From NCBI RefSeq assembly GCF_900143245.1, contig NZ_FRDK01000002.1, positions 372,001-436,000 on the forward strand: a stretch of DNA of 64,000 nucleotides. The letters are read 5' to 3'. Position 1 is the stretch's first letter. Each line of letters begins with the position of its first letter. This DNA is from Flavobacterium fryxellicola (GTDB lineage Bacteria > Bacteroidota > Bacteroidia > Flavobacteriales > Flavobacteriaceae). The position numbers and the translations under genes are program-made. Below the pieces are notes generated by a model. It ran no database searches. It had not been told where the DNA came from and was given only the letters and a program-made list of their open reading frames with translations. This document shows positions 1-64,000 of the stretch, piece after piece.

Positions 1-414
1 GCAAATAGTCCAGAAATAGACAAGCAATATGCACCGATTGCTTTAGAGAAAGAATTGCTGGTGCAAGAATTCATGCCTCAGATTCAAACATTAGGTGAAA
101 CCTCCTTTATCTTTTTCAACAAAAAATTCTCTCATGCAGTGAATAAAAAACCGGTTGATGGCGATTTTAGGGTTCAATCTCTTTTTGGAGGAATCTATAC
201 GTTGGTGCATCCAAGTCAAGACTTGATTCTAAAAGCACAAAAAGTAGTCGATACCTTTAAAGAAGATTTACTATATGCTCGCGTAGACGGTATTTTAATT
301 GACCAAGAACTTTACCTCATGGAAGTGGAGTGTATTGAACCCGATCTGTATTTCAATCTAAGTGAAAATTCATTGAACCGATTTATTGCATCAATAGTAA
401 AATTAATAGCCTAA
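1..414 (+). CDS. ATP-grasp protein, C-terminal part (partial)
   Basis: The reading frame is open from the first base of the window, so this is the C-terminal ~137 residues of a gene that begins upstream. Visible features fit the end of an ATP-grasp (RimK/glutathione synthetase-like) domain: LLVQEFMPQIQTLGETSFIF resembles the strand carrying the ATP-binding Glu, and ARVDGILIDQELYLMEVECI followed by PDLYF resembles the metal-binding strand (R-x-D ... E-x-N/E). The substrate cannot be told from this fragment. A 31-base gap separates it from the next gene, so co-transcription is possible. Confidence 0.7.
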   Translation, partial: ANSPEIDKQYAPIALEKELLVQEFMPQIQTLGETSFIFFNKKFSHAVNKKPVDGDFRVQSLFGGIYTLVHPSQDLILKAQKVVDTFKEDLLYARVDGILIDQELYLMEVECIEPDLYFNLSENSLNRFIASIVKLIA

Positions 415-445
415 ATTTGTTTTTTTAAAATCAAATACCCAGTAG

Positions 446-1015
446 ATGAAAGTATATACAAAAACGGGAGACAAAGGAACAACAGCCCTTTTTGGAGGAA
501 CTCGTGTCCCAAAAGACCATGCCCGTATCGAAAGTTACGGAACTGTTGACGAATTGAATTCTCACATCGGTTTAATTCGCGATCAGGAAATGCATGCGCA
601 TTACAAAGAAATTCTTATTGAAATTCAGGATCGTTTGTTTACGGTAGGAGCTATTCTTGCGACGCCACCTGAAAAAGAAGTGAAGAAAAACGGAGAACTT
701 CGTTTGAAAAAATTAGGAATTATAGAATCTGACATTGAATTATTGGAAAATGAAATAGATGCTATGGAAGAGGCGCTTCCGCCAATGACTCATTTCGTAC
801 TTCCAGGTGGACATACCACTGTGTCATATTGTCATATAGCGCGTTGTGTATGCCGCAGAGCAGAGCGTTTAGCAGTCCATTTAAGCCATAATGAACCCGT
901 TGCAGAGGTCGCTATTAAATACCTAAACCGACTTTCTGACTACCTTTTTGTGTTGGCACGAAAGTTGTCTCATGACCTGAACGCCGAAGAAGTGAAATGG
1001 ATTCCAAGGAAATAA
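446..1015 (+). CDS. Cob(I)yrinic acid a,c-diamide adenosyltransferase, PduO type
   Basis: This 189-residue protein transfers the adenosyl group of ATP to cob(I)alamin, making coenzyme B12 in the cytoplasm. The N-terminal ATP-binding signature TKTGDKGTT and the helix RCVCRRAERLAV, which carries the conserved Arg and Glu of the active site at the subunit interface, are both present. The length is normal for the PduO family. The ATG at 446 is the only start compatible with the N-terminal signature. No other cobalamin genes are in the window, so it probably serves B12 salvage. Confidence 0.93.
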   Translation: MKVYTKTGDKGTTALFGGTRVPKDHARIESYGTVDELNSHIGLIRDQEMHAHYKEILIEIQDRLFTVGAILATPPEKEVKKNGELRLKKLGIIESDIELLENEIDAMEEALPPMTHFVLPGGHTTVSYCHIARCVCRRAERLAVHLSHNEPVAEVAIKYLNRLSDYLFVLARKLSHDLNAEEVKWIPRK

Positions 1016-1147
1016 AATTTCAAATTGAGGAGTACCGATATATGATTTCAGAATTATGATTAAAATCAAAAATCGTTAATTTAGAGTCAAAAATCAACAA
1101 TCAAAACGAACGTTCTTAACTTTTTATTAAAATAAATCATTTTTTAC

Positions 1148-1177
1148 TTGTGTTTTTCAGTAAAAAATTTATTTTTG
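1148..1177 (+). promoter_or_regulatory. Bacteroidota-type promoter for the DUF2795 gene
   Basis: TTG at 1148-1150 and TATTTTTG at 1170-1177 are separated by 19 bases, matching the TTTG / TAnnTTTG consensus of the Bacteroidota primary sigma factor. The -7 box ends 22 bases before the ATG at 1200. Confidence 0.55.
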
Positions 1178-1199
1178 CACAAAACTAAATAGACAACAG

Positions 1200-1421
1200 A
1201 TGTATTGGACATTAGAATTAGCATCCTATCTAAGTGATGCACCATGGCCTGCTAACAAAGATGAACTTATTGACTACGCTATTAGAGCAGGAGCTCCATT
1301 AGAAGTAGTAGAAAACCTTCAATCTATAGAGGATGAAGGCGAGATATATGAATCAATGGAAGAAATATGGCCAGATTATCCTACGGACGAAGATTATCTT
1401 TGGAATGAGGATGAATATTAA
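1200..1421 (+). CDS. DUF2795 family small acidic protein
   Basis: This 73-residue, very acidic protein matches the DUF2795 family, which is common in Bacteroidota. It has an aromatic N-terminus (MYWTLELASYL), a central PANKDELIDYAIRAGAP stretch predicted to form a small helical fold, and a Glu/Asp/Tyr-rich tail. Function is unknown. It has its own promoter at 1148-1177 and a terminator at 1435-1462, so it is likely a single-gene transcript just upstream of secA. Confidence 0.8.
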   Translation: MYWTLELASYLSDAPWPANKDELIDYAIRAGAPLEVVENLQSIEDEGEIYESMEEIWPDYPTDEDYLWNEDEY

Positions 1422-1434
1422 AAAGTAAACCAAT

Positions 1435-1462
1435 AAAAAAGTCTCAAAAGAGGCTTTTTTTT
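1435..1462 (+). terminator. Rho-independent terminator after the DUF2795 gene
   Basis: The stem AAAGTCTC / GAGGCTTT closes an AAAA loop, with one G-T pair, and is followed by a run of eight T. Confidence 0.8.
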
Positions 1463-1505
1463 GGTTTAAATTTACAGAATTACACAATTAGAAATAAAAT
1501 ATATT

Positions 1506-4500
1506 ATGAGTTTCATAAACAGTATTATCAAAGTCTTTGTTGGCGATAAGTCACAAAAGGATGTGAAAGCATTACAACCTTATCTTAACAAAATTAAAAC
1601 TTTTGAAAATCCTTTAATGTCATTATCAAATGATGAACTTAGAGCGCGTACCGCATTTTTCAAAGATAAAATAAAACAAGATCGTTCTGAAAAAGACGCG
1701 AAAATTACCGCTCTTAAACAGGAAGTAGAGGGAATTCTTGATATAGATAAAAGAGAAGATCTTTACATCGCTATTGATGCACTGGAGAAAGAAGCCTACG
1801 ATATATCAGAAAAAACATTGATGGAAATTCTTCCTGAAGCTTTTGCTGTAGTCAAAGAAACAGCAAGACGTTTCAAAGACAACTCACAAATTGTCGTTAC
1901 GGCAACTCCAAAAGACCGAGAACTATCTGCCACAAAAAGTTATATCACTTTAGACGGAGATACTGCTATTTGGGCTAATTCATGGAGTGCAGCAGGGAAA
2001 GAAATTACTTGGGACATGATTCACTACGACGTACAATTAGTTGGCGGAATGGTTTTACATGAAGGAAAAGTAGCCGAAATGCAAACAGGAGAGGGAAAAA
2101 CATTAGTAGCCACTTTACCACTTTACTTAAATGCATTGACCGGAAATGGGGTTCATTTAGTTACCGTGAATGATTATTTAGCAAAGAGAGACAGTACTTG
2201 GAAAGCACCTTTGTTTGAATTTCATGGTATGACAGTAGAGTGTATCGACAATTACCAACCTAATTCTGACGAAAGAAGAAAAGCATACGACGCTGATATT
2301 ACTTACGGAACGAATAATGAGTTTGGTTTTGACTATTTAAGAGACAATATGGCGCATTCGCCAAATGATTTAGTACAAAGAAAACACAACTATGCCATTG
2401 TCGATGAGGTCGATTCGGTTTTAATTGATGATGCTAGAACGCCATTGATTATTTCTGGACCCGTTCCACAAGGTGACCGCCATGAATTCAATGAATTAAA
2501 ACCAAAAATCGAAAATCTAGTTGCGTTACAACGCCAGCTGGCCAACGGTTTTTTATCTGAAGCTAAAAAATTAATAAAAGAGGGAAATACTAAAGAAGGT
2601 GGATTCCAATTGTTAAGAGCGTACAGAGCGTTACCAAAAAACAAAGCATTGATCAAGTTTTTAAGTGAGGAAGGAATTAGACAATTACTTCAAAAAACAG
2701 AAAATCAATACATGCAGGATAACAAAAGAGAAATGCACAAGATTGATGAAGCCTTGTATTTTGTTATTGAAGAAAAAAACAATCAAGTTGAATTATCAGA
2801 CAACGGTATTCAATACTTATCTGGAGATACAGATTCCGATTTTTTTGTTCTTCCAGATATTGGAACTGAAATCGCTGCTATCGAAAAGAAAAAATTAGAT
2901 AAAGACGCTGAAGCTGAAGAAAAAGAAAAATTGTTTCAAGATTTCGGAATAAAAAGCGAACGCATCCATACCCTGACACAACTTTTGAAAGCGTATGCTT
3001 TATTTGAAAAAGATGTAGAATATGTAATCATGGACAATAAAATCATGATTGTTGATGAGCAAACGGGTCGTATTATGGATGGCCGTAGGTATTCTGATGG
3101 ATTGCATCAAGCCATTGAAGCTAAAGAAAATGTAAAAATCGAAGCGGCTACACAAACGTTCGCAACGGTTACGTTACAAAATTACTTTAGAATGTACAAC
3201 AAACTGGGAGGAATGACTGGAACTGCAGTAACTGAAGCCGGTGAGTTGTGGCAAATCTATAAGCTAGACGTGGTAGAAATTCCTACGAACAGAGCAATGG
3301 CAAGATTAGACAAAGAGGATTTTATTTATAAAACGACTCGTGAAAAATTTAATGCCGTTATTGAAGATGTTACGGAACTATCAAAAGCAGGAAGACCAGT
3401 ACTTATTGGAACAACCTCTGTGGAGATCTCCGAATTATTAAGCCGAATGTTAAAAATGAGAGGTGTTGCGCACAATGTATTGAATGCAAAAATGCACAAA
3501 CAAGAAGCTCAAATCGTTGAAGAAGCAGGAAAACCTGGTGTGGTAACAATAGCAACGAATATGGCTGGTCGTGGTACCGATATTAAATTATCTGCTGAAG
3601 TAAAAGCCGCTGGTGGATTAGCAATTGTGGGTACAGAACGTCATGATTCCCGTCGTGTTGACCGTCAGTTGCGTGGTCGTGCAGGACGTCAAGGGGATCC
3701 TGGAAGTTCACAGTTTTACGTTTCTCTTGAAGACAATTTAATGCGTTTGTTTGGTTCTGAAAGAGTCGCTAAAGTAATGGACAGAATGGGCTTGCAAGAG
3801 GGAGAAGTGATTCAACACTCGATGATGACCAAATCGATTGAGCGCGCTCAGAAAAAAGTAGAAGAAAACAATTTTGGTGTTCGTAAGCGATTATTGGAAT
3901 ATGATGATGTAATGAATGCCCAACGTGAAGTAGTGTACAAGCGTCGTCGCCATGCCTTGTTTGGAGAGCGTTTGAAATTAGATATTGCCAACATGCTTTA
4001 TGATACGTGCGAGTTAATTATTGACCAGAACAAAGCGACCAATAATTTCAAAAACTACGAATTTGAATTGATTCGTTATTTCTCTATTACCTCTCCAGTT
4101 ACCGAAAGTGAGTTCACAAAATTGAGCGAAATGGAATTGACCGGAAAAGTATACAAAGCAACATTAGAATATTACACCGAAAAAACGGAGCGAAGTGCCA
4201 GAGAAGCCTTCCCTATTATAAAAAGTGTTTACGAAGATAAAAACAATCAATTTGAGCGTATCGTAGTTCCGTTTACAGATGGAATAAAATCGCTGAATGT
4301 GGTTACTGATTTGAAAATGGCTTACGATTCTCAAGGTGCACAACTTGTTGCTGATTTTGAGAAAAACATCACATTAGCCATTGTTGATGAAGCGTGGAAG
4401 AAACACTTGCGCAAAATGGACGAATTGAAACAATCGGTTCAATTAGCGGTTCACGAACAAAAAGATCCATTGCTTATTTACAAACTGGAAGCATTCAATT

Positions 4501-4847
4501 TGTTTAGAGCTATGATTGACAATGTGAATAAAGAAGTAATTTCATTCCTGTTTAAAGGGGATTTACCTGCTCAAGAAAACCAACAAATTCAGGAAGCAGT
4601 TGACGTTGCTCCTCGAGAAGATTACGAGTTGAGTAAAGATGAAATTGTAAGTAGCGAAGCTGCAAATCGCGAAGCTGGCGAAACGCAACAACGACAAATA
4701 ACCGAAACGATTACGAGAGATATGCCTAAAATCAATCGCAACGATACCGTGAGCATACAAAACGTGGCTAACGGACAAATACAAGAAATGAAATACAAAA
4801 AAGCCGAAAGCTTAATCGCCTCAGGACAATGGGTAATGGTGAACTAA
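1506..4847 (+). CDS. secA: Protein translocase ATPase SecA
   Basis: SecA is the motor ATPase that pushes preproteins through SecYEG. The Walker A motif MQTGEGKT lies near residue 192, the Walker B DEVD near residue 300, and the NMAGRGTDIKL motif of the second nucleotide-binding fold near residue 685. The RQLRGRAGRQGDPG arginine-finger region follows. At 1113 residues it is ~200 longer than E. coli SecA; the extra length lies in insertions within the motor and in a polar tail (EENQQIQEAVD...), as usual in this phylum. The C-terminus ends KKAESLIASGQWVMVN and shows no Cys-rich zinc motif of the SecB-binding type. It stands alone between two terminators. Confidence 0.98.
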   Translation: MSFINSIIKVFVGDKSQKDVKALQPYLNKIKTFENPLMSLSNDELRARTAFFKDKIKQDRSEKDAKITALKQEVEGILDIDKREDLYIAIDALEKEAYDISEKTLMEILPEAFAVVKETARRFKDNSQIVVTATPKDRELSATKSYITLDGDTAIWANSWSAAGKEITWDMIHYDVQLVGGMVLHEGKVAEMQTGEGKTLVATLPLYLNALTGNGVHLVTVNDYLAKRDSTWKAPLFEFHGMTVECIDNYQPNSDERRKAYDADITYGTNNEFGFDYLRDNMAHSPNDLVQRKHNYAIVDEVDSVLIDDARTPLIISGPVPQGDRHEFNELKPKIENLVALQRQLANGFLSEAKKLIKEGNTKEGGFQLLRAYRALPKNKALIKFLSEEGIRQLLQKTENQYMQDNKREMHKIDEALYFVIEEKNNQVELSDNGIQYLSGDTDSDFFVLPDIGTEIAAIEKKKLDKDAEAEEKEKLFQDFGIKSERIHTLTQLLKAYALFEKDVEYVIMDNKIMIVDEQTGRIMDGRRYSDGLHQAIEAKENVKIEAATQTFATVTLQNYFRMYNKLGGMTGTAVTEAGELWQIYKLDVVEIPTNRAMARLDKEDFIYKTTREKFNAVIEDVTELSKAGRPVLIGTTSVEISELLSRMLKMRGVAHNVLNAKMHKQEAQIVEEAGKPGVVTIATNMAGRGTDIKLSAEVKAAGGLAIVGTERHDSRRVDRQLRGRAGRQGDPGSSQFYVSLEDNLMRLFGSERVAKVMDRMGLQEGEVIQHSMMTKSIERAQKKVEENNFGVRKRLLEYDDVMNAQREVVYKRRRHALFGERLKLDIANMLYDTCELIIDQNKATNNFKNYEFELIRYFSITSPVTESEFTKLSEMELTGKVYKATLEYYTEKTERSAREAFPIIKSVYEDKNNQFERIVVPFTDGIKSLNVVTDLKMAYDSQGAQLVADFEKNITLAIVDEAWKKHLRKMDELKQSVQLAVHEQKDPLLIYKLEAFNLFRAMIDNVNKEVISFLFKGDLPAQENQQIQEAVDVAPREDYELSKDEIVSSEAANREAGETQQRQITETITRDMPKINRNDTVSIQNVANGQIQEMKYKKAESLIASGQWVMVN

Positions 4848-4870
4848 GCCCGTTTTATTTTATGACAACC

Positions 4871-4904
4871 AAAAACTCCACTGCGCAAGTAGTGGAGTTT
4901 TTTT
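4871..4904 (+). terminator. Rho-independent terminator after secA
   Basis: A perfect nine-base stem AACTCCACT / AGTGGAGTT with an eight-base loop is followed by a T run ending at 4904. Confidence 0.85.
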
Positions 4905-4926
4905 ATGCAGTTATATTTCTTTTTTT

Positions 4927-5075
4927 AGGAGCCACTCCCGCCCTACGCTACAAAGCATTTGGTCGCCCACTCTTTTTCTAGGCGCTTGCAGGAGCTTCTT
5001 TTAGTCGCTCTGCAACCACCAGAAAAAGCGGTTGGCTACCGGCATGCGTTTTTCGCTGCGGTCAGGGCTATGGAT
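4927..5075. repeat. GC-rich flavobacterial intergenic element
   Basis: This block is much richer in G+C than its surroundings. It starts AGGAGCCACTCCCGCCC and ends CAGGGCTATGGATTTTG. Those ends resemble a hairpin element I know from Flavobacterium intergenic regions, whose arms read like GGAGC..CCCGC and GGGGCTA. A second, shorter relative in reverse orientation lies at 28829-28908. The ORF reading through it has no family resemblance and is treated as chance. Confidence 0.45.
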
Positions 5076-5192
5076 TTTGTGCTACATAACTTGGCTAACG
5101 ATTACACACACTTTATCACAAAAAAACGTAAAAGAAATAAAAAGTCCATTTGATGATTTGTAAAGAATTATTTATATATTTGATTTTGGCAA

Positions 5193-5258
5193 TAAGTCTT
5201 ATTCTATCAGACTTATCCACCGGATTTAAGGTATATAAGTCTGATTTTGTCAGACCTA
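5193..5258. repeat. Two tandem TAAGTCTGA hairpins
   Basis: Two similar imperfect palindromes, TAAGTCT...AGACTTA at 5193-5215 and TAAGTCTGA...TCAGACCTA at 5236-5258, lie just before the cassette-like boundary at 5266. A third relative, AGTCTGAT...ATCAGAACT, lies near 11230. A possible -7 box (TATATTTG, 5175-5182) precedes them, but no well-spaced -33 box is visible. Confidence 0.5.
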
Positions 5259-5265
5259 TATGCAA

Positions 5266-5280
5266 GTTACCAGAAAGCAA
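5266..5280. repeat. Cassette-like left boundary of the DUF4268 gene
   Basis: GTTACCAGAAAGCAA here is the reverse complement, at 14 of 15 positions, of TTGCCTTCTGGTAAC at 6430-6444, just after the stop codon of the enclosed gene. Complementarity between a cassette's first bases and the inverse core site at its end is the hallmark of integron gene cassettes. Confidence 0.6.
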
Positions 5281-5313
5281 AATAAACCGCTTAAAATACA
5301 ACAACTAGAAAAT

Positions 5314-6426
5314 ATGTATCAAATTAATACTTTAACTAATAGAATTAAGGGATTAAAGAGAGTTAAGTTCTCTGAACACGGAATTAAAGAACGACAACAT
5401 TTACAAGAATGGCTTGCTAATGAACCTAAAGTTTTTGGAGGCGAAGATTTGTTAATAATTCAAAAAGAATTTAGTGGATTTAATGACACAAATGAAAGAT
5501 TAGATTTATTAGCTCTGGATAAATTTGGAAATATAGTTGTAATTGAAAATAAATTAGATGATACAGGCAAAAACGTAACTTGGCAAGCTCTAAAATACGC
5601 ATCATATTGCGCTACACTCAAGAAAGAAAATATCAAATCTATATTTCAAGATTATCTAAATAAACAGGGCGAAAATGACATTGCAGAAAACGTTTTGGCA
5701 GAATTCTACGATTTGGAATATGACGAAATATTACACTTAAATCAAGGGAATACACAAAGAATAATATTTGTTGCCAATGAATATAGAAAAGAAGTTACAT
5801 CTACCGTTTTTTGGCTTTTAAATTATAAAGTTAAAATACAATGTTTTAAAGTAACTCCATTTGCTCTTGACGAGCAAATGTTTTTGACAATGGAACAAAT
5901 AATACCACAGAAAGATTCTGAAGATTATATAATTAAAATGGCAGACAAAAATTATGAAGAAATTGCTACTCAAGAAGGTTTAAAAGATAGACATCATTGG
6001 AGATTAGAATTTTGGAATAAAATTTTGCCAATGCTAAAAGGAAAAACATCAATATTTCAAAACATTAGTCCAACTAAAGATTATTGGCTACACTCAACTG
6101 TGTTAGGTGTAAAATATACTTTAGTTATTACAAAATCATATTGTAGCGTTTTAGTTGAATTTACAAAACCAAATAAAGAAGATAATAAAAAAATGTTTGA
6201 TGATATTTTTAAATTTAAAGATGAGATTGAGAAAAGTTTTGGCAACGAGTTAACTTGGAATAGGTCTGATAATAAAATTAGTAGTCAAATAGGATTTTAC
6301 CAAACTGATGTAGATATTTTCAACAAACAAGATTGGGATAAAATGTTGCAGTTTCTATCATATAATATAATAAAACTCGAAGAAGCAACGAGAAATCCAC
6401 TTTCGAAAATTAGATCAACTCTATAA
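5314..6426 (+). CDS. PD-(D/E)XK-like protein with DUF4268 C-terminal domain
   Basis: The 370-residue product is cytoplasmic. Its N-terminal half carries a nuclease-like core: Asp64 in RLDLLALD, the E-N-K triad part in VVIENK (Glu78, Lys80), and a Gln helix WQALKYASY. This is the D...ExK...Q pattern of PD-(D/E)XK enzymes. The C-terminal ~140 residues (HHWRLEFWNKILPML to the end) match the DUF4268 type often fused to such domains. I chose the ATG at 5314; an in-frame ATG at 5260 would put the start outside the cassette boundary. Biological role is unknown; a defence role is an inference from fold and context. Confidence 0.75.
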   Translation: MYQINTLTNRIKGLKRVKFSEHGIKERQHLQEWLANEPKVFGGEDLLIIQKEFSGFNDTNERLDLLALDKFGNIVVIENKLDDTGKNVTWQALKYASYCATLKKENIKSIFQDYLNKQGENDIAENVLAEFYDLEYDEILHLNQGNTQRIIFVANEYRKEVTSTVFWLLNYKVKIQCFKVTPFALDEQMFLTMEQIIPQKDSEDYIIKMADKNYEEIATQEGLKDRHHWRLEFWNKILPMLKGKTSIFQNISPTKDYWLHSTVLGVKYTLVITKSYCSVLVEFTKPNKEDNKKMFDDIFKFKDEIEKSFGNELTWNRSDNKISSQIGFYQTDVDIFNKQDWDKMLQFLSYNIIKLEEATRNPLSKIRSTL

Positions 6427-6436
6427 AGATTGCCTT

Positions 6437-6571
6437 CTGGTAACACACGCTAAATCGAGATTGCCAAATATGCCGTAGCGAGAACATTACAATTCACGAA
6501 TAAAATCTATCTTGCCGAAAGTTCTCAGTTCGCTATCAGTGGCATCCTCGTTTAGCGCGCGAACGTTGTAA
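6437..6571 (+). other. attC-like recombination site between two cassette-like genes
   Basis: The segment starts with CTGGTAAC and ends with GTTGTAA. Between them CGCTAAATCGAGATTGCC (about 6448-6465) pairs with GGCATCCTCGTTTAGCG (6541-6557), leaving one unpaired T and a short mismatch. Inside is a second partial stem, TAGCGAGAAC / GTTCTCAGTTCGCTA. An outer AAC/GTT core, an inner imperfect stem with an extrahelical base and a variable terminal structure make up the architecture of attC sites. The seven-base boxes do not fit the strict RYYYAAC/GTTRRRY consensus. Confidence 0.5.
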
Positions 6572-6590
6572 GTAAGCTAAAAAAAAACAA

Positions 6591-7481
6591 ATGATACACG
6601 AATTAATAACCGACATAGCATACGACCGAATAACTGTTGCTCAAGGTTTAACCAGAGCAAAATTGATAGCGAATCAAATTAAAAATGACACTTTTAAAAA
6701 TTGGCTATCAAAAGAATTGAATGGATATACTAACGATGATAAAATTTTACCTGAATACAGAAAAGTTTGGTCAGAAATAGAACTCACAGCTGAATTCCCT
6801 TATGGACAGATAAGAACATTTCCTGTTGTACTTCCAGATCACGAAGACGAAACTATGAAAGATTTGATTTATCATCATCGTTTTATTGAACCAATTTATA
6901 TAGTAGAACAGAACATAGCGGAAATGGACGGCAGTTCTGGATCTATAAATTTACCAGGCGGAATGGTAAGAATTCTTGCCGGATTTTATGACTCAATCAA
7001 AAGACAAGGAGGACAAATTAGAAGTGCGCATAGGACTGTTGGAAAGTCACAATTACAAAACATCGTTCAAGTAACAAAACAAAAACTATTGGACACGTTG
7101 CAAGAACTAGAAAACCAGTTTCCGCAAATAGATAAAAACTATATTATGAATGAAGATAATAAGGAAAAGGCTCAAAATATAATTACAAATAATATTTACG
7201 GAAACAACAATCCATTTAATGTTGCTGCTGGAGAAAATATTACGCAAGGAAATATTAATCTAACCATAAATGAAGAACAAAAAACAAAATTAAAAGAACT
7301 TGGCATCGAGGAAGAGTCATTAAAGGAACTAGAAATAATTGACGTAGAGAATCCAAAAGGAACACTAAAAAGAAAAGAAAAAATAATGGGATGGCTTGGT
7401 AAGATAACTGCATCGTTAGCATCTAGAGGTATTTATGATAATATTCCTAAACTGATTGAATTTGTAGGAACATTAACGTAG
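6591..7481 (+). CDS. AbiTii domain protein, candidate abortive-infection gene
   Basis: The 296-residue protein has no signal peptide or membrane segment. Residues ~1-190 match the AbiTii domain found in phage-defence genes, with typical stretches LTRAKLIANQIKNDTFKNWL and KELNGY. A linker with NNIYGNNNPFNVAAGENITQ follows; N/G-rich motifs of this kind are common in such proteins. The C-terminal ~60 residues (GWLGKITASLASRGIYDNIP) form a separate amphipathic module. The gene lies between complementary ends GTTGTAA (6565) and TTACAAC (7492), next to a nuclease-like gene. The domain match is from memory of the family; function in phage resistance is inferred. Confidence 0.75.
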   Translation: MIHELITDIAYDRITVAQGLTRAKLIANQIKNDTFKNWLSKELNGYTNDDKILPEYRKVWSEIELTAEFPYGQIRTFPVVLPDHEDETMKDLIYHHRFIEPIYIVEQNIAEMDGSSGSINLPGGMVRILAGFYDSIKRQGGQIRSAHRTVGKSQLQNIVQVTKQKLLDTLQELENQFPQIDKNYIMNEDNKEKAQNIITNNIYGNNNPFNVAAGENITQGNINLTINEEQKTKLKELGIEEESLKELEIIDVENPKGTLKRKEKIMGWLGKITASLASRGIYDNIPKLIEFVGTLT

Positions 7482-7485
7482 AAAA

Positions 7486-7498
7486 GCCTATTTACAAC
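7486..7498. repeat. Cassette-like right boundary of the AbiTii gene
   Basis: GCCTATTTACAAC is the reverse complement of GTTGTAAGTAAGC (6565-6577) at 11 of 13 positions, including an exact core of seven. It begins five bases after the stop codon. The stretch that follows to ~7620 is GC-rich and repetitive (CGAACGAAC words) and may be the rest of this site. Confidence 0.55.
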
Positions 7499-7660
7499 AG
7501 ATAGGGTTTCGTTGCGTTCGCCACGGCGAACGAACACCCGAGCGACAGCGAACGAACGAAGTAATGAACCCGCGGTTGAATCCTCCGCGGCGGACAGGCT
7601 GGAACCGTTTACATGCCGTCAACACTATGGAGTTATCGTAAAGTATTGATATAGAATTTC

Positions 7661-7688
7661 AAGAGGCAAGTGAGCCTCTTTTTTTTTG
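7661..7688 (+). terminator. Rho-independent terminator downstream of the AbiTii gene
   Basis: AAGAGGC pairs with GCCTCTT around a six-base loop and is followed by a run of nine or more T. Confidence 0.8.
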
Positions 7689-7709
7689 CAGTATAAAGTA
7701 CTGTTTTTT

Positions 7710-7915
7710 TTAAATCTTTATTGAACTTCGATGTCCATTCAGATAACCATAAAAATAGATTTTAAGAAACAGCTTAGTGTCAAAACTGGGGCGGCCTTCG
7801 GATTTTATAATTTGTACCGTAAAACCAAGTGCTTCAAGGGAGATGTTATATGCAAAAGCTTCAATCAAACAAACGGGATTAAACAAGTAGAAATTATCCT
7901 CTAAACTGCCTATTT
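7710..7915 (-). pseudogene. IS1182-family transposase, N-terminal remnant
   Basis: Read on the minus strand, the stretch 7903 to 7710 translates to a segment containing NPVCLIEAFAYNISLEALGF, then SEGRPSFDTKLFLKIYFYG and YLNGHRSS, ending in a stop. This is the characteristic N-terminal region of IS1182-type DDE transposases (L-I-D-A-F ... L-G-F ... G-R-P ... L-K-L-Y-x-Y-G-Y-L-N-x-I-R-S-S). The start, the catalytic core and the rest of the element are missing, and a stop lies directly upstream of the fragment. It is a dead fragment left by an old insertion, between the AbiTii and DUF6544 genes. Confidence 0.75.
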
Positions 7916-7996
7916 ATAACTGTTGACGCGATGTTTCGGATATATGTCGCATCCTTAAATGTACAAATTTTCTCTCTTACATTCAAAATAAAATCT

Positions 7997-8004
7997 TACA
8001 TTTG
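7997..8004 (+). promoter_or_regulatory. Possible -7 box for the DUF6544 gene
   Basis: TACATTTG fits TAnnTTTG and lies 81 bases before the ATG at 8085, upstream of the cassette-like boundary. No clear -33 TTTG is found at the right spacing. Confidence 0.3.
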
Positions 8005-8039
8005 TTAGAAACAAAACGGATTTTTTTTCACAGACTGAC

Positions 8040-8054
8040 GTTATCGGTAACCTT
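8040..8054. repeat. Cassette-like left boundary of the DUF6544 gene
   Basis: GTTATCGG at 8040-8047 is exactly complementary to CCGATAAC at 9185-9192. The next bases (TAACCTT against AAGGCAG) match again after three mismatches, giving 12 of 15. Confidence 0.55.
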
Positions 8055-8084
8055 AAACAACACGATACGAAGGGATAAAACCAA

Positions 8085-9173
8085 ATGATTATGAGAATAT
8101 TTTTTGTGATACTAATAGTCATTCACGGACTGATTCACTTGATGGGTTTTGCAAAAGCATTTGACTTTGGAACTATCACTCAACTATCCAAAGAAATTTC
8201 TAAACCATTGGGCGTTCTTTGGCTGACAGCATTTTTGTTATTCCTATTATCAGCGATTTTATTTTTCTTAAAAAAAGAAGAATGGTGGATAATTAGTATA
8301 ATAGCAGTAATTGTTTCTCAAATACTAATTATTACAGTTTGGCAAGACGCAAAGTTTGGAACAATCGCTAATATTTTAATTGCTGCAGTTGCTGTTTTGA
8401 CATGGGGAAGCATCAGCTTTGAAAAGAGTTTCGTCAATGATAAAAATGAAAATATAATCCGAACAACTATAATTTCACAAGAAATTTTAACTGAGACAGA
8501 TATAAAAACATTACCTAAACCTGTGCAACATTACCTAAAATATGTTGGCGTGATGAATAAACCAAAAGTTAAAAATGTAAGAATTGTATTTGAAGGACAG
8601 ATGAGAGATAAGGGGAAGGACTATTTCCCATTTACCTCTGAACAGTTTAACTTTTTTGACGAACCAACAAGACTTTTCTATATGAAAGCAAAAATTTTTG
8701 GTGTATCGGCTCTTGGTTATCATAAATACAGTGATACTAAGGCATCAATGGACATAAGGCTTTTTGGACTTTTCCCAATTGTTAAAAAATCGGGAGACAT
8801 TATGAACAAAGCTGAAACTGTTACTCTATTTAATGATATGTGTTTACTTGCTCCAGCAACATTAATTGACAAAAGAATACAATGGGAATCAATAAATGAC
8901 ACGTTAGTAAAAGCGACTTTTACAAACAAAAAAATATCTATTACAGCAGCTTTGTACTTTAATCAACAAGGACAATTGGTTGACTTTATTTCAAACGACA
9001 GAACATCAATTACAGATATGAAACAATATCCATTTTCAACCCCAGTTTCAGAATACAAAATTATAAATGGATATAATTTAATGTCAAAAGCAGAAGCGGT
9101 TTGGGACTACACTGACGGGAAATTTACTTATGGGAAATTTATACTTAAAGAAATTGAATATAACATAAAGTAG
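8085..9173 (+). CDS. DUF6544 family membrane protein
   Basis: This 362-residue protein has four N-terminal hydrophobic segments (about residues 4-22, 42-61, 67-84 and 91-108) followed by a ~240-residue soluble part. That part carries the DUF6544 signature words KPVQHYLKYVGVMNKP, FNFFDEPTRLFYMKAKIFGV and IRLFGLFPIV. Function is unknown. The ATG at 8091 is a possible alternative start (MRIFFVILIVIHG). It lies alone between cassette-like ends. Confidence 0.75.
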   Translation: MIMRIFFVILIVIHGLIHLMGFAKAFDFGTITQLSKEISKPLGVLWLTAFLLFLLSAILFFLKKEEWWIISIIAVIVSQILIITVWQDAKFGTIANILIAAVAVLTWGSISFEKSFVNDKNENIIRTTIISQEILTETDIKTLPKPVQHYLKYVGVMNKPKVKNVRIVFEGQMRDKGKDYFPFTSEQFNFFDEPTRLFYMKAKIFGVSALGYHKYSDTKASMDIRLFGLFPIVKKSGDIMNKAETVTLFNDMCLLAPATLIDKRIQWESINDTLVKATFTNKKISITAALYFNQQGQLVDFISNDRTSITDMKQYPFSTPVSEYKIINGYNLMSKAEAVWDYTDGKFTYGKFILKEIEYNIK

Positions 9174-9233
9174 AAGAAAGGCAGCCGATAACAGATATGA
9201 GTTCGTTGGGCTTGAAAAGCCAAAAATGAATCC

Positions 9234-10015
9234 CGATCGCGCGGATTTGTAATCCGTGCTCGTTCCAACTGGGTTTTTCTAAATTATTTTAAGCCTTTTT
9301 ACTGCTATAAATTAACTTTGATCATTTACAAACCATATTATAAAATCCCGCCCGCGCGGATTTGCAATCCGTGCCCATTCCAACAGCGTTTTTCTAAATT
9401 ATTTTAAGTCTATTTAATGATTCAAATTATATTTGATCATTTATAGACATTTTATAAAACCCCGTTCCATAAAGTATTCCTGATTACACATAAATTTTTC
9501 GTAATGCTGCACAAATGCCGCTAGCTTTGCGCATTTTCATGAACTTTTTATTAAAACAAGACGCGATAAAGTGGCTGACTTTTGTTTTGACCCCTATAAA
9601 ACAAGAGTATTATTCTAAATTTCGATTTTTAATTACGCTGTTAATTTTTTCATCATTATTAGGTGTTTACCAGAGTTCCATTTCACCCCGATAGCGCGGA
9701 TTTGCAATCCGTGCCCACAACTATAAGACATAATAAAAAGAAGATACTAAATATGATTGCTTCGTTCCTTGCAATGACTCAGTAACCCGATAGCGCGGAT
9801 TTGCAATCCGTGCCCACAACAATAAACACTTTATCAAAAGAAAATATTAAATGTGATAGCTTCATTCCTGGCAATGACTCAGTAACCCGATAGCGCGGAT
9901 TTGCAATCCGTGCCCACAACAATAAACACTTTATCAAAAGAAAATATTAAATGTGATAGCTTCGTTCTTTGCAATGACTCCGTAATTCGACAGTGCGGAT
10001 TTGCAATCCGTGCCC
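9234..10015. repeat. Array of six REP-like hairpins with TTTGYAA core
   Basis: CGGATTTGCAATCCG, or the TTTGTAA variant, occurs at 9242-9256, 9357-9371, 9697-9711, 9796-9810, 9896-9910 and 9996-10010. The first two lie in ~115 bp units that share GTTTTTCTAAATTATTTTAAG. The last four lie in near-identical ~100 bp units with starts exactly 99 to 100 bases apart, sharing ATAAACACTTTATCAAAAG and GCAATGACTC in the closer copies. Hairpins of this sequence are the REP type that RAYT transposases mobilise in Bacteroidota; no RAYT gene is in the window. Confidence 0.85.
9506..9585. repeat. ~80 bp dispersed repeat, copy A
   Basis: The copy begins GCTGCACAAATGCCGCTAGC, with arms TGCACAAA and TTTGCGCA forming a hairpin, and ends AAAGTGGCTGACTTTT. 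It is clearly related to copies B (12124-12200) and C (12633-12710). Confidence 0.7.
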
Positions 10016-10060
10016 ATTACAAATGGATTTGTCACTATTTTCACCGTACTGTTTTCAATT

Positions 10061-10110
10061 AAAAAAGTGTTTAGCTCAAAGATAATTTCTTAAAGCTAAA
10101 CACTTTTTTT
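10061..10110 (-). terminator. Strong hairpin terminator after the SDR gene
   Basis: AAAGTGTTTAGCT pairs perfectly with AGCTAAACACTTT around a loop of about 17 bases. T runs flank both sides, so it could stop transcription in either direction. The only adjacent gene is the minus-strand SDR. Confidence 0.75.
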
Positions 10111-10136
10111 ACCATAAAATAAGTACAGACAGCTAC

Positions 10137-10958
10137 TTATTTTTTAGAGGGATCGATAGTATCGGTTTTAATTTCAAATTGGCGGTTTTGGTACTCTTGG
10201 CACATTGGGACCATTTTTTCAGGACAAACGGTACGGAAATTATGTTCTTGTTGCGGAATATTTTCTACCATTTTATCAATCATTTCTTGAGGATCAAACT
10301 GGTTTTCGGCCATTTTGGTCGCTGCTTTCTCAATTTCTTTTATTGAGGTAAAATGTTCGTCTTCATTGAACCATTGTTTGTAAGAATCGTACATTCTGTC
10401 GTTAAAACCCGTATCAAATGGACCTGGATTGATGGTGGCCACTGTAACTCCAAAAGGTTGTAACTCGTCTCTTAAGCATTGAGCAATTGCTTCAAGAGCG
10501 TGTTTCGAAGCATTGTACGGCCCTAAAAATCCACTTGTGGTAAAACCTGCAATTGATGATACAAATATGATTTTACCTTTGCCTTTTTGCACCATTTTTT
10601 TGATAAAAGGCTGCGAAAATTCGAGCGTTGAAAATGTATTGGTTTCCATAACCTCTCGCAAGTAATCAACAGGAATTTCAGCTAGTGGTCCTGTGTATCC
10701 CATTCCAGCATTATTTACTAAAATGTCAACGTCGTATTTCAAAGCATTTTCACAGTCGAATGCATCACAAATGTCTAGTTTAATTAATTCGATGTTTTGT
10801 TTGTAATCGGCCTCTTTGAGTTCTTAGATTAACCGCGACATTTGCTCAAAGGTATGAACCGAAGCAATTACTTTATGTCCTTCTTTTGCTAGGCCAATTG
10901 CTGTCTCTTTTCCGAGTCCTGAGCCTGCACCCGTAATTAAAATGGTTTGCTTTTTCAT
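10137..10958 (-). pseudogene. Short-chain dehydrogenase/reductase broken by one nonsense codon
   Basis: The full frame starts at ATG 10958 (MKKQTILITGAGSGLGKE, with the TGxxxGxG nucleotide-binding loop) and would give 273 residues, a normal length for the family. A single TAA at 10826-10824 stops it after ~44 residues; reading resumes in the same frame with ELKEADYKQNIELIKLDICD and NNAGMGYTG. Downstream it keeps the catalytic Ser (IIFVSSIAG) and YNASK. Apart from that codon nothing is wrong, so inactivation is recent or the base is a sequencing error. The long downstream piece from 10742 lacks the nucleotide-binding loop and is unlikely to work alone. Confidence 0.85.
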
Positions 10959-11071
10959 CTTTATTTTTTAAGAATTTTAAGTTGAAATTACCAATTATTA
11001 CGATAAATATTCCTGATTTTAAAACGGTTTTAACTTTTGCACTATTTTGTGGCAATTTACTTCCTCCCTCC

Positions 11072-11110
11072 GCAAAGTATTTGCGCTACAGCAAATACTA
11101 AGGACTTTGC
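11072..11110. repeat. Compound inverted repeat
   Basis: AGTATTTGC (11076-11084) pairs with GCAAATACT (11091-11099). The outer words GCAAAG and CTTTGC give a second, alternative pairing. It lies upstream of the SDR gene, in the ~490 bases (10959-11491) where I otherwise see only AT-rich sequence and a single TAAGTCTGA-type hairpin near 11230. Confidence 0.5.
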
Positions 11111-11491
11111 AGTAAATAATTCCATTTAGTGTTTCCCGTAATGATCTGGTAAGCAAATAATGTAACTTTGAAAGTAATTCAAATGCATAAGATTTTTATT
11201 CGAATTATTGCTATATTTGAACATAAATTAAGTCTGATCTTTATCAGAACTATCTCCCGCATTATGGGGTAATCAGTCGCATTTCGTTAGACCAATATAA
11301 AAATTACGGGCAAGTTAAAAAACCCTCACAGTAATCAAACACAGACGAGAGAACCTAAACTTTACTATATCTTGACAGCCATTACATAAGAATAAAACAG
11401 TTAATTTTGAAACACCAAATTATATGTTTAACCAAAAAGTTGCATTTGTAACTTGAATCCAGCTTACAAAATTAATAGATTATTTGTAAAA

Positions 11492-11929
11492 ATGATAGAA
11501 ACAATAAACGTATTCGATTTAGAGGGCATTGCAGTTAATTTAATTTCTAAGTATAAAGGAAAGCCTTTATTACTGCTTATTTACAATAACGATTGTCTGG
11601 GATGTACTGGTAGAGCTATTCCTTTGGCGTACGACTTTCAGCAAATGTATGAATCCATTCAGGTTATTGGAATCCATTCTGATTTTAAAAATAGAGAGGC
11701 CACTAAAGAAAATATCAAAAATATTTTTACTAGCGGAGAGAATCCATTTCCAATATATATAGATAAACATCACCAAGTGTACGACCAATTAAATGCTGAA
11801 GGTACTCCTCAATGGTTATTGATTAATAGTAATGGTGAATTGTACCGCTCCATTTTTGGTTCTCAAGAAGGAGCTCAGAGCAGATTGTCATATGCGGTTG
11901 AAACACTTGTTGAAAACAACACTTTATAA
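11492..11929 (+). CDS. Thioredoxin-fold redox protein (TlpA/AhpC-TSA-like)
   Basis: The 145-residue product has a thioredoxin-like fold with the motif NNDCLGCTGRAIPLA, that is a CxxC active site following strand LLLLIYN. The cis-Pro loop is GTPQWLLINSNGEL. There is no signal peptide, so it should be cytoplasmic. The frame can be extended to a TTG at 11453, but the ATG at 11492 (MIETINVFDLEG) fits the family start. No redox partner gene is adjacent. Confidence 0.75.
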   Translation: MIETINVFDLEGIAVNLISKYKGKPLLLLIYNNDCLGCTGRAIPLAYDFQQMYESIQVIGIHSDFKNREATKENIKNIFTSGENPFPIYIDKHHQVYDQLNAEGTPQWLLINSNGELYRSIFGSQEGAQSRLSYAVETLVENNTL

Positions 11930-12013
11930 AATATTTGAATCTTGAAGAAAACAATCTTGATTAATTTAAACAAGAAGATGTCTAATGTATTTAAAATTTA
12001 ATGCTACTCTGGT

Positions 12014-12071
12014 ACTCGTTTGCAACGAGTGCCTACCTACTTTAAAACACTAGATAAAGCGTTTGTAACGC
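12014..12071. repeat. Two further REP-like hairpins
   Basis: ACTCGTTTGCAACGAGT (12014-12030) and GCGTTTGTAACGC (12059-12071) keep the TTTGYAA core of the 9.2-10 kb array but have different arms. The remainder of the 11930-12364 spacer holds repeat copy B and AT-rich sequence. Confidence 0.7.
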
Positions 12072-12123
12072 GACAAACTTAACTGATACACAAAATATTT
12101 ATTTAAATACGTTTCTCTTAAAC

Positions 12124-12200
12124 GTTGCGCATATTTATCTGACTTTGCGCAATTTTTATAATTAGAGATTATATTAAAAACGTCTTAAAGTGGCTGACCC
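12124..12200. repeat. ~80 bp dispersed repeat, copy B
   Basis: GTTGCGCATATTTATCTGAC leads into TTTGCGCAATTTTTAT and ends AAAGTGGCTGACC. It is the most diverged of the three copies. Confidence 0.65.
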
Positions 12201-12364
12201 TCAAAGGTGTTTTAGCAAAAAAAAACCTAAATTTAGTACAAATGGATCGTATCTCTTGTTTGAGTTGTTTTTGAAAAATAAGAAAAAACATCCTTTCTTG
12301 TAATCAAAACCAGTTATATTTACATGGAAAGTAAGAACACTATTTAATAACCAAAAAACCTGTT

Positions 12365-12565
12365 ATGAAAGAATACAAAGTAGAAAGTTTAATTTATTAC
12401 TCTAAATTGACTTTAGATTCAAAGCACATTGCTAATGACTCAAAAAAAGAAATTCAGGAAAAACTAGATGAATATGCAGCAAAAGGATATCGATTCACTA
12501 CCTCAACATCAACAAATTTTGGTGCCGCAATTTATATTCATTTGTATTTTGAAAAAGATATTTAA
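12365..12565 (+). CDS. DUF4177 family small protein
   Basis: The 66-residue protein resembles DUF4177: it opens MKEYKVESLIYYSK, has a central helix KKEIQEKLDEYAAKGYRF and a final strand IYIHLYFEKD. The family is a small alpha/beta fold of unknown function. The stop codon touches the inverted repeat at 12566, and copy B of the dispersed repeat lies upstream, so the gene sits between two repeat copies. Confidence 0.65.
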   Translation: MKEYKVESLIYYSKLTLDSKHIANDSKKEIQEKLDEYAAKGYRFTTSTSTNFGAAIYIHLYFEKDI

Positions 12566-12657
12566 GCAAAGTCAGAGAAAAATAATTTCCGCTCCGCATA
12601 ATCTTCATTTAAAGAATAAACTTGTCGTGTAAGCTGCGCAAATGTCTCTGACTTTGC
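12566..12657. repeat. 13 bp perfect inverted repeat around 66 bases
   Basis: GCAAAGTCAGAGA at 12566-12578 is exactly complementary to TCTCTGACTTTGC at 12645-12657. The right arm is part of repeat copy C. The left arm begins at the base after the DUF4177 stop codon. Confidence 0.75.
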
Positions 12658-12710
12658 GCAATTTTCAGGACTTGATAGTATATAAAAAGTCATGAAATGG
12701 CTGACTTTTA
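12633..12710. repeat. ~80 bp dispersed repeat, copy C
   Basis: GCTGCGCAAATGTCTCTGAC, then TTTGCGCAATTTTCAGGACTT, ending GAAATGGCTGACTTTT. The arms TGCGCAAA and TTTGCGCA form an eight-base hairpin. Confidence 0.7.
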
Positions 12711-12763
12711 AGAGTCCGCTGCAATACCAGAACGTTATGCAAAACCAAAACAACTCTTTAAAT

Positions 12764-13197
12764 ATGAAAAAAGTATTATTTGCACTTTTACTATTATTTT
12801 CATTCAGCGTAAATGCTCAACAAAATATAAATGAAATTAAGAAAGATGCATTACAAATTATTAAGAAAATTAATTTCGAATATAAAAATGGAAGTCTAAC
12901 CACAGAACAAATCTCTGAACTCTTTTGTAAAAAAATTTATTATTCTGTTTGAGATAGAGGAGACTATGATGATAACTATTTGATTCAAAATCAAAAAATT
13001 TTAAAGAAACTGTTACTTTATTAAACTTTCACAAACTAAAAAAAAGCAGAATAACTTTCCATGAAGAGAGTCAAGAATATACATTAAGCTATCAATTAGT
13101 CAGGCCTACAGCCAAATTTGAAGGTTCGAGCGCTTTAGTGAGTTTTATAATAGAAAATGGAAAACTTAAATTGTACAGTATTCAAACAATTCCATAA
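12764..13197 (+). pseudogene. Exported protein of unknown family, broken by a stop and a frameshift
   Basis: The ATG at 12764 opens a clean signal peptide (MKKVLFALLLLFSFSVNAQ) and ~62 residues, ending at TGA 12950-12952. Reading through that codon gives DRGDYDDNYLI. The sequence then continues in another frame with SKNFKETVTLLNFHKLKKSR and YTLSYQLVRPTAKFEGSSAL, ending IQTIP at 13197. The intact product would be a ~143-residue periplasmic protein with a beta-rich end. I do not recognise the family. Confidence 0.65.
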
Positions 13198-13306
13198 ATA
13201 CAATACAGATCACAGCTAAAGTCTTAGTGCATACGCACCATAAATAATAACACCGTAATAACGCAACCAAATACTCTTTTTGTTATATTTATAAAAACAT
13301 TTCGCA

Positions 13307-13798
13307 ATGAAAAAAATAGTACTTCTCCTGCTGGTTTCATTCTCGTTCAGTTCTTGCTGGCCAACGACTGATAATCGAGATTTTATAAATGAAAATTACA
13401 AACCTATCATTGTAGAACGAAGCGTACTTGAAAACTCCATTGCGTTTCAAAGTTCACAACCCGTAATTAAATCAGGAAAAATATATATAAAAGACGATTT
13501 GATGTTTGTAAACGACGTAAACAAAGGATTTCATGTTTACGATTATGCAGATCCGAAAAATCCAATCCGGATGCACTTTATAAAAGCACCGGGTGCCACT
13601 GACTTGGCGATTAGAGACAATACCATGTACATCAATCAAGCAGTAGATTTAGTAACGGCAACGTACAATCCTGCAACAAAAAAATTCCTAGTAACGAACA
13701 GAAACAGAAATGTTTTTCCACAAAAGCAAGCCCCAAACGGCTTATATGGCTACACCAAAGAAAATGAAATTATAATCGATTGGACTTTAATCAAGTAA
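13307..13798 (+). CDS. Lipoprotein with LVIVD-like repeats
   Basis: This 163-residue protein has a lipoprotein signal (MKKIVLLLLVSFSFSSC, Cys17 as the lipidated residue). The mature part contains the repeat-like phrases GKIYIKDDLMFVNDVNKGFH and YDYADPKNPIRMHFIK, typical of LVIVD/beta-propeller surface proteins. It is short for a propeller. Three bases separate it from the next, similar gene, so the pair is an operon and may work together at the outer membrane. Ligand unknown. Confidence 0.7.
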   Translation: MKKIVLLLLVSFSFSSCWPTTDNRDFINENYKPIIVERSVLENSIAFQSSQPVIKSGKIYIKDDLMFVNDVNKGFHVYDYADPKNPIRMHFIKAPGATDLAIRDNTMYINQAVDLVTATYNPATKKFLVTNRNRNVFPQKQAPNGLYGYTKENEIIIDWTLIK

Positions 13799-13801
13799 CA
13801 C

Positions 13802-14530
13802 ATGAAAAAAATTATATCCTTCGTATTACTAGTATTTATAATAGGTTGCTCCGACAGTGATAGCGCGCAAAACAGCGACATAGGACAAGGAGGATCACTT
13901 GCTGTTTTTGCCATAAAAGGGAATTATCTCTACGGCGTTGACCAAATGAAGTTGAATGTATTCTCGTTAATCGATTCCGAAAAACCAGTAAAAGTCAATG
14001 AGATTCCAATAGGTTTTGACATAGAAACCCTATTTTCTTTTGGAGATAATCTTTTTATTGGATCTAGAAACGGAATGTTTATTTATTCTATTACAAATCC
14101 GGAAAACCCAATCAAATTATCGAGTGTGCAACACTTTACTGCTTGTGATCCTGTCATTGCCAATAGTACACATTCCTATGTAACCTTGAATTCAAATACA
14201 ACGTGTGGAAATAATATAAACGTATTACAAGTTTATGACACCAAAGATCTAACGAACCCAAAATTAATTCACAGCAGAACACTTACGCAACCAAAAGGAA
14301 TTGGTTTTTTTACTGCCGATTATTTATTTGTTTGTGATGATGTTATCAAAATATTTAACATTCAAAATCCCGCAGAACCCATCTTAGTGCATAGCATTGA
14401 TAGAAATTGTTTTGATTTAATAATTAGAAACAACACTTTGTTTGCCATAGGAAATGGCGGTGTGTATCTTTATGAATTGAATCCGAGTAACATAAAAGAT
14501 ATAAAAGTCGTTAGCGAAGTCAAATTTTAA
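13802..14530 (+). CDS. LVIVD-repeat lipoprotein
   Basis: The 242-residue protein has a lipobox ending IIGC (Cys16) and an acidic SDSDS start to the mature part. At least four repeats of the type 'YLYGVDQMKLNVFSLIDSEKP' (YDTKDLTNPKLIHS, FNIQNPAEPILVHS and others) build a beta-propeller. It is predicted to be anchored at the cell surface. Its stop overlaps by three bases the stop of the convergent methyltransferase gene. Confidence 0.75.
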   Translation: MKKIISFVLLVFIIGCSDSDSAQNSDIGQGGSLAVFAIKGNYLYGVDQMKLNVFSLIDSEKPVKVNEIPIGFDIETLFSFGDNLFIGSRNGMFIYSITNPENPIKLSSVQHFTACDPVIANSTHSYVTLNSNTTCGNNINVLQVYDTKDLTNPKLIHSRTLTQPKGIGFFTADYLFVCDDVIKIFNIQNPAEPILVHSIDRNCFDLIIRNNTLFAIGNGGVYLYELNPSNIKDIKVVSEVKF

Positions 14531-15183
14531 TTTTCTAAGAAATACCGCTCTTCAATCCTTTTAATGTCTTTGATGGAATTTTTGGCCCAAGCCAAACGTT
14601 TTTCTAAAATTTCATTTTCAGTTAAATGCCAATCGATGTTTGAATTGCGCAAGCGGTTTGTCAAATTTTGAATAATGATTGCCGCAGATACTGAAATATT
14701 CAAGCTTTCGGTAAAACCGACCATTGGTATTTTTAGAAAACCATCGGCGCGTTGCAAAATTTCTTCGGATAAACCGTCTCTTTCTGTTCCAAAAAATAAG
14801 GCACTTGGTTTCGATATATCAAAATCATCCATCAAACAATCATTCTCGTGAGGTGTAGTGGCAATAATTTGATAGCCTTTACTTTTGAGCGTATCCACAC
14901 AATTCGTGATACTATCGAAGGTGTTAATATCAACCCATTTTTGGGCTCCCATGGCAATTTCTTTATCGATACTTTTTCCATAGCGTTGCTCAATTACATT
15001 TAATTCCTGAATTCCGAAGATTTCACAACTGCGCATTACCGCACTTGTATTGTGCATTTGGAAAATATCTTCGACAGCAATTGTAAAATGCTTGGTTCTG
15101 TTTTCCAAAACCTTCAGAAATTTTTCTTTGCGGTTATCCGTTAAAATATTTTCGAGAAAATTAAGGTAATCGATATCAATCAT
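14527..15183 (-). CDS. TrmH-family tRNA/rRNA 2'-O-methyltransferase
   Basis: The 218-residue protein is a SPOUT methyltransferase that uses SAM to methylate a ribose 2'-OH in RNA. The three family motifs are present: motif 1 NTSAVMRSCEIFG, motif 2 ALFFGTERDGLS, motif 3 IPMVGFTESLNISVSAAI (trefoil knot). The C-terminal helix RLAWAKNSIKDIKRIEERYF resembles that of TrmH, the tRNA Gm18 enzyme, which is the likeliest assignment. I chose ATG 15183 (MIDIDYLNFLE) over an upstream ATG at 15204. Confidence 0.88.
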   Translation of the reverse strand: MIDIDYLNFLENILTDNRKEKFLKVLENRTKHFTIAVEDIFQMHNTSAVMRSCEIFGIQELNVIEQRYGKSIDKEIAMGAQKWVDINTFDSITNCVDTLKSKGYQIIATTPHENDCLMDDFDISKPSALFFGTERDGLSEEILQRADGFLKIPMVGFTESLNISVSAAIIIQNLTNRLRNSNIDWHLTENEILEKRLAWAKNSIKDIKRIEERYFLEN

Positions 15184-15304
15184 TGGGATTATTTTTTTTT
15201 GCAAAAATAGTAAAAAAGAGTAGTTTTATCAATTCAAAAAGCATTTGTCACAGCAGCTAGTACTATCGTATATTTGAAAATGAAGTGCGTTTGTCTACGA
15301 AATT

Positions 15305-15397
15305 TGCGTGAGGGATAGAGGCGGTATCCTTTTTAGGGCTTTTTAGCCCAAAAAAGATAAAGCCGAAAGCCCGGTCGCTTTTGCGAACACGCCCAAA
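15305..15397 (-). repeat. Flavobacterial intergenic hairpin element, copy 1
   Basis: Read on the minus strand the element starts TTTGGGCGTGTTCGC, contains CCGGGCTTTCGGCTTTATC and an inner GGGCTAAAAAGCCC palindrome, and ends ATCCCTCACGCAAA. Its ends match those of the element at 24374-24493. It stops ten bases before the sirtuin start codon, so it is probably in that gene's 5' leader. Confidence 0.7.
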
Positions 15398-15407
15398 TAA
15401 TAAAAAA

Positions 15408-16100
15408 ATGAAAAAGAAATTAGTGGTTTTGACAGGAGCCGGTATCGATGCGGAAAGTGGCATTAAAACGTTTCGTGATAGCGACGGACTTTGGGAAGGT
15501 CATAATGTGCTTGATGTGGCCACACCGGAAGGCTGGCATAAAAACCCAGCTTTAGTGCTTGATTTTTACAATCAAAGGCGCAAACAGCTCAAAGAAGTAC
15601 AACCAAATCTAGGTCATCAGATTCTCGCTGCATTAGAAAAGGATTTTGAGGTGTACATTATCACACAAAATGTAGACGATTTACACGAGCGCGCCGGAAG
15701 TTCTAAGGTGTTGCATCTGCACGGCGAATTATTGAAGGTGCGAAGTACTGCAAATGTAAATTACATTGTGGATTGGAAGGAGGATTTAAATTTTGGCGAT
15801 TATGATAACAATAACAACCAATTGCGGCCGCACATAGTCTGGTTTGGGGAGGAAGTTCCTGCGCTTGACGAGGCAATAAAAATCACTCAAAGTGCCGATT
15901 ATTTTGTTGTTATTGGCACTTCATTGCAAGTGTATCCTGCAGCTGGTTTAATCGATTTTACTTCATCTGAGATACCCGTATTTTATATCGATCCAAAACC
16001 TATAAGGATCCCAAATCTCCGAAATCCATTGGAAGTCATTCCAGAAGTGGCCTCTGAAGGAATGAAAATACTAAAAAAGAAGCTTCTTGACTTTATTTAA
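15408..16100 (+). CDS. cobB: NAD-dependent protein deacylase (sirtuin)
   Basis: The 230-residue protein is a sirtuin that removes acyl groups from lysines at the expense of NAD. Motifs seen are the NAD loop GAGIDAESGIKTFRDSDGLW, QNVDDLHERAG, the catalytic His in HLHGE and the GTSLQVYPAAGL strand. Two points are unusual. The normally Ser/Thr residue in GAG(I)S is Asp, and the four zinc Cys are absent, the small domain being replaced by VRSTANVNYIVDWKEDLNFG. The second trait is, to my recollection, usual in Bacteroidota sirtuins; the Asp I have not met. ATG 15408 starts directly before the Rossmann strand. Confidence 0.88.
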   Translation: MKKKLVVLTGAGIDAESGIKTFRDSDGLWEGHNVLDVATPEGWHKNPALVLDFYNQRRKQLKEVQPNLGHQILAALEKDFEVYIITQNVDDLHERAGSSKVLHLHGELLKVRSTANVNYIVDWKEDLNFGDYDNNNNQLRPHIVWFGEEVPALDEAIKITQSADYFVVIGTSLQVYPAAGLIDFTSSEIPVFYIDPKPIRIPNLRNPLEVIPEVASEGMKILKKKLLDFI

Positions 16101-16134
16101 AAACCATTCGTTTTCTATTTTGTTTTGAAAGGTT

Positions 16135-16142
16135 TATATTTG
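16135..16142 (+). promoter_or_regulatory. Possible -7 box for purB
   Basis: TATATTTG matches TAnnTTTG and lies 26 bases before the purB ATG. The upstream TTTG candidates are not at the ideal 19-21 spacing. Confidence 0.4.
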
Positions 16143-16167
16143 TGCCTTTCGAACAAACAACTAAACA

Positions 16168-17514
16168 ATGACTACTTTAAACGAATTGAATGCTGTATCT
16201 CCAATCGACGGTAGATATAGAAATAAGACCATTTCTCTAGCTCCTTTTTTCTCAGAAGAAGCCTTAATCAAATACCGCGTACTAGTTGAAATAGAATACT
16301 TCATTGCTTTGTGCGAAGTGCCTTTACCACAACTGGCAAACGTAAATCCCGATATATTCGAAAGCTTACGTAACATTTATAAAAATTTCTCTACTACAGA
16401 TGCCCTTTGGATTAAAGAAACGGAGAAAGTAACCAACCACGATGTAAAAGCGGTGGAATATTTTATCAAAGACGCTTTTGAAAAATTAGGATTATCCCAA
16501 TATAAAGAGTTTATTCACTTTGGACTGACTTCCCAAGACATTAATAATACGGCGATTCCGCTTTCTACAAAAGAAGCTTTCGAGAAAGTCTATATGCCCT
16601 CTTTGATTACGTTGACTTCAAAATTGAAAGATTTAAGCGTTGAATGGCGTGATATTCCAATGTTGGCCAGAACTCATGGGCAGCCAGCTTCTCCAACGCG
16701 TTTGGGTAAAGAAATTGGTGTTTTTGTAGAACGTTTAGAAGAGCAAATGCGTTTGTTATTTAATATTCCTTTTGCGGCTAAATTTGGTGGCGCCACTGGA
16801 AATTACAATGCCCATCACGTGGCGTATCCGCAAATTGATTGGCGAAAATTTGGAGGTCAATTCGTTGAAGAAAACCTAGGTTTACATCACTCCTTCCCCA
16901 CTACACAAATTGAACATTACGATCATTTTGCTGCCTTTTTTGATGCTTTGAAAAGAATAAATACGATCATTATTGATTTAGACCGAGATATTTGGACGTA
17001 CGTATCCATGGACTATTTTAAACAAAAAATCAAAGCTGGAGAAATAGGATCTTCGGCTATGCCGCACAAAGTAAACCCTATTGATTTTGAAAATTCAGAA
17101 GGAAATTTGGGAATAGCCAATGCGATTTTCGAACATCTTTCTGCTAAATTACCATTATCAAGATTGCAACGTGATTTGACGGATAGTACCGTGCTGAGAA
17201 ATATTGGAGTTCCAATGGGATATACCTTAATCGCTTTTGAAGCTACTTTGAAAGGATTAAATAAATTATTATTGAATGAGCCCAAATTTCACGAAGATTT
17301 AGAGAAAAACTGGGCAGTAGTTGCCGAAGCAATTCAAACCATCTTGCGTCGTGAAGCCTATCCTAATCCGTATGAAGCATTGAAAGGATTGACCAGAACG
17401 AATGAAGCCATTGATAAAAAAGCAATTCATGGATTTATTGCTACTCTTGATGTTTCAGATGAAATCAAAGCAGAATTGATGCACATTACGCCAAGTAATT
17501 TCTTAGGCATCTAA
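16168..17514 (+). CDS. purB: Adenylosuccinate lyase
   Basis: PurB (448 residues) releases fumarate from SAICAR and from adenylosuccinate in purine synthesis. The fumarase-superfamily signature GEIGSSAMPHKVNPIDFE is intact, with the mobile-loop catalytic Ser. The conserved THGQPASPTRLGKE and TSQDINNTA stretches supply the active-site His and substrate contacts. The N-terminus (MTTLNELNAVSPIDGRYR) is standard, and the length is normal for the E. coli-like clade. It is monocistronic, ending in a clear terminator. Confidence 0.97.
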   Translation: MTTLNELNAVSPIDGRYRNKTISLAPFFSEEALIKYRVLVEIEYFIALCEVPLPQLANVNPDIFESLRNIYKNFSTTDALWIKETEKVTNHDVKAVEYFIKDAFEKLGLSQYKEFIHFGLTSQDINNTAIPLSTKEAFEKVYMPSLITLTSKLKDLSVEWRDIPMLARTHGQPASPTRLGKEIGVFVERLEEQMRLLFNIPFAAKFGGATGNYNAHHVAYPQIDWRKFGGQFVEENLGLHHSFPTTQIEHYDHFAAFFDALKRINTIIIDLDRDIWTYVSMDYFKQKIKAGEIGSSAMPHKVNPIDFENSEGNLGIANAIFEHLSAKLPLSRLQRDLTDSTVLRNIGVPMGYTLIAFEATLKGLNKLLLNEPKFHEDLEKNWAVVAEAIQTILRREAYPNPYEALKGLTRTNEAIDKKAIHGFIATLDVSDEIKAELMHITPSNFLGI

Positions 17515-17544
17515 ATTTACATAAACTATTATAAGTGGTCTATT

Positions 17545-17587
17545 CCCATTGAAAAAGAAAAAAAATTTCTTTTCAATGGGTTTTTTA
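17545..17587 (+). terminator. Rho-independent terminator after purB
   Basis: CCCATTGAAAA pairs with TTTTCAATGGG (the stem extends into A/T pairs) and is followed by six T. Confidence 0.85.
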
Positions 17588-17698
17588 CTTTAAATAACGT
17601 AGAAAAGAGCCCTTTTAACATAAATTAAAGAGTAAAAAATAAAGATTTTTTTATATCTTACAAAAATACAAAAAACCTTAAAACACGACTCAACACCG

Positions 17699-19936
17699 AT
17701 GAATACCGCGGAAACAGTAGCAAACGTATCGCACCATTTACAGCCCTTAATTAGAGATTTAGGATTAATCTTGATGACAGCAGCAGTTGCCGTTTTATTA
17801 TTTAGATTAATAAAACAGCCACTTGTTTTGGGGTATCTAATAGCTGGATTTTTAGCTGGCAATCACTTTGATTTTTTCCCTTCTGTAAAAGATATTAAAA
17901 GTGTCGAAGTTTGGGCAGAAATTGGAGTAATCTTTCTATTATTTAGTTTGGGACTCGAATTCAGTTTCAAAAAATTGATGAAAGTAGGAGGAACTGCTTC
18001 TATCACTGCTGTAACACAAATCATTACTATGGTTTCGCTCGGCTATTTGGTAGGACAATGGATTGGATGGAAATCCATGGATAGCCTCTTTTTAGGAGTC
18101 ATTTTATCAATATCTTCTACAACTATTATTCTAAAAACGTTTGAAGAACTTGGTGTAAAAACTCAAAAATTCGCCGGAATTGTCGTTGGCTCCCTGATTG
18201 TCCAGGATATTGTCGCTATTTTAATGATGGTCTTACTTTCTACAATTGCAGTCAGTCAGCAGTTTTCGGGAAGTGAACTGATTTTATCCGTTTTTAAACT
18301 GATTTTTTTCTTAATAATATGGTTTGTTGGAGGCATCTTTTTTATCCCAACTTTACTTAAAAAAGCAAAAAACATATTGACGGACGAAATGTTATTAATC
18401 ATCTCACTTGCCTTGTGTTTGATGATGGTTATTCTTGCTGCCAATGTTGGTTTTTCTCCTGCGTTAGGCGCTTTTATCATGGGCTCCATCATTGCTGAAA
18501 CCACTCAGGCAGAACATATCGAACATTTAGTTAAACCTGTAAAAGACCTTTTTGGAGCTGTTTTTTTTGTTTCAGTAGGGATGTTAATTAATCCAGCAAC
18601 GTTGTATGAATATGCCTTTCCCGTGGCTCTTTTGACATTGGTAGTGCTTTTAGGTCAATCTATTAGTTCAACAATTGGTGCCTTACTCTCTGGACAGCCC
18701 TTAAAGCAATCGGTGCAAACTGGAATGAGTTTATCGCAAATTGGAGAATTCTCCTTTATTATCGCCACTCTTGGAATGACATTGAATGTAACTAGTGATT
18801 TTCTCTATCCAATTGTCGTGGCAGTTTCAGCAGTGACTGCTTTTACGACCCCATTTATGGTCAAATTCTCTACTCCATTCTCTGAATATCTGGAAAAAAA
18901 ATTACCCCGAAAATGGATCAAAAAAATTGAACGGTACAGTGCTAATACACAATCGATTAAATTAGTTAGTAATTGGCAAATAGTAGTCCGTGCTTTTTTG
19001 ACACAAGTCGTGATTCACTCCGTAATTATTGTTGCAGTTACTTTGCTGTCATCCAAATTTATTTTGCCATTAGTAGAAGGATCCCCTTTTGCAAACATAT
19101 TTGGCGCACTAATTACTTTAGTGATAATTTCGCCCTTTTTATGGGCGCTTTCCTTGCGACGTGTTGCGGTTAAAGAAGTCGCCATCCTAAGAGAGGAACG
19201 CAAATACCGTGGACCAATTTTGATGATGATTCTAGTGCGGATGATTTTAGCGCTTTTTTATATTGGCTTTTTATTGAATATCTTTTTCTCACCTATAATA
19301 GCTTTTATATCACTGATTGCGGCCGTCGTGATCTACTTTGTCTTTCCGAAAAAATTAAATGCGCAGTACCATAAAATTGAAGACCACTTTCTCAAAAATC
19401 TAAATGCCAGAGAAATCAAAAAAGTTATCAGAAGCCGCAGTCATTTGACTCCTTGGGACGGACACATGTCAACATTTGATATTGCTCCAACTTCAAATAT
19501 TGCAGGTAAAACGCTAAATGAACTGCGAATTAGGGAACAATTAGGTATCAATATTGCCTTTATCAAAAGGGGAGAAATTATGATTAATATCCCCAATAAA
19601 AATGAACGTTTATTTCCAGGAGATGAAATTTGTATAATTGGAACAGACAAACAAGTTAAAGAATTTAAATCCTATTTGCATCAAAATGAAATAGAAATTC
19701 CTGAAATTTCTGAGACGGACATCATCTTAAAACAACTTGAACTCAAAGGCGATGAATTTATTGGTGCAACGATCCGAGATTCTCAATTGCGGGAAAAAAC
19801 GAATGCCTTAATTGTAGGAATTGAAAGAAGCGGAAGACGAATTCTTAATCCAGAATCCAATATGATTTTAGAAAAAAATGACATACTTTGGGTCGTGGGA
19901 AGCAAAAAACTATTGACCACTTTTTTCAAAAATTAA
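17699..19936 (+). CDS. CPA2-family cation:proton antiporter with TrkA-C domains
   Basis: The 745-residue membrane protein has ~12 hydrophobic segments over residues 15-400 typical of the KefB/KefC-like CPA2 exchangers. These include PLVLGYLIAGFLAGN, LFLLFSLGLEF-type and QDIVAILMMV sequences with the transport Asp, and GFSPALGAFIMGSIIA. A second membrane part (four segments, ~420-560) follows, then two regulatory RCK-C (TrkA-C) domains: SNIAGKTLNELRIREQLGIN and EFIGATIRDSQLREKTNALI. There is no nucleotide-binding RCK-N domain. It likely exchanges K+ or Na+ for H+ at the inner membrane. Confidence 0.88.
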   Translation: MNTAETVANVSHHLQPLIRDLGLILMTAAVAVLLFRLIKQPLVLGYLIAGFLAGNHFDFFPSVKDIKSVEVWAEIGVIFLLFSLGLEFSFKKLMKVGGTASITAVTQIITMVSLGYLVGQWIGWKSMDSLFLGVILSISSTTIILKTFEELGVKTQKFAGIVVGSLIVQDIVAILMMVLLSTIAVSQQFSGSELILSVFKLIFFLIIWFVGGIFFIPTLLKKAKNILTDEMLLIISLALCLMMVILAANVGFSPALGAFIMGSIIAETTQAEHIEHLVKPVKDLFGAVFFVSVGMLINPATLYEYAFPVALLTLVVLLGQSISSTIGALLSGQPLKQSVQTGMSLSQIGEFSFIIATLGMTLNVTSDFLYPIVVAVSAVTAFTTPFMVKFSTPFSEYLEKKLPRKWIKKIERYSANTQSIKLVSNWQIVVRAFLTQVVIHSVIIVAVTLLSSKFILPLVEGSPFANIFGALITLVIISPFLWALSLRRVAVKEVAILREERKYRGPILMMILVRMILALFYIGFLLNIFFSPIIAFISLIAAVVIYFVFPKKLNAQYHKIEDHFLKNLNAREIKKVIRSRSHLTPWDGHMSTFDIAPTSNIAGKTLNELRIREQLGINIAFIKRGEIMINIPNKNERLFPGDEICIIGTDKQVKEFKSYLHQNEIEIPEISETDIILKQLELKGDEFIGATIRDSQLREKTNALIVGIERSGRRILNPESNMILEKNDILWVVGSKKLLTTFFKN

Positions 19937-20229
19937 ACAAAAAAAAATGGCTTCATGGATTAATCGCTATTGCCCTATTCGCTGATTAATTCGCAACCAA
20001 CCGAAGGATGTCTTTAATTAAATCCTGCGAGAATGATTTTTTAATTTGACGGGATTTTCTGTTTGTCCGCTACTACAAATAAAAAAATAGCTTTTCAACC
20101 GATTGCTATCAAAAAAACTAAACAATATTTTATATCTTTCAATATTTTTAAAAAGTACAAAAAACACTGTAAACCAGACTTTAAACAGTTATAAATTTCT
20201 GAAAAAGAAATAGTTAACAACTAAATTTT

Positions 20230-20835
20230 ATGGCAAAAAATAAAATTTTAATCATATTTTCTCATCCATTGTTCGAAAAATCACACGCGAACAAGGCTTT
20301 GGTGGAAAATATTCCCAATTCAGAAAACATCACTTTTCATGATTTATATGAAGAATATCCCAATTTTGATATTGATGTCAAGCACGAACAAGTTCTTCTG
20401 AGCCAACACGATATAATTATTTGGCATCATCCAATGTATTGGTACAGTTGCCCGCCATTAATGAAACAATGGATTGATATGGTTTTGGAACACAACTGGG
20501 CGTACGGAAAAAAAGGGACAGCGCTGCAGGATAAAATTATCTTTCAGGTCATTACAACTGGAGGCGACAAAGAAAATTATTGCGAAACAGGAAGTGATCG
20601 GTATAGTATTGTTGAACTTTTGGAACCGTTTAATCAAACGGCAAAAGTGTGCAACATGATTTACTTGCCTCCTTTTGTGGTCCACGGAACGCACAATATG
20701 GCCAAAGAAGATTATGAGAAAAACGGAGTGGTTTATGGTTATTTACTTGACTATTTAGAAAACAGCGACTTGGATTCCGATACCATTTTGCAATACCATT
20801 ATTTGAACGAATGGTTTGCTACAATACAAGTTTAA
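20230..20835 (+). CDS. KefF/KefG-like NAD(P)H quinone oxidoreductase
   Basis: The 201-residue protein has the flavodoxin-like fold of the KefF/KefG ancillary subunits, which bind FMN and switch on the Kef potassium efflux system. Features seen are the phosphate loop FSHPLFEKSHANKAL, the DIIIWHHPMYWYSCPPLMKQ stretch and the VITTGGDKENYC loop. The gene ends one base before the start of the Kef antiporter gene, which strongly supports a functional pair. Confidence 0.88.
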   Translation: MAKNKILIIFSHPLFEKSHANKALVENIPNSENITFHDLYEEYPNFDIDVKHEQVLLSQHDIIIWHHPMYWYSCPPLMKQWIDMVLEHNWAYGKKGTALQDKIIFQVITTGGDKENYCETGSDRYSIVELLEPFNQTAKVCNMIYLPPFVVHGTHNMAKEDYEKNGVVYGYLLDYLENSDLDSDTILQYHYLNEWFATIQV

Positions 20836-20836
20836 T

Positions 20837-22726
20837 ATGGATACAAATTTTTTATTACAAGCAATCATTTATTTATCGGCCGCAGTAATTTGCGTTCCTA
20901 TTGCGAAAAAGCTAGGCTTAAGTTCTATTTTGGGCTACTTATTGGCTGGAATCGTTATTGGCCCCTATGTTTTGGGATTTATTGGTCAGGAAGGTGAGGA
21001 CATTATGCATTTTGCTGAATTTGGTGTTGTGATGATGCTATTTTTAATTGGTCTGGAACTAGAACCCCGCAAGTTTTGGAAAATGCGAAAATTCATCCTC
21101 GGAATGGGATCTTCTCAAGTAATAGGAACTACTGTTCTTTTATTTGTTGGATGTCTTATTTTTATGGATTGGAAATGGGAAACTGCCTTAGCTATTTCGC
21201 TAGCACTCGCATTATCCTCAACGGCAATTGTACTGCAAACTTTAAAAGAGAAAGGATTATTAAATACATCGGTAGGCCGTTCCTCATTTGCAGTTTTACT
21301 TTTTCAGGATATCGCCGTGATCCCAATATTAGCTTTCTTACCGCTACTTTCAACTGTAAATCTTGAAGCAACAAGTGACGCGCCACAATCCTTAATTACA
21401 GGCTTTCCAAGCTGGTTACAAACTCTAATTGTACTGGGGATTATATCGACAATTTATTTTGCCGGTCGTTATGTATTTGTTCCCTTATTGCATATAATTG
21501 CAAAAACTAGGTTACAAGAATTATTTACAGCCTCTGCATTGTTACTGGTTGTTGGTGTTTCCTATTCGATGCAATTAGTTGGATTGAGTCCTGCACTTGG
21601 TGCTTTTATGGCTGGAGTTGTATTGGCTAACTCGGAATTTCGACATGAATTAGAAGGAGATATTGCGCCATTTAAAGGGTTGCTCTTAGGCCTTTTTTTT
21701 CTAGGTGTTGGCGCATCAATAAACTTTCAATTAATTATTGAAAATCCTCTTTTCATTTTTATTTTTGGAGCCATCCTAACTTTTGTGAAATTCGTAGTTT
21801 TATTTGTAATTAGTAGATTTCAGAAAAAAAATAGGAATCAAAACCTTTTGTTTGCTTTTGGTTTGAGCCAAGCAGGAGAATTTGGCTTTGTAATCATGAG
21901 TTTTTGCATGCAATTAAATATTATCCCTACTGTTTTGGCAAATCAAGTAATGGCAGTGATCGCCATGAGTATGGTTGCTACTCCGTTTTTGCTATTAGTA
22001 AATGAACGATTAATTTATCGGTATTCTGGAGTCAAAGAAAAGGGAACCGAAATTAAAAAGGAAAATGATTTTATAGACGAAGACAATCCAGTTATCATTG
22101 CTGGTTTTGGCCATTTTGGCAGTACAGTAGGACGTTTGTTAAAAGCTAATAAAGTGAAATCCACTATTCTAGATTATGATTCTGATCGAATTGATTTGTT
22201 ACGAAAAATGGGTTTCAAAGTGTATTATGGAGATGCAACGCGATTGGAATTGTTGAAAGCTGCTGGTTGTGAAAACGCCAAACTTTTTATTGCAGCGATA
22301 GACAATCCATCTGTAAATTTGCAAGTGATTGAAACATTAAAAAAACATTTTCCGCACTTGAAAATCTTGACCCGTGCCCGAAATCGAAATGATGCTTATG
22401 AACTAATCGATCATAAAGTCGAGCATATTTACAGAGAAACATTATACAGCGCTGTAAATATGGGTGTTGACGCCTTAGTAGAATTAGGCCATCGCAAGTA
22501 TTCAGCCACTAGACAAGGACGGCAATTTATAAAATATGACGAAATTACTACTCGTAAATTAGCTGAAAAACGTCATGATAAAATGGCGTACCTCATTACT
22601 ATTAAAGAAGAAATTGAACTGCAGGAACAATTACTGAAAAGCGATCTTTATTCCCAGATTGCAGCAACAAACCATAGTTGGGATAGCGAACATTTGAAAA
22701 ACAACCTATCTGAACCCGCCGATTAG
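20837..22726 (+). CDS. Kef-type potassium:proton antiporter with RCK domain
   Basis: The 629-residue protein is a CPA2 antiporter of the KefB/KefC group: K+ efflux in exchange for H+, classically gated by glutathione adducts. About 12 membrane segments fill residues 5-395. The RCK-N domain follows (DNPVIIAGFGHFGSTVGRLL, the GxGxxG NAD/AMP site, then YYGDATRLELLKAAG). A charged C-terminal tail follows this domain. ATG 20837 lies one base after the stop of the KefG-like gene; the in-frame ATG at 20816 would overlap it. Confidence 0.9.
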   Translation: MDTNFLLQAIIYLSAAVICVPIAKKLGLSSILGYLLAGIVIGPYVLGFIGQEGEDIMHFAEFGVVMMLFLIGLELEPRKFWKMRKFILGMGSSQVIGTTVLLFVGCLIFMDWKWETALAISLALALSSTAIVLQTLKEKGLLNTSVGRSSFAVLLFQDIAVIPILAFLPLLSTVNLEATSDAPQSLITGFPSWLQTLIVLGIISTIYFAGRYVFVPLLHIIAKTRLQELFTASALLLVVGVSYSMQLVGLSPALGAFMAGVVLANSEFRHELEGDIAPFKGLLLGLFFLGVGASINFQLIIENPLFIFIFGAILTFVKFVVLFVISRFQKKNRNQNLLFAFGLSQAGEFGFVIMSFCMQLNIIPTVLANQVMAVIAMSMVATPFLLLVNERLIYRYSGVKEKGTEIKKENDFIDEDNPVIIAGFGHFGSTVGRLLKANKVKSTILDYDSDRIDLLRKMGFKVYYGDATRLELLKAAGCENAKLFIAAIDNPSVNLQVIETLKKHFPHLKILTRARNRNDAYELIDHKVEHIYRETLYSAVNMGVDALVELGHRKYSATRQGRQFIKYDEITTRKLAEKRHDKMAYLITIKEEIELQEQLLKSDLYSQIAATNHSWDSEHLKNNLSEPAD

Positions 22727-22747
22727 CACTTGTTGTACAAAAGAAAA

Positions 22748-22783
22748 GACATAATTAAAATCCCAAATGGAACTTAATTATGC
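22748..22783 (-). terminator. Hairpin between convergent kef and pepD genes
   Basis: CATAATTAA and TTAATTATG pair across a ~13-base loop. T-rich stretches lie on both sides, so it may serve both converging genes. Confidence 0.55.
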
Positions 22784-22806
22784 CTTTTTCTTCAGTTTTT
22801 AAGCTA

Positions 22807-24270
22807 TTATTTTACTGGAATCGTTGCTAGAATTTCCAAAACAAATCTCCAAAATTTCTGAGAAGACGAAATGCTCGCTCTTTCGTCTGGAGAGTGCGCC
22901 CCGTGAATGGTTGGCCCAAAAGAAATCATATCCATATCTGGATAATTGGTTCCCAGAATTCCACATTCTAATCCAGCGTGACACGCTACCACTTTTGGTT
23001 TTTCACCGTTTTGTTTTTCATAAATTGGCACCAAAACATCTAATATCTCCGACTCTGAATTGGGTGTCCATCCGGGATACGATCCTGAAAACTCTACTTC
23101 GCAACCCATTAGTTCAAAGGCAGAACGCAAGGCATTAGCCAAATCAAATTTAGAAGTTTCAACCGAAGAACGGGTTAAACATTGTACTGAAAGTTGTCCA
23201 TCACCTACGATTACTTTAGCAATATTATTAGAGGTTTCTACTAAATCAGCAAAATCAGCGCTCATTCGATACACTCCATTATGAGCAGTATACATGGATC
23301 TTACGAAGTAAAACTGAGCAATTGTCGGCATTACTTTAGCAGGAGCTGCATCCATTTTTTCAAAAACAACTTCTAAGCTGGGTTCCGTTGTTTTAAACTC
23401 GGTTTTAATTTCGTTAACAATTTGCTGCATATCAAAAACAAATGCTTCGTCATACACTTCTGCAATAATAACCTTGGCCATACTTTCACGTGGGATCGCA
23501 TTACGCAAACTTCCGCCTTTAATTTCCGAAATTTGTAACCCAAAATTATCAAAACCATCAAACAACAATCGGTTCATGATTTTATTCGCATTACCCAAAC
23601 CTTTGTGAATATCCATTCCTGAATGTCCGCCTTTCAAACCTTTTACGGTAATGGTGTATCCTACTGAGCCTTCTGGAGTTTCCTCCTCATCATATTCTGC
23701 CGTTGCCGTTACATCAATACCTCCTGCACAACCAATATCAATTTCATCATCTTCCTCGGTGTCCATATTCAACAAAATTTGACCTTGTAAAATACCGCCT
23801 TTTAAATTTAAGGCTCCAGTCATTCCTGTTTCTTCGTCAATAGTAAACAAAGCTTCGATTGCAGGATGCGGAATATCAGTACTTTCTAATATTGCCATGA
23901 TAGCTGCAACTCCCAGACCGTTATCAGCACCAAGCGTAGTTCCTCTGGCACGAACCCAGTCACCATCCACATACATATCAATTCCAGTGGTATCAAAATC
24001 AAAAACAGTATCCGCATTTTTTTGATGCACCATATCTAAATGCCCTTGAAGCACAATTGCTTTGCGATCTTCCATGCCTGCCGTAGCGGGTTTACGGATA
24101 ATTACATTGCGAATTTCATCTTCAAAAGTTTCAAATCCAAGGCTTTCGCCAAAGTTTTTTATGAACGCAATTACTCGGTCTTCCTTTTTAGAAGGACGTG
24201 GAACGGCATTCAAATCGGCAAACTTATTCCAAAGCGCTTTTGGTTCTAAATTTCTTATTTCTTGACTCAT
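22807..24270 (-). CDS. pepD: Aminoacyl-histidine dipeptidase (peptidase family M20C)
   Basis: PepD (487 residues) is a cytoplasmic two-zinc dipeptidase that cleaves Xaa-His (carnosine-like) and other dipeptides. Metal and catalytic motifs are visible: VLQGHLDMVHQK (His and catalytic Asp), TLGADNGLGVAA (bridging Asp) and FTIDEETGMTGA (catalytic Glu plus metal Glu). Further ligands are in NMDTEEDDEID and near the C-terminus in MISFGPTIHGAHSPDE. Length and order are as in E. coli PepD. Confidence 0.95.
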   Translation of the reverse strand: MSQEIRNLEPKALWNKFADLNAVPRPSKKEDRVIAFIKNFGESLGFETFEDEIRNVIIRKPATAGMEDRKAIVLQGHLDMVHQKNADTVFDFDTTGIDMYVDGDWVRARGTTLGADNGLGVAAIMAILESTDIPHPAIEALFTIDEETGMTGALNLKGGILQGQILLNMDTEEDDEIDIGCAGGIDVTATAEYDEEETPEGSVGYTITVKGLKGGHSGMDIHKGLGNANKIMNRLLFDGFDNFGLQISEIKGGSLRNAIPRESMAKVIIAEVYDEAFVFDMQQIVNEIKTEFKTTEPSLEVVFEKMDAAPAKVMPTIAQFYFVRSMYTAHNGVYRMSADFADLVETSNNIAKVIVGDGQLSVQCLTRSSVETSKFDLANALRSAFELMGCEVEFSGSYPGWTPNSESEILDVLVPIYEKQNGEKPKVVACHAGLECGILGTNYPDMDMISFGPTIHGAHSPDERASISSSQKFWRFVLEILATIPVK

Positions 24271-24373
24271 TTATGTTTGTTTGATGTTTAACAATTTAAG
24301 ATTCCAAAGTTACAAAGTTTAAAATCGTTTTCCTCTTTACAAAGTTAATTATCATTTAAAATTCGCGAAATCA

Positions 24374-24493
24374 TTTGGGCGTGCCACCACCATAAAAAGG
24401 GGCTTCCTATTTTTGTAAATACAAAGCCCCTTTCTATAGTGCTGTCAGGTGATACGCACTACTTCGGTAGTTTGCTTCTCCCCTTCACGCGAG
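24374..24493 (+). repeat. Flavobacterial intergenic hairpin element, copy 2
   Basis: Starts TTTGGGCGTGCC and ends CCCTTCACGCGAG, as does the element at 15305-15397 in the other orientation. In between, AAAGGGGCTT (24395-24404) pairs with AAGCCCCTTT (24424-24433) as a strong inner hairpin. Confidence 0.65.
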
Positions 24494-24577
24494 AATTGGA
24501 AATAGAAAATAATATAAGAAAAAAAGACATAAATAGGAAAATACATATAAATAATGATTACACTTAGCTTTGATTAT

Positions 24578-24919
24578 TTATTGAATTCCTTCGATTCTAT
24601 CCTGAAAAACATTTACTAATTTATGTCCTTCATTGATTTCGACAACATCATCCCACACTTTAGAAATCGCATCACAGAATTGATTCATTATCATATTTCC
24701 AAATCGAATATGAATCACTTTTGGAGGAGGCGAACTCATGATTATTTTATTAGAAAAGTCAGAATCTTTTGATAGTATTTTGAGATTATTTTCTTTTGCA
24801 TAAATCCATATTTTTTCATTTGACCATTCGTCATTGATGTCTTTTTGATGTATGAATTCATCAATGTTCCAAAGAGAAATATAATAGGGAAGATTTATGT
24901 CACACAGGAAACTTGGCAT
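24578..24919 (-). CDS. DUF5615 PIN-like protein, putative toxin
   Basis: The 113-residue protein matches the DUF5615/Mut7-C PIN-like family: FLCDINLPYYIS at the start (first acidic residue), then IWIYAKENNLKILSKDSDFS with the KDSDF motif (second acidic site), and KVIHIRFGNM. Such proteins are candidate RNases. The start codon overlaps the stop of the DUF433 gene by one base (TAATG), so the two are translationally coupled, as is usual for this toxin-antitoxin pair. Confidence 0.85.
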   Translation of the reverse strand: MPSFLCDINLPYYISLWNIDEFIHQKDINDEWSNEKIWIYAKENNLKILSKDSDFSNKIIMSSPPPKVIHIRFGNMIMNQFCDAISKVWDDVVEINEGHKLVNVFQDRIEGIQ

Positions 24920-25152
24920 TAGGCGACAGTTTTGATTGTGAAATTTCTTTTCATTAAGTCAGATACAAATTTTAGGCAAGCATAAATATCTTCCTTTTCT
25001 AATGATGGATATTGACGTAATATTTCCTCCTGCAATTCGCCAGCACTCAAAAATTCTAAAATAGTCTGCACAGTGATTCGTTTGTTACGAATAATAGGTT
25101 TTCCGTTACAAATTTCAGAATCAATAGTAATTCTGTCTGTGATAAATTCCAT
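24919..25152 (-). CDS. DUF433 protein, putative antitoxin
   Basis: The 77-residue protein is a DUF433 (VapB45-like) winged-helix protein: ITIDSEICNGKPIIRNKRIT, TILEFLSAGELQEEILRQYP and LEKEDIYACLKF are the family's three typical blocks. It should bind DNA and neutralise the downstream DUF5615 partner. I chose ATG 25152 (MEFITDRITI); the ATG at 25173 would add seven atypical residues. Confidence 0.87.
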   Translation of the reverse strand: MEFITDRITIDSEICNGKPIIRNKRITVQTILEFLSAGELQEEILRQYPSLEKEDIYACLKFVSDLMKRNFTIKTVA

Positions 25153-25235
25153 AAAAATTATTTTACAGTACAAATTTTCATAAAAAGAAATGCTAGTTGT
25201 CTATTTATACTAATTTTATAACCAAATTAGAAATA

Positions 25236-26297
25236 ATGCAGCGCAAATACATTCTTCCTTTATTCTTGGTTTTTCAAATAATTGGTTTACAAATCCTCCC
25301 CTATTTTCCCTTGCAAGTAGAACACTACTACAGCAAAGGCCTCTACCCGATTATCTCTAATTTTTCCAGAATTGTTTTAGGGAAAATTCCTTTTTCAGTC
25401 GGTGATCTCCTTTATTTTATTCTAATTATTCTTGGAATCAAGTGGATTTTTGCAAAAAGAAAAACATGGAGAATCGATTGGAAAAATAATGTTTTAGCGA
25501 TTTTAAGTTTTCTGTCGGTTTTTTATTTTTGTTTTCATTTACTGTGGGGTTTCAATTATTACCGCCAACCCCTTTTTGAAAAAATGAATATTGAACGCGA
25601 TTATACCGATGCTGATCTTTTGATTTTTACCAAAAAGTTAATCGCTAGAACAAATGCCGTTCAAATGCAGATTGCAAAGAACGATAGCTTAAAAATCATC
25701 GTCCCTTATTCGCAAGAGCAGGTTTTTGAAATGAATCTGAACGGATATAAAACACTTTCAAAACAACATCTATTTTTTGAATACAGCAATCCAAGTAGTA
25801 AGAAATCATTATTCAGTTTACCCTTAACTTATATGGGTTTTGGAGGTTACTTGAATCCATTTACGAATGAAGCCCAAGTAAATTATTTGGGCCCTACGTA
25901 CAGTTTTCCCATGACAACCAATCATGAAATGGCACACCAAATGGGTTTTGCAAGTGAAAGTGAATGTAATTTTATTGGATTTCTAGCATCCATAAAAAAT
26001 GAGGATTTGTACATTCAATATTCGGGTTATAGTATGGCTTTACGCTATTGCGTAGGCAATTGGCGCGCTCGAGACGAAACTGTTTTCAAAAATTTAATAA
26101 AAACAATCCATCCCGGAATTCTAAAAAACTATAAAGAAAGTGATGATTTTTGGAAACAATACGACTCCATAATTGACAAAGGTTTTCATGCCTTTTATGA
26201 CCAATTCCTCAAAATAAACCAACAAAAGGATGGCTTAGAGAGTTATAACAAGTATGTGAACTTGATGGTGAATTATTATAAAGGCAGGGAGTTCTAG
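25236..26297 (+). CDS. DUF3810 membrane metalloprotease-like protein
   Basis: The 353-residue protein has three N-terminal membrane segments (about 5-25, 55-70, 85-105) and a large following domain. That domain contains an HExxH motif (TTNHEMAHQMGFASESECN) with a downstream Glu, the pattern of a zinc peptidase active site. DUF3810 is a Bacteroidota/Firmicutes family with no known substrate. The frame extends upstream to a TTG at 25197, but ATG 25236 (MQRKYILPLFLV) gives a proper membrane start. Confidence 0.82.
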   Translation: MQRKYILPLFLVFQIIGLQILPYFPLQVEHYYSKGLYPIISNFSRIVLGKIPFSVGDLLYFILIILGIKWIFAKRKTWRIDWKNNVLAILSFLSVFYFCFHLLWGFNYYRQPLFEKMNIERDYTDADLLIFTKKLIARTNAVQMQIAKNDSLKIIVPYSQEQVFEMNLNGYKTLSKQHLFFEYSNPSSKKSLFSLPLTYMGFGGYLNPFTNEAQVNYLGPTYSFPMTTNHEMAHQMGFASESECNFIGFLASIKNEDLYIQYSGYSMALRYCVGNWRARDETVFKNLIKTIHPGILKNYKESDDFWKQYDSIIDKGFHAFYDQFLKINQQKDGLESYNKYVNLMVNYYKGREF

Positions 26298-26298
26298 G

Positions 26299-26547
26299 GT
26301 ATCTGTTCTCTGTTGTGGGGTTTCGGTTATCTGTTATCTGTTGTGGGTTATCTGTTTTGGGTTTTCGGTTATCTGTTGTGGGTTTTCTGTTTTGGGTTTT
26401 CTGTTTTGGGTTTTCGGTTATCTGTTTTGGGGTTTCGGTTATCTGTTGTGGGTTTTCGGTGATCTGTTTTGGGTTTTCGGTTATCTGTTGTGGGTTTTCG
26501 ATTATCTGTTTTGGGGTTTCGGTTATCTGTTGTGGGTTTTCGGTTAG
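26299..26547 (+). repeat. 21 bp tandem repeat, T/G-rich on the plus strand
   Basis: About a dozen imperfect copies of GGTTATCTGTTTTGGGTTTTC or its variants (GTTGTGGG, GGGTTTCG) run head to tail, some shortened to 14 bases. The plus strand is nearly devoid of C and A outside the ATC word. Because the unit is 21 bases, frames stay open and give a spurious heptad ORF. It begins two bases after the DUF3810 stop codon. Confidence 0.9.
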
Positions 26548-26654
26548 TGGCTACTTATTTGACGTTATCAGCTTTGCGTTAGTAAATTAATAGTGAGGTT
26601 TGGAATTAACTTTTGGTAAGTCATAAAAAGCATTTCTATCCACGACTTCCTTTT

Positions 26655-27959
26655 CTATACTTCATCACTAGTAAACGTGGTAAAACTTTTCTTTTTATAC
26701 GGTCTAATAATCAGGCGGCCCTCGCGGTCAAAACGAATGTAATTGTAAACCCAGTTTAAAAAAACTACCGCTTTATTTTTAAATCCAATTAGTGAAAATA
26801 AATGTACAAACATCCAAACAAACCAAGCAAAAACACCGCTAAAATGATACTTGGGTAAATCTACTACTGCTTTATTTCTTCCAATGGTAGCCATAGAACC
26901 TTTATCATTGTATTCGAACGCTTCCATGGGCTTATTTTGAATTAATTTTACCAGATTTTCCCCCAATAATTCCCCTTGTTGCATGGCCGGTTGAGCCATC
27001 ATAGGATGTCCTTGCGGATAGGTTTCAGATTCCATCGAGGCAATATCACCCACAGCAAAAATATTTTCATACCCCGCTACTTGATTGAATTCGTTTACTC
27101 GGATGCGCTCTACCTTTTCTACTAAAGATCGTGCATCTAATCCGGCTACAATAGCACCTTGTACTCCTGCTGTCCAAATAACAGTTGCGGTTTCAAACGT
27201 CAAATCGGAATTGGTAGTAATCGTACGTCCATCGTAGTTCGTAACTCGGACGTTTTTCCAAATTTTCACACCCAAACTAGTAAGAAATTTTTCAGCTGCT
27301 TGTGAGGATTTTTCACTCATGGTATTCAGGATACGGTCGCCACTTTGAATCAGATTAATACCCATTCTTGCAATATCAAGATCGGGATAATCTTTTTGTA
27401 GAATCGCTTTTTTCATTTCAGCTAAAGCTCCTGAAAGCTCTACCCCTGTTGGTCCTCCACCAACGAGTACAAAATTGATAAGGCTGTTTTGTTCTGCTAC
27501 ATCAGTGGTTAAGACAGCTTGTTCAAAATTTTCCAAAATAAGACTACGTATGTTGAGCGATTGCGGTATGGTTTTCATCGCCATACTGTTGCGCTCAATT
27601 TCTTTATTACCAAAATAGTTGGTCTTGGAACCGGTTGCAATCACCAAGTAATCATAACTTAATTCGCCTATCTCAGCGATTACTTTCTGATTTTTAGTGT
27701 CGATCTCTTCAACATTGGTCAGTCTAAAATAAACATCATCATACTCCTGAATTACTTTCCGTATTGGGTAGGCGATGGAACCCGCTTCGAGTCCGCCAGT
27801 AGCCACTTGGTACAACAAAGGCTGAAAAGTATGGTAATTGTGTTTGTCTAAAAGAACCACCTGAACTTTTTTATTTTTTAGTTTCTTGGCTAATGCAATT
27901 CCTGCGAAACCTCCGCCGATGATAACTATTCTGGGTAAAGTTGAATTTGGTATGTTCAT
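26655..27959 (-). CDS. ndh: Type II NADH dehydrogenase (NDH-2)
   Basis: The 434-residue flavoprotein passes electrons from NADH to quinone at the inner membrane without pumping protons. The FAD site IVIIGGGFAGIALAKKL starts near residue 11 and the NADH site FVLVGGGPTGVELSGAL lies near residue 167. The FAD ribityl contact NIFAVGDIASME and the quinone-side MAQPAMQQGELLGENL follow. The C-terminal FAWFVWMFVHLFSLIGFKNK is the amphipathic membrane anchor. ATG 27959 was preferred to ATG 27983. Confidence 0.92.
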   Translation of the reverse strand: MNIPNSTLPRIVIIGGGFAGIALAKKLKNKKVQVVLLDKHNYHTFQPLLYQVATGGLEAGSIAYPIRKVIQEYDDVYFRLTNVEEIDTKNQKVIAEIGELSYDYLVIATGSKTNYFGNKEIERNSMAMKTIPQSLNIRSLILENFEQAVLTTDVAEQNSLINFVLVGGGPTGVELSGALAEMKKAILQKDYPDLDIARMGINLIQSGDRILNTMSEKSSQAAEKFLTSLGVKIWKNVRVTNYDGRTITTNSDLTFETATVIWTAGVQGAIVAGLDARSLVEKVERIRVNEFNQVAGYENIFAVGDIASMESETYPQGHPMMAQPAMQQGELLGENLVKLIQNKPMEAFEYNDKGSMATIGRNKAVVDLPKYHFSGVFAWFVWMFVHLFSLIGFKNKAVVFLNWVYNYIRFDREGRLIIRPYKKKSFTTFTSDEV

Positions 27960-28157
27960 TTTTAAAATAGGATGATGAATCACAAAGTTAGTAAAGATTT
28001 AAAAAATTAGCTACCAATGATTTACAATTAATAATTGAAGTAAATCAAATGTATAGCCACTAAACATCCAAAAAAAAGTAACAAACAGTTTTATTTGCGA
28101 GTATATTATTAGTACTTCAGCTACTTAAACGGAGTGAAAACAAAAAAATAGTAGTCT

Positions 28158-28600
28158 CATAAAAAAAGACTTTCAGTTGTTGTGGTCTCCTTATCGATAC
28201 TCGTTTTACTAATTAGCTGTGGTGTAATGTTTGCAGCCAGTACGTACGCAGGTACGCTTGTTGCTAAGGATTGTTCAATGCAGTAATTTATGTAGACGGC
28301 GAAAAAATGGGTGACGGACAAGTCACTGCATTATTTCCACGAAATAAAGCCTAAATATGGAATTATAAAGAAGAGGGTTGCGATACTAAAAAACCAACCT
28401 TGAATACTGCTCTTAGAATTGGAAACTTTATCTAAAACGTTGTCTCGTTTGGATTATTGGGTCTTGGCGTAGGTTTAGGAACTGGTGCAGGGTAAAAACC
28501 AGACCACATCAATAATGCTGCTGTTAAAAAAGTTAGCAATAAAAAATATACTTTTAATGTTGATTATTCGGAACGTAAAAAGCAATCTACTACTATTTAA
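28158..28600 (+). pseudogene. Decayed lipoprotein gene
   Basis: A signal peptide with lipobox (KKRLSVVVVSLSILVLLISC) is followed by GVMFAASTYAGTLVAKDC. After a frame change near 28275 it reads AVIYVDGEKMGDGQVTALFP and EEGCDTKKPTLNTALRIGNF, then VVSFGLLGLGVGLGTGAG and KPDHINNAAVKKVSNKKYTF, ending at 28600. Three in-frame TAA codons interrupt the second part and no start codon remains. The product was a ~145-residue lipoprotein with a PEGA-like 'VYVDGEKxGDG' strand and a glycine-rich membrane segment. The 1 kb around it (27960-28993) has no other gene. Confidence 0.7.
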
Positions 28601-28606
28601 CATGTC

Positions 28607-28643
28607 AAAAAGTCTTTTATGAAATTCATAAAAGGCTTTTTTT
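28607..28643 (+). terminator. Terminator of the decayed lipoprotein gene
   Basis: AAAGTCTTTTATG pairs with CATAAAAGGCTTT (G-T pairs included) and is followed by a T run. Confidence 0.65.
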
Positions 28644-28828
28644 ATCCCTTACCCATTTCTCTTCACATTTAAATAAAGCTGAATACTATTACAAGTACAC
28701 CTTTAGTTTTCATGCTACAATTTTGGAAAATCGCCATTGATAACTCCTAGCTGTCTATTGTAAAATTAGGAATATAATTTTACTATTTGTTTTTGTCAAC
28801 TGTTGTTCTGAAATACAAAATAGGTAAA

Positions 28829-28908
28829 TTAGCCCCGATGGAAATGGAAATCCTTTTTTTTCTGAATTTTTTCAGAAAAAAAGATTGAAATGTACAGCGG
28901 GACGACTC
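28829..28908. repeat. Flavobacterial intergenic element with long palindrome
   Basis: It begins TTAGCCCCGATGGAAATGG and ends ACAGCGGGACGACTC. The centre (28849-28885) is a nearly perfect palindrome, CTTTTTTTCTGAA / TTCAGAAAAAAAG. Ends of this sort recur in Flavobacterium intergenic regions. The element sits in the 5' region of the sigma factor gene. Confidence 0.6.
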
Positions 28909-28993
28909 TTTTTTATGAAGTGAAAATTTTTGTGCTCCAAAAAAAAGGAAGCATTGTAACAAAAACCCGTATTGACTTACTAACGTATATACT

Positions 28994-29497
28994 ATGAGTG
29001 AAAATCTAGAACAATCTTTTGTAAAGCAGTTGCAGGAAAATCAGAATATAATCCACAAGATATGTAGGTTGTATACTAACGACGATGACGCGCACAAGGA
29101 TTTGTTTCAGGAAATTACAATTCAGTTGTGGAAGGCTTTTCCAAAATTTAGGGGCGACAGTAAGTTTTCTACCTGGGCGTATCGAGTTGCGCTCAACACA
29201 GCGATTACTTTGTACCGAAAAACAAAACGATCCATAAACACAATAGAATTTGAAGGACGCCAACATTTCCTGAATGACGTGGAGTATGATTATGAAGAAG
29301 AGGAACAATTAAAACTAATGTATAAAGCAGTTTACCAACTAAATGATATTGAGAAGGCGTTGATCTTTATGTATCTGGAGGACAAAGATTATCACGAAAT
29401 AGCGGAAACATTGGGAATTAGTGAGGTAAATGCGAGAGTAAAAATGAATAGGATAAAAGGGAAATTAAAAAAAATATTAAATCCATTAGGAATATGA
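28994..29497 (+). CDS. RNA polymerase ECF-type sigma factor
   Basis: The 167-residue protein has the two-domain layout of ECF sigma factors. Sigma-2 spans about residues 25-90 (DLFQEITIQLWKAFPKF, FSTWAYRVALNTA, binding the -10 region). Sigma-4 spans about 110-160 (IFMYLEDKDYHEIAETLGIS, a helix-turn-helix, then NARVKMNRIKGKLKKIL). The next gene starts within its stop codon (ATGA overlap), so the membrane protein encoded there is the probable controlling partner. Confidence 0.93.
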   Translation: MSENLEQSFVKQLQENQNIIHKICRLYTNDDDAHKDLFQEITIQLWKAFPKFRGDSKFSTWAYRVALNTAITLYRKTKRSINTIEFEGRQHFLNDVEYDYEEEEQLKLMYKAVYQLNDIEKALIFMYLEDKDYHEIAETLGISEVNARVKMNRIKGKLKKILNPLGI

Positions 29498-30126
29498 AAG
29501 AGCTGGATTTATTAAAGAAAGACTGGCAGAAGGATGATCATTCTTTTGAACAAGTATCAGAAATTGAGATTTATAAAATGATTCATAAAAAATCATCTTC
29601 GATTGTGAAGTGGATTTTGATCATCAGTATTTTAGAGGTTTTATTATGGACATGTCTCAGCGTTTGTTTTGATTCAGATGAGTATTTGGAAAAAATTCAA
29701 CATAGCGAGTTCATTCCTTATTTTGAAGTGTTGACCTATGCTAATTATGCAGTCATATTAGTTTTTATTTATTTATTTTATAAAAATTTTATTCTAATAT
29801 CTACAACTGCTTCTACCAAACAACTGATGCAGGATATTTTAAAAACACGCAAAACAGTTCAATATTATGTTTGGTACAATTTAGCAATGCTAGTTTTTAG
29901 CTTGATAATTGGATTCATCATTGCATTTGTTTACAATCCTGAAATGGAGCTCTTGAAAGACAAAATTGCTGAAAACAACAAGGTAATGGTGATTACAGTA
30001 GGTGTTTTATTATTGATCAGTCTTTTATTATTTGGTTTATTCTGGTTGTTTTACAGATTAGTGTACGGGATTCTATTGCGCCGCTTATATGCCAATTACA
30101 AGGAATTAAAGAAAATAGATTTATAG
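29494..30126 (+). CDS. Membrane protein paired with the sigma factor, possible anti-sigma
   Basis: The 210-residue protein has a ~45-residue cytoplasmic head (MKELDLLKKDWQKDDHSFEQ) and four membrane segments (about 46-65, 82-104, 130-150, 170-192). It has no zinc ASD motif (HxxxCxxC). ATGA coupling with the sigma gene suggests it holds or releases the sigma factor in response to an envelope signal; this is inference. Similar sigma-plus-membrane-protein pairs are common in flavobacteria. Confidence 0.7.
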   Translation: MKELDLLKKDWQKDDHSFEQVSEIEIYKMIHKKSSSIVKWILIISILEVLLWTCLSVCFDSDEYLEKIQHSEFIPYFEVLTYANYAVILVFIYLFYKNFILISTTASTKQLMQDILKTRKTVQYYVWYNLAMLVFSLIIGFIIAFVYNPEMELLKDKIAENNKVMVITVGVLLLISLLLFGLFWLFYRLVYGILLRRLYANYKELKKIDL

Positions 30127-30292
30127 ACCTTTGTTAATAATGGAGTTGATTTTAAAATTGACTCGCGATACGATTGTAATTCTTTTTTTGACCTCCTACT
30201 TCAAATGATCTAGCATTATTTAGTTAAACAACATTGATTCTTACAAACTAATTTAGATTACAAGCTTTAGACTAACAAACCTTACATATATA

Positions 30293-30323
30293 TTGGTTGT
30301 GTTTTTGTAATGCTCTATCTTTG
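30293..30323 (+). promoter_or_regulatory. Promoter of the thrS-infC-rpmI-rplT operon
   Basis: TTG at 30293-30295 and TATCTTTG at 30316-30323 are 20 bases apart, a good match to the Bacteroidota consensus. The -7 box lies 20 bases before the thrS ATG. Confidence 0.6.
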
Positions 30324-30343
30324 CACTCTTAAAATATCAAACA

Positions 30344-32290
30344 ATGATTAAGATTACTTTACCCGACGGGTCAATAAAAGAGTTTGCTCTTGATGCAACA
30401 CCTATGGATGTTGCTAAAAGCATTAGTGAAGGATTTGCTAGAAATGTGATTTCAGCTTCTTTTGATGGTACAACAATTGAGACCACTACTCCATTGACGA
30501 CGGACGGAAATCTTATATTGTACACTTGGAATGACGCTGATGGAAAGAAAGCATTTTGGCATTCTACTTCGCACGTGATGGCACAGGTTCTTGAAGAGAT
30601 GTATCCTGGAATAAAATTAACACTAGGGCCAGCAATCGCAAATGGATTTTATTATGATGTAGATTTTGAAGATCATAAAATTACAGACGCGGATTTCAAG
30701 AAAATTGAAGATCGTGTTCTTGAAATTTCAAGAGGAAAACATGAATTTAAATTGCGTCCTGTATCAAAAGCGGATGCTCTGGAATTATATAAAGACAACG
30801 TTTATAAAACAGAACTAATTACCAATCTTGAGGACGGAACAATTACGTTTTGTGATCATGACACTTTTACTGATTTATGCCGCGGTGGTCATATTCCAAA
30901 TACTGGAATTATCAAAGCCATGAAAATTATGAGTGTTGCCGGTGCTTACTGGCGAGGTGATGAAAAAAACAAACAACTAACTCGTGTTTATGGAACCTCA
31001 TTTCCAAAACAAAAAGACCTTACAGAATATTTAGCATTACTTGAAGAAGCAAAACGCAGAGATCATAGAAAACTAGGGAAGGAACTTGAATTATTTGCTT
31101 TTTCAGCAAAAGTGGGACAAGGTTTACCCTTGTGGTTGCCAAAAGGAGCTGCATTGAGAGATCGATTGGAACAGTTCTTGAAAAAAGCACAAAAAAAAGG
31201 GGGCTATGAGCAAGTTGTAACACCTCATATTGGTCAAAAAGAATTGTATGTAACATCTGGTCATTATGCAAAGTATGGTGCTGATAGTTTCCAGCCAATA
31301 ACAACTCCTCATGAAGGAGAAGAATTTCTATTAAAACCGATGAACTGTCCGCATCACTGTGAAATTTATAATGTAAGACCATGGTCCTACAAAGACTTAC
31401 CAAAGCGTTATGCTGAATTTGGTACAGTTTACAGATACGAACAAAGTGGTGAATTACATGGATTGACTCGGGTACGTGGTTTTACTCAGGATGATGCTCA
31501 TATATTTTGTACTCCAGATCAATTGGACGAAGAATTTAAAAAAGTAATTGACTTAGTACTGTATGTTTTCGGTTCTTTAGGATTTGAAAATTTCACGGCT
31601 CAAATATCACTAAGAGACAAAGAAAATAGAGATAAATACATTGGTACTGATGAAAACTGGGAAAAAGCGGAGCATGCGATTATCAGTGCAGCAGCAGATA
31701 AAGGCTTAAGCACGGTTATTGAATATGGCGAAGCTGCTTTCTATGGTCCAAAATTGGACTTCATGGTTAAAGATGCTTTGGGCAGACAATGGCAATTAGG
31801 AACTATTCAGGTCGATTATAACCTACCAGAGCGTTTTGATTTAACTTATAAAGGTTCTGACAATGAATTGCATAGACCCGTGATGATTCACAGAGCCCCG
31901 TTTGGTTCCATGGAACGATTTATAGCAATATTATTAGAGCACACAGCAGGAAATTTCCCACTGTGGTTGATACCTGAACAGGCTATTATATTGTCTTTGA
32001 GCGAGAAATATGAAATATATGCGAAAAAAGTTTTAGATTTGCTAGAAAATCACGAAATTCGCGCCCTGACTGATAACAGAAATGAGACTATAGGCAAGAA
32101 AATCAGGGATGCAGAAATGCAAAAAATCCCTTTTATGCTGATAGTTGGTGAAGAAGAGGAGAAAAACGGTACCATTTCTATCCGTCGTCATGGTCAGGAA
32201 GGAAAAGGAAATATCAGCGTTACAATAGAAGAATTTGTTGCTATTGTGAATGAAGTAATAAATAAAACATTAAAAGTATTTACAGTTTAA
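30344..32290 (+). CDS. thrS: Threonine--tRNA ligase
   Basis: ThrRS (648 residues) charges tRNA-Thr. Domains in order: TGS (1-60, [20 protein letters not shown]), editing domain (~65-240, with [12 protein letters not shown] and the zinc-like [12 protein letters not shown]), class II catalytic core (~245-535, [10 protein letters not shown] with zinc Cys/His, [20 protein letters not shown] motif 2, and [11 protein letters not shown] motif 3), and the anticodon-binding domain. All are complete. It heads the infC-rpmI-rplT cluster, as in many bacteria. Confidence 0.98.
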
Positions 32291-32306
32291 CTTAAATTAT
32301 AAAGTC

Positions 32307-32864
32307 ATAGCAATAAGAAGCAACAGAGGTTACCAACCTCGCGTAGAAAAAAAGGATGCACACAGGATAAATAGTCTTATTCGTGGTGTACAAGAAGTAA
32401 GACTTGTAGGTGAAAATATTGAGCCTGGAGTTTTTAAACTATCAGAAGCTTTAAGATTAGCTGACCAGTTTGAATTGGATTTAGTCGAGATTTCGCCTAA
32501 TGCTGAGCCTCCAGTTTGTAAAATCATGGATTACAAGAAATTTGTTTACGAGCAAAAGAAACGTGATAAAATCCTAAAAGCGAAATCTACACAAGTAGTC
32601 GTTAAGGAAATCCGTTTTGGGCCTCAAACAGATGAGCATGATTATGAATTTAAGAGAAAGAATGCTGAAAAATTCTTAAAAGAAGGTGCTAAATTGAAAG
32701 CGTTCGTTTTCTTTAAAGGACGTTCGATCATCTATAAAGATCAAGGGCAAATCTTATTATTAAGATTAGCAACAGATTTGGAAGAATTTGGTAAAGTAGA
32801 AGCGATGCCAGTTCTAGAAGGAAAGAGAATGATCATGTTCATTGCTCCTAAGAAGAAGAAATAA
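32307..32864 (+). CDS. infC: Translation initiation factor IF-3, with non-canonical ATA start
   Basis: IF-3 (185 residues) keeps 30S subunits apart and checks start codons. The N-terminal domain begins [20 protein letters not shown] and the C-terminal domain includes [20 protein letters not shown]. The frame has no ATG, GTG or TTG between the in-frame stop at 32271 and codon 56, yet the whole N-terminal domain is conserved. The start must therefore be the ATA at 32307 or the ATA at 32313. Unusual start codons (AUU in E. coli) are known for infC and let IF-3 repress its own synthesis. Confidence 0.92.
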
Positions 32865-32876
32865 GTCGAAAAATTC

Positions 32877-32927
32877 AAAGTCTGAAGTCATAAAGTAAAA
32901 TCTTTCGACTTTATGACTTAAGACTTT
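32877..32927. repeat. 20 bp inverted repeat of the AAAGTC word, between infC and rpmI
   Basis: AAAGTCTGAAGTCATAAAGT (32877-32896) is complementary to ACTTTATGACTTAAGACTTT (32908-32927) with one mismatch. It is built from repeats of AAGTC/GACTT. No T run follows, so it is not a typical terminator. Confidence 0.8.
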
Positions 32928-32976
32928 AAGACTGTCAAAATAAGTAAGTAAGAATAAATTAAAACACTAGGAAAAA

Positions 32977-33174
32977 ATGCCTAAAATGAAAACCAAATCT
33001 AGCGCCAAGAAACGTTTTAAAGTTACTGGTTCTGGAAAGATTAAAAGAAAGCATGCTTTTAAAAGTCATATCTTGACCAAAAAGTCTAAAAAACGTAAAT
33101 TAGCATTGACACACTCTGCGCTAGTTCACAAAACAGATATGAAAAGTATCAAACAACAATTAAGAATTATATAA
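32977..33174 (+). CDS. rpmI: 50S ribosomal protein L35
   Basis: The 65-residue, highly basic protein has the L35 signature [20 protein letters not shown] and [19 protein letters not shown]. Standard length. It follows infC by ~110 bases and lies upstream of rplT. Confidence 0.97.
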
Positions 33175-33179
33175 TTTAG

Positions 33180-33246
33180 TACTCAGTGGTCCGTACTTAG
33201 TAAGCAGTTTCTAACTGAATACTAAAAGCTGAAAACTGAACACTTT
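33180..33246. repeat. ACTGAA-word repeat between rpmI and rplT
   Basis: Degenerate copies of ACTGAA/ACTCAGT/CTTAGTA run through the spacer (for example CTAACTGAATACTAAAAGCT followed by GAAAACTGAACAC). It resembles the word repeat of the previous spacer in style but not in sequence. Confidence 0.55.
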
Positions 33247-33351
33247 TTTTAAATTCTTTAGGTTAAAACAATTTAAAATAACCTTGGAGTATGGCCATTA
33301 AGTGCTTTTGATTGAATTCAAGCCGCCTGCTACAAAAAAAACAATAAAATT

Positions 33352-33696
33352 ATGCCAAGATCGGTAAATTCAGTTGCAAAAAGAGCAAGAAGAAAAAAAA
33401 TAATGAAGCAAGCCAAAGGTTTCTTTGGTAGACGTAAAAACGTTTGGACAGTTGCTAAGAATGCGGTAGAGAAAGCAATGTGCTACGCTTACCGTGACAG
33501 AAAAGTGAATAAAAGAAATTTCCGCGCTTTATGGATTCAACGTATCAACGCTGGAGCCAGATTGGAAGGAATGTCTTATTCTCAATTCATGGGTAAAGTA
33601 AAAAAGCATAACATCGAATTGAACCGTAAAGTTCTAGCCGATTTAGCTATGAACCACCCAGTAGCTTTCAAAGCAATACTTAATAAAGTAAAATAA
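33352..33696 (+). CDS. rplT: 50S ribosomal protein L20
   Basis: The 114-residue protein has the usual N-terminal rRNA-binding helix ([32 protein letters not shown]) and a globular C-terminal domain with [20 protein letters not shown]. Last gene of the thrS operon; a terminator follows. Autoregulatory leader sites could not be identified by eye. Confidence 0.97.
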
Positions 33697-33756
33697 ACGT
33701 TTTATCAACACAATTTAGATTACTTACTTATCTATATCTGAACTTGTTTCAGATTA

Positions 33757-33790
33757 TAAAACCCATTCGCCAACGCGAATGGGTTTTTTT
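33757..33790 (+). terminator. Rho-independent terminator of the thrS-rplT operon
   Basis: AACCCATTCGC pairs perfectly with GCGAATGGGTT around a four-base loop, followed by T7. Confidence 0.92.
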
Positions 33791-33984
33791 ATTTTATGGC
33801 GTGTCCTGCGCAAATGACGCGGAAGATGTCGACGAAAGATTCAAAAAGTAATCTCATTCATTACCTTTATCACCGATTGACAGCTTATCAACTGGCGCTG
33901 ATGGTGGAGATGAAACAATTGCAATACTATTGCCTAAAAACTAATTATAAGAACAAAATCCTAGTTTATAACCTGCAAATTGCT

Positions 33985-35727
33985 ACTTTCGGAAACAGTT
34001 TTGATGTATGTTACATTCCCCAATTTTATCACTCCTACTATCGATTTTTGTCTATTCGTGTCAGAACTATTAAATGTTAAGTCAGCTTCACCTTCTGAAA
34101 GTAGCAAAAATAAAAATATTGGTGAGGTACGCAAATTATTAGATGCGGGTGAAGTATTCTTTGCCAATAAAAAATTTGATAGCGCTTTACAATACTATAA
34201 CCGGTCAAAAATATTTGACGAGATAGAAAAAGACAGTGCATCAGCTGCATATACTTAATCCAGATGGCGCATCCCCAGAAAATTTCTGATGATTCTTTTG
34301 GAAGGGCCATAAAGTTCGAAACAAGCAGTATCCTTTCTCCAGCACAATTCTGTGTACGAATCAGCAGCCTTAGACCTTTTTGCAATTTCCTAAAAAGAAC
34401 TTTATAATTATGTCGACGCCTTATATTACGACAAAAGAGCTCAAACACTAGCTAATGATACTTTGGTAAAAATGACTTTTAAAAATACTATCGCCACTAT
34501 TAACATCAAAATGGCACAACACAATTCCTCAATTAAGATACTGGAGTCTATAACAACATCAACCATTTCAAAGAGTAATCCGTCTCGAAAAGCCAGATTC
34601 TTAGGTACCCTAGGCTACAGCTATTTTAAAACCAAACGCAATTCAGAAGAAATACAATTAATGACACAATCACTAGCCATCAGAAAGAAAAGCAACGATT
34701 TCTATGAAGTATTGGACCTAATTTACATTTGGCAGCATATTACCAACAACTAAATAGACAATATGCTATAAAGTATGCCAAAGACGCTTATGAAACAGCT
34801 ACAACATTAATAGTGGTGATGAAAGAAAGAGATCATTGTCCTTTTTAGTATCCATTACCTCTGTAAAAGGCACCTCTAACGATGCATCTATTAGCATCAG
34901 GCTTAATGTTAGTATTATAAAAATTACGAATAATGCCAAAAATGAATTTATAAAAATCAAATACGATAGCGATCAGAATAGAACAGAAAATCTCAATCTA
35001 AAAACTCAAAAAGTAGAAGATGCCTTGCAACCGGAACAACAAAAAAACCGAAATTAACAATTATACTTTGCAATAGACGCCATATTTGTGATAGGGCTTT
35101 TTGTTAATGTCTATCTTGTTGCCAAAAATAAAAGAGAAAAAATAAAAACCTCCTCCATTACTGAAATCAGAATTATGAAGAAACTTCCTGATGAATTGGC
35201 AAACGATCTATATCAGACTATGGCTTTTGCTGAAACACAGCATTTATCCACAGCTAACAATAAAGAAAGCTTACTTGCCAATCTGGAAGCGATACACCAA
35301 AACCACAAATATTTCCAAAGAGAACAGCACGATAGAAACCGGTATTTTGTTTATACCGAATCTAAAAGAAATGATGTAAGGATTTAAAACGGATTACATT
35401 ATTATCCTTCTTAGCGAATTAAATGCTGTCGATTGGTCCATTCTTGAAGAAACTAAAAAAATCACAATCTATCGTATCCATCAAGTGCTATTAATCAACA
35501 TGAAAAAACAAAATAAGTGTCGCTTAGTTGCTATCGCTTTCAAAAAAATTGAAAATAAATTACAAATAGAGTCCAGTGATAACGGGGTTGGAGTGACTTT
35601 TAAAGTAATAAATTTAAAAAATGGACTACACAATGTGGAAAACCGTATTCTGGTTATAAAAGGAACGATTACTTTTGATACTAAATCCAACAAAGGATTT
35701 AAAACAAAAATCATATTCCCTATATAA
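33985..35727 (+). pseudogene. TPR-containing sensor histidine kinase, heavily decayed
   Basis: Fragments of one protein occur in order but in shifting frames. They are NIGEVRKLLDAGEVFFANKK with FDSALQYYNRSK (TPR, ~34130-34250), KMTFKNTIATINIKMAQHNS and GTLGYSYFKTKRNSEE (TPR, 34470-34700), and a segment with FVIGLFVNVYLVAKNKREK (membrane helix, ~35080). After that come LLANLEAIHQNHKYFQREQH (35270), INMKKQNKCRLVAIAFKKIE and SSDNGVGVTFKVINLKNGL (HATPase, 35500-35620), ending GFKTKIIFPI at 35727. This is the layout of flavobacterial periplasmic-TPR kinases. At least five frame changes or stops are present. An upstream piece at 33800-33950 (ending GADGGDETIAILLPKN) is another unrecognised relic. 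Confidence 0.8.
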
Positions 35728-35738
35728 CTGACATCATT

Positions 35739-36407
35739 ATGTTTAACAAAGTTTTAGTTGCCGAAGATTTAGACACTATTAGTATCGCAGTAGTTCAAGC
35801 GTTAGAAAAGCTTTCAATAACTCATATTCACTGCACAAAATATTGTGATGATGCCTTTTTGAAAATAAAAAAAGCCATTCATGATAATGAGCCATACGAC
35901 CTACTGATTAGCGATTTATCATTTAAGAGTGATCATCGGGAGGATAAATTGACCTCCGGTGAAGAACTTATAGAAGCGGTAAAAAAAACACAACCCGATA
36001 TCAAGACCATCATATTTTCTATTGAAGACAAATCTTTCCGAATAAAATCGCTCTTTAATAATTTAGGGATTAATGCTTACGTCTGCAAAGGCAGAGATAG
36101 CATTGAGGAACTTCAAACAGCAATTCAACGCATCTATAATAATGAAGAAGTCAAAATTTCAAATGAGTTAGCACTAACTTTAAGAGACAAATCCCTTTTT
36201 GAAATTGAATCCTATGATATTTCTCTTTTAAAATCATTATCCAAAGGACTAACTGTAGAGGAAATTTCTATTGAATTTAAAGATTCTGGAATTATTCCCA
36301 ATGGCAATAGCAGTTTAGAAAAACGCATTAACAAACTAAAAGTTTACTTTAAGGCTAACAATAATGTTCATTTAATAGCCATTACTAAGGATTTAGGTTT
36401 AGTTTAA
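35739..36407 (+). CDS. Response regulator with receiver and helix-turn-helix domains
   Basis: The 222-residue protein has a receiver domain (1-130): acidic pair AEDLD, phospho-acceptor Asp in YDLLISDLSF, Thr/Ser in IIFSIEDKS and Lys in YVCKGRD. A C-terminal LuxR-like helix-turn-helix follows (ISLLKSLSKGLTVEEISIEF). It starts 12 bases after the remains of its histidine kinase and is intact, so it is now an orphan or is driven by another kinase. Confidence 0.88.
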   Translation: MFNKVLVAEDLDTISIAVVQALEKLSITHIHCTKYCDDAFLKIKKAIHDNEPYDLLISDLSFKSDHREDKLTSGEELIEAVKKTQPDIKTIIFSIEDKSFRIKSLFNNLGINAYVCKGRDSIEELQTAIQRIYNNEEVKISNELALTLRDKSLFEIESYDISLLKSLSKGLTVEEISIEFKDSGIIPNGNSSLEKRINKLKVYFKANNNVHLIAITKDLGLV

Positions 36408-36602
36408 AATCGTTAGAAAACAAGTTATGCAAAGCAGCTACTGTTTTCCTTTTTTTCCATTACTAATTGAGGAAGTTCTACACTGTTGCTTTAAGACTCA
36501 ATAATTTAGATGGCACAATAAAAAAAGACCTTTACGGCATTCCGTACAGAACTATTTTTAAAAGGTATTAGGTTTACCATTTCAACCCTAAATCAAATAC
36601 AA

Positions 36603-36887
36603 ATGACACGTTTTAGTACAAAAGACTTAGCATTTTCAGGATATTCCAAAACTGTTGCTACCAACAAAAATCATGAAAGCATTGATTTTGATTATGTCAA
36701 TAAAACAGATGAAAAGAGTGTCACTGATTTTTGCAATTCGTTTTTAGAAAATTATAATGTTGCTCAAACTAAGGCTAATTTTCAAAAAGTAGAAACATTT
36801 TTACAACATCCGTATTTAGAAAACGCTGTTTATAGCGCTCACTTGTCAGATTGGATTGCTAGCAACTGGATAAAAAAAATAATTTAA
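36603..36887 (+). CDS. Small protein of unknown function
   Basis: The 94-residue protein (MTRFSTKDLAFSGYSKTV...) has no signal peptide or membrane segment and a predicted helical second half (KSVTDFCNSFLENYNVAQTK). I do not recognise a family. It follows ~195 bases after the response regulator in the same direction. Confidence 0.5.
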   Translation: MTRFSTKDLAFSGYSKTVATNKNHESIDFDYVNKTDEKSVTDFCNSFLENYNVAQTKANFQKVETFLQHPYLENAVYSAHLSDWIASNWIKKII

Positions 36888-37047
36888 ACAATTATAACTC
36901 ACGATCTAAAACCCTTGTTTTTATCATATTATATTATTTATACTGAATCGCCCTATTATTTTTTTACTGCATTACGGTTACCCGTAAACTAAACCGTTTT
37001 AGTAATACTAATTTTGATGTGTTCCAACATTCTAATAAAAATAGAAC

Positions 37048-37353
37048 ATGAAGCAAAACGAAACAAAATCAACCTTGCACTTGTCTAAAATAAGCAAAGA
37101 GGAAAGTATACCTGAAAAGTGGACAAATACGGTAAATGATTATGACAATTACATAAAGGAGTATATCAAGCACTATAAAAAAGCACTGAAAGGGAATTCT
37201 AATTCCCTAACAAGATATCCTTATTTAAAAGCCAAATCCGAAAGCTTAAGTAAGAGACTGAGTAAAGCACAAAAAAAAGGACTGCTAACGGAAAAGCAAT
37301 TACAGAAAATCTTGAGAATTCAATTGAAAATAGTTAACGCCTGCTCTGAATAA
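37048..37353 (+). CDS. Small basic helical protein of unknown function
   Basis: This 101-residue, Lys-rich protein contains VNDYDNYIKEYIKHYKKALK and a second charged helix LSKRLSKAQKKGLLTEKQLQ, likely forming a helical hairpin. No family is recognised. The next gene begins seven bases after its stop, so the two are co-transcribed. Confidence 0.55.
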   Translation: MKQNETKSTLHLSKISKEESIPEKWTNTVNDYDNYIKEYIKHYKKALKGNSNSLTRYPYLKAKSESLSKRLSKAQKKGLLTEKQLQKILRIQLKIVNACSE

Positions 37354-37360
37354 CAAAAAT

Positions 37361-37690
37361 ATGAGAAAAATTATTGGTGTAACAGGACTACTATTTATTG
37401 CATTATTTACTATTCCAGTAAAAAAAAAATATATCCCCAAAAAGGAAACAAACTATATCAAAACTACTATTAAATTAGATGTACCAGATTTGATTATGGG
37501 CAGTACCAATGAAAATGCTGTACTTCAAAATAGAGATAGCAATATAACTGATGTAAGCACTTTTTATCAAACACCAAAATCAGACTTTAGCCAGAACAAG
37601 ACTCTAACCATTAAAAGCAAGGTATCGTGTAGAAATCAAAAAGGCAAAATGATCTATACCCAAAAACCTGCTAACACCAAACTAGAATAA
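37361..37690 (+). CDS. Small exported or membrane-anchored protein of unknown function
   Basis: The 109-residue protein has an N-terminal hydrophobic segment (MRKIIGVTGLLFIALFTIPV) followed by a Lys-rich, polar, probably periplasmic part. There is no lipobox Cys. The family is not recognised. Confidence 0.5.
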   Translation: MRKIIGVTGLLFIALFTIPVKKKYIPKKETNYIKTTIKLDVPDLIMGSTNENAVLQNRDSNITDVSTFYQTPKSDFSQNKTLTIKSKVSCRNQKGKMIYTQKPANTKLE

Positions 37691-37713
37691 TATTTGTAAG
37701 GTAAAATAGGAAA

Positions 37714-37867
37714 ATGAAAAAGACCCTACGTATGAATAAAGCCAAAAAATAGGATTGCATTACCGTTTTTGACTAGTAACCTACTCTTTTCAATACAAAC
37801 AGATGTGATGATTTTGGGTACAGCATGCATTATTTACTTAGTGTATAACATCTGGAAGAGCGGTTAA
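37714..37867 (+). pseudogene. Possible frameshifted small membrane protein
   Basis: ATG 37714 gives MKKTLRMNKAKK and a stop. One frame over, the sequence reads PKNRIALPFLTSNLLFSIQT and DVMILGTACIIYLVYNIWKS, a plausible membrane helix, ending at 37867. A single-base change would join the two. It may equally be chance. Confidence 0.3.
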
Positions 37868-37950
37868 AAAATATAGATTTTAAAAAATTTTAAAATGCTT
37901 CCAATAAAATCAAAAAACAGCAAAATTAATCAACAATTACAATTCTAAAA

Positions 37951-38367
37951 ATGAATTTAAAGTACACATTCGACGAACTAAGTTTAGAAAAAAATAAACT
38001 TATTTTAAGTTCTAGAAAAAAGAGGCAAAAAGCGATCTTATTTTCTGAATTAGATGAAATCTATATTTCGGCGAATAAATTCCCCTCTTTACTTGAGCTT
38101 TTACCTTTTTTATTTTTAATCATAATTGCAACTTTGTGCCTTTTATATTTACACCTTGAATTAATGCTTTTTCTTCCACCGCTTTTAATTATCACTTTTA
38201 TCGTAAAGATGAATGACTATAAAAGTTATGAATTAAAAATACGTTTAAAAAACGGTATTTTCTTTAAAAAGAAAGTACCGCTAAAGCTAAAACATGAAAC
38301 TTTAGATATTATCAACGATGTTCGCAAGCAAATTTATAACTACCGAATCGACACTTGCAAACAGTAA
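37951..38367 (+). CDS. Two-helix membrane protein of unknown function
   Basis: The 138-residue protein has two adjacent membrane segments (about 45-65 and 68-86, LLPFLFLIIIATLCLLYLHL) between an N-terminal and a C-terminal soluble part, like small PH-domain-like bacterial membrane proteins. Specific family not recognised. A weak inverted repeat (GTTGCTA / TAGCAAC) follows at 38368-38400. Confidence 0.55.
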   Translation: MNLKYTFDELSLEKNKLILSSRKKRQKAILFSELDEIYISANKFPSLLELLPFLFLIIIATLCLLYLHLELMLFLPPLLIITFIVKMNDYKSYELKIRLKNGIFFKKKVPLKLKHETLDIINDVRKQIYNYRIDTCKQ

Positions 38368-38531
38368 GTTGCTATTTTTTTGAAAGTAGCTTTTAGCAAC
38401 CCTGTTTATTTACTTGAGCGGGTTGAAATAATGATCCAACAAATTTTCATTAAAATTAAAGGCTTCAGTTTTTCTTTTTACCAAACAATAAGCGTTAATT
38501 TGAATATTATTACCTGTACCATCCCTATTAA

Positions 38532-39335
38532 ATGAAACCGCTCCTTTCCCTCTTGTTTTTCTTAATTTACTTTTCTGGATTCTCGCAAACCAAACTCCTT
38601 TCTTGGAACATTCAAAACTTTGGCAAATCAAAAACAGAAGCAAGCATAAACTTCATTGCCAATACAATGAAAAATTATGACCTTATCGCTATACAGGAAG
38701 TCGTAGCGGGTTATGGTGGTCCGCAAGCAGTAGCAAGGCTCGCAGACGAACTCAATCGTAAAGGAGCCAAATGGGATTATGTAATTAGTGATCCAACTAG
38801 CAGTAGCGCCAATAAAACAGAGCGCTATGCCTTCATATGGAAAACGAGTAAAGTAAAAAAGATAGGTAAAGCGTGGTTAGAAAAAAAATACCATTTGGAA
38901 ATCGACCGTGAACCTTATTTATGCACTTTTCAATATGACAACAAGCAATTTACGGTAGTTAACTTTCATGCCATCACTCAAAAAAGACAACCTGAAACGG
39001 AGATTAAATACTTCAAATTTTTACCAAAGGAATATCCCAACTTAAATATGATTTTTACCGGCGATTTTAATTGCCCTCAATCACATACGGTTTTTATTCC
39101 TTTGAAGAAAATGGGGTATCAGTCACTTCTAATTGACCAAAAAACGACATTGAAAAAAGAATGTAAAAAAGACAACTGTCTCGCTTCGGAATTTGACAAT
39201 ATCTATTTCAAATCTTCAAAAATCAATACTCTAAATTCGGGGATTATTCACTTTTACGAGAATTTTACTTCGTTGAAAGAGGCCAGAATAATTTCGGATC
39301 ATACACCAATTTGGTTTGAATTTTCTTTGAATTAA
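38532..39335 (+). CDS. Secreted endonuclease/exonuclease/phosphatase-family protein
   Basis: The 267-residue protein has a signal peptide (MKPLLSLLFFLIYFSGFSQ) and a DNase I-like (EEP) domain. The signatures seen are LLSWNIQNFG (metal Asn), AIQEVV (metal Glu), VVNFHAI (catalytic His region), IFTGDFNCP (Asp/Asn pair) and the final SDHTPIWFE (catalytic Asp-His). All catalytic residues are present, so it should be an active, exported nuclease or phosphodiesterase, possibly for DNA scavenging. Confidence 0.88.
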   Translation: MKPLLSLLFFLIYFSGFSQTKLLSWNIQNFGKSKTEASINFIANTMKNYDLIAIQEVVAGYGGPQAVARLADELNRKGAKWDYVISDPTSSSANKTERYAFIWKTSKVKKIGKAWLEKKYHLEIDREPYLCTFQYDNKQFTVVNFHAITQKRQPETEIKYFKFLPKEYPNLNMIFTGDFNCPQSHTVFIPLKKMGYQSLLIDQKTTLKKECKKDNCLASEFDNIYFKSSKINTLNSGIIHFYENFTSLKEARIISDHTPIWFEFSLN

Positions 39336-39369
39336 TAGACCACATAAAACCCTTTTTAAATAAAGAGTA

Positions 39370-40215
39370 TTACTGGAAAACTTCAAAATTTTCCCCATCA
39401 AAACTGGCAAAAACCATACTAGGATGAGAATCCTGATGCCACATATTTCCGTGATCATCAATCGCAATCGCTCCAGCAAAACCATCATAAGGTTTCAGTT
39501 CGCTAAAAGTTTTAGAAAAGGCGTCCTGTAACGAAAAACCATCGGTGACGCGCGTTACAATTTTTGCTGCAGTGGCATTACTAACGATATCTTCACCCAC
39601 GCCTGTTAAACTTACGCCACAAAATGCATTCGCATAATTCCCTGCTACAGTTGCCGAGTCGGAGATTCTTCCTGGAATTTCAAAACCTTTTCCTCCTGTT
39701 GAAGTAGCTACTGCAATTTTATTACTTGAATCTAAAGCCACACAACCTACCGTTCCCGTCCCCTGCGCTTTACACTTTCCCTCATATTCCACTCGACGTT
39801 GTGGAATTTCAGTTGAAAAAGCAGGAAAACCATGTAGTCTTGCAAAACGGGTAGCGCCACTTCCACCCAAAACTCTATCATCATATTGCATTAATAATTG
39901 AGCAACCTGAACTGGATTTTTAACCTCTTCAATATTAATTACACCACTCATTTTTTGCGTATCGCCATTCATTATGGCGGCACTCATTCTAATTTTTCCA
40001 TCGCTTTGTATTTGAGAACCTGTTCCCGCATTAAACAACTCATCATTTTCGAGAAGCGATACGGCATACACCACGGTTTCTACAGCTGAATGTGATTTTA
40101 AATATTCATAAGAATCTTTTATAATTCGTTCTAATGCAGATTGTTTAGCAACTTTTGTTTCGGGGTTGGTTGATGATTCTGAAAAAAAACCACCATGAAT
40201 AATTAGCTTCATCAT
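39370..40215 (-). CDS. Isoaspartyl peptidase/L-asparaginase (Ntn hydrolase)
   Basis: The 281-residue protein belongs to the plant-type asparaginase family. It is made as a precursor that cleaves itself before the nucleophile Thr in GTGTVGCVALD, near residue 155. It keeps LIIHGG at the N-terminus, the LFNAGTGS stretch and the substrate loop GRISDSATVAGNYA. Family members split beta-aspartyl dipeptides, including beta-Asp-Arg, the product of cyanophycinase. It lies 34 bases after the cyanophycinase gene on the same strand, which supports that role. Confidence 0.9.
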   Translation of the reverse strand: MMKLIIHGGFFSESSTNPETKVAKQSALERIIKDSYEYLKSHSAVETVVYAVSLLENDELFNAGTGSQIQSDGKIRMSAAIMNGDTQKMSGVINIEEVKNPVQVAQLLMQYDDRVLGGSGATRFARLHGFPAFSTEIPQRRVEYEGKCKAQGTGTVGCVALDSSNKIAVATSTGGKGFEIPGRISDSATVAGNYANAFCGVSLTGVGEDIVSNATAAKIVTRVTDGFSLQDAFSKTFSELKPYDGFAGAIAIDDHGNMWHQDSHPSMVFASFDGENFEVFQ

Positions 40216-40248
40216 TGATTGAAATTTTTAAAACTGTACTTTTAATTA

Positions 40249-41121
40249 TTATAAATAATGGGAGGATTGAATGTGCATTTTATGCGTTTCAAGGTTATAA
40301 GTGTCAAATTTGCTCATGACATGGGTCACTAAATGTGAAATGGATATAGGCTGTCCTAATTCAACTTTTGTCAAATTGGTATCTTTTATCTCACGACCAT
40401 CAACTAAAATGACCAAGCCAGAACCTATTGCTTCCATTTCTCGATTATTAATAATCAGTACGCCTGTATCTTCCCCAAGACCTATTCCAAGTACTCTAGG
40501 ATTACCAACAACAGCTTGAAAAAGCCTTCCAATTCTGCCGCGCTGTACGAAATGAGTGTCGATAATTACACCATCTATTAAACCCAATCCGCTAGAGATT
40601 TTGACTTCACCCTTCAATAAAGCTTCTGAACTGCTTCCTTGATAAATCATGTGATTGGAAGCTGCCGCAGCTCCAGCCGAGGTTCCAGCATAAATAAATT
40701 CCTCATTATGGTACTTATCCAATAAAATGTCATGAAAAGGAGTACCGCCAAGAATGGATGATAGTCGCAACTGATCACCTCCTGTAAACATCACAATATC
40801 TGCCGCTTTTAAACGAGCCAAAACTTCTGCATCACCAGCTTGCTCTCGTCTTTCGATTGTAAGTATATCGACGTTTTTAGCATTTAAGTATTCGAATGCT
40901 TTCACGTATTCAGGACCAATTTCTTTTGGTATAACTGAAGCAGTCGTGATAATTTCTATCCGTGATTTCTCTTTGTGTTTTGATTCATTTATGATTCTTT
41001 TCAAAATACCAGCCTCAAAAAAGTTTAAGTTGCTAGAAGCATTTTTATTTAAATTGGTTTCTGTAAAACTCCCTTTATCTACTGCACCACCTATTATTAT
41101 AAGTTTTCCTAATATATTCAT
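40249..41121 (-). CDS. cphB: Cyanophycinase
   Basis: CphB (290 residues) is a serine exopeptidase of family S51 that degrades cyanophycin to beta-Asp-Arg dipeptides. Seen: LGKLIIIGGAVDKG at the start, the nucleophile Ser in IYAGTSAGAAAAS, FTGGDQLRLSSIL and the DTHFVQRGRIGRL stretch with catalytic His. No signal peptide, so it acts on intracellular granules. The open frame extends upstream to 41247, but ATG 41121 (MNILGKLIIIGG) matches family starts. Confidence 0.95.
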   Translation of the reverse strand: MNILGKLIIIGGAVDKGSFTETNLNKNASSNLNFFEAGILKRIINESKHKEKSRIEIITTASVIPKEIGPEYVKAFEYLNAKNVDILTIERREQAGDAEVLARLKAADIVMFTGGDQLRLSSILGGTPFHDILLDKYHNEEFIYAGTSAGAAAASNHMIYQGSSSEALLKGEVKISSGLGLIDGVIIDTHFVQRGRIGRLFQAVVGNPRVLGIGLGEDTGVLIINNREMEAIGSGLVILVDGREIKDTNLTKVELGQPISISHLVTHVMSKFDTYNLETHKMHIQSSHYL

Positions 41122-41567
41122 TTGGTAAAAATAACCAAAAAGATAAAAAAGAGCCTTTGAAGTTGTGTTTTTTTTTTGAATTATTAGCAGCAGATATACT
41201 TGCGTAAGATTATATCCTAAATAGTCTTTGCATACTTTACATTCCAATACTATCTAGTTTGCTATGAAATTTAAAGGTATTTAAACCAATAGAAGATTTT
41301 ACTATTTAGGAATAAGTCCCGAATCTTAGAATTAGTGCAAAAAATAATTAGAGCACGATTAACAGATCACCCCTAACGATTCAATTAATTTTAAAAAATA
41401 AATTTTGATTCCTATTCTAAAAAACTTTAATTTAGGAGCAGTGTAGCGCATTTAGATGGATTTAATAGAATGTACTTTACTTTTTTTCGAATCAATATGG
41501 GTTGATACTTTGGAATTAATCTTCTAAATTCAACCGTTTTTTATACAAGTAATAATTTTTCCATTTT
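41122..41567. other. Divergent spacer of the cyanophycin genes
   Basis: This AT-rich 446-base spacer between divergent cphB and cphA must hold both promoters. I could not pick out a convincing TTTG / TAnnTTTG pair for either. No coding potential seen. Confidence 0.4.
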
Positions 41568-44192
41568 ATGAAAATAATCAAAGTACAAGCCCTTAGTGGC
41601 CCGAATATCTGGAGTATTCAAAGAAAAAAGTTAATCCAAATGCGTTTAGATTTGGAAGAAATGGAACAATTTCCAACCAATAAAATTGATGGTTTCAGAG
41701 AAAGAATTGAAGCTATGTTCCCTTCAATGATTGAACACCGTTGTTCTGAAGGTTGCCGTGGCGGTTTTTTTTCTAGAGTAGAACGTGGCACCTGGATGGG
41801 ACATGTAATTGAACATATTGCACTTGAAATTCAATCTCTTGCAGGAATGGAAACGGGTTTTGGAAGAACCAGAGAAACCAAAACTCTTGGAACATACAAC
41901 GTCGTTTTTAGTTATACCGAAGAAAATGTAGGCCTCTTTGCCGCAGAATCATCTGTTGCCATTGCCGAAGCGCTAATAGCGGGAACAGAATACGATTTGA
42001 CTGCCGACTTACAGAAAATGCGTGAAATACGAGAACGCGTGCGACTTGGACCCAGCACTGGAAGTATTGTAGAAGAAGCCGTTTCCAGAGACATTCCTTG
42101 GATACGTCTTGGAACAAATTCTTTAGTGCAACTTGGATATGGAATTAATCAAATGCGTTTTCAGGCAACAATAACCTGTAAAACCAGCAGTATTGCCGTT
42201 GATATTGCTTGTAACAAAGAGCAGACAAAAAAAATGTTAGACATGGCGTCCATTCCCGTTGCCAGTGGTAGCATTTGTACGGACGAAGAAGGATTGGCTG
42301 AAACTATAAAAAAAATTGGTTATCCCATTGTATTAAAACCCTTGGATGGTAATCATGGAAAAGGAGCTTCTATAAATGTTACCAATTGGGAAGATGCTGT
42401 TTCAGGTTTAGCTTTTGCACAAGTGTACGGCAAACGTGTTATTGTTGAAAAATTCATAACCGGTTTCGACTTTAGAATATTGGTAATCGATAATAAATTA
42501 GTTGCTGCCGCAAAAAGAGTTCCCGCGCATGTAATAGGAAATGGAACGGATGCGATTCAGCAATTAATTGATACCACTAATTTAGATCCAAGAAGAGGAT
42601 ATGGACATGAAAATGTATTGACTCAAATTGATGTTGATCGAGATACTGAGGATTTATTGGAAAAGCTAAACTACACCTTAGAATCTATTCCTAGAATTGG
42701 TGAAATTGTATTTCTAAAGTCTACTGCCAATTTAAGCACTGGAGGTACTTCTGTGGACGTAACCGACATGATGCACCCGGAAAACATCTTTCTTGCTGAA
42801 AGAATTTCAAGAGTAATTGGACTGGATGTTTGTGGAGTCGATATAATGGCCGAAAATCTAACACAACCTTTAAAAGAAAATGGCGGTGTAATACTGGAAG
42901 TCAATGCCGCTCCTGGGTTTAGAATGCACCTCGCACCTTCTGAAGGATTACCTAGAAATGTTGCCGCCCCAGTAATTGACATGCTCTATCCACCTGGAAA
43001 ATCATGTCGAATCCCTATTATTGCTGTTACAGGAACGAATGGTAAAACCACTACTACCCGACTTTTAGCCCACATTGTAAAAAACAATGGGTTCAAAGTA
43101 GGATTCACCACATCAGATGGGATATATGTTCAAAACCACATGATGGAAAAAGGAGATACTACAGGACCTCTTAGTGCTGAATATATTTTACGAGATCCAA
43201 CGGTAGAATTTGCCGTCCTGGAAACAGCCAGAGGCGGAATCCTGCGTTCTGGCTTGGGTTTTAGTCGTTGTGATATTGGAGTTATCACTAATATTCAGGA
43301 AGATCATTTAGGTATCAGTGACATCCATACTTTAGACGATTTGGCAAAAGTTAAAGCCACAGTAGTAAAAAGTATCAGGAAAAATGGATGGGCTGTTTTG
43401 AACGGAGATGATCCCCATTGCGTAAAATTAGGTAAAGACCTGAGCTGCAATGTCGCTTATTTTAGTTTGAGCGAAGACAGTGAATTCATCAAAAAACTGT
43501 GTGCTGAAGGAAAAACCGTTGCCGTATATGAAAACGGATACATTACCATCAAAAAAGGAGAATGGAAAATTCGCATTGAGCGGGCCACTCACGTTCCATT
43601 AACTTTAGGTGGAAAGGCAAAATTCATGATCGCTAATGTGCTTGCGGCAACTTTAGCTAGTTATTTATGGGGTTTCAAAACGGAAGACATTAGTTTATCT
43701 CTACAAACTTTTATTCCAAGTGCCGCACAAACTCCAGGAAGGATGAATATTTTTGAATTCAAAAAATTTAAAGTCCTCATCGATTTTGCTCACAATGCAT
43801 CAGGTTACAAAGGTGTTGAAGAATACCTGCAAAGTGTGGATGCGACCAAAAAAATTGGAATCATAGCTGGCGTTGGGGATCGACGTGACGAGGACATCAG
43901 AGAATGTGCTAATATTGCAGCCCGCATGTTTGACCACATTATCATCCGACAAGAAAAATACCTGCGAGGAAGAACGGAAGACGAGATTATAGAATTAATT
44001 TTAGAAGGAATAAAAAGTTCTGGAAAATCAGTGACTTATGAGATAATTCCCAAAGAGACGGAAGCCATAAAACATGCCATAAATAGTGCTGAGGAAGGAA
44101 GTTTCATTACCGCTTTGAGCGACGTAGTTGCCAACGCGATTGAAATCGTCCAAGAATATTTAGACAAAGAAAACGAGCACGGGATTATTTAA
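41568..44192 (+). CDS. cphA: Cyanophycin synthetase
   Basis: CphA (874 residues) makes the Asp-Arg polymer multi-L-arginyl-poly-L-aspartate from ATP, Asp and Arg. The N-terminal domain (1-~160) includes the CSEGCRGGFFSRVERGTWMG stretch. An ATP-grasp domain (~215-480) carries PIVLKPLDGNHGKGASINV and VILEVNAAPGFRMH. A Mur-ligase domain (~485-874) has the P-loop VTGTNGKTTTTRLL, and DFAHNASGYKGVEEYL. Both ligase sites look intact, and the length matches the cyanobacterial enzymes. Together with cphB and the isoaspartyl peptidase it forms a full synthesis and breakdown set. Confidence 0.97.
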   Translation: MKIIKVQALSGPNIWSIQRKKLIQMRLDLEEMEQFPTNKIDGFRERIEAMFPSMIEHRCSEGCRGGFFSRVERGTWMGHVIEHIALEIQSLAGMETGFGRTRETKTLGTYNVVFSYTEENVGLFAAESSVAIAEALIAGTEYDLTADLQKMREIRERVRLGPSTGSIVEEAVSRDIPWIRLGTNSLVQLGYGINQMRFQATITCKTSSIAVDIACNKEQTKKMLDMASIPVASGSICTDEEGLAETIKKIGYPIVLKPLDGNHGKGASINVTNWEDAVSGLAFAQVYGKRVIVEKFITGFDFRILVIDNKLVAAAKRVPAHVIGNGTDAIQQLIDTTNLDPRRGYGHENVLTQIDVDRDTEDLLEKLNYTLESIPRIGEIVFLKSTANLSTGGTSVDVTDMMHPENIFLAERISRVIGLDVCGVDIMAENLTQPLKENGGVILEVNAAPGFRMHLAPSEGLPRNVAAPVIDMLYPPGKSCRIPIIAVTGTNGKTTTTRLLAHIVKNNGFKVGFTTSDGIYVQNHMMEKGDTTGPLSAEYILRDPTVEFAVLETARGGILRSGLGFSRCDIGVITNIQEDHLGISDIHTLDDLAKVKATVVKSIRKNGWAVLNGDDPHCVKLGKDLSCNVAYFSLSEDSEFIKKLCAEGKTVAVYENGYITIKKGEWKIRIERATHVPLTLGGKAKFMIANVLAATLASYLWGFKTEDISLSLQTFIPSAAQTPGRMNIFEFKKFKVLIDFAHNASGYKGVEEYLQSVDATKKIGIIAGVGDRRDEDIRECANIAARMFDHIIIRQEKYLRGRTEDEIIELILEGIKSSGKSVTYEIIPKETEAIKHAINSAEEGSFITALSDVVANAIEIVQEYLDKENEHGII

Positions 44193-44210
44193 AAGAAATC
44201 CTTATTACCA

Positions 44211-44247
44211 ATAAAAGCGACTGTAAAAAGTTGCTTTTATTTTTAAA
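44211..44247 (+). terminator. Rho-independent terminator after cphA
   Basis: ATAAAAGCGACT pairs with AGTTGCTTTTAT (one G-T pair) and a T-rich stretch follows. Confidence 0.75.
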
Positions 44248-44402
44248 AATAGAATGATAAACTACTATTTAATGCTTTTATTCTGAAACTAGCCTGCTGG
44301 CATTTTTGCCAATTTTTATTAGAGGAATATTTCCAACTCAAAAGCGCCACATCTCGCTTCAACCAAAATTAAAAATTCACTATTACTATTTTATTTAGTA
44401 TC

Positions 44403-45662
44403 CTACGTTTTCAACTTTTTCTTTCTAGCAGCTGGAAACAGAACATTATTTAAAATCAAGCGATACCCTGGTGAGTTTGCATGCAAATCTAAAACTGTGG
44501 GTGGATCGCCAACTTGGTGTTGAAAATCCTCTGGATCGTGTCCTCCATAAAAGGTGAACATGCCTTTCCCTTTTTGACCGTGAATGTATCGTGCCTCACC
44601 ATTCAGCTCGCAAGTACCCATCAACAGAACATTGGATTTTATCAAAGAAACATCAAATGCTGTAGTTTGTCCCATGAATCCTTTCACCAGCTGGGTGTGA
44701 TTCTGACACAGCATACTGGGAATTGGGTCCCATTTTGCAGAAAATTCCATTAAAGTAAAATAATCCTTCTCCATTGGTACTCGCCTTTTGGAAGTCATAT
44801 CAATATCCGAAAATTCATATTGCTCGGGTCTTCTTTCCAAAGTAAACTCTTTGAAGGCAAAAGAATTACCATAGTTCATTTTAGATTGGTAGTTTCCCTC
44901 ACTCGGGTCTCCATCAAACATGGTTTCACAAATATCAACACCATCAGCCGCTAAAGCAATATCAAAACTATCCGTTGCAGAACACATAGCAAACATAAAT
45001 CCTCCTCCAATTACAAAATCTCTAATTTTCTTAGCTACAGCCCCTTTTTCCTGCGATACTTTTGCGTAGCCTAATTTCGTAGCCAATGATTCGGCCTCTT
45101 TCTTTTGCTCGATGTACCACGGCACGTTTTTATAAGCCCCATAAAACTTGCCATATTGTCCTGTAAAATCTTCGTGATGCAAATGCAACCAATCGTAAAG
45201 TAACAGCTGATCGCTCAACACTTCCTCATCATATATAGGGGTAAAAGGAATTTCGGCATAGGTCAAAACTAATGTGACTGCATCATCCCAAGGTTGTTTG
45301 CCTTTTGGAGTATAAACTGCAATCTTGGGTGCTTTTTCTAGTACCACAGATTCCATATTTTGCGACGGACTAGCGATTTCATTTAATATCGATATTTGTT
45401 CTCCGTCTGAGATAATCTCAAAACTAACCCCTCGAATCTGGCATTCCTTTCGAATTTCCAATGCGTCAGGAAGCAAAAAAGAACCGCCGCGGTAATTAAG
45501 TAACCAGCTCGCTTTGTAATTCTTCTCCAAACACCAAAAGGTAATTCCATACGCTTTTAAGTGATTTTGCTGCGTAGTTTCATCCATTGGAACCAAAATA
45601 AAAGAAGCTTTAGCCGTTATTACCGATAGAAAAATTAATAGAAATATAATTTTTTTGAACAT
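44403..45662 (-). CDS. Secreted protein of the family named 'asparagine synthetase B' in flavobacteria
   Basis: The 419-residue protein has a signal peptide (MFKKIIFLLIFLSVITAKAS). I recall close relatives in Flavobacterium annotated 'asparagine synthetase B', with shared words such as HLKAYGITFWCLEKNY and NYRGGSFLLPDALEIR. However, I see neither an N-terminal Cys glutaminase nor an ATP-pyrophosphatase SGGxDS loop, and the protein is exported, so that name is probably wrong. The C-terminal HDPEDFQHQVGDPPTVLDLH is notable. ATG 45662 was chosen because it starts the signal peptide. Its closeness to cphA may be accidental. Confidence 0.7.
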   Translation of the reverse strand: MFKKIIFLLIFLSVITAKASFILVPMDETTQQNHLKAYGITFWCLEKNYKASWLLNYRGGSFLLPDALEIRKECQIRGVSFEIISDGEQISILNEIASPSQNMESVVLEKAPKIAVYTPKGKQPWDDAVTLVLTYAEIPFTPIYDEEVLSDQLLLYDWLHLHHEDFTGQYGKFYGAYKNVPWYIEQKKEAESLATKLGYAKVSQEKGAVAKKIRDFVIGGGFMFAMCSATDSFDIALAADGVDICETMFDGDPSEGNYQSKMNYGNSFAFKEFTLERRPEQYEFSDIDMTSKRRVPMEKDYFTLMEFSAKWDPIPSMLCQNHTQLVKGFMGQTTAFDVSLIKSNVLLMGTCELNGEARYIHGQKGKGMFTFYGGHDPEDFQHQVGDPPTVLDLHANSPGYRLILNNVLFPAARKKKLKT

Positions 45663-45800
45663 ATTAGAATAGTTTTTGCACATCAAAGATAGAAAGTACG
45701 TGCTTCAAATAACCAAAATTTAACTTTTAAATCCACTAACGACATTACTTTAAAAGTAAAAACACGTAAAAATACGCATCGCCAAACTATCTCTAAATTA

Positions 45801-45808
45801 TAAATTTG
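45801..45808 (+). promoter_or_regulatory. -7 box upstream of a 46-codon gene
   Basis: TAAATTTG fits TAnnTTTG and lies 23 bases before ATG 45832. No TTTG at -33 is evident. Confidence 0.4.
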
Positions 45809-45831
45809 CAGATATTCCTTAATCATCCACC

Positions 45832-45972
45832 ATGAAATATTTAATAATGAATTCAAACGAAAACAACGACCCGTTTAATCTTATGAATGTATTAAAAAAA
45901 ATAGGATTTTGTTTTTTAGTAATTCTCATCATCCTCTTTTACACTCTTTGCTACCAACAGCTTAGTCTGTAG
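45832..45972 (+). CDS. Small membrane protein, 46 aa
   Basis: The short frame MKYLIMNSNENNDPFNLMNV continues into one membrane helix (KKIGFCFLVILIILFYTLCY) and ends QQLSL. The polar N-terminus plus single helix, the -7 box at good distance and the same-strand neighbour 20 bases downstream support a real gene. ATG 45847 (MNSNENND) is an alternative start. No family recognised. Confidence 0.45.
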   Translation: MKYLIMNSNENNDPFNLMNVLKKIGFCFLVILIILFYTLCYQQLSL

Positions 45973-45992
45973 TTGATTTAAAAAAAAATATT

Positions 45993-46673
45993 TTGAAAAA
46001 TTATTATACTTCTCTGTCACAAGAAATTCTGCTGATTGCAAAATCAGAGGAAGATACAAGTTTGCTGAGAAGACAACTTTTTTATATTCGTCAATCCAAA
46101 CTAGAGAAGAGTTTAGAAACTGATGATTTGAAAAAGACTTTTTGGATTAATATTTATAATGCTTTTTACCTTATTATTTCAAAAGATACGCCAGACCATA
46201 ACTCCATCTGTAAATGGAAAAGAATAAAAATTGCGCGTTCTCAATTTTCATTAGATGATATTGAGCATGGTATTTTACGAAAATTAAAATTTAAACTAGG
46301 ATTTGGATTTCTTACCAATCCATTTTACCCTAATGCTATAAAAGCACTGTCTGTAAACAAGTTAGACTACCGAATTCACTTTGCGTTACGGAGCATTACA
46401 TTAGAAAACACTTTAATTGACTATTATGATTGTGGGAACATAGAAAAACAACTAAAACAAGTTACACACGATTTCATTCAATCACAAACTCAAATGGATT
46501 CAAACTTAAAATTAGTTAAAACATCAAGATTTTTATTGTTGTATTTTCGAGATTTTGGTGGGATGAGCGCTATTAAAAACTTATTAAAAAGGACTTTAAA
46601 AAAGGACTTTAAAGGATATACAATACAGTTCAAAAACATAGAAAAAATAGAAAAAATAGAAAAAAATCGGTAA
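45993..46673 (+). CDS. DUF547 family protein
   Basis: The 226-residue protein matches DUF547: FWINIYNAFYLIIS, then DIEHGILRK and NKLDYRIHFALRSIT are the typical blocks, resembling a papain-like fold. Many members are exported, but no signal peptide is seen here. The frame has no ATG before the conserved region; the TTG at 45993 is the apparent start, 20 bases after the 46-aa gene, suggesting coupling. The tail IEKIEKIEKNR comes from a short AT-rich repeat. Confidence 0.8.
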   Translation: MKNYYTSLSQEILLIAKSEEDTSLLRRQLFYIRQSKLEKSLETDDLKKTFWINIYNAFYLIISKDTPDHNSICKWKRIKIARSQFSLDDIEHGILRKLKFKLGFGFLTNPFYPNAIKALSVNKLDYRIHFALRSITLENTLIDYYDCGNIEKQLKQVTHDFIQSQTQMDSNLKLVKTSRFLLLYFRDFGGMSAIKNLLKRTLKKDFKGYTIQFKNIEKIEKIEKNR

Positions 46674-46725
46674 TGCATCTTTACGTATTTTTCTATAATA
46701 GCACACTAATTTTTAACTCCTACTA

Positions 46726-47400
46726 TTAGAGATTAAAAACCATAATATCATTTTGAACCGCATAGACTACTAATCCTGCTATATTTCTGGACTCCGTTTT
46801 CAATAGTAAATTATTCCGATGTCCTTCTACCGTCCTTGGACTTATAAAAAGGGTTTCTGCAATTTCAACCGTACTTTTTTGGGAGCAAATGAGTTTAAGC
46901 ACATCCATCTCTCGAGTAGTTAGAAAGTTATTATCAAAAATACTTTTTGTTTTTTTTGAGGTCAAGACATCATCTTGGATAATTTTCATGACATCATCGG
47001 TGTAATAAAATCCTTTTAAGGCAACCTCATTTATAGTAGTTATCAATTCCAGAGGTGTCGCATTCTTTATTAGATAGGAAACAGCACCGACATCTATCAT
47101 ATTTGCAACGAAAGATTTAGAATTATAACTCGTTAATGCAATAATTTTAAGCTTTGGAAAATCCGCATGTATAATCTTTGTCGCTTCAACACCATTTATT
47201 CCTGGCATTTTTAAGTCCATGATTATAATGTCTGGATGCTTGTTTAGATTGTTGTGAAGAAAATTAATTAGCTCTTCTCCATCAGCAGCTTCAAAAATAA
47301 TAGAAATATTTTTTTCACGACTCAACAGAAATGAAATTCCCTTTCTAAAAAGAATCTCATCATCCACTAGTATTATTTTTATCGTTTTATTCATTTTCAA
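46726..47400 (-). CDS. NarL/LuxR-family response regulator
   Basis: The 224-residue protein has a receiver domain with acidic pair VDDE, phospho-acceptor Asp in DIIIMDLKMPG, ALTSYN and YLIKNAT (Lys). A LuxR C-terminal DNA-binding domain follows (LTTREMDVLKLICSQKST, then AETLFISPRTVEGHRNNLL). Its start overlaps the kinase stop by four bases, making it the cognate partner. It is the last gene of a four-gene operon. Confidence 0.95.
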   Translation of the reverse strand: MKMNKTIKIILVDDEILFRKGISFLLSREKNISIIFEAADGEELINFLHNNLNKHPDIIIMDLKMPGINGVEATKIIHADFPKLKIIALTSYNSKSFVANMIDVGAVSYLIKNATPLELITTINEVALKGFYYTDDVMKIIQDDVLTSKKTKSIFDNNFLTTREMDVLKLICSQKSTVEIAETLFISPRTVEGHRNNLLLKTESRNIAGLVVYAVQNDIMVFNL

Positions 47401-48188
47401 AAATTAAAAACTACTGCAATTCCTTTGTTTACTGCTGAATCCAAAGTCATTATACCCTTTAAAAAAGCGACTCTACTTTCTATATTTTTCATCCCAAGCC
47501 CTTTTTGATTTTCATTTTTTTTCATGTCAAAACCAACGCCATTATCGGTATATTGACAACTTGTTGATCCATTTTTTTCTTCAAAAAGTATAGAAATAGC
47601 AGTTGCCTTTCCATGTCGAAGGGAATTATTCATCAGTTCTTGTAAAATTCTGAAAACATGTAAATGTCTGTCGTTATCTTTGAGGTCAAATACGGTTCTC
47701 GTCTCATACCGTACTTTGACAACTTTGGAACTACTGAATTCCAAACACAATTCCTCGACCCCAGCATGAAGCCCAAATTTATCTAGAACAGGAGGCAATA
47801 AACCATGTGCGATTTTCCTAGAATTATCTAATGCTTTGCTGGTGAGATCAATAATAGTATTCGTAATCTCAACCACTTCATTTTTAGTTAAATTTGGCGT
47901 GGTGAGCAAGTGACTATTCAAAGAAACAATATTTAGTTTAGAACTAATATCGTCATGCAAATCTTGTGCAATACGCTTGCGTTCCTCTTCCTGAGTGACA
48001 ATAACAGCGCTTAAAAGCTCTTTTTGATACTGAATTTCTAAATCTTTTTTCTCTAATTCCTTTTGAATAATTTTCTTTCTGGAAAAATAGAAAAATACGA
48101 TCAAAACTATTCCCATTAAAAGAAAAGCAGTACAACTATAAATTATAATTTCAATGATTTCGCTTTCTTGTAGTGTGTTCACTTTCAT
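47397..48188 (-). CDS. Sensor histidine kinase, HisKA_3 (NarX/DesK) type
   Basis: The 263-residue kinase has one N-terminal membrane helix (~13-33) and almost no periplasmic part. The dimerisation box contains the phospho-accepting His (ERKRIAQDLHDDISSKLN), and the HATPase domain has NNSLRHGKA and YTDNGVGFD and ends GIAVVFNF. With no sensing domain of its own it may receive its signal from the multi-helix membrane protein encoded directly upstream, with which it overlaps by four bases. This is inference from coupling. Confidence 0.93.
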   Translation of the reverse strand: MKVNTLQESEIIEIIIYSCTAFLLMGIVLIVFFYFSRKKIIQKELEKKDLEIQYQKELLSAVIVTQEEERKRIAQDLHDDISSKLNIVSLNSHLLTTPNLTKNEVVEITNTIIDLTSKALDNSRKIAHGLLPPVLDKFGLHAGVEELCLEFSSSKVVKVRYETRTVFDLKDNDRHLHVFRILQELMNNSLRHGKATAISILFEEKNGSTSCQYTDNGVGFDMKKNENQKGLGMKNIESRVAFLKGIMTLDSAVNKGIAVVFNF

Positions 48189-48823
48189 AAAATAGTATTG
48201 GTTTCTCTTTTATAATAGTTTTTTTTCCATTCTAATAAAATAAATAACTGATATAATGCATATAATATGACATTCAAAATCCAAATTATTTTATTTACGC
48301 CTGAACTCATTTCCCCCATCAAATTTCCAGTCAAAAATAGAGCAGTACTTCCGAACAAATAGATCAGTAGTCCAACAGTGATGTAATAGAACAGTTTCGC
48401 TTCGCCTAACATATTATAAAGGTGAATTGTAGCAAATACTATCACTAGAAACGAAGTTATAAATATTTCAAACAAATTGAATTTATAGAGGAGACTGGGA
48501 TTCAAACTGTATTGAATTGCTAAAGCCGCTAAACCAAATATTAAACCAATTTTTACAATTTTTTTCTGCCTTTCATTGGTTAAAACTGCCAAGAAAAAAA
48601 AACTCAAAATAATAAACTGACCTACAAAATAAAGATGCGATAAGAACAAATTATTTGTCTTGTGATACGCTAAAATAGATCCTGCTATTTGTACACAGAA
48701 AATAACTCCCAAATACAGAATAAATATTTTATAGGACTTTCCTTGATTTGAAGAAGTTTTTATGAATACTACTAGATTTAGTAGTAAAATAAAATATCCT
48801 ATATATGCTATAATGTTTAACAT
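48185..48823 (-). CDS. Multi-helix membrane protein, putative signal-input partner of the kinase
   Basis: The 212-residue protein has about seven hydrophobic segments with short loops (first MLNIIAYIGYFILLLNLVVF, last NVILYALYQLFILLEWK). No known transporter motif is visible. Overlap with the kinase gene (ATGA) and a six-base gap to the gene before it show one operon. A role as membrane sensor is plausible but unproven. Confidence 0.7.
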   Translation of the reverse strand: MLNIIAYIGYFILLLNLVVFIKTSSNQGKSYKIFILYLGVIFCVQIAGSILAYHKTNNLFLSHLYFVGQFIILSFFFLAVLTNERQKKIVKIGLIFGLAALAIQYSLNPSLLYKFNLFEIFITSFLVIVFATIHLYNMLGEAKLFYYITVGLLIYLFGSTALFLTGNLMGEMSSGVNKIIWILNVILYALYQLFILLEWKKNYYKRETNTIL

Positions 48824-48829
48824 GCGCTA

Positions 48830-49210
48830 TTATTGAAACATTGGGCTATTAGGGTCACAAGTACTAGGACATGGTTGAGAAAAATCATAAATATCATCCG
48901 CTCCGTTTGTTGCATCAGTTGCGCCAACCCCAATCATATCTACATAAATTCCCGTTTCCGGGTTTAATTTAGTCCCTACAATCATTAGCTTTTCAATACC
49001 TTTATCATCTACCCCAATGTAAGCCCTTACGGCATCAACACCCTCTGCTAAAACTTCTAGTAAATCTACTTTTGGAATTAAAAAAGCATTTACGTGATGG
49101 TGTCTGTTGTAATTTCCTTCCCGTTTAGACCATCGTTTGGCCCATTTTTGTGCTGTTTTTAAGGGTATGGCATTAATAGGCTTTACTTTTAAAGTAGGGT
49201 CTTTTTTCAT
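48830..49210 (-). CDS. Hypothetical protein heading a two-component operon
   Basis: The 126-residue protein starts MKKDPTLKVKPINAIPLKTA and has a His-rich NRHHHVNAFLIP stretch, a compact alpha/beta middle (VDAVRAYIGVDDKG, LMIVGTKLNPETGIYVDMIG) and a Cys/Pro tail CPSTCDPNSPMF. There is no signal peptide. Similar proteins recur next to LuxR-type two-component genes in flavobacteria, but the function is unknown to me. Confidence 0.65.
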   Translation of the reverse strand: MKKDPTLKVKPINAIPLKTAQKWAKRWSKREGNYNRHHHVNAFLIPKVDLLEVLAEGVDAVRAYIGVDDKGIEKLMIVGTKLNPETGIYVDMIGVGATDATNGADDIYDFSQPCPSTCDPNSPMFQ

Positions 49211-49316
49211 AGTTTCTTTGAGGTTTGGTCAATTGAAATTTAAAAATCACAAATCGATAGCTAAACTACTGCTTTTTATTGTTTTAAAAAAAATACCGCC
49301 ACTATAATGCAAAAAT

Positions 49317-49353
49317 TTAAAAGCCTAAGACATCTATTTGAATTAGGCTTTTA
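49317..49353 (-). terminator. Rho-independent terminator after dnaB
   Basis: AAAAGCCTAA and TTAGGCTTTT pair around a loop of ~14 bases; on the minus strand a T-rich stretch follows. Confidence 0.75.
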
Positions 49354-49394
49354 TATCCTATTTGTAAAAAATAAGATTTAATTACTTTATTTAT

Positions 49395-50939
49395 TTAAAA
49401 GGGAACATCACTGTCATCATCCACACCATTAAAATTACTTCCAAAAGCATCATTTGCTGATGGTAAATTTTTTGTAATGAAAGGATTATCATCCTGATTC
49501 ATACTAGAAGGTAAATCATCATATCCGCCACTGAAATCTTCTAGATTATCAAACTTTCCTAGATGACCAATAAATTTTAATCGAACGTTTTCTATACTAC
49601 CATTACGGTGTTTAGCAATCATTATTTCTGCTTGACCAGCTGTTGGCGAAGCTTCATCATCATCCCATTCATCAATTTTATAATATTCTGGTCGATACAA
49701 GAACGATACAATATCCGCATCTTGCTCAATCGCACCCGATTCACGAAGGTCAGACAGTAATGGTCTCTTACTAGAACCACGGGTTTCCACCGCCCGCGAT
49801 AATTGAGAAAGGGCAATCACAGGAACATTTAATTCCTTTGCTAATGCTTTTAAGTTTCGGGATATCGTAGAAATCTCTTGCTCTCTATTTCCCCCTCCTT
49901 TGCCGTTTCCTCCAGCAGTCATCAATTGCAAATAATCGACAATGATAATTCGGATTCCGTGTTGTGAAACTAAACGTCTGGCTTTAGCTCTTAAATCAAA
50001 AATCGACAAAGAAGGCGTGTCATCAATAAACAAGGGTGCTTTCTCTAGGTTTTTTACTTTGGTACTCAATTGCTCCCATTCGTGCTTTTCCAGTTTTCCG
50101 GTACGCAATTTTTCCGAAGACAATCCGGTCTCAGAGGAGATTAAACGGGTAATCAACTGAACTGATGCCATCTCCAGAGAGAATAAAGCTACGGGCATTC
50201 CATAATCAATAGCCATATTTCTGGCCATAGAAAGTACAAATGCAGTTTTACCCATTGCTGGTCTCGCCGCTATAATAATTAAATCACTAGGTTGCCAACC
50301 TGAAGTTATCTTATCTAATTTATCAAAACCGGTTGCTACACCACTCAATCCTTCTTGTCCAGCAATTTCTTCAATTCGTTTCTTTGCTTGTAAAACTAAA
50401 CTTTGAGCGGTCTCTGAACTTCGTTTTATATTTCCTTGTGTTACTTCATATAATTTTGATTCAGCTCTGTCTAACAAATCAAAAACATCAGTCGTCTCAT
50501 CATACGAATCTTCAATAATTTCAGTCGAAATCCGAATCAGACTGCGTTGAATGAATTTTTGCAAAATGATTCTAGAGTGAAATTCAATATGCGCGGAAGA
50601 CGATATCTTTTGTGTTAGCTGAATGAGGTAAAAATCACCGCCTGCCAATTCTAATTTCGCATTTTTCTTGAGTTGGGCAGAAACGGTTAATAAGTCAATA
50701 GGCTGGGTTTCTGTAAACAGCTGAACAATAGCCTCAAATATATGTTTGTGTGCTTCTTTATAAAAAGCGTCGGGCTGTAAAATATCAATTACATCATCAA
50801 CCCCTTTTTTATCAATCATCATGGCACCCAGTACAGCCTCTTCTAAATCGAGAACCTGCGGTTGCAATTTTCCTTTTTCAAGGCTTATTATTGTAGTTTT
50901 ATCAACCTTAACAGGATTAATATTTCTGAAGTTTTCCAT
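49395..50939 (-). CDS. dnaB: Replicative DNA helicase DnaB
   Basis: DnaB (514 residues) is the hexameric helicase that opens the fork during replication. The N-terminal DnaB-N domain starts at LQPQVLDLEEAVLGAMMIDK. The RecA-like core has Walker A AARPAMGKTAF near residue 228, Walker B IIIVDYLQLM, and the arginine-finger region DLRESGAIEQDADIV. No intein is present. The acidic tail GVDDDSDVPF is typical of the phylum. Confidence 0.98.
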   Translation of the reverse strand: MENFRNINPVKVDKTTIISLEKGKLQPQVLDLEEAVLGAMMIDKKGVDDVIDILQPDAFYKEAHKHIFEAIVQLFTETQPIDLLTVSAQLKKNAKLELAGGDFYLIQLTQKISSSAHIEFHSRIILQKFIQRSLIRISTEIIEDSYDETTDVFDLLDRAESKLYEVTQGNIKRSSETAQSLVLQAKKRIEEIAGQEGLSGVATGFDKLDKITSGWQPSDLIIIAARPAMGKTAFVLSMARNMAIDYGMPVALFSLEMASVQLITRLISSETGLSSEKLRTGKLEKHEWEQLSTKVKNLEKAPLFIDDTPSLSIFDLRAKARRLVSQHGIRIIIVDYLQLMTAGGNGKGGGNREQEISTISRNLKALAKELNVPVIALSQLSRAVETRGSSKRPLLSDLRESGAIEQDADIVSFLYRPEYYKIDEWDDDEASPTAGQAEIMIAKHRNGSIENVRLKFIGHLGKFDNLEDFSGGYDDLPSSMNQDDNPFITKNLPSANDAFGSNFNGVDDDSDVPF

Positions 50940-51025
50940 AAAGCGAAAGTAGCGAAAATTAAAAAAAGATGGTCTTTGAGTTGTTACAAATAATTGTTCA
51001 TAACTAACTATTTTTTGTTTATAAC

Positions 51026-51062
51026 CAAAAAAAATCCGTCTCGTTTGTCAACGAGACGGATT
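51026..51062 (-). terminator. Rho-independent terminator after accA
   Basis: AATCCGTCTCG pairs perfectly with CGAGACGGATT; on the minus strand it is followed by eight T. Confidence 0.9.
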
Positions 51063-51082
51063 AAATTTCATTTCATAAACAT

Positions 51083-52036
51083 TTATTCCTTGTACTCGCC
51101 CATTTTACTGTACTTATCCATTCTTTGGGCAATTAATTGTTCTGTTGATAAGTCTTTCAGCTCATTAAATCCTTTCATAATATATTGCTCTACCGTTTTG
51201 AAGGCAGTTTCTCTATCATAATGAGCCCCTCCTAAAGGTTCTGGAATAATATCATCTACTAATTTTTGTTTTTTCATATCGGCAGAGGTCAATTTCAAAG
51301 CCTCAGCAGCCTGTTCTTTGTATTCCCAACTTTTCCATAGAATAGAAGAGCATGATTCTGGCGATATAACAGAATACCACGTATTTTCCATCATGTATAC
51401 TTTGTCTCCAACACCAATTCCCAATGCGCCACCGGAAGCTCCTTCACCGACAATAACAGTAATAATAGGTACTTTTAACCGAATCATTTCAAATATGTTT
51501 CTGGCAATAGCTTCTCCTTGACCACGTTCCTCCGCTTCTAACCCTGGATATGCTCCAGGAGTGTCAATTAAGGTCAAAACGGGAATGCCAAATTTCTCTG
51601 CCATTTTCATCAATCGCAATGCTTTTCGGTATCCTTCTGGATTTGCCATACCAAAATTACGGAACTGACGCGTTTTAGTATTAAATCCCTTTTGTTGCCC
51701 AACAATCATAAACGATTGTCCATCAATTTTTCCTAAACCACCTATCATGGCTTTATCATCTTTAAAACCTCTGTCACCAAAAAGTTCCAGAAAAGTATCC
51801 CCGCACAATGCACGAACATGATCCATTGTGTACGGACGACTTGGATGTCTAGACAACTGAACGCGTTGCCAAGCAGTCAAATTCTTATAAATATTTCTTT
51901 TGGTCTCTTCTAGTTTTTTGTTGATTTGCTTGCAAGTATTCGTTACATCAACATCTGATTCCTGACCAATAATAAGACATTTGTCTAACTGCTCTTCTAG
52001 TTCTTTTATTGGAAGCTCAAAATCTAAATATTCCAT
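51083..52036 (-). CDS. accA: Acetyl-CoA carboxylase carboxyltransferase subunit alpha
   Basis: AccA (317 residues) with AccD moves the carboxyl group from biotin to acetyl-CoA, making malonyl-CoA for fatty acid synthesis. The crotonase-like core is complete: [20 protein letters not shown], then [20 protein letters not shown] (oxyanion-hole glycines) and [15 protein letters not shown]. Full length, starting at ATG 52036 with the usual N-terminal helix [20 protein letters not shown]. Confidence 0.97.
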
Positions 52037-52127
52037 AGGATTTTTGCGTTTTTGTTTTTATTTCGAACCGCAAATATAAAATTTTAAATCGTTCGAAAAG
52101 GTAAATATTCTATTTATGTGTAAAAAT

Positions 52128-53039
52128 TCACTTTAACAAAGGTGAAGTATCTTCTTTAGTTTTACTCTTCTGATAGTGTTTAATTACACCATTTAGGATT
52201 ACGGTAAGCACTATAATTAATGCTCCAATGTAAAACTCGAAACTCATTTTTTCTTTTCCCCCAAGGATGAAATACGCTAAAACAATACCGTAAACGGGTT
52301 CCAAATTAGTGGTCAACATCACAGTGTACGGAGTCAATTTCTGCATCACTTTTACAGAGGCCGTAAAGGCATAAGCGGTACAAATTGAGGCCAACACCAA
52401 AATTAGAATCCAATTGTTAGTTGTCAAAATAAAAAAGTCTGCAGTAAATTTACCTTCGAATAAAAAGTAAATTGAAATGAAGCCCACGCCAGCCAAAAAT
52501 TCATAGAAGGAAATCACAGAAGGATCATGATCAGCGATCAATTTCCCATTCATCAATGTAAATAAAACGCCTAAGATGATGGATGCCAAAGCATATACCA
52601 TTCCGTCCAAATAATTTATTTCGACCTTCATAATCAAGGCCAAACCTGCGATGATAATCAATCCAAAGAACACTTCGTACCACAGCACTTTCCGACCATA
52701 AAAAAGTGGTTCTAAAATGGAGGCAAAAAAAGCGCCCAGCGAAAAAACAGAAAGTGTAATGGATACATTAGATACATGAATTGCTTTGAAAAATAAGATC
52801 CAATGAAGCGCAATAAGCAATCCTACAAAAATTAATTTTAAGAAAGATTTTAAGGGAATTTTAAATGATTTTTTCTTGAAGATCAAAAACAAAGCTAGAA
52901 AAATACCGGCAAAAAACATGCGATACCAAACTAAAGCGTCTGCGGTTATAGTTATCAAGGCACCTAAGATGGCGGTAAAACCCCAAATAAAAACAATTAA
53001 ATGGAGGTTTAAATAACTTTTTAAATTATCGTTTTGCAT
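52128..53039 (-). CDS. EamA/DMT-family transporter
   Basis: The 303-residue protein has ten membrane segments in two five-helix EamA repeats (WGFTAILGALITITADALVW at the start; GVLFTLMNGKLIADHDPSVI opens the second). Such proteins export or import metabolites; the substrate cannot be told. Its start overlaps the end of the LptG-like gene by 14 bases, so it is in one transcript with it. Confidence 0.88.
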   Translation of the reverse strand: MQNDNLKSYLNLHLIVFIWGFTAILGALITITADALVWYRMFFAGIFLALFLIFKKKSFKIPLKSFLKLIFVGLLIALHWILFFKAIHVSNVSITLSVFSLGAFFASILEPLFYGRKVLWYEVFFGLIIIAGLALIMKVEINYLDGMVYALASIILGVLFTLMNGKLIADHDPSVISFYEFLAGVGFISIYFLFEGKFTADFFILTTNNWILILVLASICTAYAFTASVKVMQKLTPYTVMLTTNLEPVYGIVLAYFILGGKEKMSFEFYIGALIIVLTVILNGVIKHYQKSKTKEDTSPLLK

Positions 53040-54114
53040 TTCGTAATAAATATATGGCTAGAATCCCAAAGGCAATGTTAGGCAACCAAACGGCTAACAT
53101 AGGTGGAATACTCGATTTTTCGGCTAATACTCCAAAAATCTTATCAAAAAAGACAAAGGCGAAAGCAAGCGCAATTCCTATGGCGAGATTCGTTCCCATA
53201 CCGCCTCTTCTTTTCATCGAAGATACAGCAACAGCAATAATAGTAAGAATAAATGCCGATACTGGAACACTGTATTTTTTATACAAAACCACGAGATATA
53301 CATTTATGTTAGAAGAGCCTCGTTCTTTTTCTTTTTCAATAAATGCATTCAATTTTCCCAAACTTAACGTTTCCGCAATGTAAACAACAGGTGTTAAATC
53401 CTCCAAATCAAAAGTAAAAACGGCGTCTTTTTGCGGTAATTTTTCGATTTTATCATTCAATTCGCCTACCGTCCTTTTAGTATAATCATACATCGTGTAG
53501 GTGCTGTCCTTTGGATTCCACTTTATTCTACTGGCTGTAATTTTATGCACCAATTGCTGCTTTTTAAACTTTTCCAATGAAAAATTAAAAGCCGTTTTCG
53601 ATTCGGTATTAAAACTATTTACATAGATAAATTCATCATCACTAATTTGGCGGTACACATCCGTATTATCACCACGCATAGCTTCTTTTCCACCGCCTTT
53701 TAAATAGGTATATCTAAAGTTGTTGAAACCTTCACTGGCTGCAGGAACAACGAAAAAACCCATTAACAAGACAAATACAGAAACGATTGAAGCGCCAATT
53801 ATATACGGTCTTAAGAAGCGGGTGAATGAAATTCCCGAACTTAAAATAGCAATAATCTCTGTGTCATTTGCCAGTTTAGATGTAAACCAGATTACCGATA
53901 AAAATAAAAATATAGGAAAAAGAGAATTTGCAAAATAAACTGTAAAGTTGTAGTAATAGAGTGCAATCTCTAAAAACGGAACTTTATTTTCCAGCATTTT
54001 GTTGATCTTCTCTGAAACGTCAACAACAATTCCTATAGGTATAAACAACAATAACATCACGGCAAACGTGGCTAAATATCTTTTTAGGATGTATTTGTCT
54101 ATTATTGTTAGCAT
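53026..54114 (-). CDS. LptF/LptG (YjgP/YjgQ) family permease
   Basis: The 362-residue protein has the LptG layout: a membrane block at the N-terminus (IDKYILKRYLATFAVMLLLF, two further helices to ~110), a ~150-residue periplasmic beta-jellyroll, and three C-terminal helices. It is a subunit of the ABC transporter that lifts LPS from the inner membrane to the Lpt bridge. Only one such gene is here, so a partner or homodimer is implied. Confidence 0.9.
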   Translation of the reverse strand: MLTIIDKYILKRYLATFAVMLLLFIPIGIVVDVSEKINKMLENKVPFLEIALYYYNFTVYFANSLFPIFLFLSVIWFTSKLANDTEIIAILSSGISFTRFLRPYIIGASIVSVFVLLMGFFVVPAASEGFNNFRYTYLKGGGKEAMRGDNTDVYRQISDDEFIYVNSFNTESKTAFNFSLEKFKKQQLVHKITASRIKWNPKDSTYTMYDYTKRTVGELNDKIEKLPQKDAVFTFDLEDLTPVVYIAETLSLGKLNAFIEKEKERGSSNINVYLVVLYKKYSVPVSAFILTIIAVAVSSMKRRGGMGTNLAIGIALAFAFVFFDKIFGVLAEKSSIPPMLAVWLPNIAFGILAIYLLRNAKR

Positions 54115-54187
54115 GTTTTGAATTATGAGTTATGAGTTATCGATTATGAGCTATAAGTTACCTCATAATTGATACCTGATAATTATT
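54115..54187. repeat. TTATGAG-word repeat between tgt and the LptG-like gene
   Basis: Degenerate copies of ATGAGTTATGAGTTAT and its near-complement (CATAATTGATACCTGATAAT) fill the spacer. Confidence 0.6.
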
Positions 54188-55318
54188 TTATAGTCTTTGG
54201 CTCATATTTTTCACCATCATTTCTTTCCAAGATCTAAAATCTCCGGCTAAGATATGTTTTCTGGCTTCACGAACCAACCACATATAAAAACCAAGATTAT
54301 GGATTGTAGCAATTTGTTTTCCCAAGTATTCATTAGCTGCAAAAAGGTGTCTTAAATAGGCTTTAGTATATTCTGTATCCACATAAGTGATGGCCATTTC
54401 GTCAATAGGCGAAAAATCATCAGCCCATTTTTTATTTTTAATGTTTATCGTTCCATTTGCGGTAAACAACATCCCATTTCTGGCATTTCGAGTTGGCATC
54501 ACACAGTCAAACATGTCGATTCCCAAGGCAATATTTTCTAGAATATTAATCGGAGTTCCCACGCCCATTAAGTAACGGGGCTTGTCTTCGGGTAAAACTT
54601 CACACACCACTTCGGTCATTGCATACATTTCCTCTGCTGGCTCTCCCACTGAAAGTCCGCCAATAGCATTTCCCTGTTGATTGGAGTTCGCAATATATTC
54701 TGCGGATTGTCTTCGTAAATCTTTGTACGTACTTCCTTGAACAATGGGAAAAAAAGTTTGGTCGTACCCGTATTTAGTTGGTACTTTTTCCAAATGATTG
54801 ACACAACGGTCTAACCAGCGGTGGGTCATGTGCATCGAGCGTTGCGCATAACGATAATCACAAGGATATGGGGTACACTCATCAAAAGCCATGATAATAT
54901 CAGCGCCAATGGTGCGTTGAATTTCCATCACATTCTCTGGTGTAAAAAAGTGGTATGAACCGTCAATATGCGATTTAAACTTTACGCCTTCTTCCTTAAT
55001 TTTTCGGTTAGCCGAAAGGGAATACACTTGGTATCCGCCAGAATCCGTCAAAATATTACGATCCCAGTTCATGAATTTATGCAATCCACCCGCTTTCTCC
55101 AAGATTTCGGTCTGCGGGCGCAAATATAAATGGTACGTGTTTCCCAAGATAATATCCGGGTTTATATCTTCTTTCAATTCCCGTTGATGCACCCCTTTTA
55201 CAGAGGCTACAGTTCCAACAGGCATAAAAATTGGGGTCTCAATTACCCCATGATCAGTAGTTATGCTTCCCGCTCTTGCTTTAGACAGCGGGTCTTTTTT
55301 TAATAAATCAAATTTCAT
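54188..55318 (-). CDS. tgt: tRNA-guanine transglycosylase
   Basis: Tgt (376 residues) swaps guanine-34 for preQ1 in tRNAs for Asn, Asp, His and Tyr on the way to queuosine. Both active-site Asp are seen, in TDSGGYQVYSLSANR and GIDMFDCVMPTRNARNGM, with IGGLSVGEP binding the base. The zinc site is degenerate: where bacterial enzymes have CxCxxC this one has DEMAITYVDTEYTKAYLRHL without any Cys, although the later His (ATIHNLGFY) remains. ATG 55318 (MKFDLLKKDPLSKARAG) was preferred to ATG 55333. Confidence 0.95.
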   Translation of the reverse strand: MKFDLLKKDPLSKARAGSITTDHGVIETPIFMPVGTVASVKGVHQRELKEDINPDIILGNTYHLYLRPQTEILEKAGGLHKFMNWDRNILTDSGGYQVYSLSANRKIKEEGVKFKSHIDGSYHFFTPENVMEIQRTIGADIIMAFDECTPYPCDYRYAQRSMHMTHRWLDRCVNHLEKVPTKYGYDQTFFPIVQGSTYKDLRRQSAEYIANSNQQGNAIGGLSVGEPAEEMYAMTEVVCEVLPEDKPRYLMGVGTPINILENIALGIDMFDCVMPTRNARNGMLFTANGTINIKNKKWADDFSPIDEMAITYVDTEYTKAYLRHLFAANEYLGKQIATIHNLGFYMWLVREARKHILAGDFRSWKEMMVKNMSQRL

Positions 55319-55542
55319 AATAACGTATTTCACCCGATTGTTCGGCTGGCAAAGATAGGTTAATTCGATAATTTGAAAATTAGATAATTACAAAAATAAA
55401 TTAAGATTTAGAATTTCCTGCTAAAATGGTGTTGGAACACAAAACTTTCCTTTATCTACGAGGGATTGTTAGGTTCAAATCTAAGTGTATAAAGTACTAT
55501 TAATTACGCTAAAATAATTTGAGGGGTGTGCGTCGTGATTGA

Positions 55543-55737
55543 TTATTCGTTCGGCTTTGCAATTTCCACACCGTCGGGCTCCCCGATAACAATCGGAACA
55601 CGTCGCACTTCAGCCGCTGAAGAAGCCCCATTAAGCATACCTGTACTGATTCCCAATAAAATAATGGAAACGAAGCTATAGAAAACGACTCTTTTGTTGG
55701 AGTTTAGCTTACAATTGGAAAGCTTTATGTCTGTCAA
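55543..55737 (-). CDS. Small exported protein of unknown function
   Basis: The 64-residue frame has a positively charged start, one hydrophobic segment (VVFYSFVSIILLGISTGML) and a short tail EVRRVPIVIGEPDGVEIAKP. This could be a signal-anchored small protein. No family recognised. The 220-base spacer towards tgt shows nothing else. Confidence 0.4.
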   Translation of the reverse strand: MTDIKLSNCKLNSNKRVVFYSFVSIILLGISTGMLNGASSAAEVRRVPIVIGEPDGVEIAKPNE

Positions 55738-55809
55738 GGAATAAACTAGCCTATTTTCTAGGCATTTCTATGAGAAGCAAACCACACAGCGAGAGGTTAT
55801 TAAATATAA

Positions 55810-55838
55810 AAAGAGGTGCTCCATAGGAACACCTCTTT
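55810..55838 (-). terminator. Rho-independent terminator after the ice-binding protein gene
   Basis: AAAGAGGTG pairs perfectly with CACCTCTTT, with further TCC/GGA pairing at the loop; on the minus strand it is followed by a T-rich run. Confidence 0.85.
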
Positions 55839-55861
55839 AAATACTATTTTTTTACTTTAAC

Positions 55862-56944
55862 TTATTGTGGTTGTACCACGGTGTTTCCATCAAGAATCAC
55901 GGCAGTTTGCGCTAAGGCTCTTCCATAAAAAGATGCTCCTGTTCTAAAAGTCACCCCTGTCTTGGACAAGATAATACCTTCAAAATGAGAGGTAGATCCA
56001 AAAGTGGCTTGGCCAGCTACTTGCCAGAAGATGTTTGAGGCTTTAGCCCCTCCTTGCAAAATCACTCTTGTTGCAGCACTCATTGCTAGATCACCTGAAA
56101 TCTGGAAAATCCATACATCATCTGCAGATCCTGAAATGGTTATATTAGATGGTACTGTTACAGCACTAGTCCATTTATAAAGACCTGGAGTCAATGTTTT
56201 CCCACCGATATTTCCTGTACCCAATTCAAGAAAATTAGGAGATGGACGTCCGGCTGCATCATTGTAAGCTGTAATCATATTTTCAACCGCTGTGGTAAGA
56301 TTTGTTGATGTTGGAGAAACCATGTCAGCAGCAAATACTTTTCCTGTAACTTGTGCGGCCTTTGCATAACCGGTAAAATCTGTTAAAGAAAACCCTGTTA
56401 TATACGATGTCGCTGCAGGACTTAGCCCTAGGTCTCCTGTAATTACAGACGTTGGTACATTAGTGATTGTAGTCTTTGCAAGAATTACATAATTTCCTGC
56501 TGAACCAAGACTAACGGCTTTTAAGCCGGCCGCTACGGTAGCGGTAGTCGTAAAGTCCCATTGCTTATTAGCACGAATAGCTATTCCTTCTGCACTTTTT
56601 ACTCCCGTAGTTACTGTAGCGGTGTAAAGTGTGTTCGCTGCAAGAACAGTTATCGGAACAAACTTTGCAGTTGTACCTGAATATGAAACTGTTCCTAATA
56701 CTGGAGTTCCTGCTTGTTTTAATGTAAACGTAGTAGTATTAATAGATGACGCATCCATTTGGACACTAAAGTTTACGGAAACAACTTTATTTCTGGCAAC
56801 GTTTGTATCACTAGTTAACGGACTAGTTAACGCCACAGTAGGAACTGGTGCAGGACTCGATTGGGTATTCTCGTCATCTGAACAACTCGTAAATAATACA
56901 ACCATTGCAATCGCAGAGGCTGATAGTAGGTTTTTAATTTTCAT
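55862..56944 (-). CDS. Ice-binding (DUF3494) lipoprotein with an Ig-like domain
   Basis: The 360-residue protein has a lipobox signal (AIAMVVLFTSC, Cys21), a linker, a bacterial Ig-like domain (~35-130; VNFSVQMDASSINTTTFTLK, YTATVTTGVKSAEG) and a DUF3494 ice-binding domain (~140-360). That domain shows the family phrases LGSAGNYVILAKTTITNVPT, ITGDLGLSPAATSYITGF, LTPGLYKWTSAVTVPSNITI and NIFWQVAGQATFGSTSHFEG. It is a beta-solenoid that binds ice crystals and blocks recrystallisation, or may attach cells to ice when surface-anchored. Alone, ending in its own terminator. Confidence 0.93.
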   Translation of the reverse strand: MKIKNLLSASAIAMVVLFTSCSDDENTQSSPAPVPTVALTSPLTSDTNVARNKVVSVNFSVQMDASSINTTTFTLKQAGTPVLGTVSYSGTTAKFVPITVLAANTLYTATVTTGVKSAEGIAIRANKQWDFTTTATVAAGLKAVSLGSAGNYVILAKTTITNVPTSVITGDLGLSPAATSYITGFSLTDFTGYAKAAQVTGKVFAADMVSPTSTNLTTAVENMITAYNDAAGRPSPNFLELGTGNIGGKTLTPGLYKWTSAVTVPSNITISGSADDVWIFQISGDLAMSAATRVILQGGAKASNIFWQVAGQATFGSTSHFEGIILSKTGVTFRTGASFYGRALAQTAVILDGNTVVQPQ

Positions 56945-57301
56945 GTTTATCTGTATTTGTGAAGTTTAAAATTATCACACCACAAATGTAGGGCTGCTTC
57001 AAACCATTGATATTACATAACAAGACTGTTAAGTTGTATAATTCGCACTTTACTTTTAGTATCCTAAAATGGTATATTTTTTAAAATAATAGCGATCACT
57101 TAGCAGATGGAATATCAGGGAAATTAATTATCTATAAGTTTGCACCTCTTTTCTCAAAGCTTATTTTCGATTCATACCGTCTATGCTCAACTGCTACTCT
57201 AATAATACCGTCCAAAAAGACGTTAAAATTCACTAGTATTATTTTCAGCTCCCTAACTATCTAAGATTCGTAAAATAGTTTCGAGCGATCTGCCTCTCTG
57301 C
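56945..57301. other. Spacer upstream of the ice-binding protein gene
   Basis: On the minus strand TACATTTG (plus-strand CAAATGTA, 56983-56990) is a candidate -7 box 39 bases before the ATG. No -33 box is clear. The rest is AT-rich without coding signal, apart from the lost 3' end of the HxlR gene. Confidence 0.4.
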
Positions 57302-57505
57302 TCAATTTGTATTCTCCTTGGTTGGAACCATCACAAAAAATTTTCTGGAAATAAGGCCGTCTTTTTTTAATTCTCTTACGGTTTGGGCAACCATTTTATT
57401 AGAAATACCGGAGATTTTCTTTTGCAGTAATCCGGAATGTAAACCGCCATCTAGTAAATGAAATAAAATCAAAGGTTTCCATTTAGTCCCAATTAAACCC
57501 AGCAT
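57302..57505 (-). pseudogene. HxlR-family regulator, truncated at both ends
   Basis: Only the winged-helix core is left: LGLIGTKWKPLILFHLLDGG, then KKISGISNKMVAQTVRELKK and DGLISRKFFVMVP. HxlR proteins are normally ~100-120 residues, with a Cys-containing N-terminus and a C-terminal dimerisation helix after the VPPKVEYSLT wing. Here the wing turns into TKENTN and a stop, and the N-terminus is short. It faces the VOC-MRJP operon, where HxlR regulators often sit. It is probably dead, though a short active form cannot be excluded. Confidence 0.65.
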
Positions 57506-57590
57506 AGAATTAAGACGTCAATAATTTTTTTTGCTTATTTTAAATTTTAATCAATTGACAATCTGTATTTTACTATTTTAAGCAACTATA

Positions 57591-57604
57591 CTACTTTAAA
57601 GTAG
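57591..57604. promoter_or_regulatory. Perfect palindrome, candidate HxlR operator
   Basis: CTACTTTAAAGTAG is a perfect 14-base palindrome in the divergent spacer, with a related TACTATTTTAAG half-site 20 bases upstream. YodB/HxlR-type operators have TACT...AGTA palindromes. It lies just before the promoter of the VOC gene, where bound repressor would block transcription. Confidence 0.5.
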
Positions 57605-57608
57605 GTTA

Positions 57609-57639
57609 TTGCTATTGATATAAACATAGCCTAAATTTG
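57609..57639 (+). promoter_or_regulatory. Promoter of the VOC-MRJP operon
   Basis: TTG at 57609-57611 and TAAATTTG at 57632-57639 are 20 bases apart; the ATG follows at 57659. Confidence 0.55.
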
Positions 57640-57658
57640 CAATGTAATACCGTAACAC

Positions 57659-58171
57659 ATGGCTACTCAAACAAAATATCCAAAAGCATTTTCTCATATC
57701 GGAATCACAGTTCCTACTATTAAAGAAGCAGTTGAGTTTTACTCAGAGGTAATGGGCTGGTACATTATTATGGAACCGTCTACAGTAAAGAAAGAAAAGG
57801 AAACGGCCATTGGTCAAATGTGCATTGACGTTTTTGGCGAAGATTGGGAAGAATTTGAAATTGTACATTTAGCAACTTCAGATGGTACAGGTATCGAATT
57901 ATTTTCTTTCCCTCACGGAAGTAAAGAAGCACCGGAATTCAATCCTTTCAATACGGGTCTTTTTCATTTTTGCATACACGATCCAAACATTGAAGACCTC
58001 ATCGCTAAAATTGTATCTTACGGTGGCAAACAAAGAATGCCTATTCGAGAATATTATCCAAATGAGAAACCTTTTAAAATGTGTTACGTACAAGATCCTT
58101 TCGGAATTGTTTTCGAAATATACACGCACAGTTATGAACTGACTTATTTTTCTGGAGCCTATTCAAAATAA
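57659..58171 (+). CDS. VOC-family (glyoxalase-like) protein
   Basis: The 170-residue protein has two VOC half-modules. Probable metal ligands are His13 (FSHIGITVP), Glu in GIELFSF, His in GLFHFCIHD and Glu in GIVFEIYTH, the H-E-H-E order of glyoxalase I and dioxygenase relatives. The reaction is unknown. It is under a palindrome-bearing promoter facing an HxlR remnant and upstream of the MRJP lipoprotein, which hints at detoxifying a reactive aldehyde or quinone. Confidence 0.85.
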   Translation: MATQTKYPKAFSHIGITVPTIKEAVEFYSEVMGWYIIMEPSTVKKEKETAIGQMCIDVFGEDWEEFEIVHLATSDGTGIELFSFPHGSKEAPEFNPFNTGLFHFCIHDPNIEDLIAKIVSYGGKQRMPIREYYPNEKPFKMCYVQDPFGIVFEIYTHSYELTYFSGAYSK

Positions 58172-58218
58172 AACCAATTATATAACAGATACAATTGAAC
58201 TTCTAAAATTTAACTAAA

Positions 58219-59304
58219 ATGAAAAAAACTTTTAATTTACTAGCCCTTTTTATAGTGTTTGTTTCTTGTAAAGAAGCAGTAAACAATAAAATCGACATTG
58301 AAACAACAAAACAAACAAAAAGCAGCACAAACGAAGTTCAGCAAGTGGCTGAATTTAAAGGGCAACAAGTAACAGGTGTGACCGTAAGCACGACAGGACG
58401 GATTTTCGTCAACTTTCCTCGATGGAGAAAAGGAGTTGAGTATTCGGTGGTTGAGATCACTAGCGACAATCAAAAAGTAGCTTATCCTAATGAAGAATGG
58501 AATTCATGGGAAATTGGGAGCGCAGTTGAAGATCAAAAATTTGTTGGTGTACAATCTGTAGTGTCTTTTGAAAACAAACTCTATGTATTAGACACCCGTA
58601 ATCCTTTATTTGGAACCGTTTTAGACGCACCGAGACTTTTTGTATTTAATTTAAGTGACAACAAATTAGAGAAGACTTATACCTTGAAAAAAAACAGTTA
58701 TTATCCTAATTCATATATTAACGATTTGCGCGTTGATAAAAAAAACAACAAAATCTATTGTACGGATTCTGGTAGAGCCGGCTTAATTGTATTGGATATA
58801 ACTTCTGGAAAATCTGTCAGAGTTTTAGACAATCATTTCTCTACAAAAGCGGAGCAATCCTATTTAACTTTCGACAACAAAAAATGGGTGAATACTATTA
58901 ATTCTGATGGAATTGCATTAGACACTAAAAATGACTTACTGTACTATCATGCCTTAACGAGCTACAGTTTATATTCTGTACCCACAAAAGTATTAGCCAA
59001 AGGAACTACTAAAGAAGTAGAACAATCAGTGAAATTTGTAGCAAAAACAGCAGCCCCTGATGGAATGATTCTGGACAAAAATGGCACTTTATACTTTGCT
59101 GATTTGGAAAACAGTAAAATCATGTACCGAAAACAAGACGGGAGTATTCACGTATTAATCGAAGGCGCTACAATAAGATGGGCCGATACCTTTAGCATCT
59201 ACAACAACTACTTGTATTTTACCAACTCTAGAATTAATGAAGTGACAGGCGATATTTCGAATATGAATTTCACTTTAAATAAAATAGCTTTGGATACTAA
59301 CTAA
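58219..59304 (+). CDS. Major royal jelly/Yellow-family lipoprotein
   Basis: The 361-residue protein has a lipobox (LFIVFVSC, Cys17) and a beta-propeller of the MRJP/Yellow family. The phrases are VTGVTVSTTGRIFVNFPRWR, YPNEEWNSW, FVGVQSVVSFENKLYVLDTR, NDLRVDKKNNKIYCTDSGRA and SDGIALDTKNDLLYYHALTS. Members are related to dopachrome-converting proteins; a bacterial substrate is not known. It follows the VOC gene by 47 bases and ends in a terminator, so the two form an operon. Confidence 0.85.
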   Translation: MKKTFNLLALFIVFVSCKEAVNNKIDIETTKQTKSSTNEVQQVAEFKGQQVTGVTVSTTGRIFVNFPRWRKGVEYSVVEITSDNQKVAYPNEEWNSWEIGSAVEDQKFVGVQSVVSFENKLYVLDTRNPLFGTVLDAPRLFVFNLSDNKLEKTYTLKKNSYYPNSYINDLRVDKKNNKIYCTDSGRAGLIVLDITSGKSVRVLDNHFSTKAEQSYLTFDNKKWVNTINSDGIALDTKNDLLYYHALTSYSLYSVPTKVLAKGTTKEVEQSVKFVAKTAAPDGMILDKNGTLYFADLENSKIMYRKQDGSIHVLIEGATIRWADTFSIYNNYLYFTNSRINEVTGDISNMNFTLNKIALDTN

Positions 59305-59354
59305 AAAAGAGCAAAGTGTCTTGTCGATTCAAGAGTCTTTTAGGTTTTATCAGT

Positions 59355-59393
59355 AAAAAGACCGCTTTAAATTTCTTTTAAAGCGGTCTTTTT
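59355..59393 (+). terminator. Rho-independent terminator of the VOC-MRJP operon
   Basis: AAAAAGACCGCTTTAAA pairs perfectly with TTTAAAGCGGTCTTTTT around a five-base loop. Confidence 0.93.
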
Positions 59394-59427
59394 AGAATTT
59401 ATTTTTATTTGCTTCTAAGTGTGTACT

Positions 59428-59892
59428 TTAAAACACACCCAGTTTCACCCTTGGCATCCCCACTTCTATTTGCGTATTTATGCTGCTTCTAGGGGCTCTA
59501 TTCTCGTAGTGTGGTTGGCGATACCCATAGTAGTAATAAGCTGCATTTTGATACCAGTAGTTACTGTGGTTGCAATGAATGTCACATTGATTGTGATGCG
59601 CTGCATAATCGTCTTTTTTAGCCTGAAGATATGCGTTGTAGGCTCTTCTATTATTTTTCCTTAATTCCTTTTCATATTGTTTTTGTTCCTTCCAAAAGGC
59701 ACGCTCTTCGTTTTTACCTTTGACTTTTAACTGTTGCTCGTGCTGAGCGTCCTTTAAACCTCTTTGCTGATAATATGATAATTCATTTTTTGTTTGGACC
59801 TTAATATCTTGATTAAGTCCTGATTCCTGGGCATTCAACTTTGGCAAGAAACAAAAAATCATTATTACTACAATGCTTTTAACTGTTTTCAT
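59428..59892 (-). CDS. Exported Tyr/His-rich protein of unknown function
   Basis: The 154-residue protein has a signal peptide (MKTVKSIVVIMIFCFLPKLNA), a charged helix likely to coil (NEERAFWKEQKQYEKELRKN), then a His/Tyr-rich stretch (HHNQCDIHCNHSNYWYQNAA, YYYYGYRQ) that could bind metal. The family is not recognised. Confidence 0.6.
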   Translation of the reverse strand: MKTVKSIVVIMIFCFLPKLNAQESGLNQDIKVQTKNELSYYQQRGLKDAQHEQQLKVKGKNEERAFWKEQKQYEKELRKNNRRAYNAYLQAKKDDYAAHHNQCDIHCNHSNYWYQNAAYYYYGYRQPHYENRAPRSSINTQIEVGMPRVKLGVF

Positions 59893-59997
59893 AATTTTTA
59901 AATTAGTGTTATTACAATAGTCTTTGATTGATAACTACACTAATAAGACAACTCCAAACTAATTTACCCTACCTCACTACCCATTAATCGTAAAAAA

Positions 59998-60837
59998 TTA
60001 TTTTATATTGCTTTTCATAAAGTCTATAACCTCATCAAACCTATCGCTCCAAGGATAGAAATATTGCACTACCATAGGAACATGCTTTTTATTCAATCGT
60101 ATTGGTGTCACATCTGGCTGAAAGGGCTTCATGGCCGATAAAAAACGACTATTCGCTACTTTAATAGAATTATAGGTTTTATCTCCTACATAAATTAAAA
60201 AAGGCGGTGTGTTTTTATTTAAAAAATAAATGGGCGAAGCGGCTTTCCATTGCTCGGGATTTGAAGTCCAAGTGGTTAAATAATCGTCTTTCGAGGTGGG
60301 CGGATTTCCTTCTAAATAATTTTTCATATCCAATCCAGCTGCATCGTTTAGTATTACACCGGAAATACTTTTGGGATCAATGCCATATTTAGGATTCATA
60401 ACTGCTAATGCTCCAAGATGTCCACCTGCTGAATGTCCAGTAATGAAGATTTGACTGGGATTACCATTGTACTGACTGATATTCTTTTTAGTCCACTGAA
60501 TTGCGGACGCAATTTGTAACGCCATATCCTCGTAAGTGGCGTTAGGGCTCAACGTATAATCTGGGATCACAGTAACTACTCCTTTGCGTGCAAAGTTTCT
60601 ACCTAACAAATCATAGGTTCCTTTTCGACCGCTATTCCAGTTTCCTCCATGTACAAAAATTAACACGGGTACTTGTTTTACACTTGATTTTCGAGGAACA
60701 AAAATATTCAACTTTGGCGCTTTCAAGCTACTTTCATTCTGAGATTCTAGATAAGAAACATCAGTATTTTTTTTTGCACCGCAATTTGCTAACAGAAGGG
60801 CATTCAATACAACTAGGATAACTACTGGAAAACGCAT
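59998..60837 (-). CDS. Alpha/beta-hydrolase lipoprotein (esterase/lipase)
   Basis: The 279-residue protein has a lipobox (LNALLLANC, Cys19) and a hormone-sensitive-lipase-like fold. The oxyanion-hole motif is LIFVHGGNWNSGRKG and the nucleophile elbow FITGHSAGGHLGALA. The acid and base are probably in LIYVGDKTYN and NKKHVPMVV. It would hydrolyse small esters in the periplasm or at the cell surface. Confidence 0.85.
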   Translation of the reverse strand: MRFPVVILVVLNALLLANCGAKKNTDVSYLESQNESSLKAPKLNIFVPRKSSVKQVPVLIFVHGGNWNSGRKGTYDLLGRNFARKGVVTVIPDYTLSPNATYEDMALQIASAIQWTKKNISQYNGNPSQIFITGHSAGGHLGALAVMNPKYGIDPKSISGVILNDAAGLDMKNYLEGNPPTSKDDYLTTWTSNPEQWKAASPIYFLNKNTPPFLIYVGDKTYNSIKVANSRFLSAMKPFQPDVTPIRLNKKHVPMVVQYFYPWSDRFDEVIDFMKSNIK

Positions 60838-60962
60838 ATTTACTTTTTCACGAATATAAGATTAAAAAAAATACTGGCTGCAACGATTATTTCAAAAAAA
60901 CCTCCAGACTAGTACAATAAAAATTCTCTTTGCTTGCCCTTTTATTTAAAACAAGATAACTC

Positions 60963-60993
60963 ATAAAAAAGGCTGCCCTATTACAGACAGCCT
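60963..60993 (-). terminator. Rho-independent terminator downstream of the 125-aa gene
   Basis: AAGGCTG and CAGCCT(T) pair with a ~12-base loop; the minus strand continues into a T run. Confidence 0.75.
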
Positions 60994-61016
60994 CCATTAC
61001 TTTATTTACAAATCGA

Positions 61017-61394
61017 TTAGTTGAATTGTGTTGCCACGTATTCAAGTAAACTCTCATCACTCATTTTATTAGAAGTGCTTTCTGTAGTCTCAACATTTTT
61101 ATATTGCGCAGTGTCCTTTAAATAGTTAATAAACTGTTCTTGAGCAGTACCCGTTCCTGTTACATGCAATTCATCCACATTTTGCATGTGAGCTGTGATG
61201 TTTTTAAATAGTTTGCGAAGCAAATCTCTCTCGGCATTGTTGGCCGCATTTTCGCTGGTGTTGTAACCTTGTCCGTCTACGGTTTCGTGTCCTAGTATTA
61301 CAAAATCACCCGAGTCTACATTTTCTCTTCCAACAATAGTTGCATGGTGTGTATCCATCCAAACTCCAAACTGTTTTTTACTTTTCTCTGACAT
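61017..61394 (-). CDS. Hypothetical protein, possibly eRF1-domain-like
   Basis: The 125-residue protein (KKQFGVWMDTHHATIVGREN, LLRKLFKNITAHMQNVDELH, VTGTGTAQEQFINYLKDTAQ) belongs to a conserved Bacteroidota group. The order 'xxGVWMDxxxAxIV ... VTGTGxAQEQFxxYL' resembles the eRF1 domain-3-like/host-attachment proteins; this is a weak resemblance. No signal peptide. It has its own terminator. Confidence 0.6.
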   Translation of the reverse strand: MSEKSKKQFGVWMDTHHATIVGRENVDSGDFVILGHETVDGQGYNTSENAANNAERDLLRKLFKNITAHMQNVDELHVTGTGTAQEQFINYLKDTAQYKNVETTESTSNKMSDESLLEYVATQFN

Positions 61395-61771
61395 AATTAA
61401 TTGTTTATTTATTAAAAATTTTATTGTTACAAAATTAAAAACAGCACTACTACTATTCCAATTTATCTTATTTTAAAGATACCAAAATTAATCTTAAACA
61501 AGATCAATATTAACAAACAATTAATTATTAAACAGCTTTGATTCATCGTTTTTTGTTCTAAAAAAACTTCCCTAATGTGTTTAAATTTATTCCGATTTAG
61601 AATAATATCTCGGCTACTAAAGCAGTAAAAATCCATCAAATAAAATTTCTTCTGAACTCCACGATAACGAGCTAATTCATACTATTAAGCACGATTTCAA
61701 CTTGGGTTTTTGCATTGCCTTTATTGTTTGTACCGTTACTTTCAAAAAACAAACCACTAAATGAGAGTAAG

Positions 61772-62395
61772 ATGCACGAAGGGCTAAAAAAGTATATAGC
61801 TAGCAGAACTGTCATTGATGAAGAGGAAATGGACTTGATGTGTTCCTTTTTTACACCTTTGCAAACAAAGCGGAATGAAATCTTGGTTCGTTATCAGGAA
61901 ATGGGTTAAGAGTATTATTTTGTAAATAGGGGCTGCATTAGACTTTTTACAATTAAGAAAGAAGGAACGGAAACCTCCCGCTTTTTTGCTTTTGAAGGTG
62001 GTTTCGGAACGGCTTTACCTAGTTTTATCGATCAGCAACACGCTTTAGAATATTTACAAACTATTGAAAAATCTGCGTTGTTGGTTATTTCAAGAACTGA
62101 CTTTTATCATCTTGTAGCAACACTACCTGAATTTGCAGTACGCTACAGAGAAATTCTTGAATTAGGTTTTATAATGACTCAAAAACGCATTTATGGTTTT
62201 CAGGGCTTTGATGCCTTGGAAAAAGTTAAATGGATTATAACCAACCAACCGCATTTTTTATTACGTGTCTCCAATAAAATGGCCGCTTCGTATTCAGAAA
62301 TTCCTCCTTCTACTATAAGCAAAATAAAACCGACCCTAAATCAGCTTGCTTATTGTATTTTTGTACCGGTAGGATTTAAATACAACGAGGTCTAA
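61772..62395 (+). pseudogene. Crp/Fnr-family regulator with one nonsense codon
   Basis: The frame from ATG 61772 (MHEGLKKYIASRTVIDEEEM) is stopped by TAA at 61907-61909. It then continues unchanged as EYYFVNRGCIRLFTIKKEGT, SRFFAFEGGFGTALPSFIDQ, the effector beta-roll and central helix, and a C-terminal helix-turn-helix (NKMAASYSEIPPSTISKIK). Apart from that codon it is a normal 207-residue Crp-like activator. It ends 17 bases before the rhodanese gene. The N-terminal third and the C-terminal piece would not work separately. Confidence 0.85.
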
Positions 62396-62412
62396 TCTCA
62401 AAACATAAAAAA

Positions 62413-62697
62413 ATGGAAGTAGCCAAAATAATTAATGAAAAAAGAGGAACTATTGTCGATGTGCGTTCTTATGATGAATTCATGGGTGGTCATGTTGTAG
62501 GATCTATTAATATTCCACTGAATGAAATACCCCATAGAATGCAGGAAATACAAGAATTAAAAGCACCATTAGTGGTCTGTTGTGCCTCTGGAAATAGAAG
62601 CGGACAAGCACAAGTTTTTCTGACGGCACATGGAATCGAAAGTTACAATGGTGGCTCTTGGCTGGATGTGAATTACCTTCAAGCTCAATCTGAATAA
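62413..62697 (+). CDS. Rhodanese-domain sulfurtransferase
   Basis: The 94-residue protein is a single rhodanese domain: TIVDVRSYDEFMGGHVVGSI, NIPLNEIP and the active loop VVCCASGNRSGQA with the catalytic Cys in CASGNRSG. It likely handles persulfide sulfur in the cytoplasm. In flavobacteria single rhodaneses often follow a Crp-like regulator gene, as here. Confidence 0.9.
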   Translation: MEVAKIINEKRGTIVDVRSYDEFMGGHVVGSINIPLNEIPHRMQEIQELKAPLVVCCASGNRSGQAQVFLTAHGIESYNGGSWLDVNYLQAQSE

Positions 62698-63108
62698 CGG
62701 AAAAAGTAGGCTAGAAAATTAAACAGTAGCAGTACCAAAGTAAACAATTCTTGTCTTTAAAATTAGCAGTTATTTACAGTACATATTTTGGCCAAACTAT
62801 CGGTTTGATTACTAATGCACAGTCATCTACGCATACTAGAACTTATTAATCCTTGTACACGCTCTAGGTGTATTCAGGAAATTCAAGTAATTTGGCAAAA
62901 AGCATTTAACATGAAAGGGCTGTGCTGTACTGTATGTTAGTGCCAGATGAAGTAATCAGCCATACAAAATTAGAAGACAAAAGGTTCGTTTCAGAACTTT
63001 AAATAATACAAATCTTATTTATAATTAGTTAATTAACAGTTATTTAAAGCTTAATATGTTTAATTTTATTGCACTTAAAAGTTAAGTAAACATTGGATAG
63101 GAGAACCT
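62698..63108. other. Gene-poor spacer
   Basis: A 41-codon frame (62815-62940; MHSHLRILELINPCTRSRCI...) has a paired-Cys look but no other support, and may be a relic. The rest is AT-rich. A purine-rich AGGAG at 63099-63103 lies close to the next start. Confidence 0.35.
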
Positions 63109-63726
63109 ATGAATTCGATTGTTTCTCTTGTAAAATTAATCTTAAAAACTACCGTTATGAGAACCGCAATTAGTAAAAACGAAAGTATTAAAGGTACTGC
63201 AAAAGGAGAAACCAACTCGACACATGGATTACGAGATTTATTTGAAGTTGGATTAAAAGATATTTACTGGGCGGAAAAAGTATTGACTAAAACCTTACCC
63301 AGAATGATGAAAAATGCGTCATCACCAGAACTAGTTAACTCTCTGAAAAATCAGCTGAATGAAACGCAGGAGCATGTAGCTCGCCTCGAGAAAATATTTG
63401 AAACCACTGGCGTTGCAGCTACAGCCAAAAAATGTGAAGCCATGGGCGGCATATTGAAAGAAACTAATAGTCTCATTAAACAAACCAATCACGGAGTAGT
63501 TCGCGATGCCGGAATTATTGCAGCAGACCAAAAAGTAAAGCATTATGAAATTGCGACGTATGGCACATTGCATGCGTATGCAAAAACATTAGGTGAAAAC
63601 AAAGTGGCCAGCTTACTAGCGATGAGTCTGGATGAAGAAAAAAAAACAGACGCTGCATTAAGTGAAATTGCGATGTCACAGATCAACAGGCTAGCCCACA
63701 AGGCTACTGCAATAACCAACACATAG
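63109..63726 (+). CDS. Ferritin-like DUF892 (YciE/YciF) protein
   Basis: The protein (205 residues, or 189 if ATG 63157 is used) is a four-helix ferritin-like stress protein. The signature helix is LRDLFEVGLKDIYWAEKVLT, followed by LKNQLNETQEHVARLEKIFE, AADQKVKHYEIATYGTLHAY and MSLDEEKKTDAALSEIA, with Glu/His at the usual di-metal positions. ATG 63109 has an AGGAG-like sequence six bases upstream, rare in this phylum, so I kept it, although family members usually lack the added hydrophobic start. Such genes are commonly induced by osmotic or oxidative stress. Confidence 0.85.
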   Translation: MNSIVSLVKLILKTTVMRTAISKNESIKGTAKGETNSTHGLRDLFEVGLKDIYWAEKVLTKTLPRMMKNASSPELVNSLKNQLNETQEHVARLEKIFETTGVAATAKKCEAMGGILKETNSLIKQTNHGVVRDAGIIAADQKVKHYEIATYGTLHAYAKTLGENKVASLLAMSLDEEKKTDAALSEIAMSQINRLAHKATAITNT

Positions 63727-63769
63727 GAATATGATTTTACAAGCGAATAGAAATTTATAGTTCTTTTAA

Positions 63770-63800
63770 AAAAAGAGAGCCCGCAATAGGCGGGCTTTCT
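63770..63800 (+). terminator. Rho-independent terminator between convergent genes
   Basis: AGCCCGC pairs with GCGGGCT around a five-base loop; flanked by an A run before and a TTTCT stretch after, so it may serve both directions. Confidence 0.75.
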
Positions 63801-63854
63801 AATGAATTATAATTTCTCCTTGAAATAAAATCTTGTTTAAAAAAAAGACAGGCG

Positions 63855-64000
<146 letters not shown>

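Follow-up and report, generated by a model that had tools for sequence, protein, structure and literature searches.

A putative integron variant of Bacteroidia, read from a decayed cassette array in Flavobacterium fryxellicola

Introduction

Why would three consecutive genes of a flavobacterium each be enclosed by complementary GTT...AAC ends of their own? The window studied here, a whole stretch of 64,000 nucleotides of the Flavobacterium fryxellicola genome, holds such a run, and a sequence-only reading had proposed integron-like cassettes of a related but distinct gene-capture system. The attI-like site, the attC sites and the arrays of related loci reported below support that proposal, and we read the system as an integron variant, widespread in the class, whose predicted integrase lacks a part thought necessary in integron integrases. 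Passages of PMC7790495 hold this part, I2, necessary for cassette capture by IntI, treat I2 and single-strand recombination as exclusive to integron integrases, and call I2 the most parsimonious cause, direct proof being said to be lacking. PMC8618304 and PMC2426708 document integrons in the phylum, and for Bacteroidetes proper the relevant part of the PMC9024848 survey has earlier only lone integrases, plus one complete integron, in Salinibacter. No description of the present system was found in open-licence PMC full text, with bioRxiv outside the scope, which is weak evidence.

Results

The array of the window

The features of the array are as follows.

5137..5163, forward strand: remnant of an integrase 3′ end coding IKSPFDDL*, the same as the C-terminal 8 residues plus stop codon of a 347-aa recombinase
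5164..5265, forward strand: attI-like site, an inverted repeat with end TATATGCAA, followed by GTT
5175..5182, forward strand: promoter-like box TATATTTG, candidate cassette promoter
5266..6444, forward strand: cassette 1, DUF4268 gene (Pfam, PADLOC); ORF end 6426, likely start 5314
6445..6564, forward strand: attC1, 120-nt hairpin site, with two further copies behind other genes in the genome
6565..7498, forward strand: cassette 2, AbiTii gene; ORF 6591-7481
7499..7660, forward strand: attC2, apparently interrupted, right limit uncertain; AGATA start, then a GGGTTTCG...GAACCC-type repeat
7722..8037, reverse strand: what is left of an IS1182-like insertion at the attC core, with TTTTCACAGACTG as its right end (8025-8037)
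8040..9192, forward strand: cassette 3, DUF6544 gene (Pfam); ORF 8085-9173
9193..9232, forward strand: attC3 remnant with uncertain limits, apparently truncated by short palindromic repeats

All three GTT...AAC pairs of the sequence-only reading were found in place. The arms pair at 14 of 15 positions in cassette 1, at 11 of 13 in cassette 2 and at 8 of 8 in cassette 3, where positions 9-11 are unpaired and 12-15 pair again. When the window's 59 mechanically called ORFs of 100 aa or longer were ranked by arm complementarity, the three cassette genes took ranks 1-3, scoring 11, 9 and 9 out of 11 (a score that leaves out position 11), and the next-best ORFs scored 8 and then 6. The same reading had seen no integrase in the window; there is indeed no intact gene, but the last eight codons and stop of one survive directly before the attI-like site, located by a genome pattern search allowing at most 3 mismatches. 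The DUF4268 gene belongs to the candidate defence family PDC-S11 (PADLOC), and the second gene matches AbiTii in both Pfam (3.1e-28) and PADLOC (2.4e-29).

The attC sites are in various states. Model R1, trained on 45 of 70 listed attC sites plus attC1 of the window, with 12 genus genomes supplying training sites, gives attC1 63.6 bits, attC1 itself being among its 46 training rows, and gives no match at E≤0.1 to attC2 or to the attC3 remnant. A start similar to that of attC2 occurs in another locus (L072). The transposase remnant, which we take to be IS1182-like, matches a plasmid region annotated as transposase at 67.8%; it is inserted at the attC-core ACGT, its right end is followed by [AG]CGTT[AG] in 9 of 9 genome copies, and some copies show an apparent ACGT duplication. 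Because the inner stem of attC1 scores weak and attC2 and attC3 look damaged, our strictest joint arm-plus-stem scan returned no forward match in the window, its own three cassettes included; one reverse match, at 13012-13799, was taken for chance. The decisive support comes from elsewhere, namely from the 94 cassettes chained in related loci and from the attC element, which recurs behind other genes of the same genome. It is very probable that the window carries a decayed integron-like array, made up of an integrase tail, a promoter-like box, attI, three cassettes and attC sites, and that the system works like an integron. As to the same genes elsewhere, relatives of the DUF4268 gene (E≤1e-60) do occur in 2 other genomes among 150, but the loci fetched for them contain no attC-model match. 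The phage collection gave no match to positions 5100-7500; in the plasmid collection, among the 20 matches listed of 40 records, 19 fall in the DUF4268 part and 1 in the transposase region.

Cassettes and attC sites in related loci

Starting from attI-like sites, 94 cassettes could be chained in 15 of the 22 loci scanned. Their ends are 15-nt arms that differ in sequence between cassettes and share one geometry: in 91 cassettes (3 of the 94 were left out, and the arms themselves helped to choose the 91), pairing reaches 97-100% at positions 4-9, 71% at position 10 and 84-96% at positions 12-15, falls to 20-30% at positions 16-20, and never occurs at position 11, which is A in 91 of 91. With the inner stem as the sole criterion of choice, in 12 loci picked for holding arrays, the 76 pairs obtained showed 75-84% pairing at positions 4-9, 5% at position 11 (A in 73), 68-79% at positions 12-15 and 18-30% at positions 16-20. 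The core is GTTR in all 91 cassettes, with position 5 being G in 44, T in 36 and C in 11.

How often would such units arise by chance? A strict scan found 71 in 228 kb of 19 array loci and 1 in 455 kb of resampled sequence; seven random chromosome regions used as control loci (140 kb) yielded neither a strict unit nor an attC-model match, though a small number of chance pairs turned up in them under looser criteria. Scanned less strictly, the named loci contained 28 units in 365 kb downstream of the integrase versus 4 in 463 kb upstream.

The attC sites are hairpins of about 110-120 nt. In the fold test, which a length filter and one duplicate reduced by 16 of the 94 cassettes, the bottom strand was predicted to fold at lower energy in 78 of 78 sites, and the stems covary. 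An inner stem of about 20 positions, free of gaps, is common to 84 of 90 sites, and the extrahelical bases expected in attC were not evident in the column counts, though the chain score favoured ungapped stems. Identity between attC sites averages 0.73 within loci versus 0.52 between them, two loci (L073 and L075) lying below 0.52 within. The longest ORF runs with the array in 84 of 87 cassettes, with a median coding share of 0.91, and 7 further cassettes are without any ORF of 50 aa; among 84 cassette proteins, one has a match to the Pfam entry Hfx_Cass5, which is an integron cassette protein.

The attI-like site and the promoter-like box

Loci of the same genus share a layout in which the recombinase stop is followed by, usually, a promoter-like box, then by an inverted-repeat attI ending about 100 nt on, and then by up to 17 cassettes running in the direction of the recombinase. 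The attI-like arrangement of the window is shared with 18 other loci, and the distance from stop to GTT is about 95-105 nt in 19 of 19 measured sites (95-104 nt once the window and L082 are corrected by 3 nt for the position of the stop). A TATA..C[AT]A|GTT-type junction, with variants, follows the stop in 18 of 20 fetched loci, the exceptions being L077, which is interrupted there, and L080, which stops at the contig edge. Six of the 22 loci lacked a match to the attI pattern used, and L069 gave no chained cassette. Folding z-scores of attI range from -1.1 to -8.2 (mean -4.3; window -2.5). In 17 of 20 loci the sequence TAnnTTTG, presumably akin to the Bacteroidetes promoter consensus, lies at most 45 nt from the integrase stop, versus 3% in mononucleotide shuffles; the other 3 loci lack it. 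The cassettes start at the putative attI, which adjoins the integrase gene.

The adjoining recombinase

A tyrosine recombinase was sought elsewhere in the genome, and an intact one of 347 aa, which is not an IntI, is encoded on another contig (G000:C18:184724-185764), directly upstream of attI and five cassettes. Homologues at E≤1e-70 occur in 71 of 150 genus genomes, its own included. Against TIGR02249 it scores 193 bits, below the cut-off of 265; none of 397 family genomes has an IntI above this cut-off, and the same search finds IntI in 105 of 395 phylum genomes. Another match of the same genome to TIGR02249 (L002, contig C13) was dropped as an integrase; it sits beside two attC sites within what we take to be an IS91-type element.

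The KDR and HxxRH motifs are 58-63 residues apart in every one of the 36 array-linked integrases, and an aligned stretch that measures 113 residues in 11 of 11 IntI rows measures 71-72 in these proteins. The shortened stretch is, as we assume from general knowledge, the region holding I2, and by this alignment the candidate recombinase is one without the region of the I2 helix. In a tree of 95 rows (of 98, those with at least 240 residues being kept; 59 of the 80 named loci were put forward, the named loci being the top 80 out of at least 590 stretches), the 11 IntI rows stand together on one side of a branch with support 100/99. All 36 array-linked rows fall outside that side, with a midpoint root only, and do not themselves form one side of any single branch. 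Among solved structures, those closest in sequence and fold are XerA (5hxy), an archaeal recombinase (4a8e) and IntI4 (2a3v). The N-terminal domain spans about 70 residues in aligned members and is unmatched in some others, where matches start near residue 73-78; a HARP-like assignment of this domain was dropped, the Pfam scan being empty there and the fold-search matches spanning residues 69-336.

Spread of attC sites

The attC model matches 245 of 395 genomes of the class (at most 8 sites per genome being counted in this survey, and at most 22 in another count). The 80 named loci hold 45 matches, in 17 loci, of which 44 lie downstream on the integrase strand; the single exception, in L136, is upstream on the other strand, and no match was obtained in L159-L199. 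Among the 11 loci of the first DNA search (L010-L020), L016 and L018 had no attC-model match and are probably chance. Genus genomes carry a median of 18 attC sites with the integrase versus 5 without it, and of 11 versus 5 (p 3e-4) when the 12 training genomes are left out. As attC sites are also present in 64 of 79 genus genomes without an integrase at E≤1e-70, the linkage of recombinase and attC is loose; such genomes may hold more distant integrases or remnants.

Discussion

What kind of system is this? Layout, conservation, predicted structure, covariation, orientation and linkage to the recombinase are established at the level of sequence. The system shares with IntI integrons an integrase gene, an adjoining attI and a promoter-like box; its cassettes, too, have one ORF each and share a direction, its attC hairpins prefer the bottom strand and have arms that vary and covary, and some arrays contain similar attC sites. 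Unlike in IntI integrons, whether sedentary chromosomal or mobile (class 1 to 3), the integrase here stands outside the IntI clade and appears to lack the I2 region, it is read in the cassette direction with attI just past its stop, and attI is an inverted repeat with variable arms. The core is GTTR, as against the GTTRRRY / RYYYAAC consensus of IntI integrons. Complementarity beyond six or seven bases had been thought to set the system apart; it does not, because three clear canonical IntI arrays, found by chain search among 12 phylum loci (L109, L112, L118), have uninterrupted arms mostly of 10-14 nt (range 6-15). What marks the system out is an arm of 15 nt in which position 11 is always an unpaired A. 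Inner-stem reading of the canonical IntI loci gave 2 pairs in the 12; chain search of one of them (L111) gave 3 new-type cassettes, and five sites in L109, L111 and L112 score 25-34 bits with R1.

The window segment alone resembles a CALIN, an attC cluster without an integrase as parts of PMC9024848 use the term, being an array without an intact integrase; unlike a CALIN it retains attI and the tail of an integrase, and the platform is present as an intact copy elsewhere in the genome. Likewise, XerA is among the nearest solved structures, but XerA- and XerCD-type recombinases differ from the present one in its linkage to attI and cassette arrays and in the N-terminal domain of aligned members. 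IS1111-attC elements are insertion sequences that home to attC sites; the element at the attC-core ACGT here is IS1182-like instead.

Could the arrays be clusters of ordinary integron cassettes without an integrase, assembled and moved by a canonical IntI that works in trans or has since disappeared, with the adjoining recombinase a bystander? The attC hairpins follow the general plan of attC, genomes with a canonical IntI are common elsewhere in the phylum (105/395), and attC sites persist in genomes without a close new-type integrase. A genome outside the class (G548) even combines new-type cassettes with an IntI whose C-terminus looks frameshifted, yet it also has a new-type recombinase, 51% identical, with attC downstream on its strand. 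That arrays reach 17 cassettes in a family with 0 of 397 genomes above the IntI cut-off, that they start at an attI fixed to the stop codon of the other recombinase, and that their arm geometry is unlike that of the three canonical arrays make this explanation unlikely.

We give much less credit to the idea that the genes are separate small transposons or MITE-like units, each bounded by terminal inverted repeats of its own. Every gene does have inverted ends, and an insertion sequence and short repeats are present, but the ends differ between units while sharing GTT/AAC and the A at position 11, and the units stand head to tail in one direction from a fixed attI, with attC sites of about 110-120 nt between them. 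Chance complementarity in AT-rich intergenic DNA is hardly credible: short GTT/AAC pairs are common, looser criteria find some in control loci and cassette 3 alone (8/8) would be weak, but the cassette genes rank 1-3 of 59 ORFs, the strict scan and the attC model are empty in 140 kb of controls, and position 11 is A in 91 of 91 cassettes.

Under the integron-like reading, a tyrosine recombinase whose gene immediately precedes attI in intact copies would capture circular cassettes at attI and excise them, with crossover probably at the GTT of attI, and the adjoining recombinase rather than another would do the work. It would recognise attC as a folded single strand, presumably the bottom one, since arm sequences vary, whereas fold, GTT/AAC and a pair of fixed A positions are conserved. 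A promoter located where the integrase gene ends would drive expression of new cassettes, which would enter behind it. On balance we lean towards a second kind of integron, widespread in Bacteroidia, in which a tyrosine recombinase without I2 recombines folded single-stranded attC.

If this is true, single-strand cassette capture would be independent of I2, and either older than IntI or arisen more than once, and attI, the platform site, may likewise be read in folded form, as an inverted repeat. A recombinase apparently without I2, fixed to attI and long attC arrays, makes the I2 requirement directly testable. Given the reach of the attC-model matches, integrons would be common in the class, and their cassettes would represent a large, little-known gene pool, candidate phage-defence genes included.

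Cassettes of the window and their probable recombinase

The three pairs of GTT/AAC ends described in the sequence-only reading are present in the window, and the genes they enclose take ranks 1-3 for end complementarity among its 59 ORFs:

5266-6444, cassette 1: DUF4268 protein, PADLOC candidate defence family PDC-S11
6565-7498, cassette 2: AbiTii protein
8040-9192, cassette 3: DUF6544 protein

Several short palindromic repeats of the CGCGGATTTGCAATCCGTGC type follow the last cassette (9230-10020). A repeat with the pattern GGGTTTCGTTGCG...GAACCC lies at 7515-7590 and in locus L072 near 2643-2687; in both genomes it seems to have inserted into an attC site at the same point.

It had been stated that the window holds no integrase. 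This is true of an intact gene, but the last codons of one, IKSPFDDL*, are kept at 5137-5163. In the fetched locus L015 a tyrosine recombinase stands directly upstream of a cassette array, and the recombinase to be looked for elsewhere in the genome was found on contig C18 as a 347-aa homologue of it. Homologues at E<=1e-70 occur in 71/150 genus genomes. Among 20 fetched loci, a TAnnTTTG promoter-like box follows the recombinase stop in 17 (versus 3% in shuffles) and a cassette junction lies downstream of the stop in 18; the exceptions are L077, broken at the junction, and L080, which reaches the contig end. The stop-to-junction distance is 95-105 nt in those 18 loci and in the window, and the inverted repeat ahead of the junction is very uneven in strength (z -1.1 to -8.2, mean -4.3). 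Further remnants of a recombinase tail plus attI seem to be present at C18:89709 and, decayed, at C29:365429 of the same genome.

Arm geometry of the arrays

Chaining from attI yielded 94 cassettes in 15 of the 22 scanned loci, up to 17 consecutive; no cassette was chained in L069, and the attI pattern was unmatched in 6/22 loci. Across 91 cassettes, arm positions 1-9 are paired, position 10 in 71% and position 11 never, the cassette start carrying A there in 91/91; pairing resumes at 12-15 and ends abruptly at 16. The rule also holds when cassettes are picked by the inner stem alone (76 pairs). Cassette ORFs run in array direction in 84/87 cases, and 7 more cassettes lack an ORF of 50 aa. The 84 cassette proteins of L066-L085 are diverse, with Pfam matches including RES (2), NERD, PIN-like, a T6SS immunity domain and Hfx_Cass5 (1 each) and PADLOC matches including PDC-M11A, PDC-M63B and LmuA (1 each).

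The strict scan counted 71 units over 228 kb of array loci, against none over 140 kb taken from random chromosome loci and a single one over 455 kb of resampled sequence; being symmetric, it also yields 72 units in the opposite reading. The window's own three cassettes fail to pass it, and under looser criteria control loci give a few pairs.

attC sites and their distribution

The bottom strand folds better in 78/78 distinct attC sites in circular form (mean -32.1 versus -27.9), and both stems covary strongly in these 78 sites. The inner stem is a single ungapped run of about 20 positions in 84/90 sites, all 84 with A at position 15.

BLAST with the stretch behind gene 1 located two further copies in its own genome; matches, some short, occur in 10/150 genus genomes at E<=0.01, the own one included. 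The element recurs behind other genes, neighbours with their own paired GTT/AAC ends standing beside the same or similar elements. The proposed covariance-model search, with a model (R1) built from sites of this group that include window attC1, gave 23 sites in the own genome at E<=0.1, 4 of them training sites. R1 matched 9/11 loci from the first BLAST of that stretch and none of seven control loci. It matches 132/150 genus genomes (120/138 after leaving out training genomes) and, in the class, 245/395 genomes and 131/196 genera. Against the reading, attC sites are also present in 64/79 genus genomes without a close integrase.

Among named-record loci related to the recombinase (best 80 of at least 590 stretches), R1 matched 17 with 45 sites, 44 of them lying downstream and on the same strand as the recombinase; these 17 loci include Flavobacterium aciduliphilum, Algoriphagus ornithinivorans, Algibacter onchidii, Winogradskyella ursingii, Seonamhaeicola aphaedonensis, Zunongwangia mangrovi and Alkalitalea saponilacus. 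R1 had no match in loci L159-L199. One genome outside the class, G548, carries an IntI, frameshifted in appearance at its C-terminus, three cassettes of the present type, and also a recombinase of the present type with a co-oriented attC.

The end of an IS1182-like element, TTTTCACAGACTG (window 8025-8037), stands directly before [AG]CGTT[AG] in 9/9 genome copies (L215-L223; contigs C19, C26, C29, C33). Three distinct left ends were seen, and in two of them ...ACGT is followed by CAGGCTGTGAA; this points to an ACGT target duplication, so that the attC core seems to be where the element homes. Beside two attC sites lies an apparent IS91-type element that has a tyrosine recombinase of its own (L002, contig C13).

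Relationship to IntI integrons

Could these be canonical integrons? The array recombinase falls below the integron-integrase cut-off, which IntI passes in 0/397 family and 105/395 phylum genomes. Just one of the 107 phylum genomes listed at E<=1e-60, G577, bears the label of the window's class. In a 95-row tree, 36/36 array-linked rows fall outside the IntI group (support 100/99), forming no single group of their own; same-genus integrases adjoin those of named Flavobacterium. Where IntI bears I2, the array-linked integrases have a stretch about 41 residues shorter, with 58-63 residues between the KDR and HxxRH motifs (36/36). What we take to be the catalytic residues, R204, K229, H294, R297, H320 and Y329, are invariant in 17/17 aligned integrases, and the AlphaFold model (pLDDT 82, pTM 0.65) is nearest to XerA and IntI4. 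These 17 share a roughly 70-residue N-terminal domain (1-72); in other relatives the match begins around residue 73-78, and the frame in G548 is only 290 residues long.

Complementarity beyond 6-7 nt had been offered as a mark of a distinct system. This did not hold, because the canonical IntI arrays clear among 12 loci read (L109, 12 cassettes; L112, 6; L118, 6) have uninterrupted arms, mostly of 10-14 nt, so arm length alone is non-diagnostic. What is diagnostic is the A11 geometry, together with the integrase and attI. The proposal of integron-like cassettes of a related but distinct system is supported. Searches of open-licence PMC literature gave no description of such a platform. Judged from sequence, the window is best read as holding a decayed integron platform, one that would be integron-like in its working, yet fails the tests of IntI membership.
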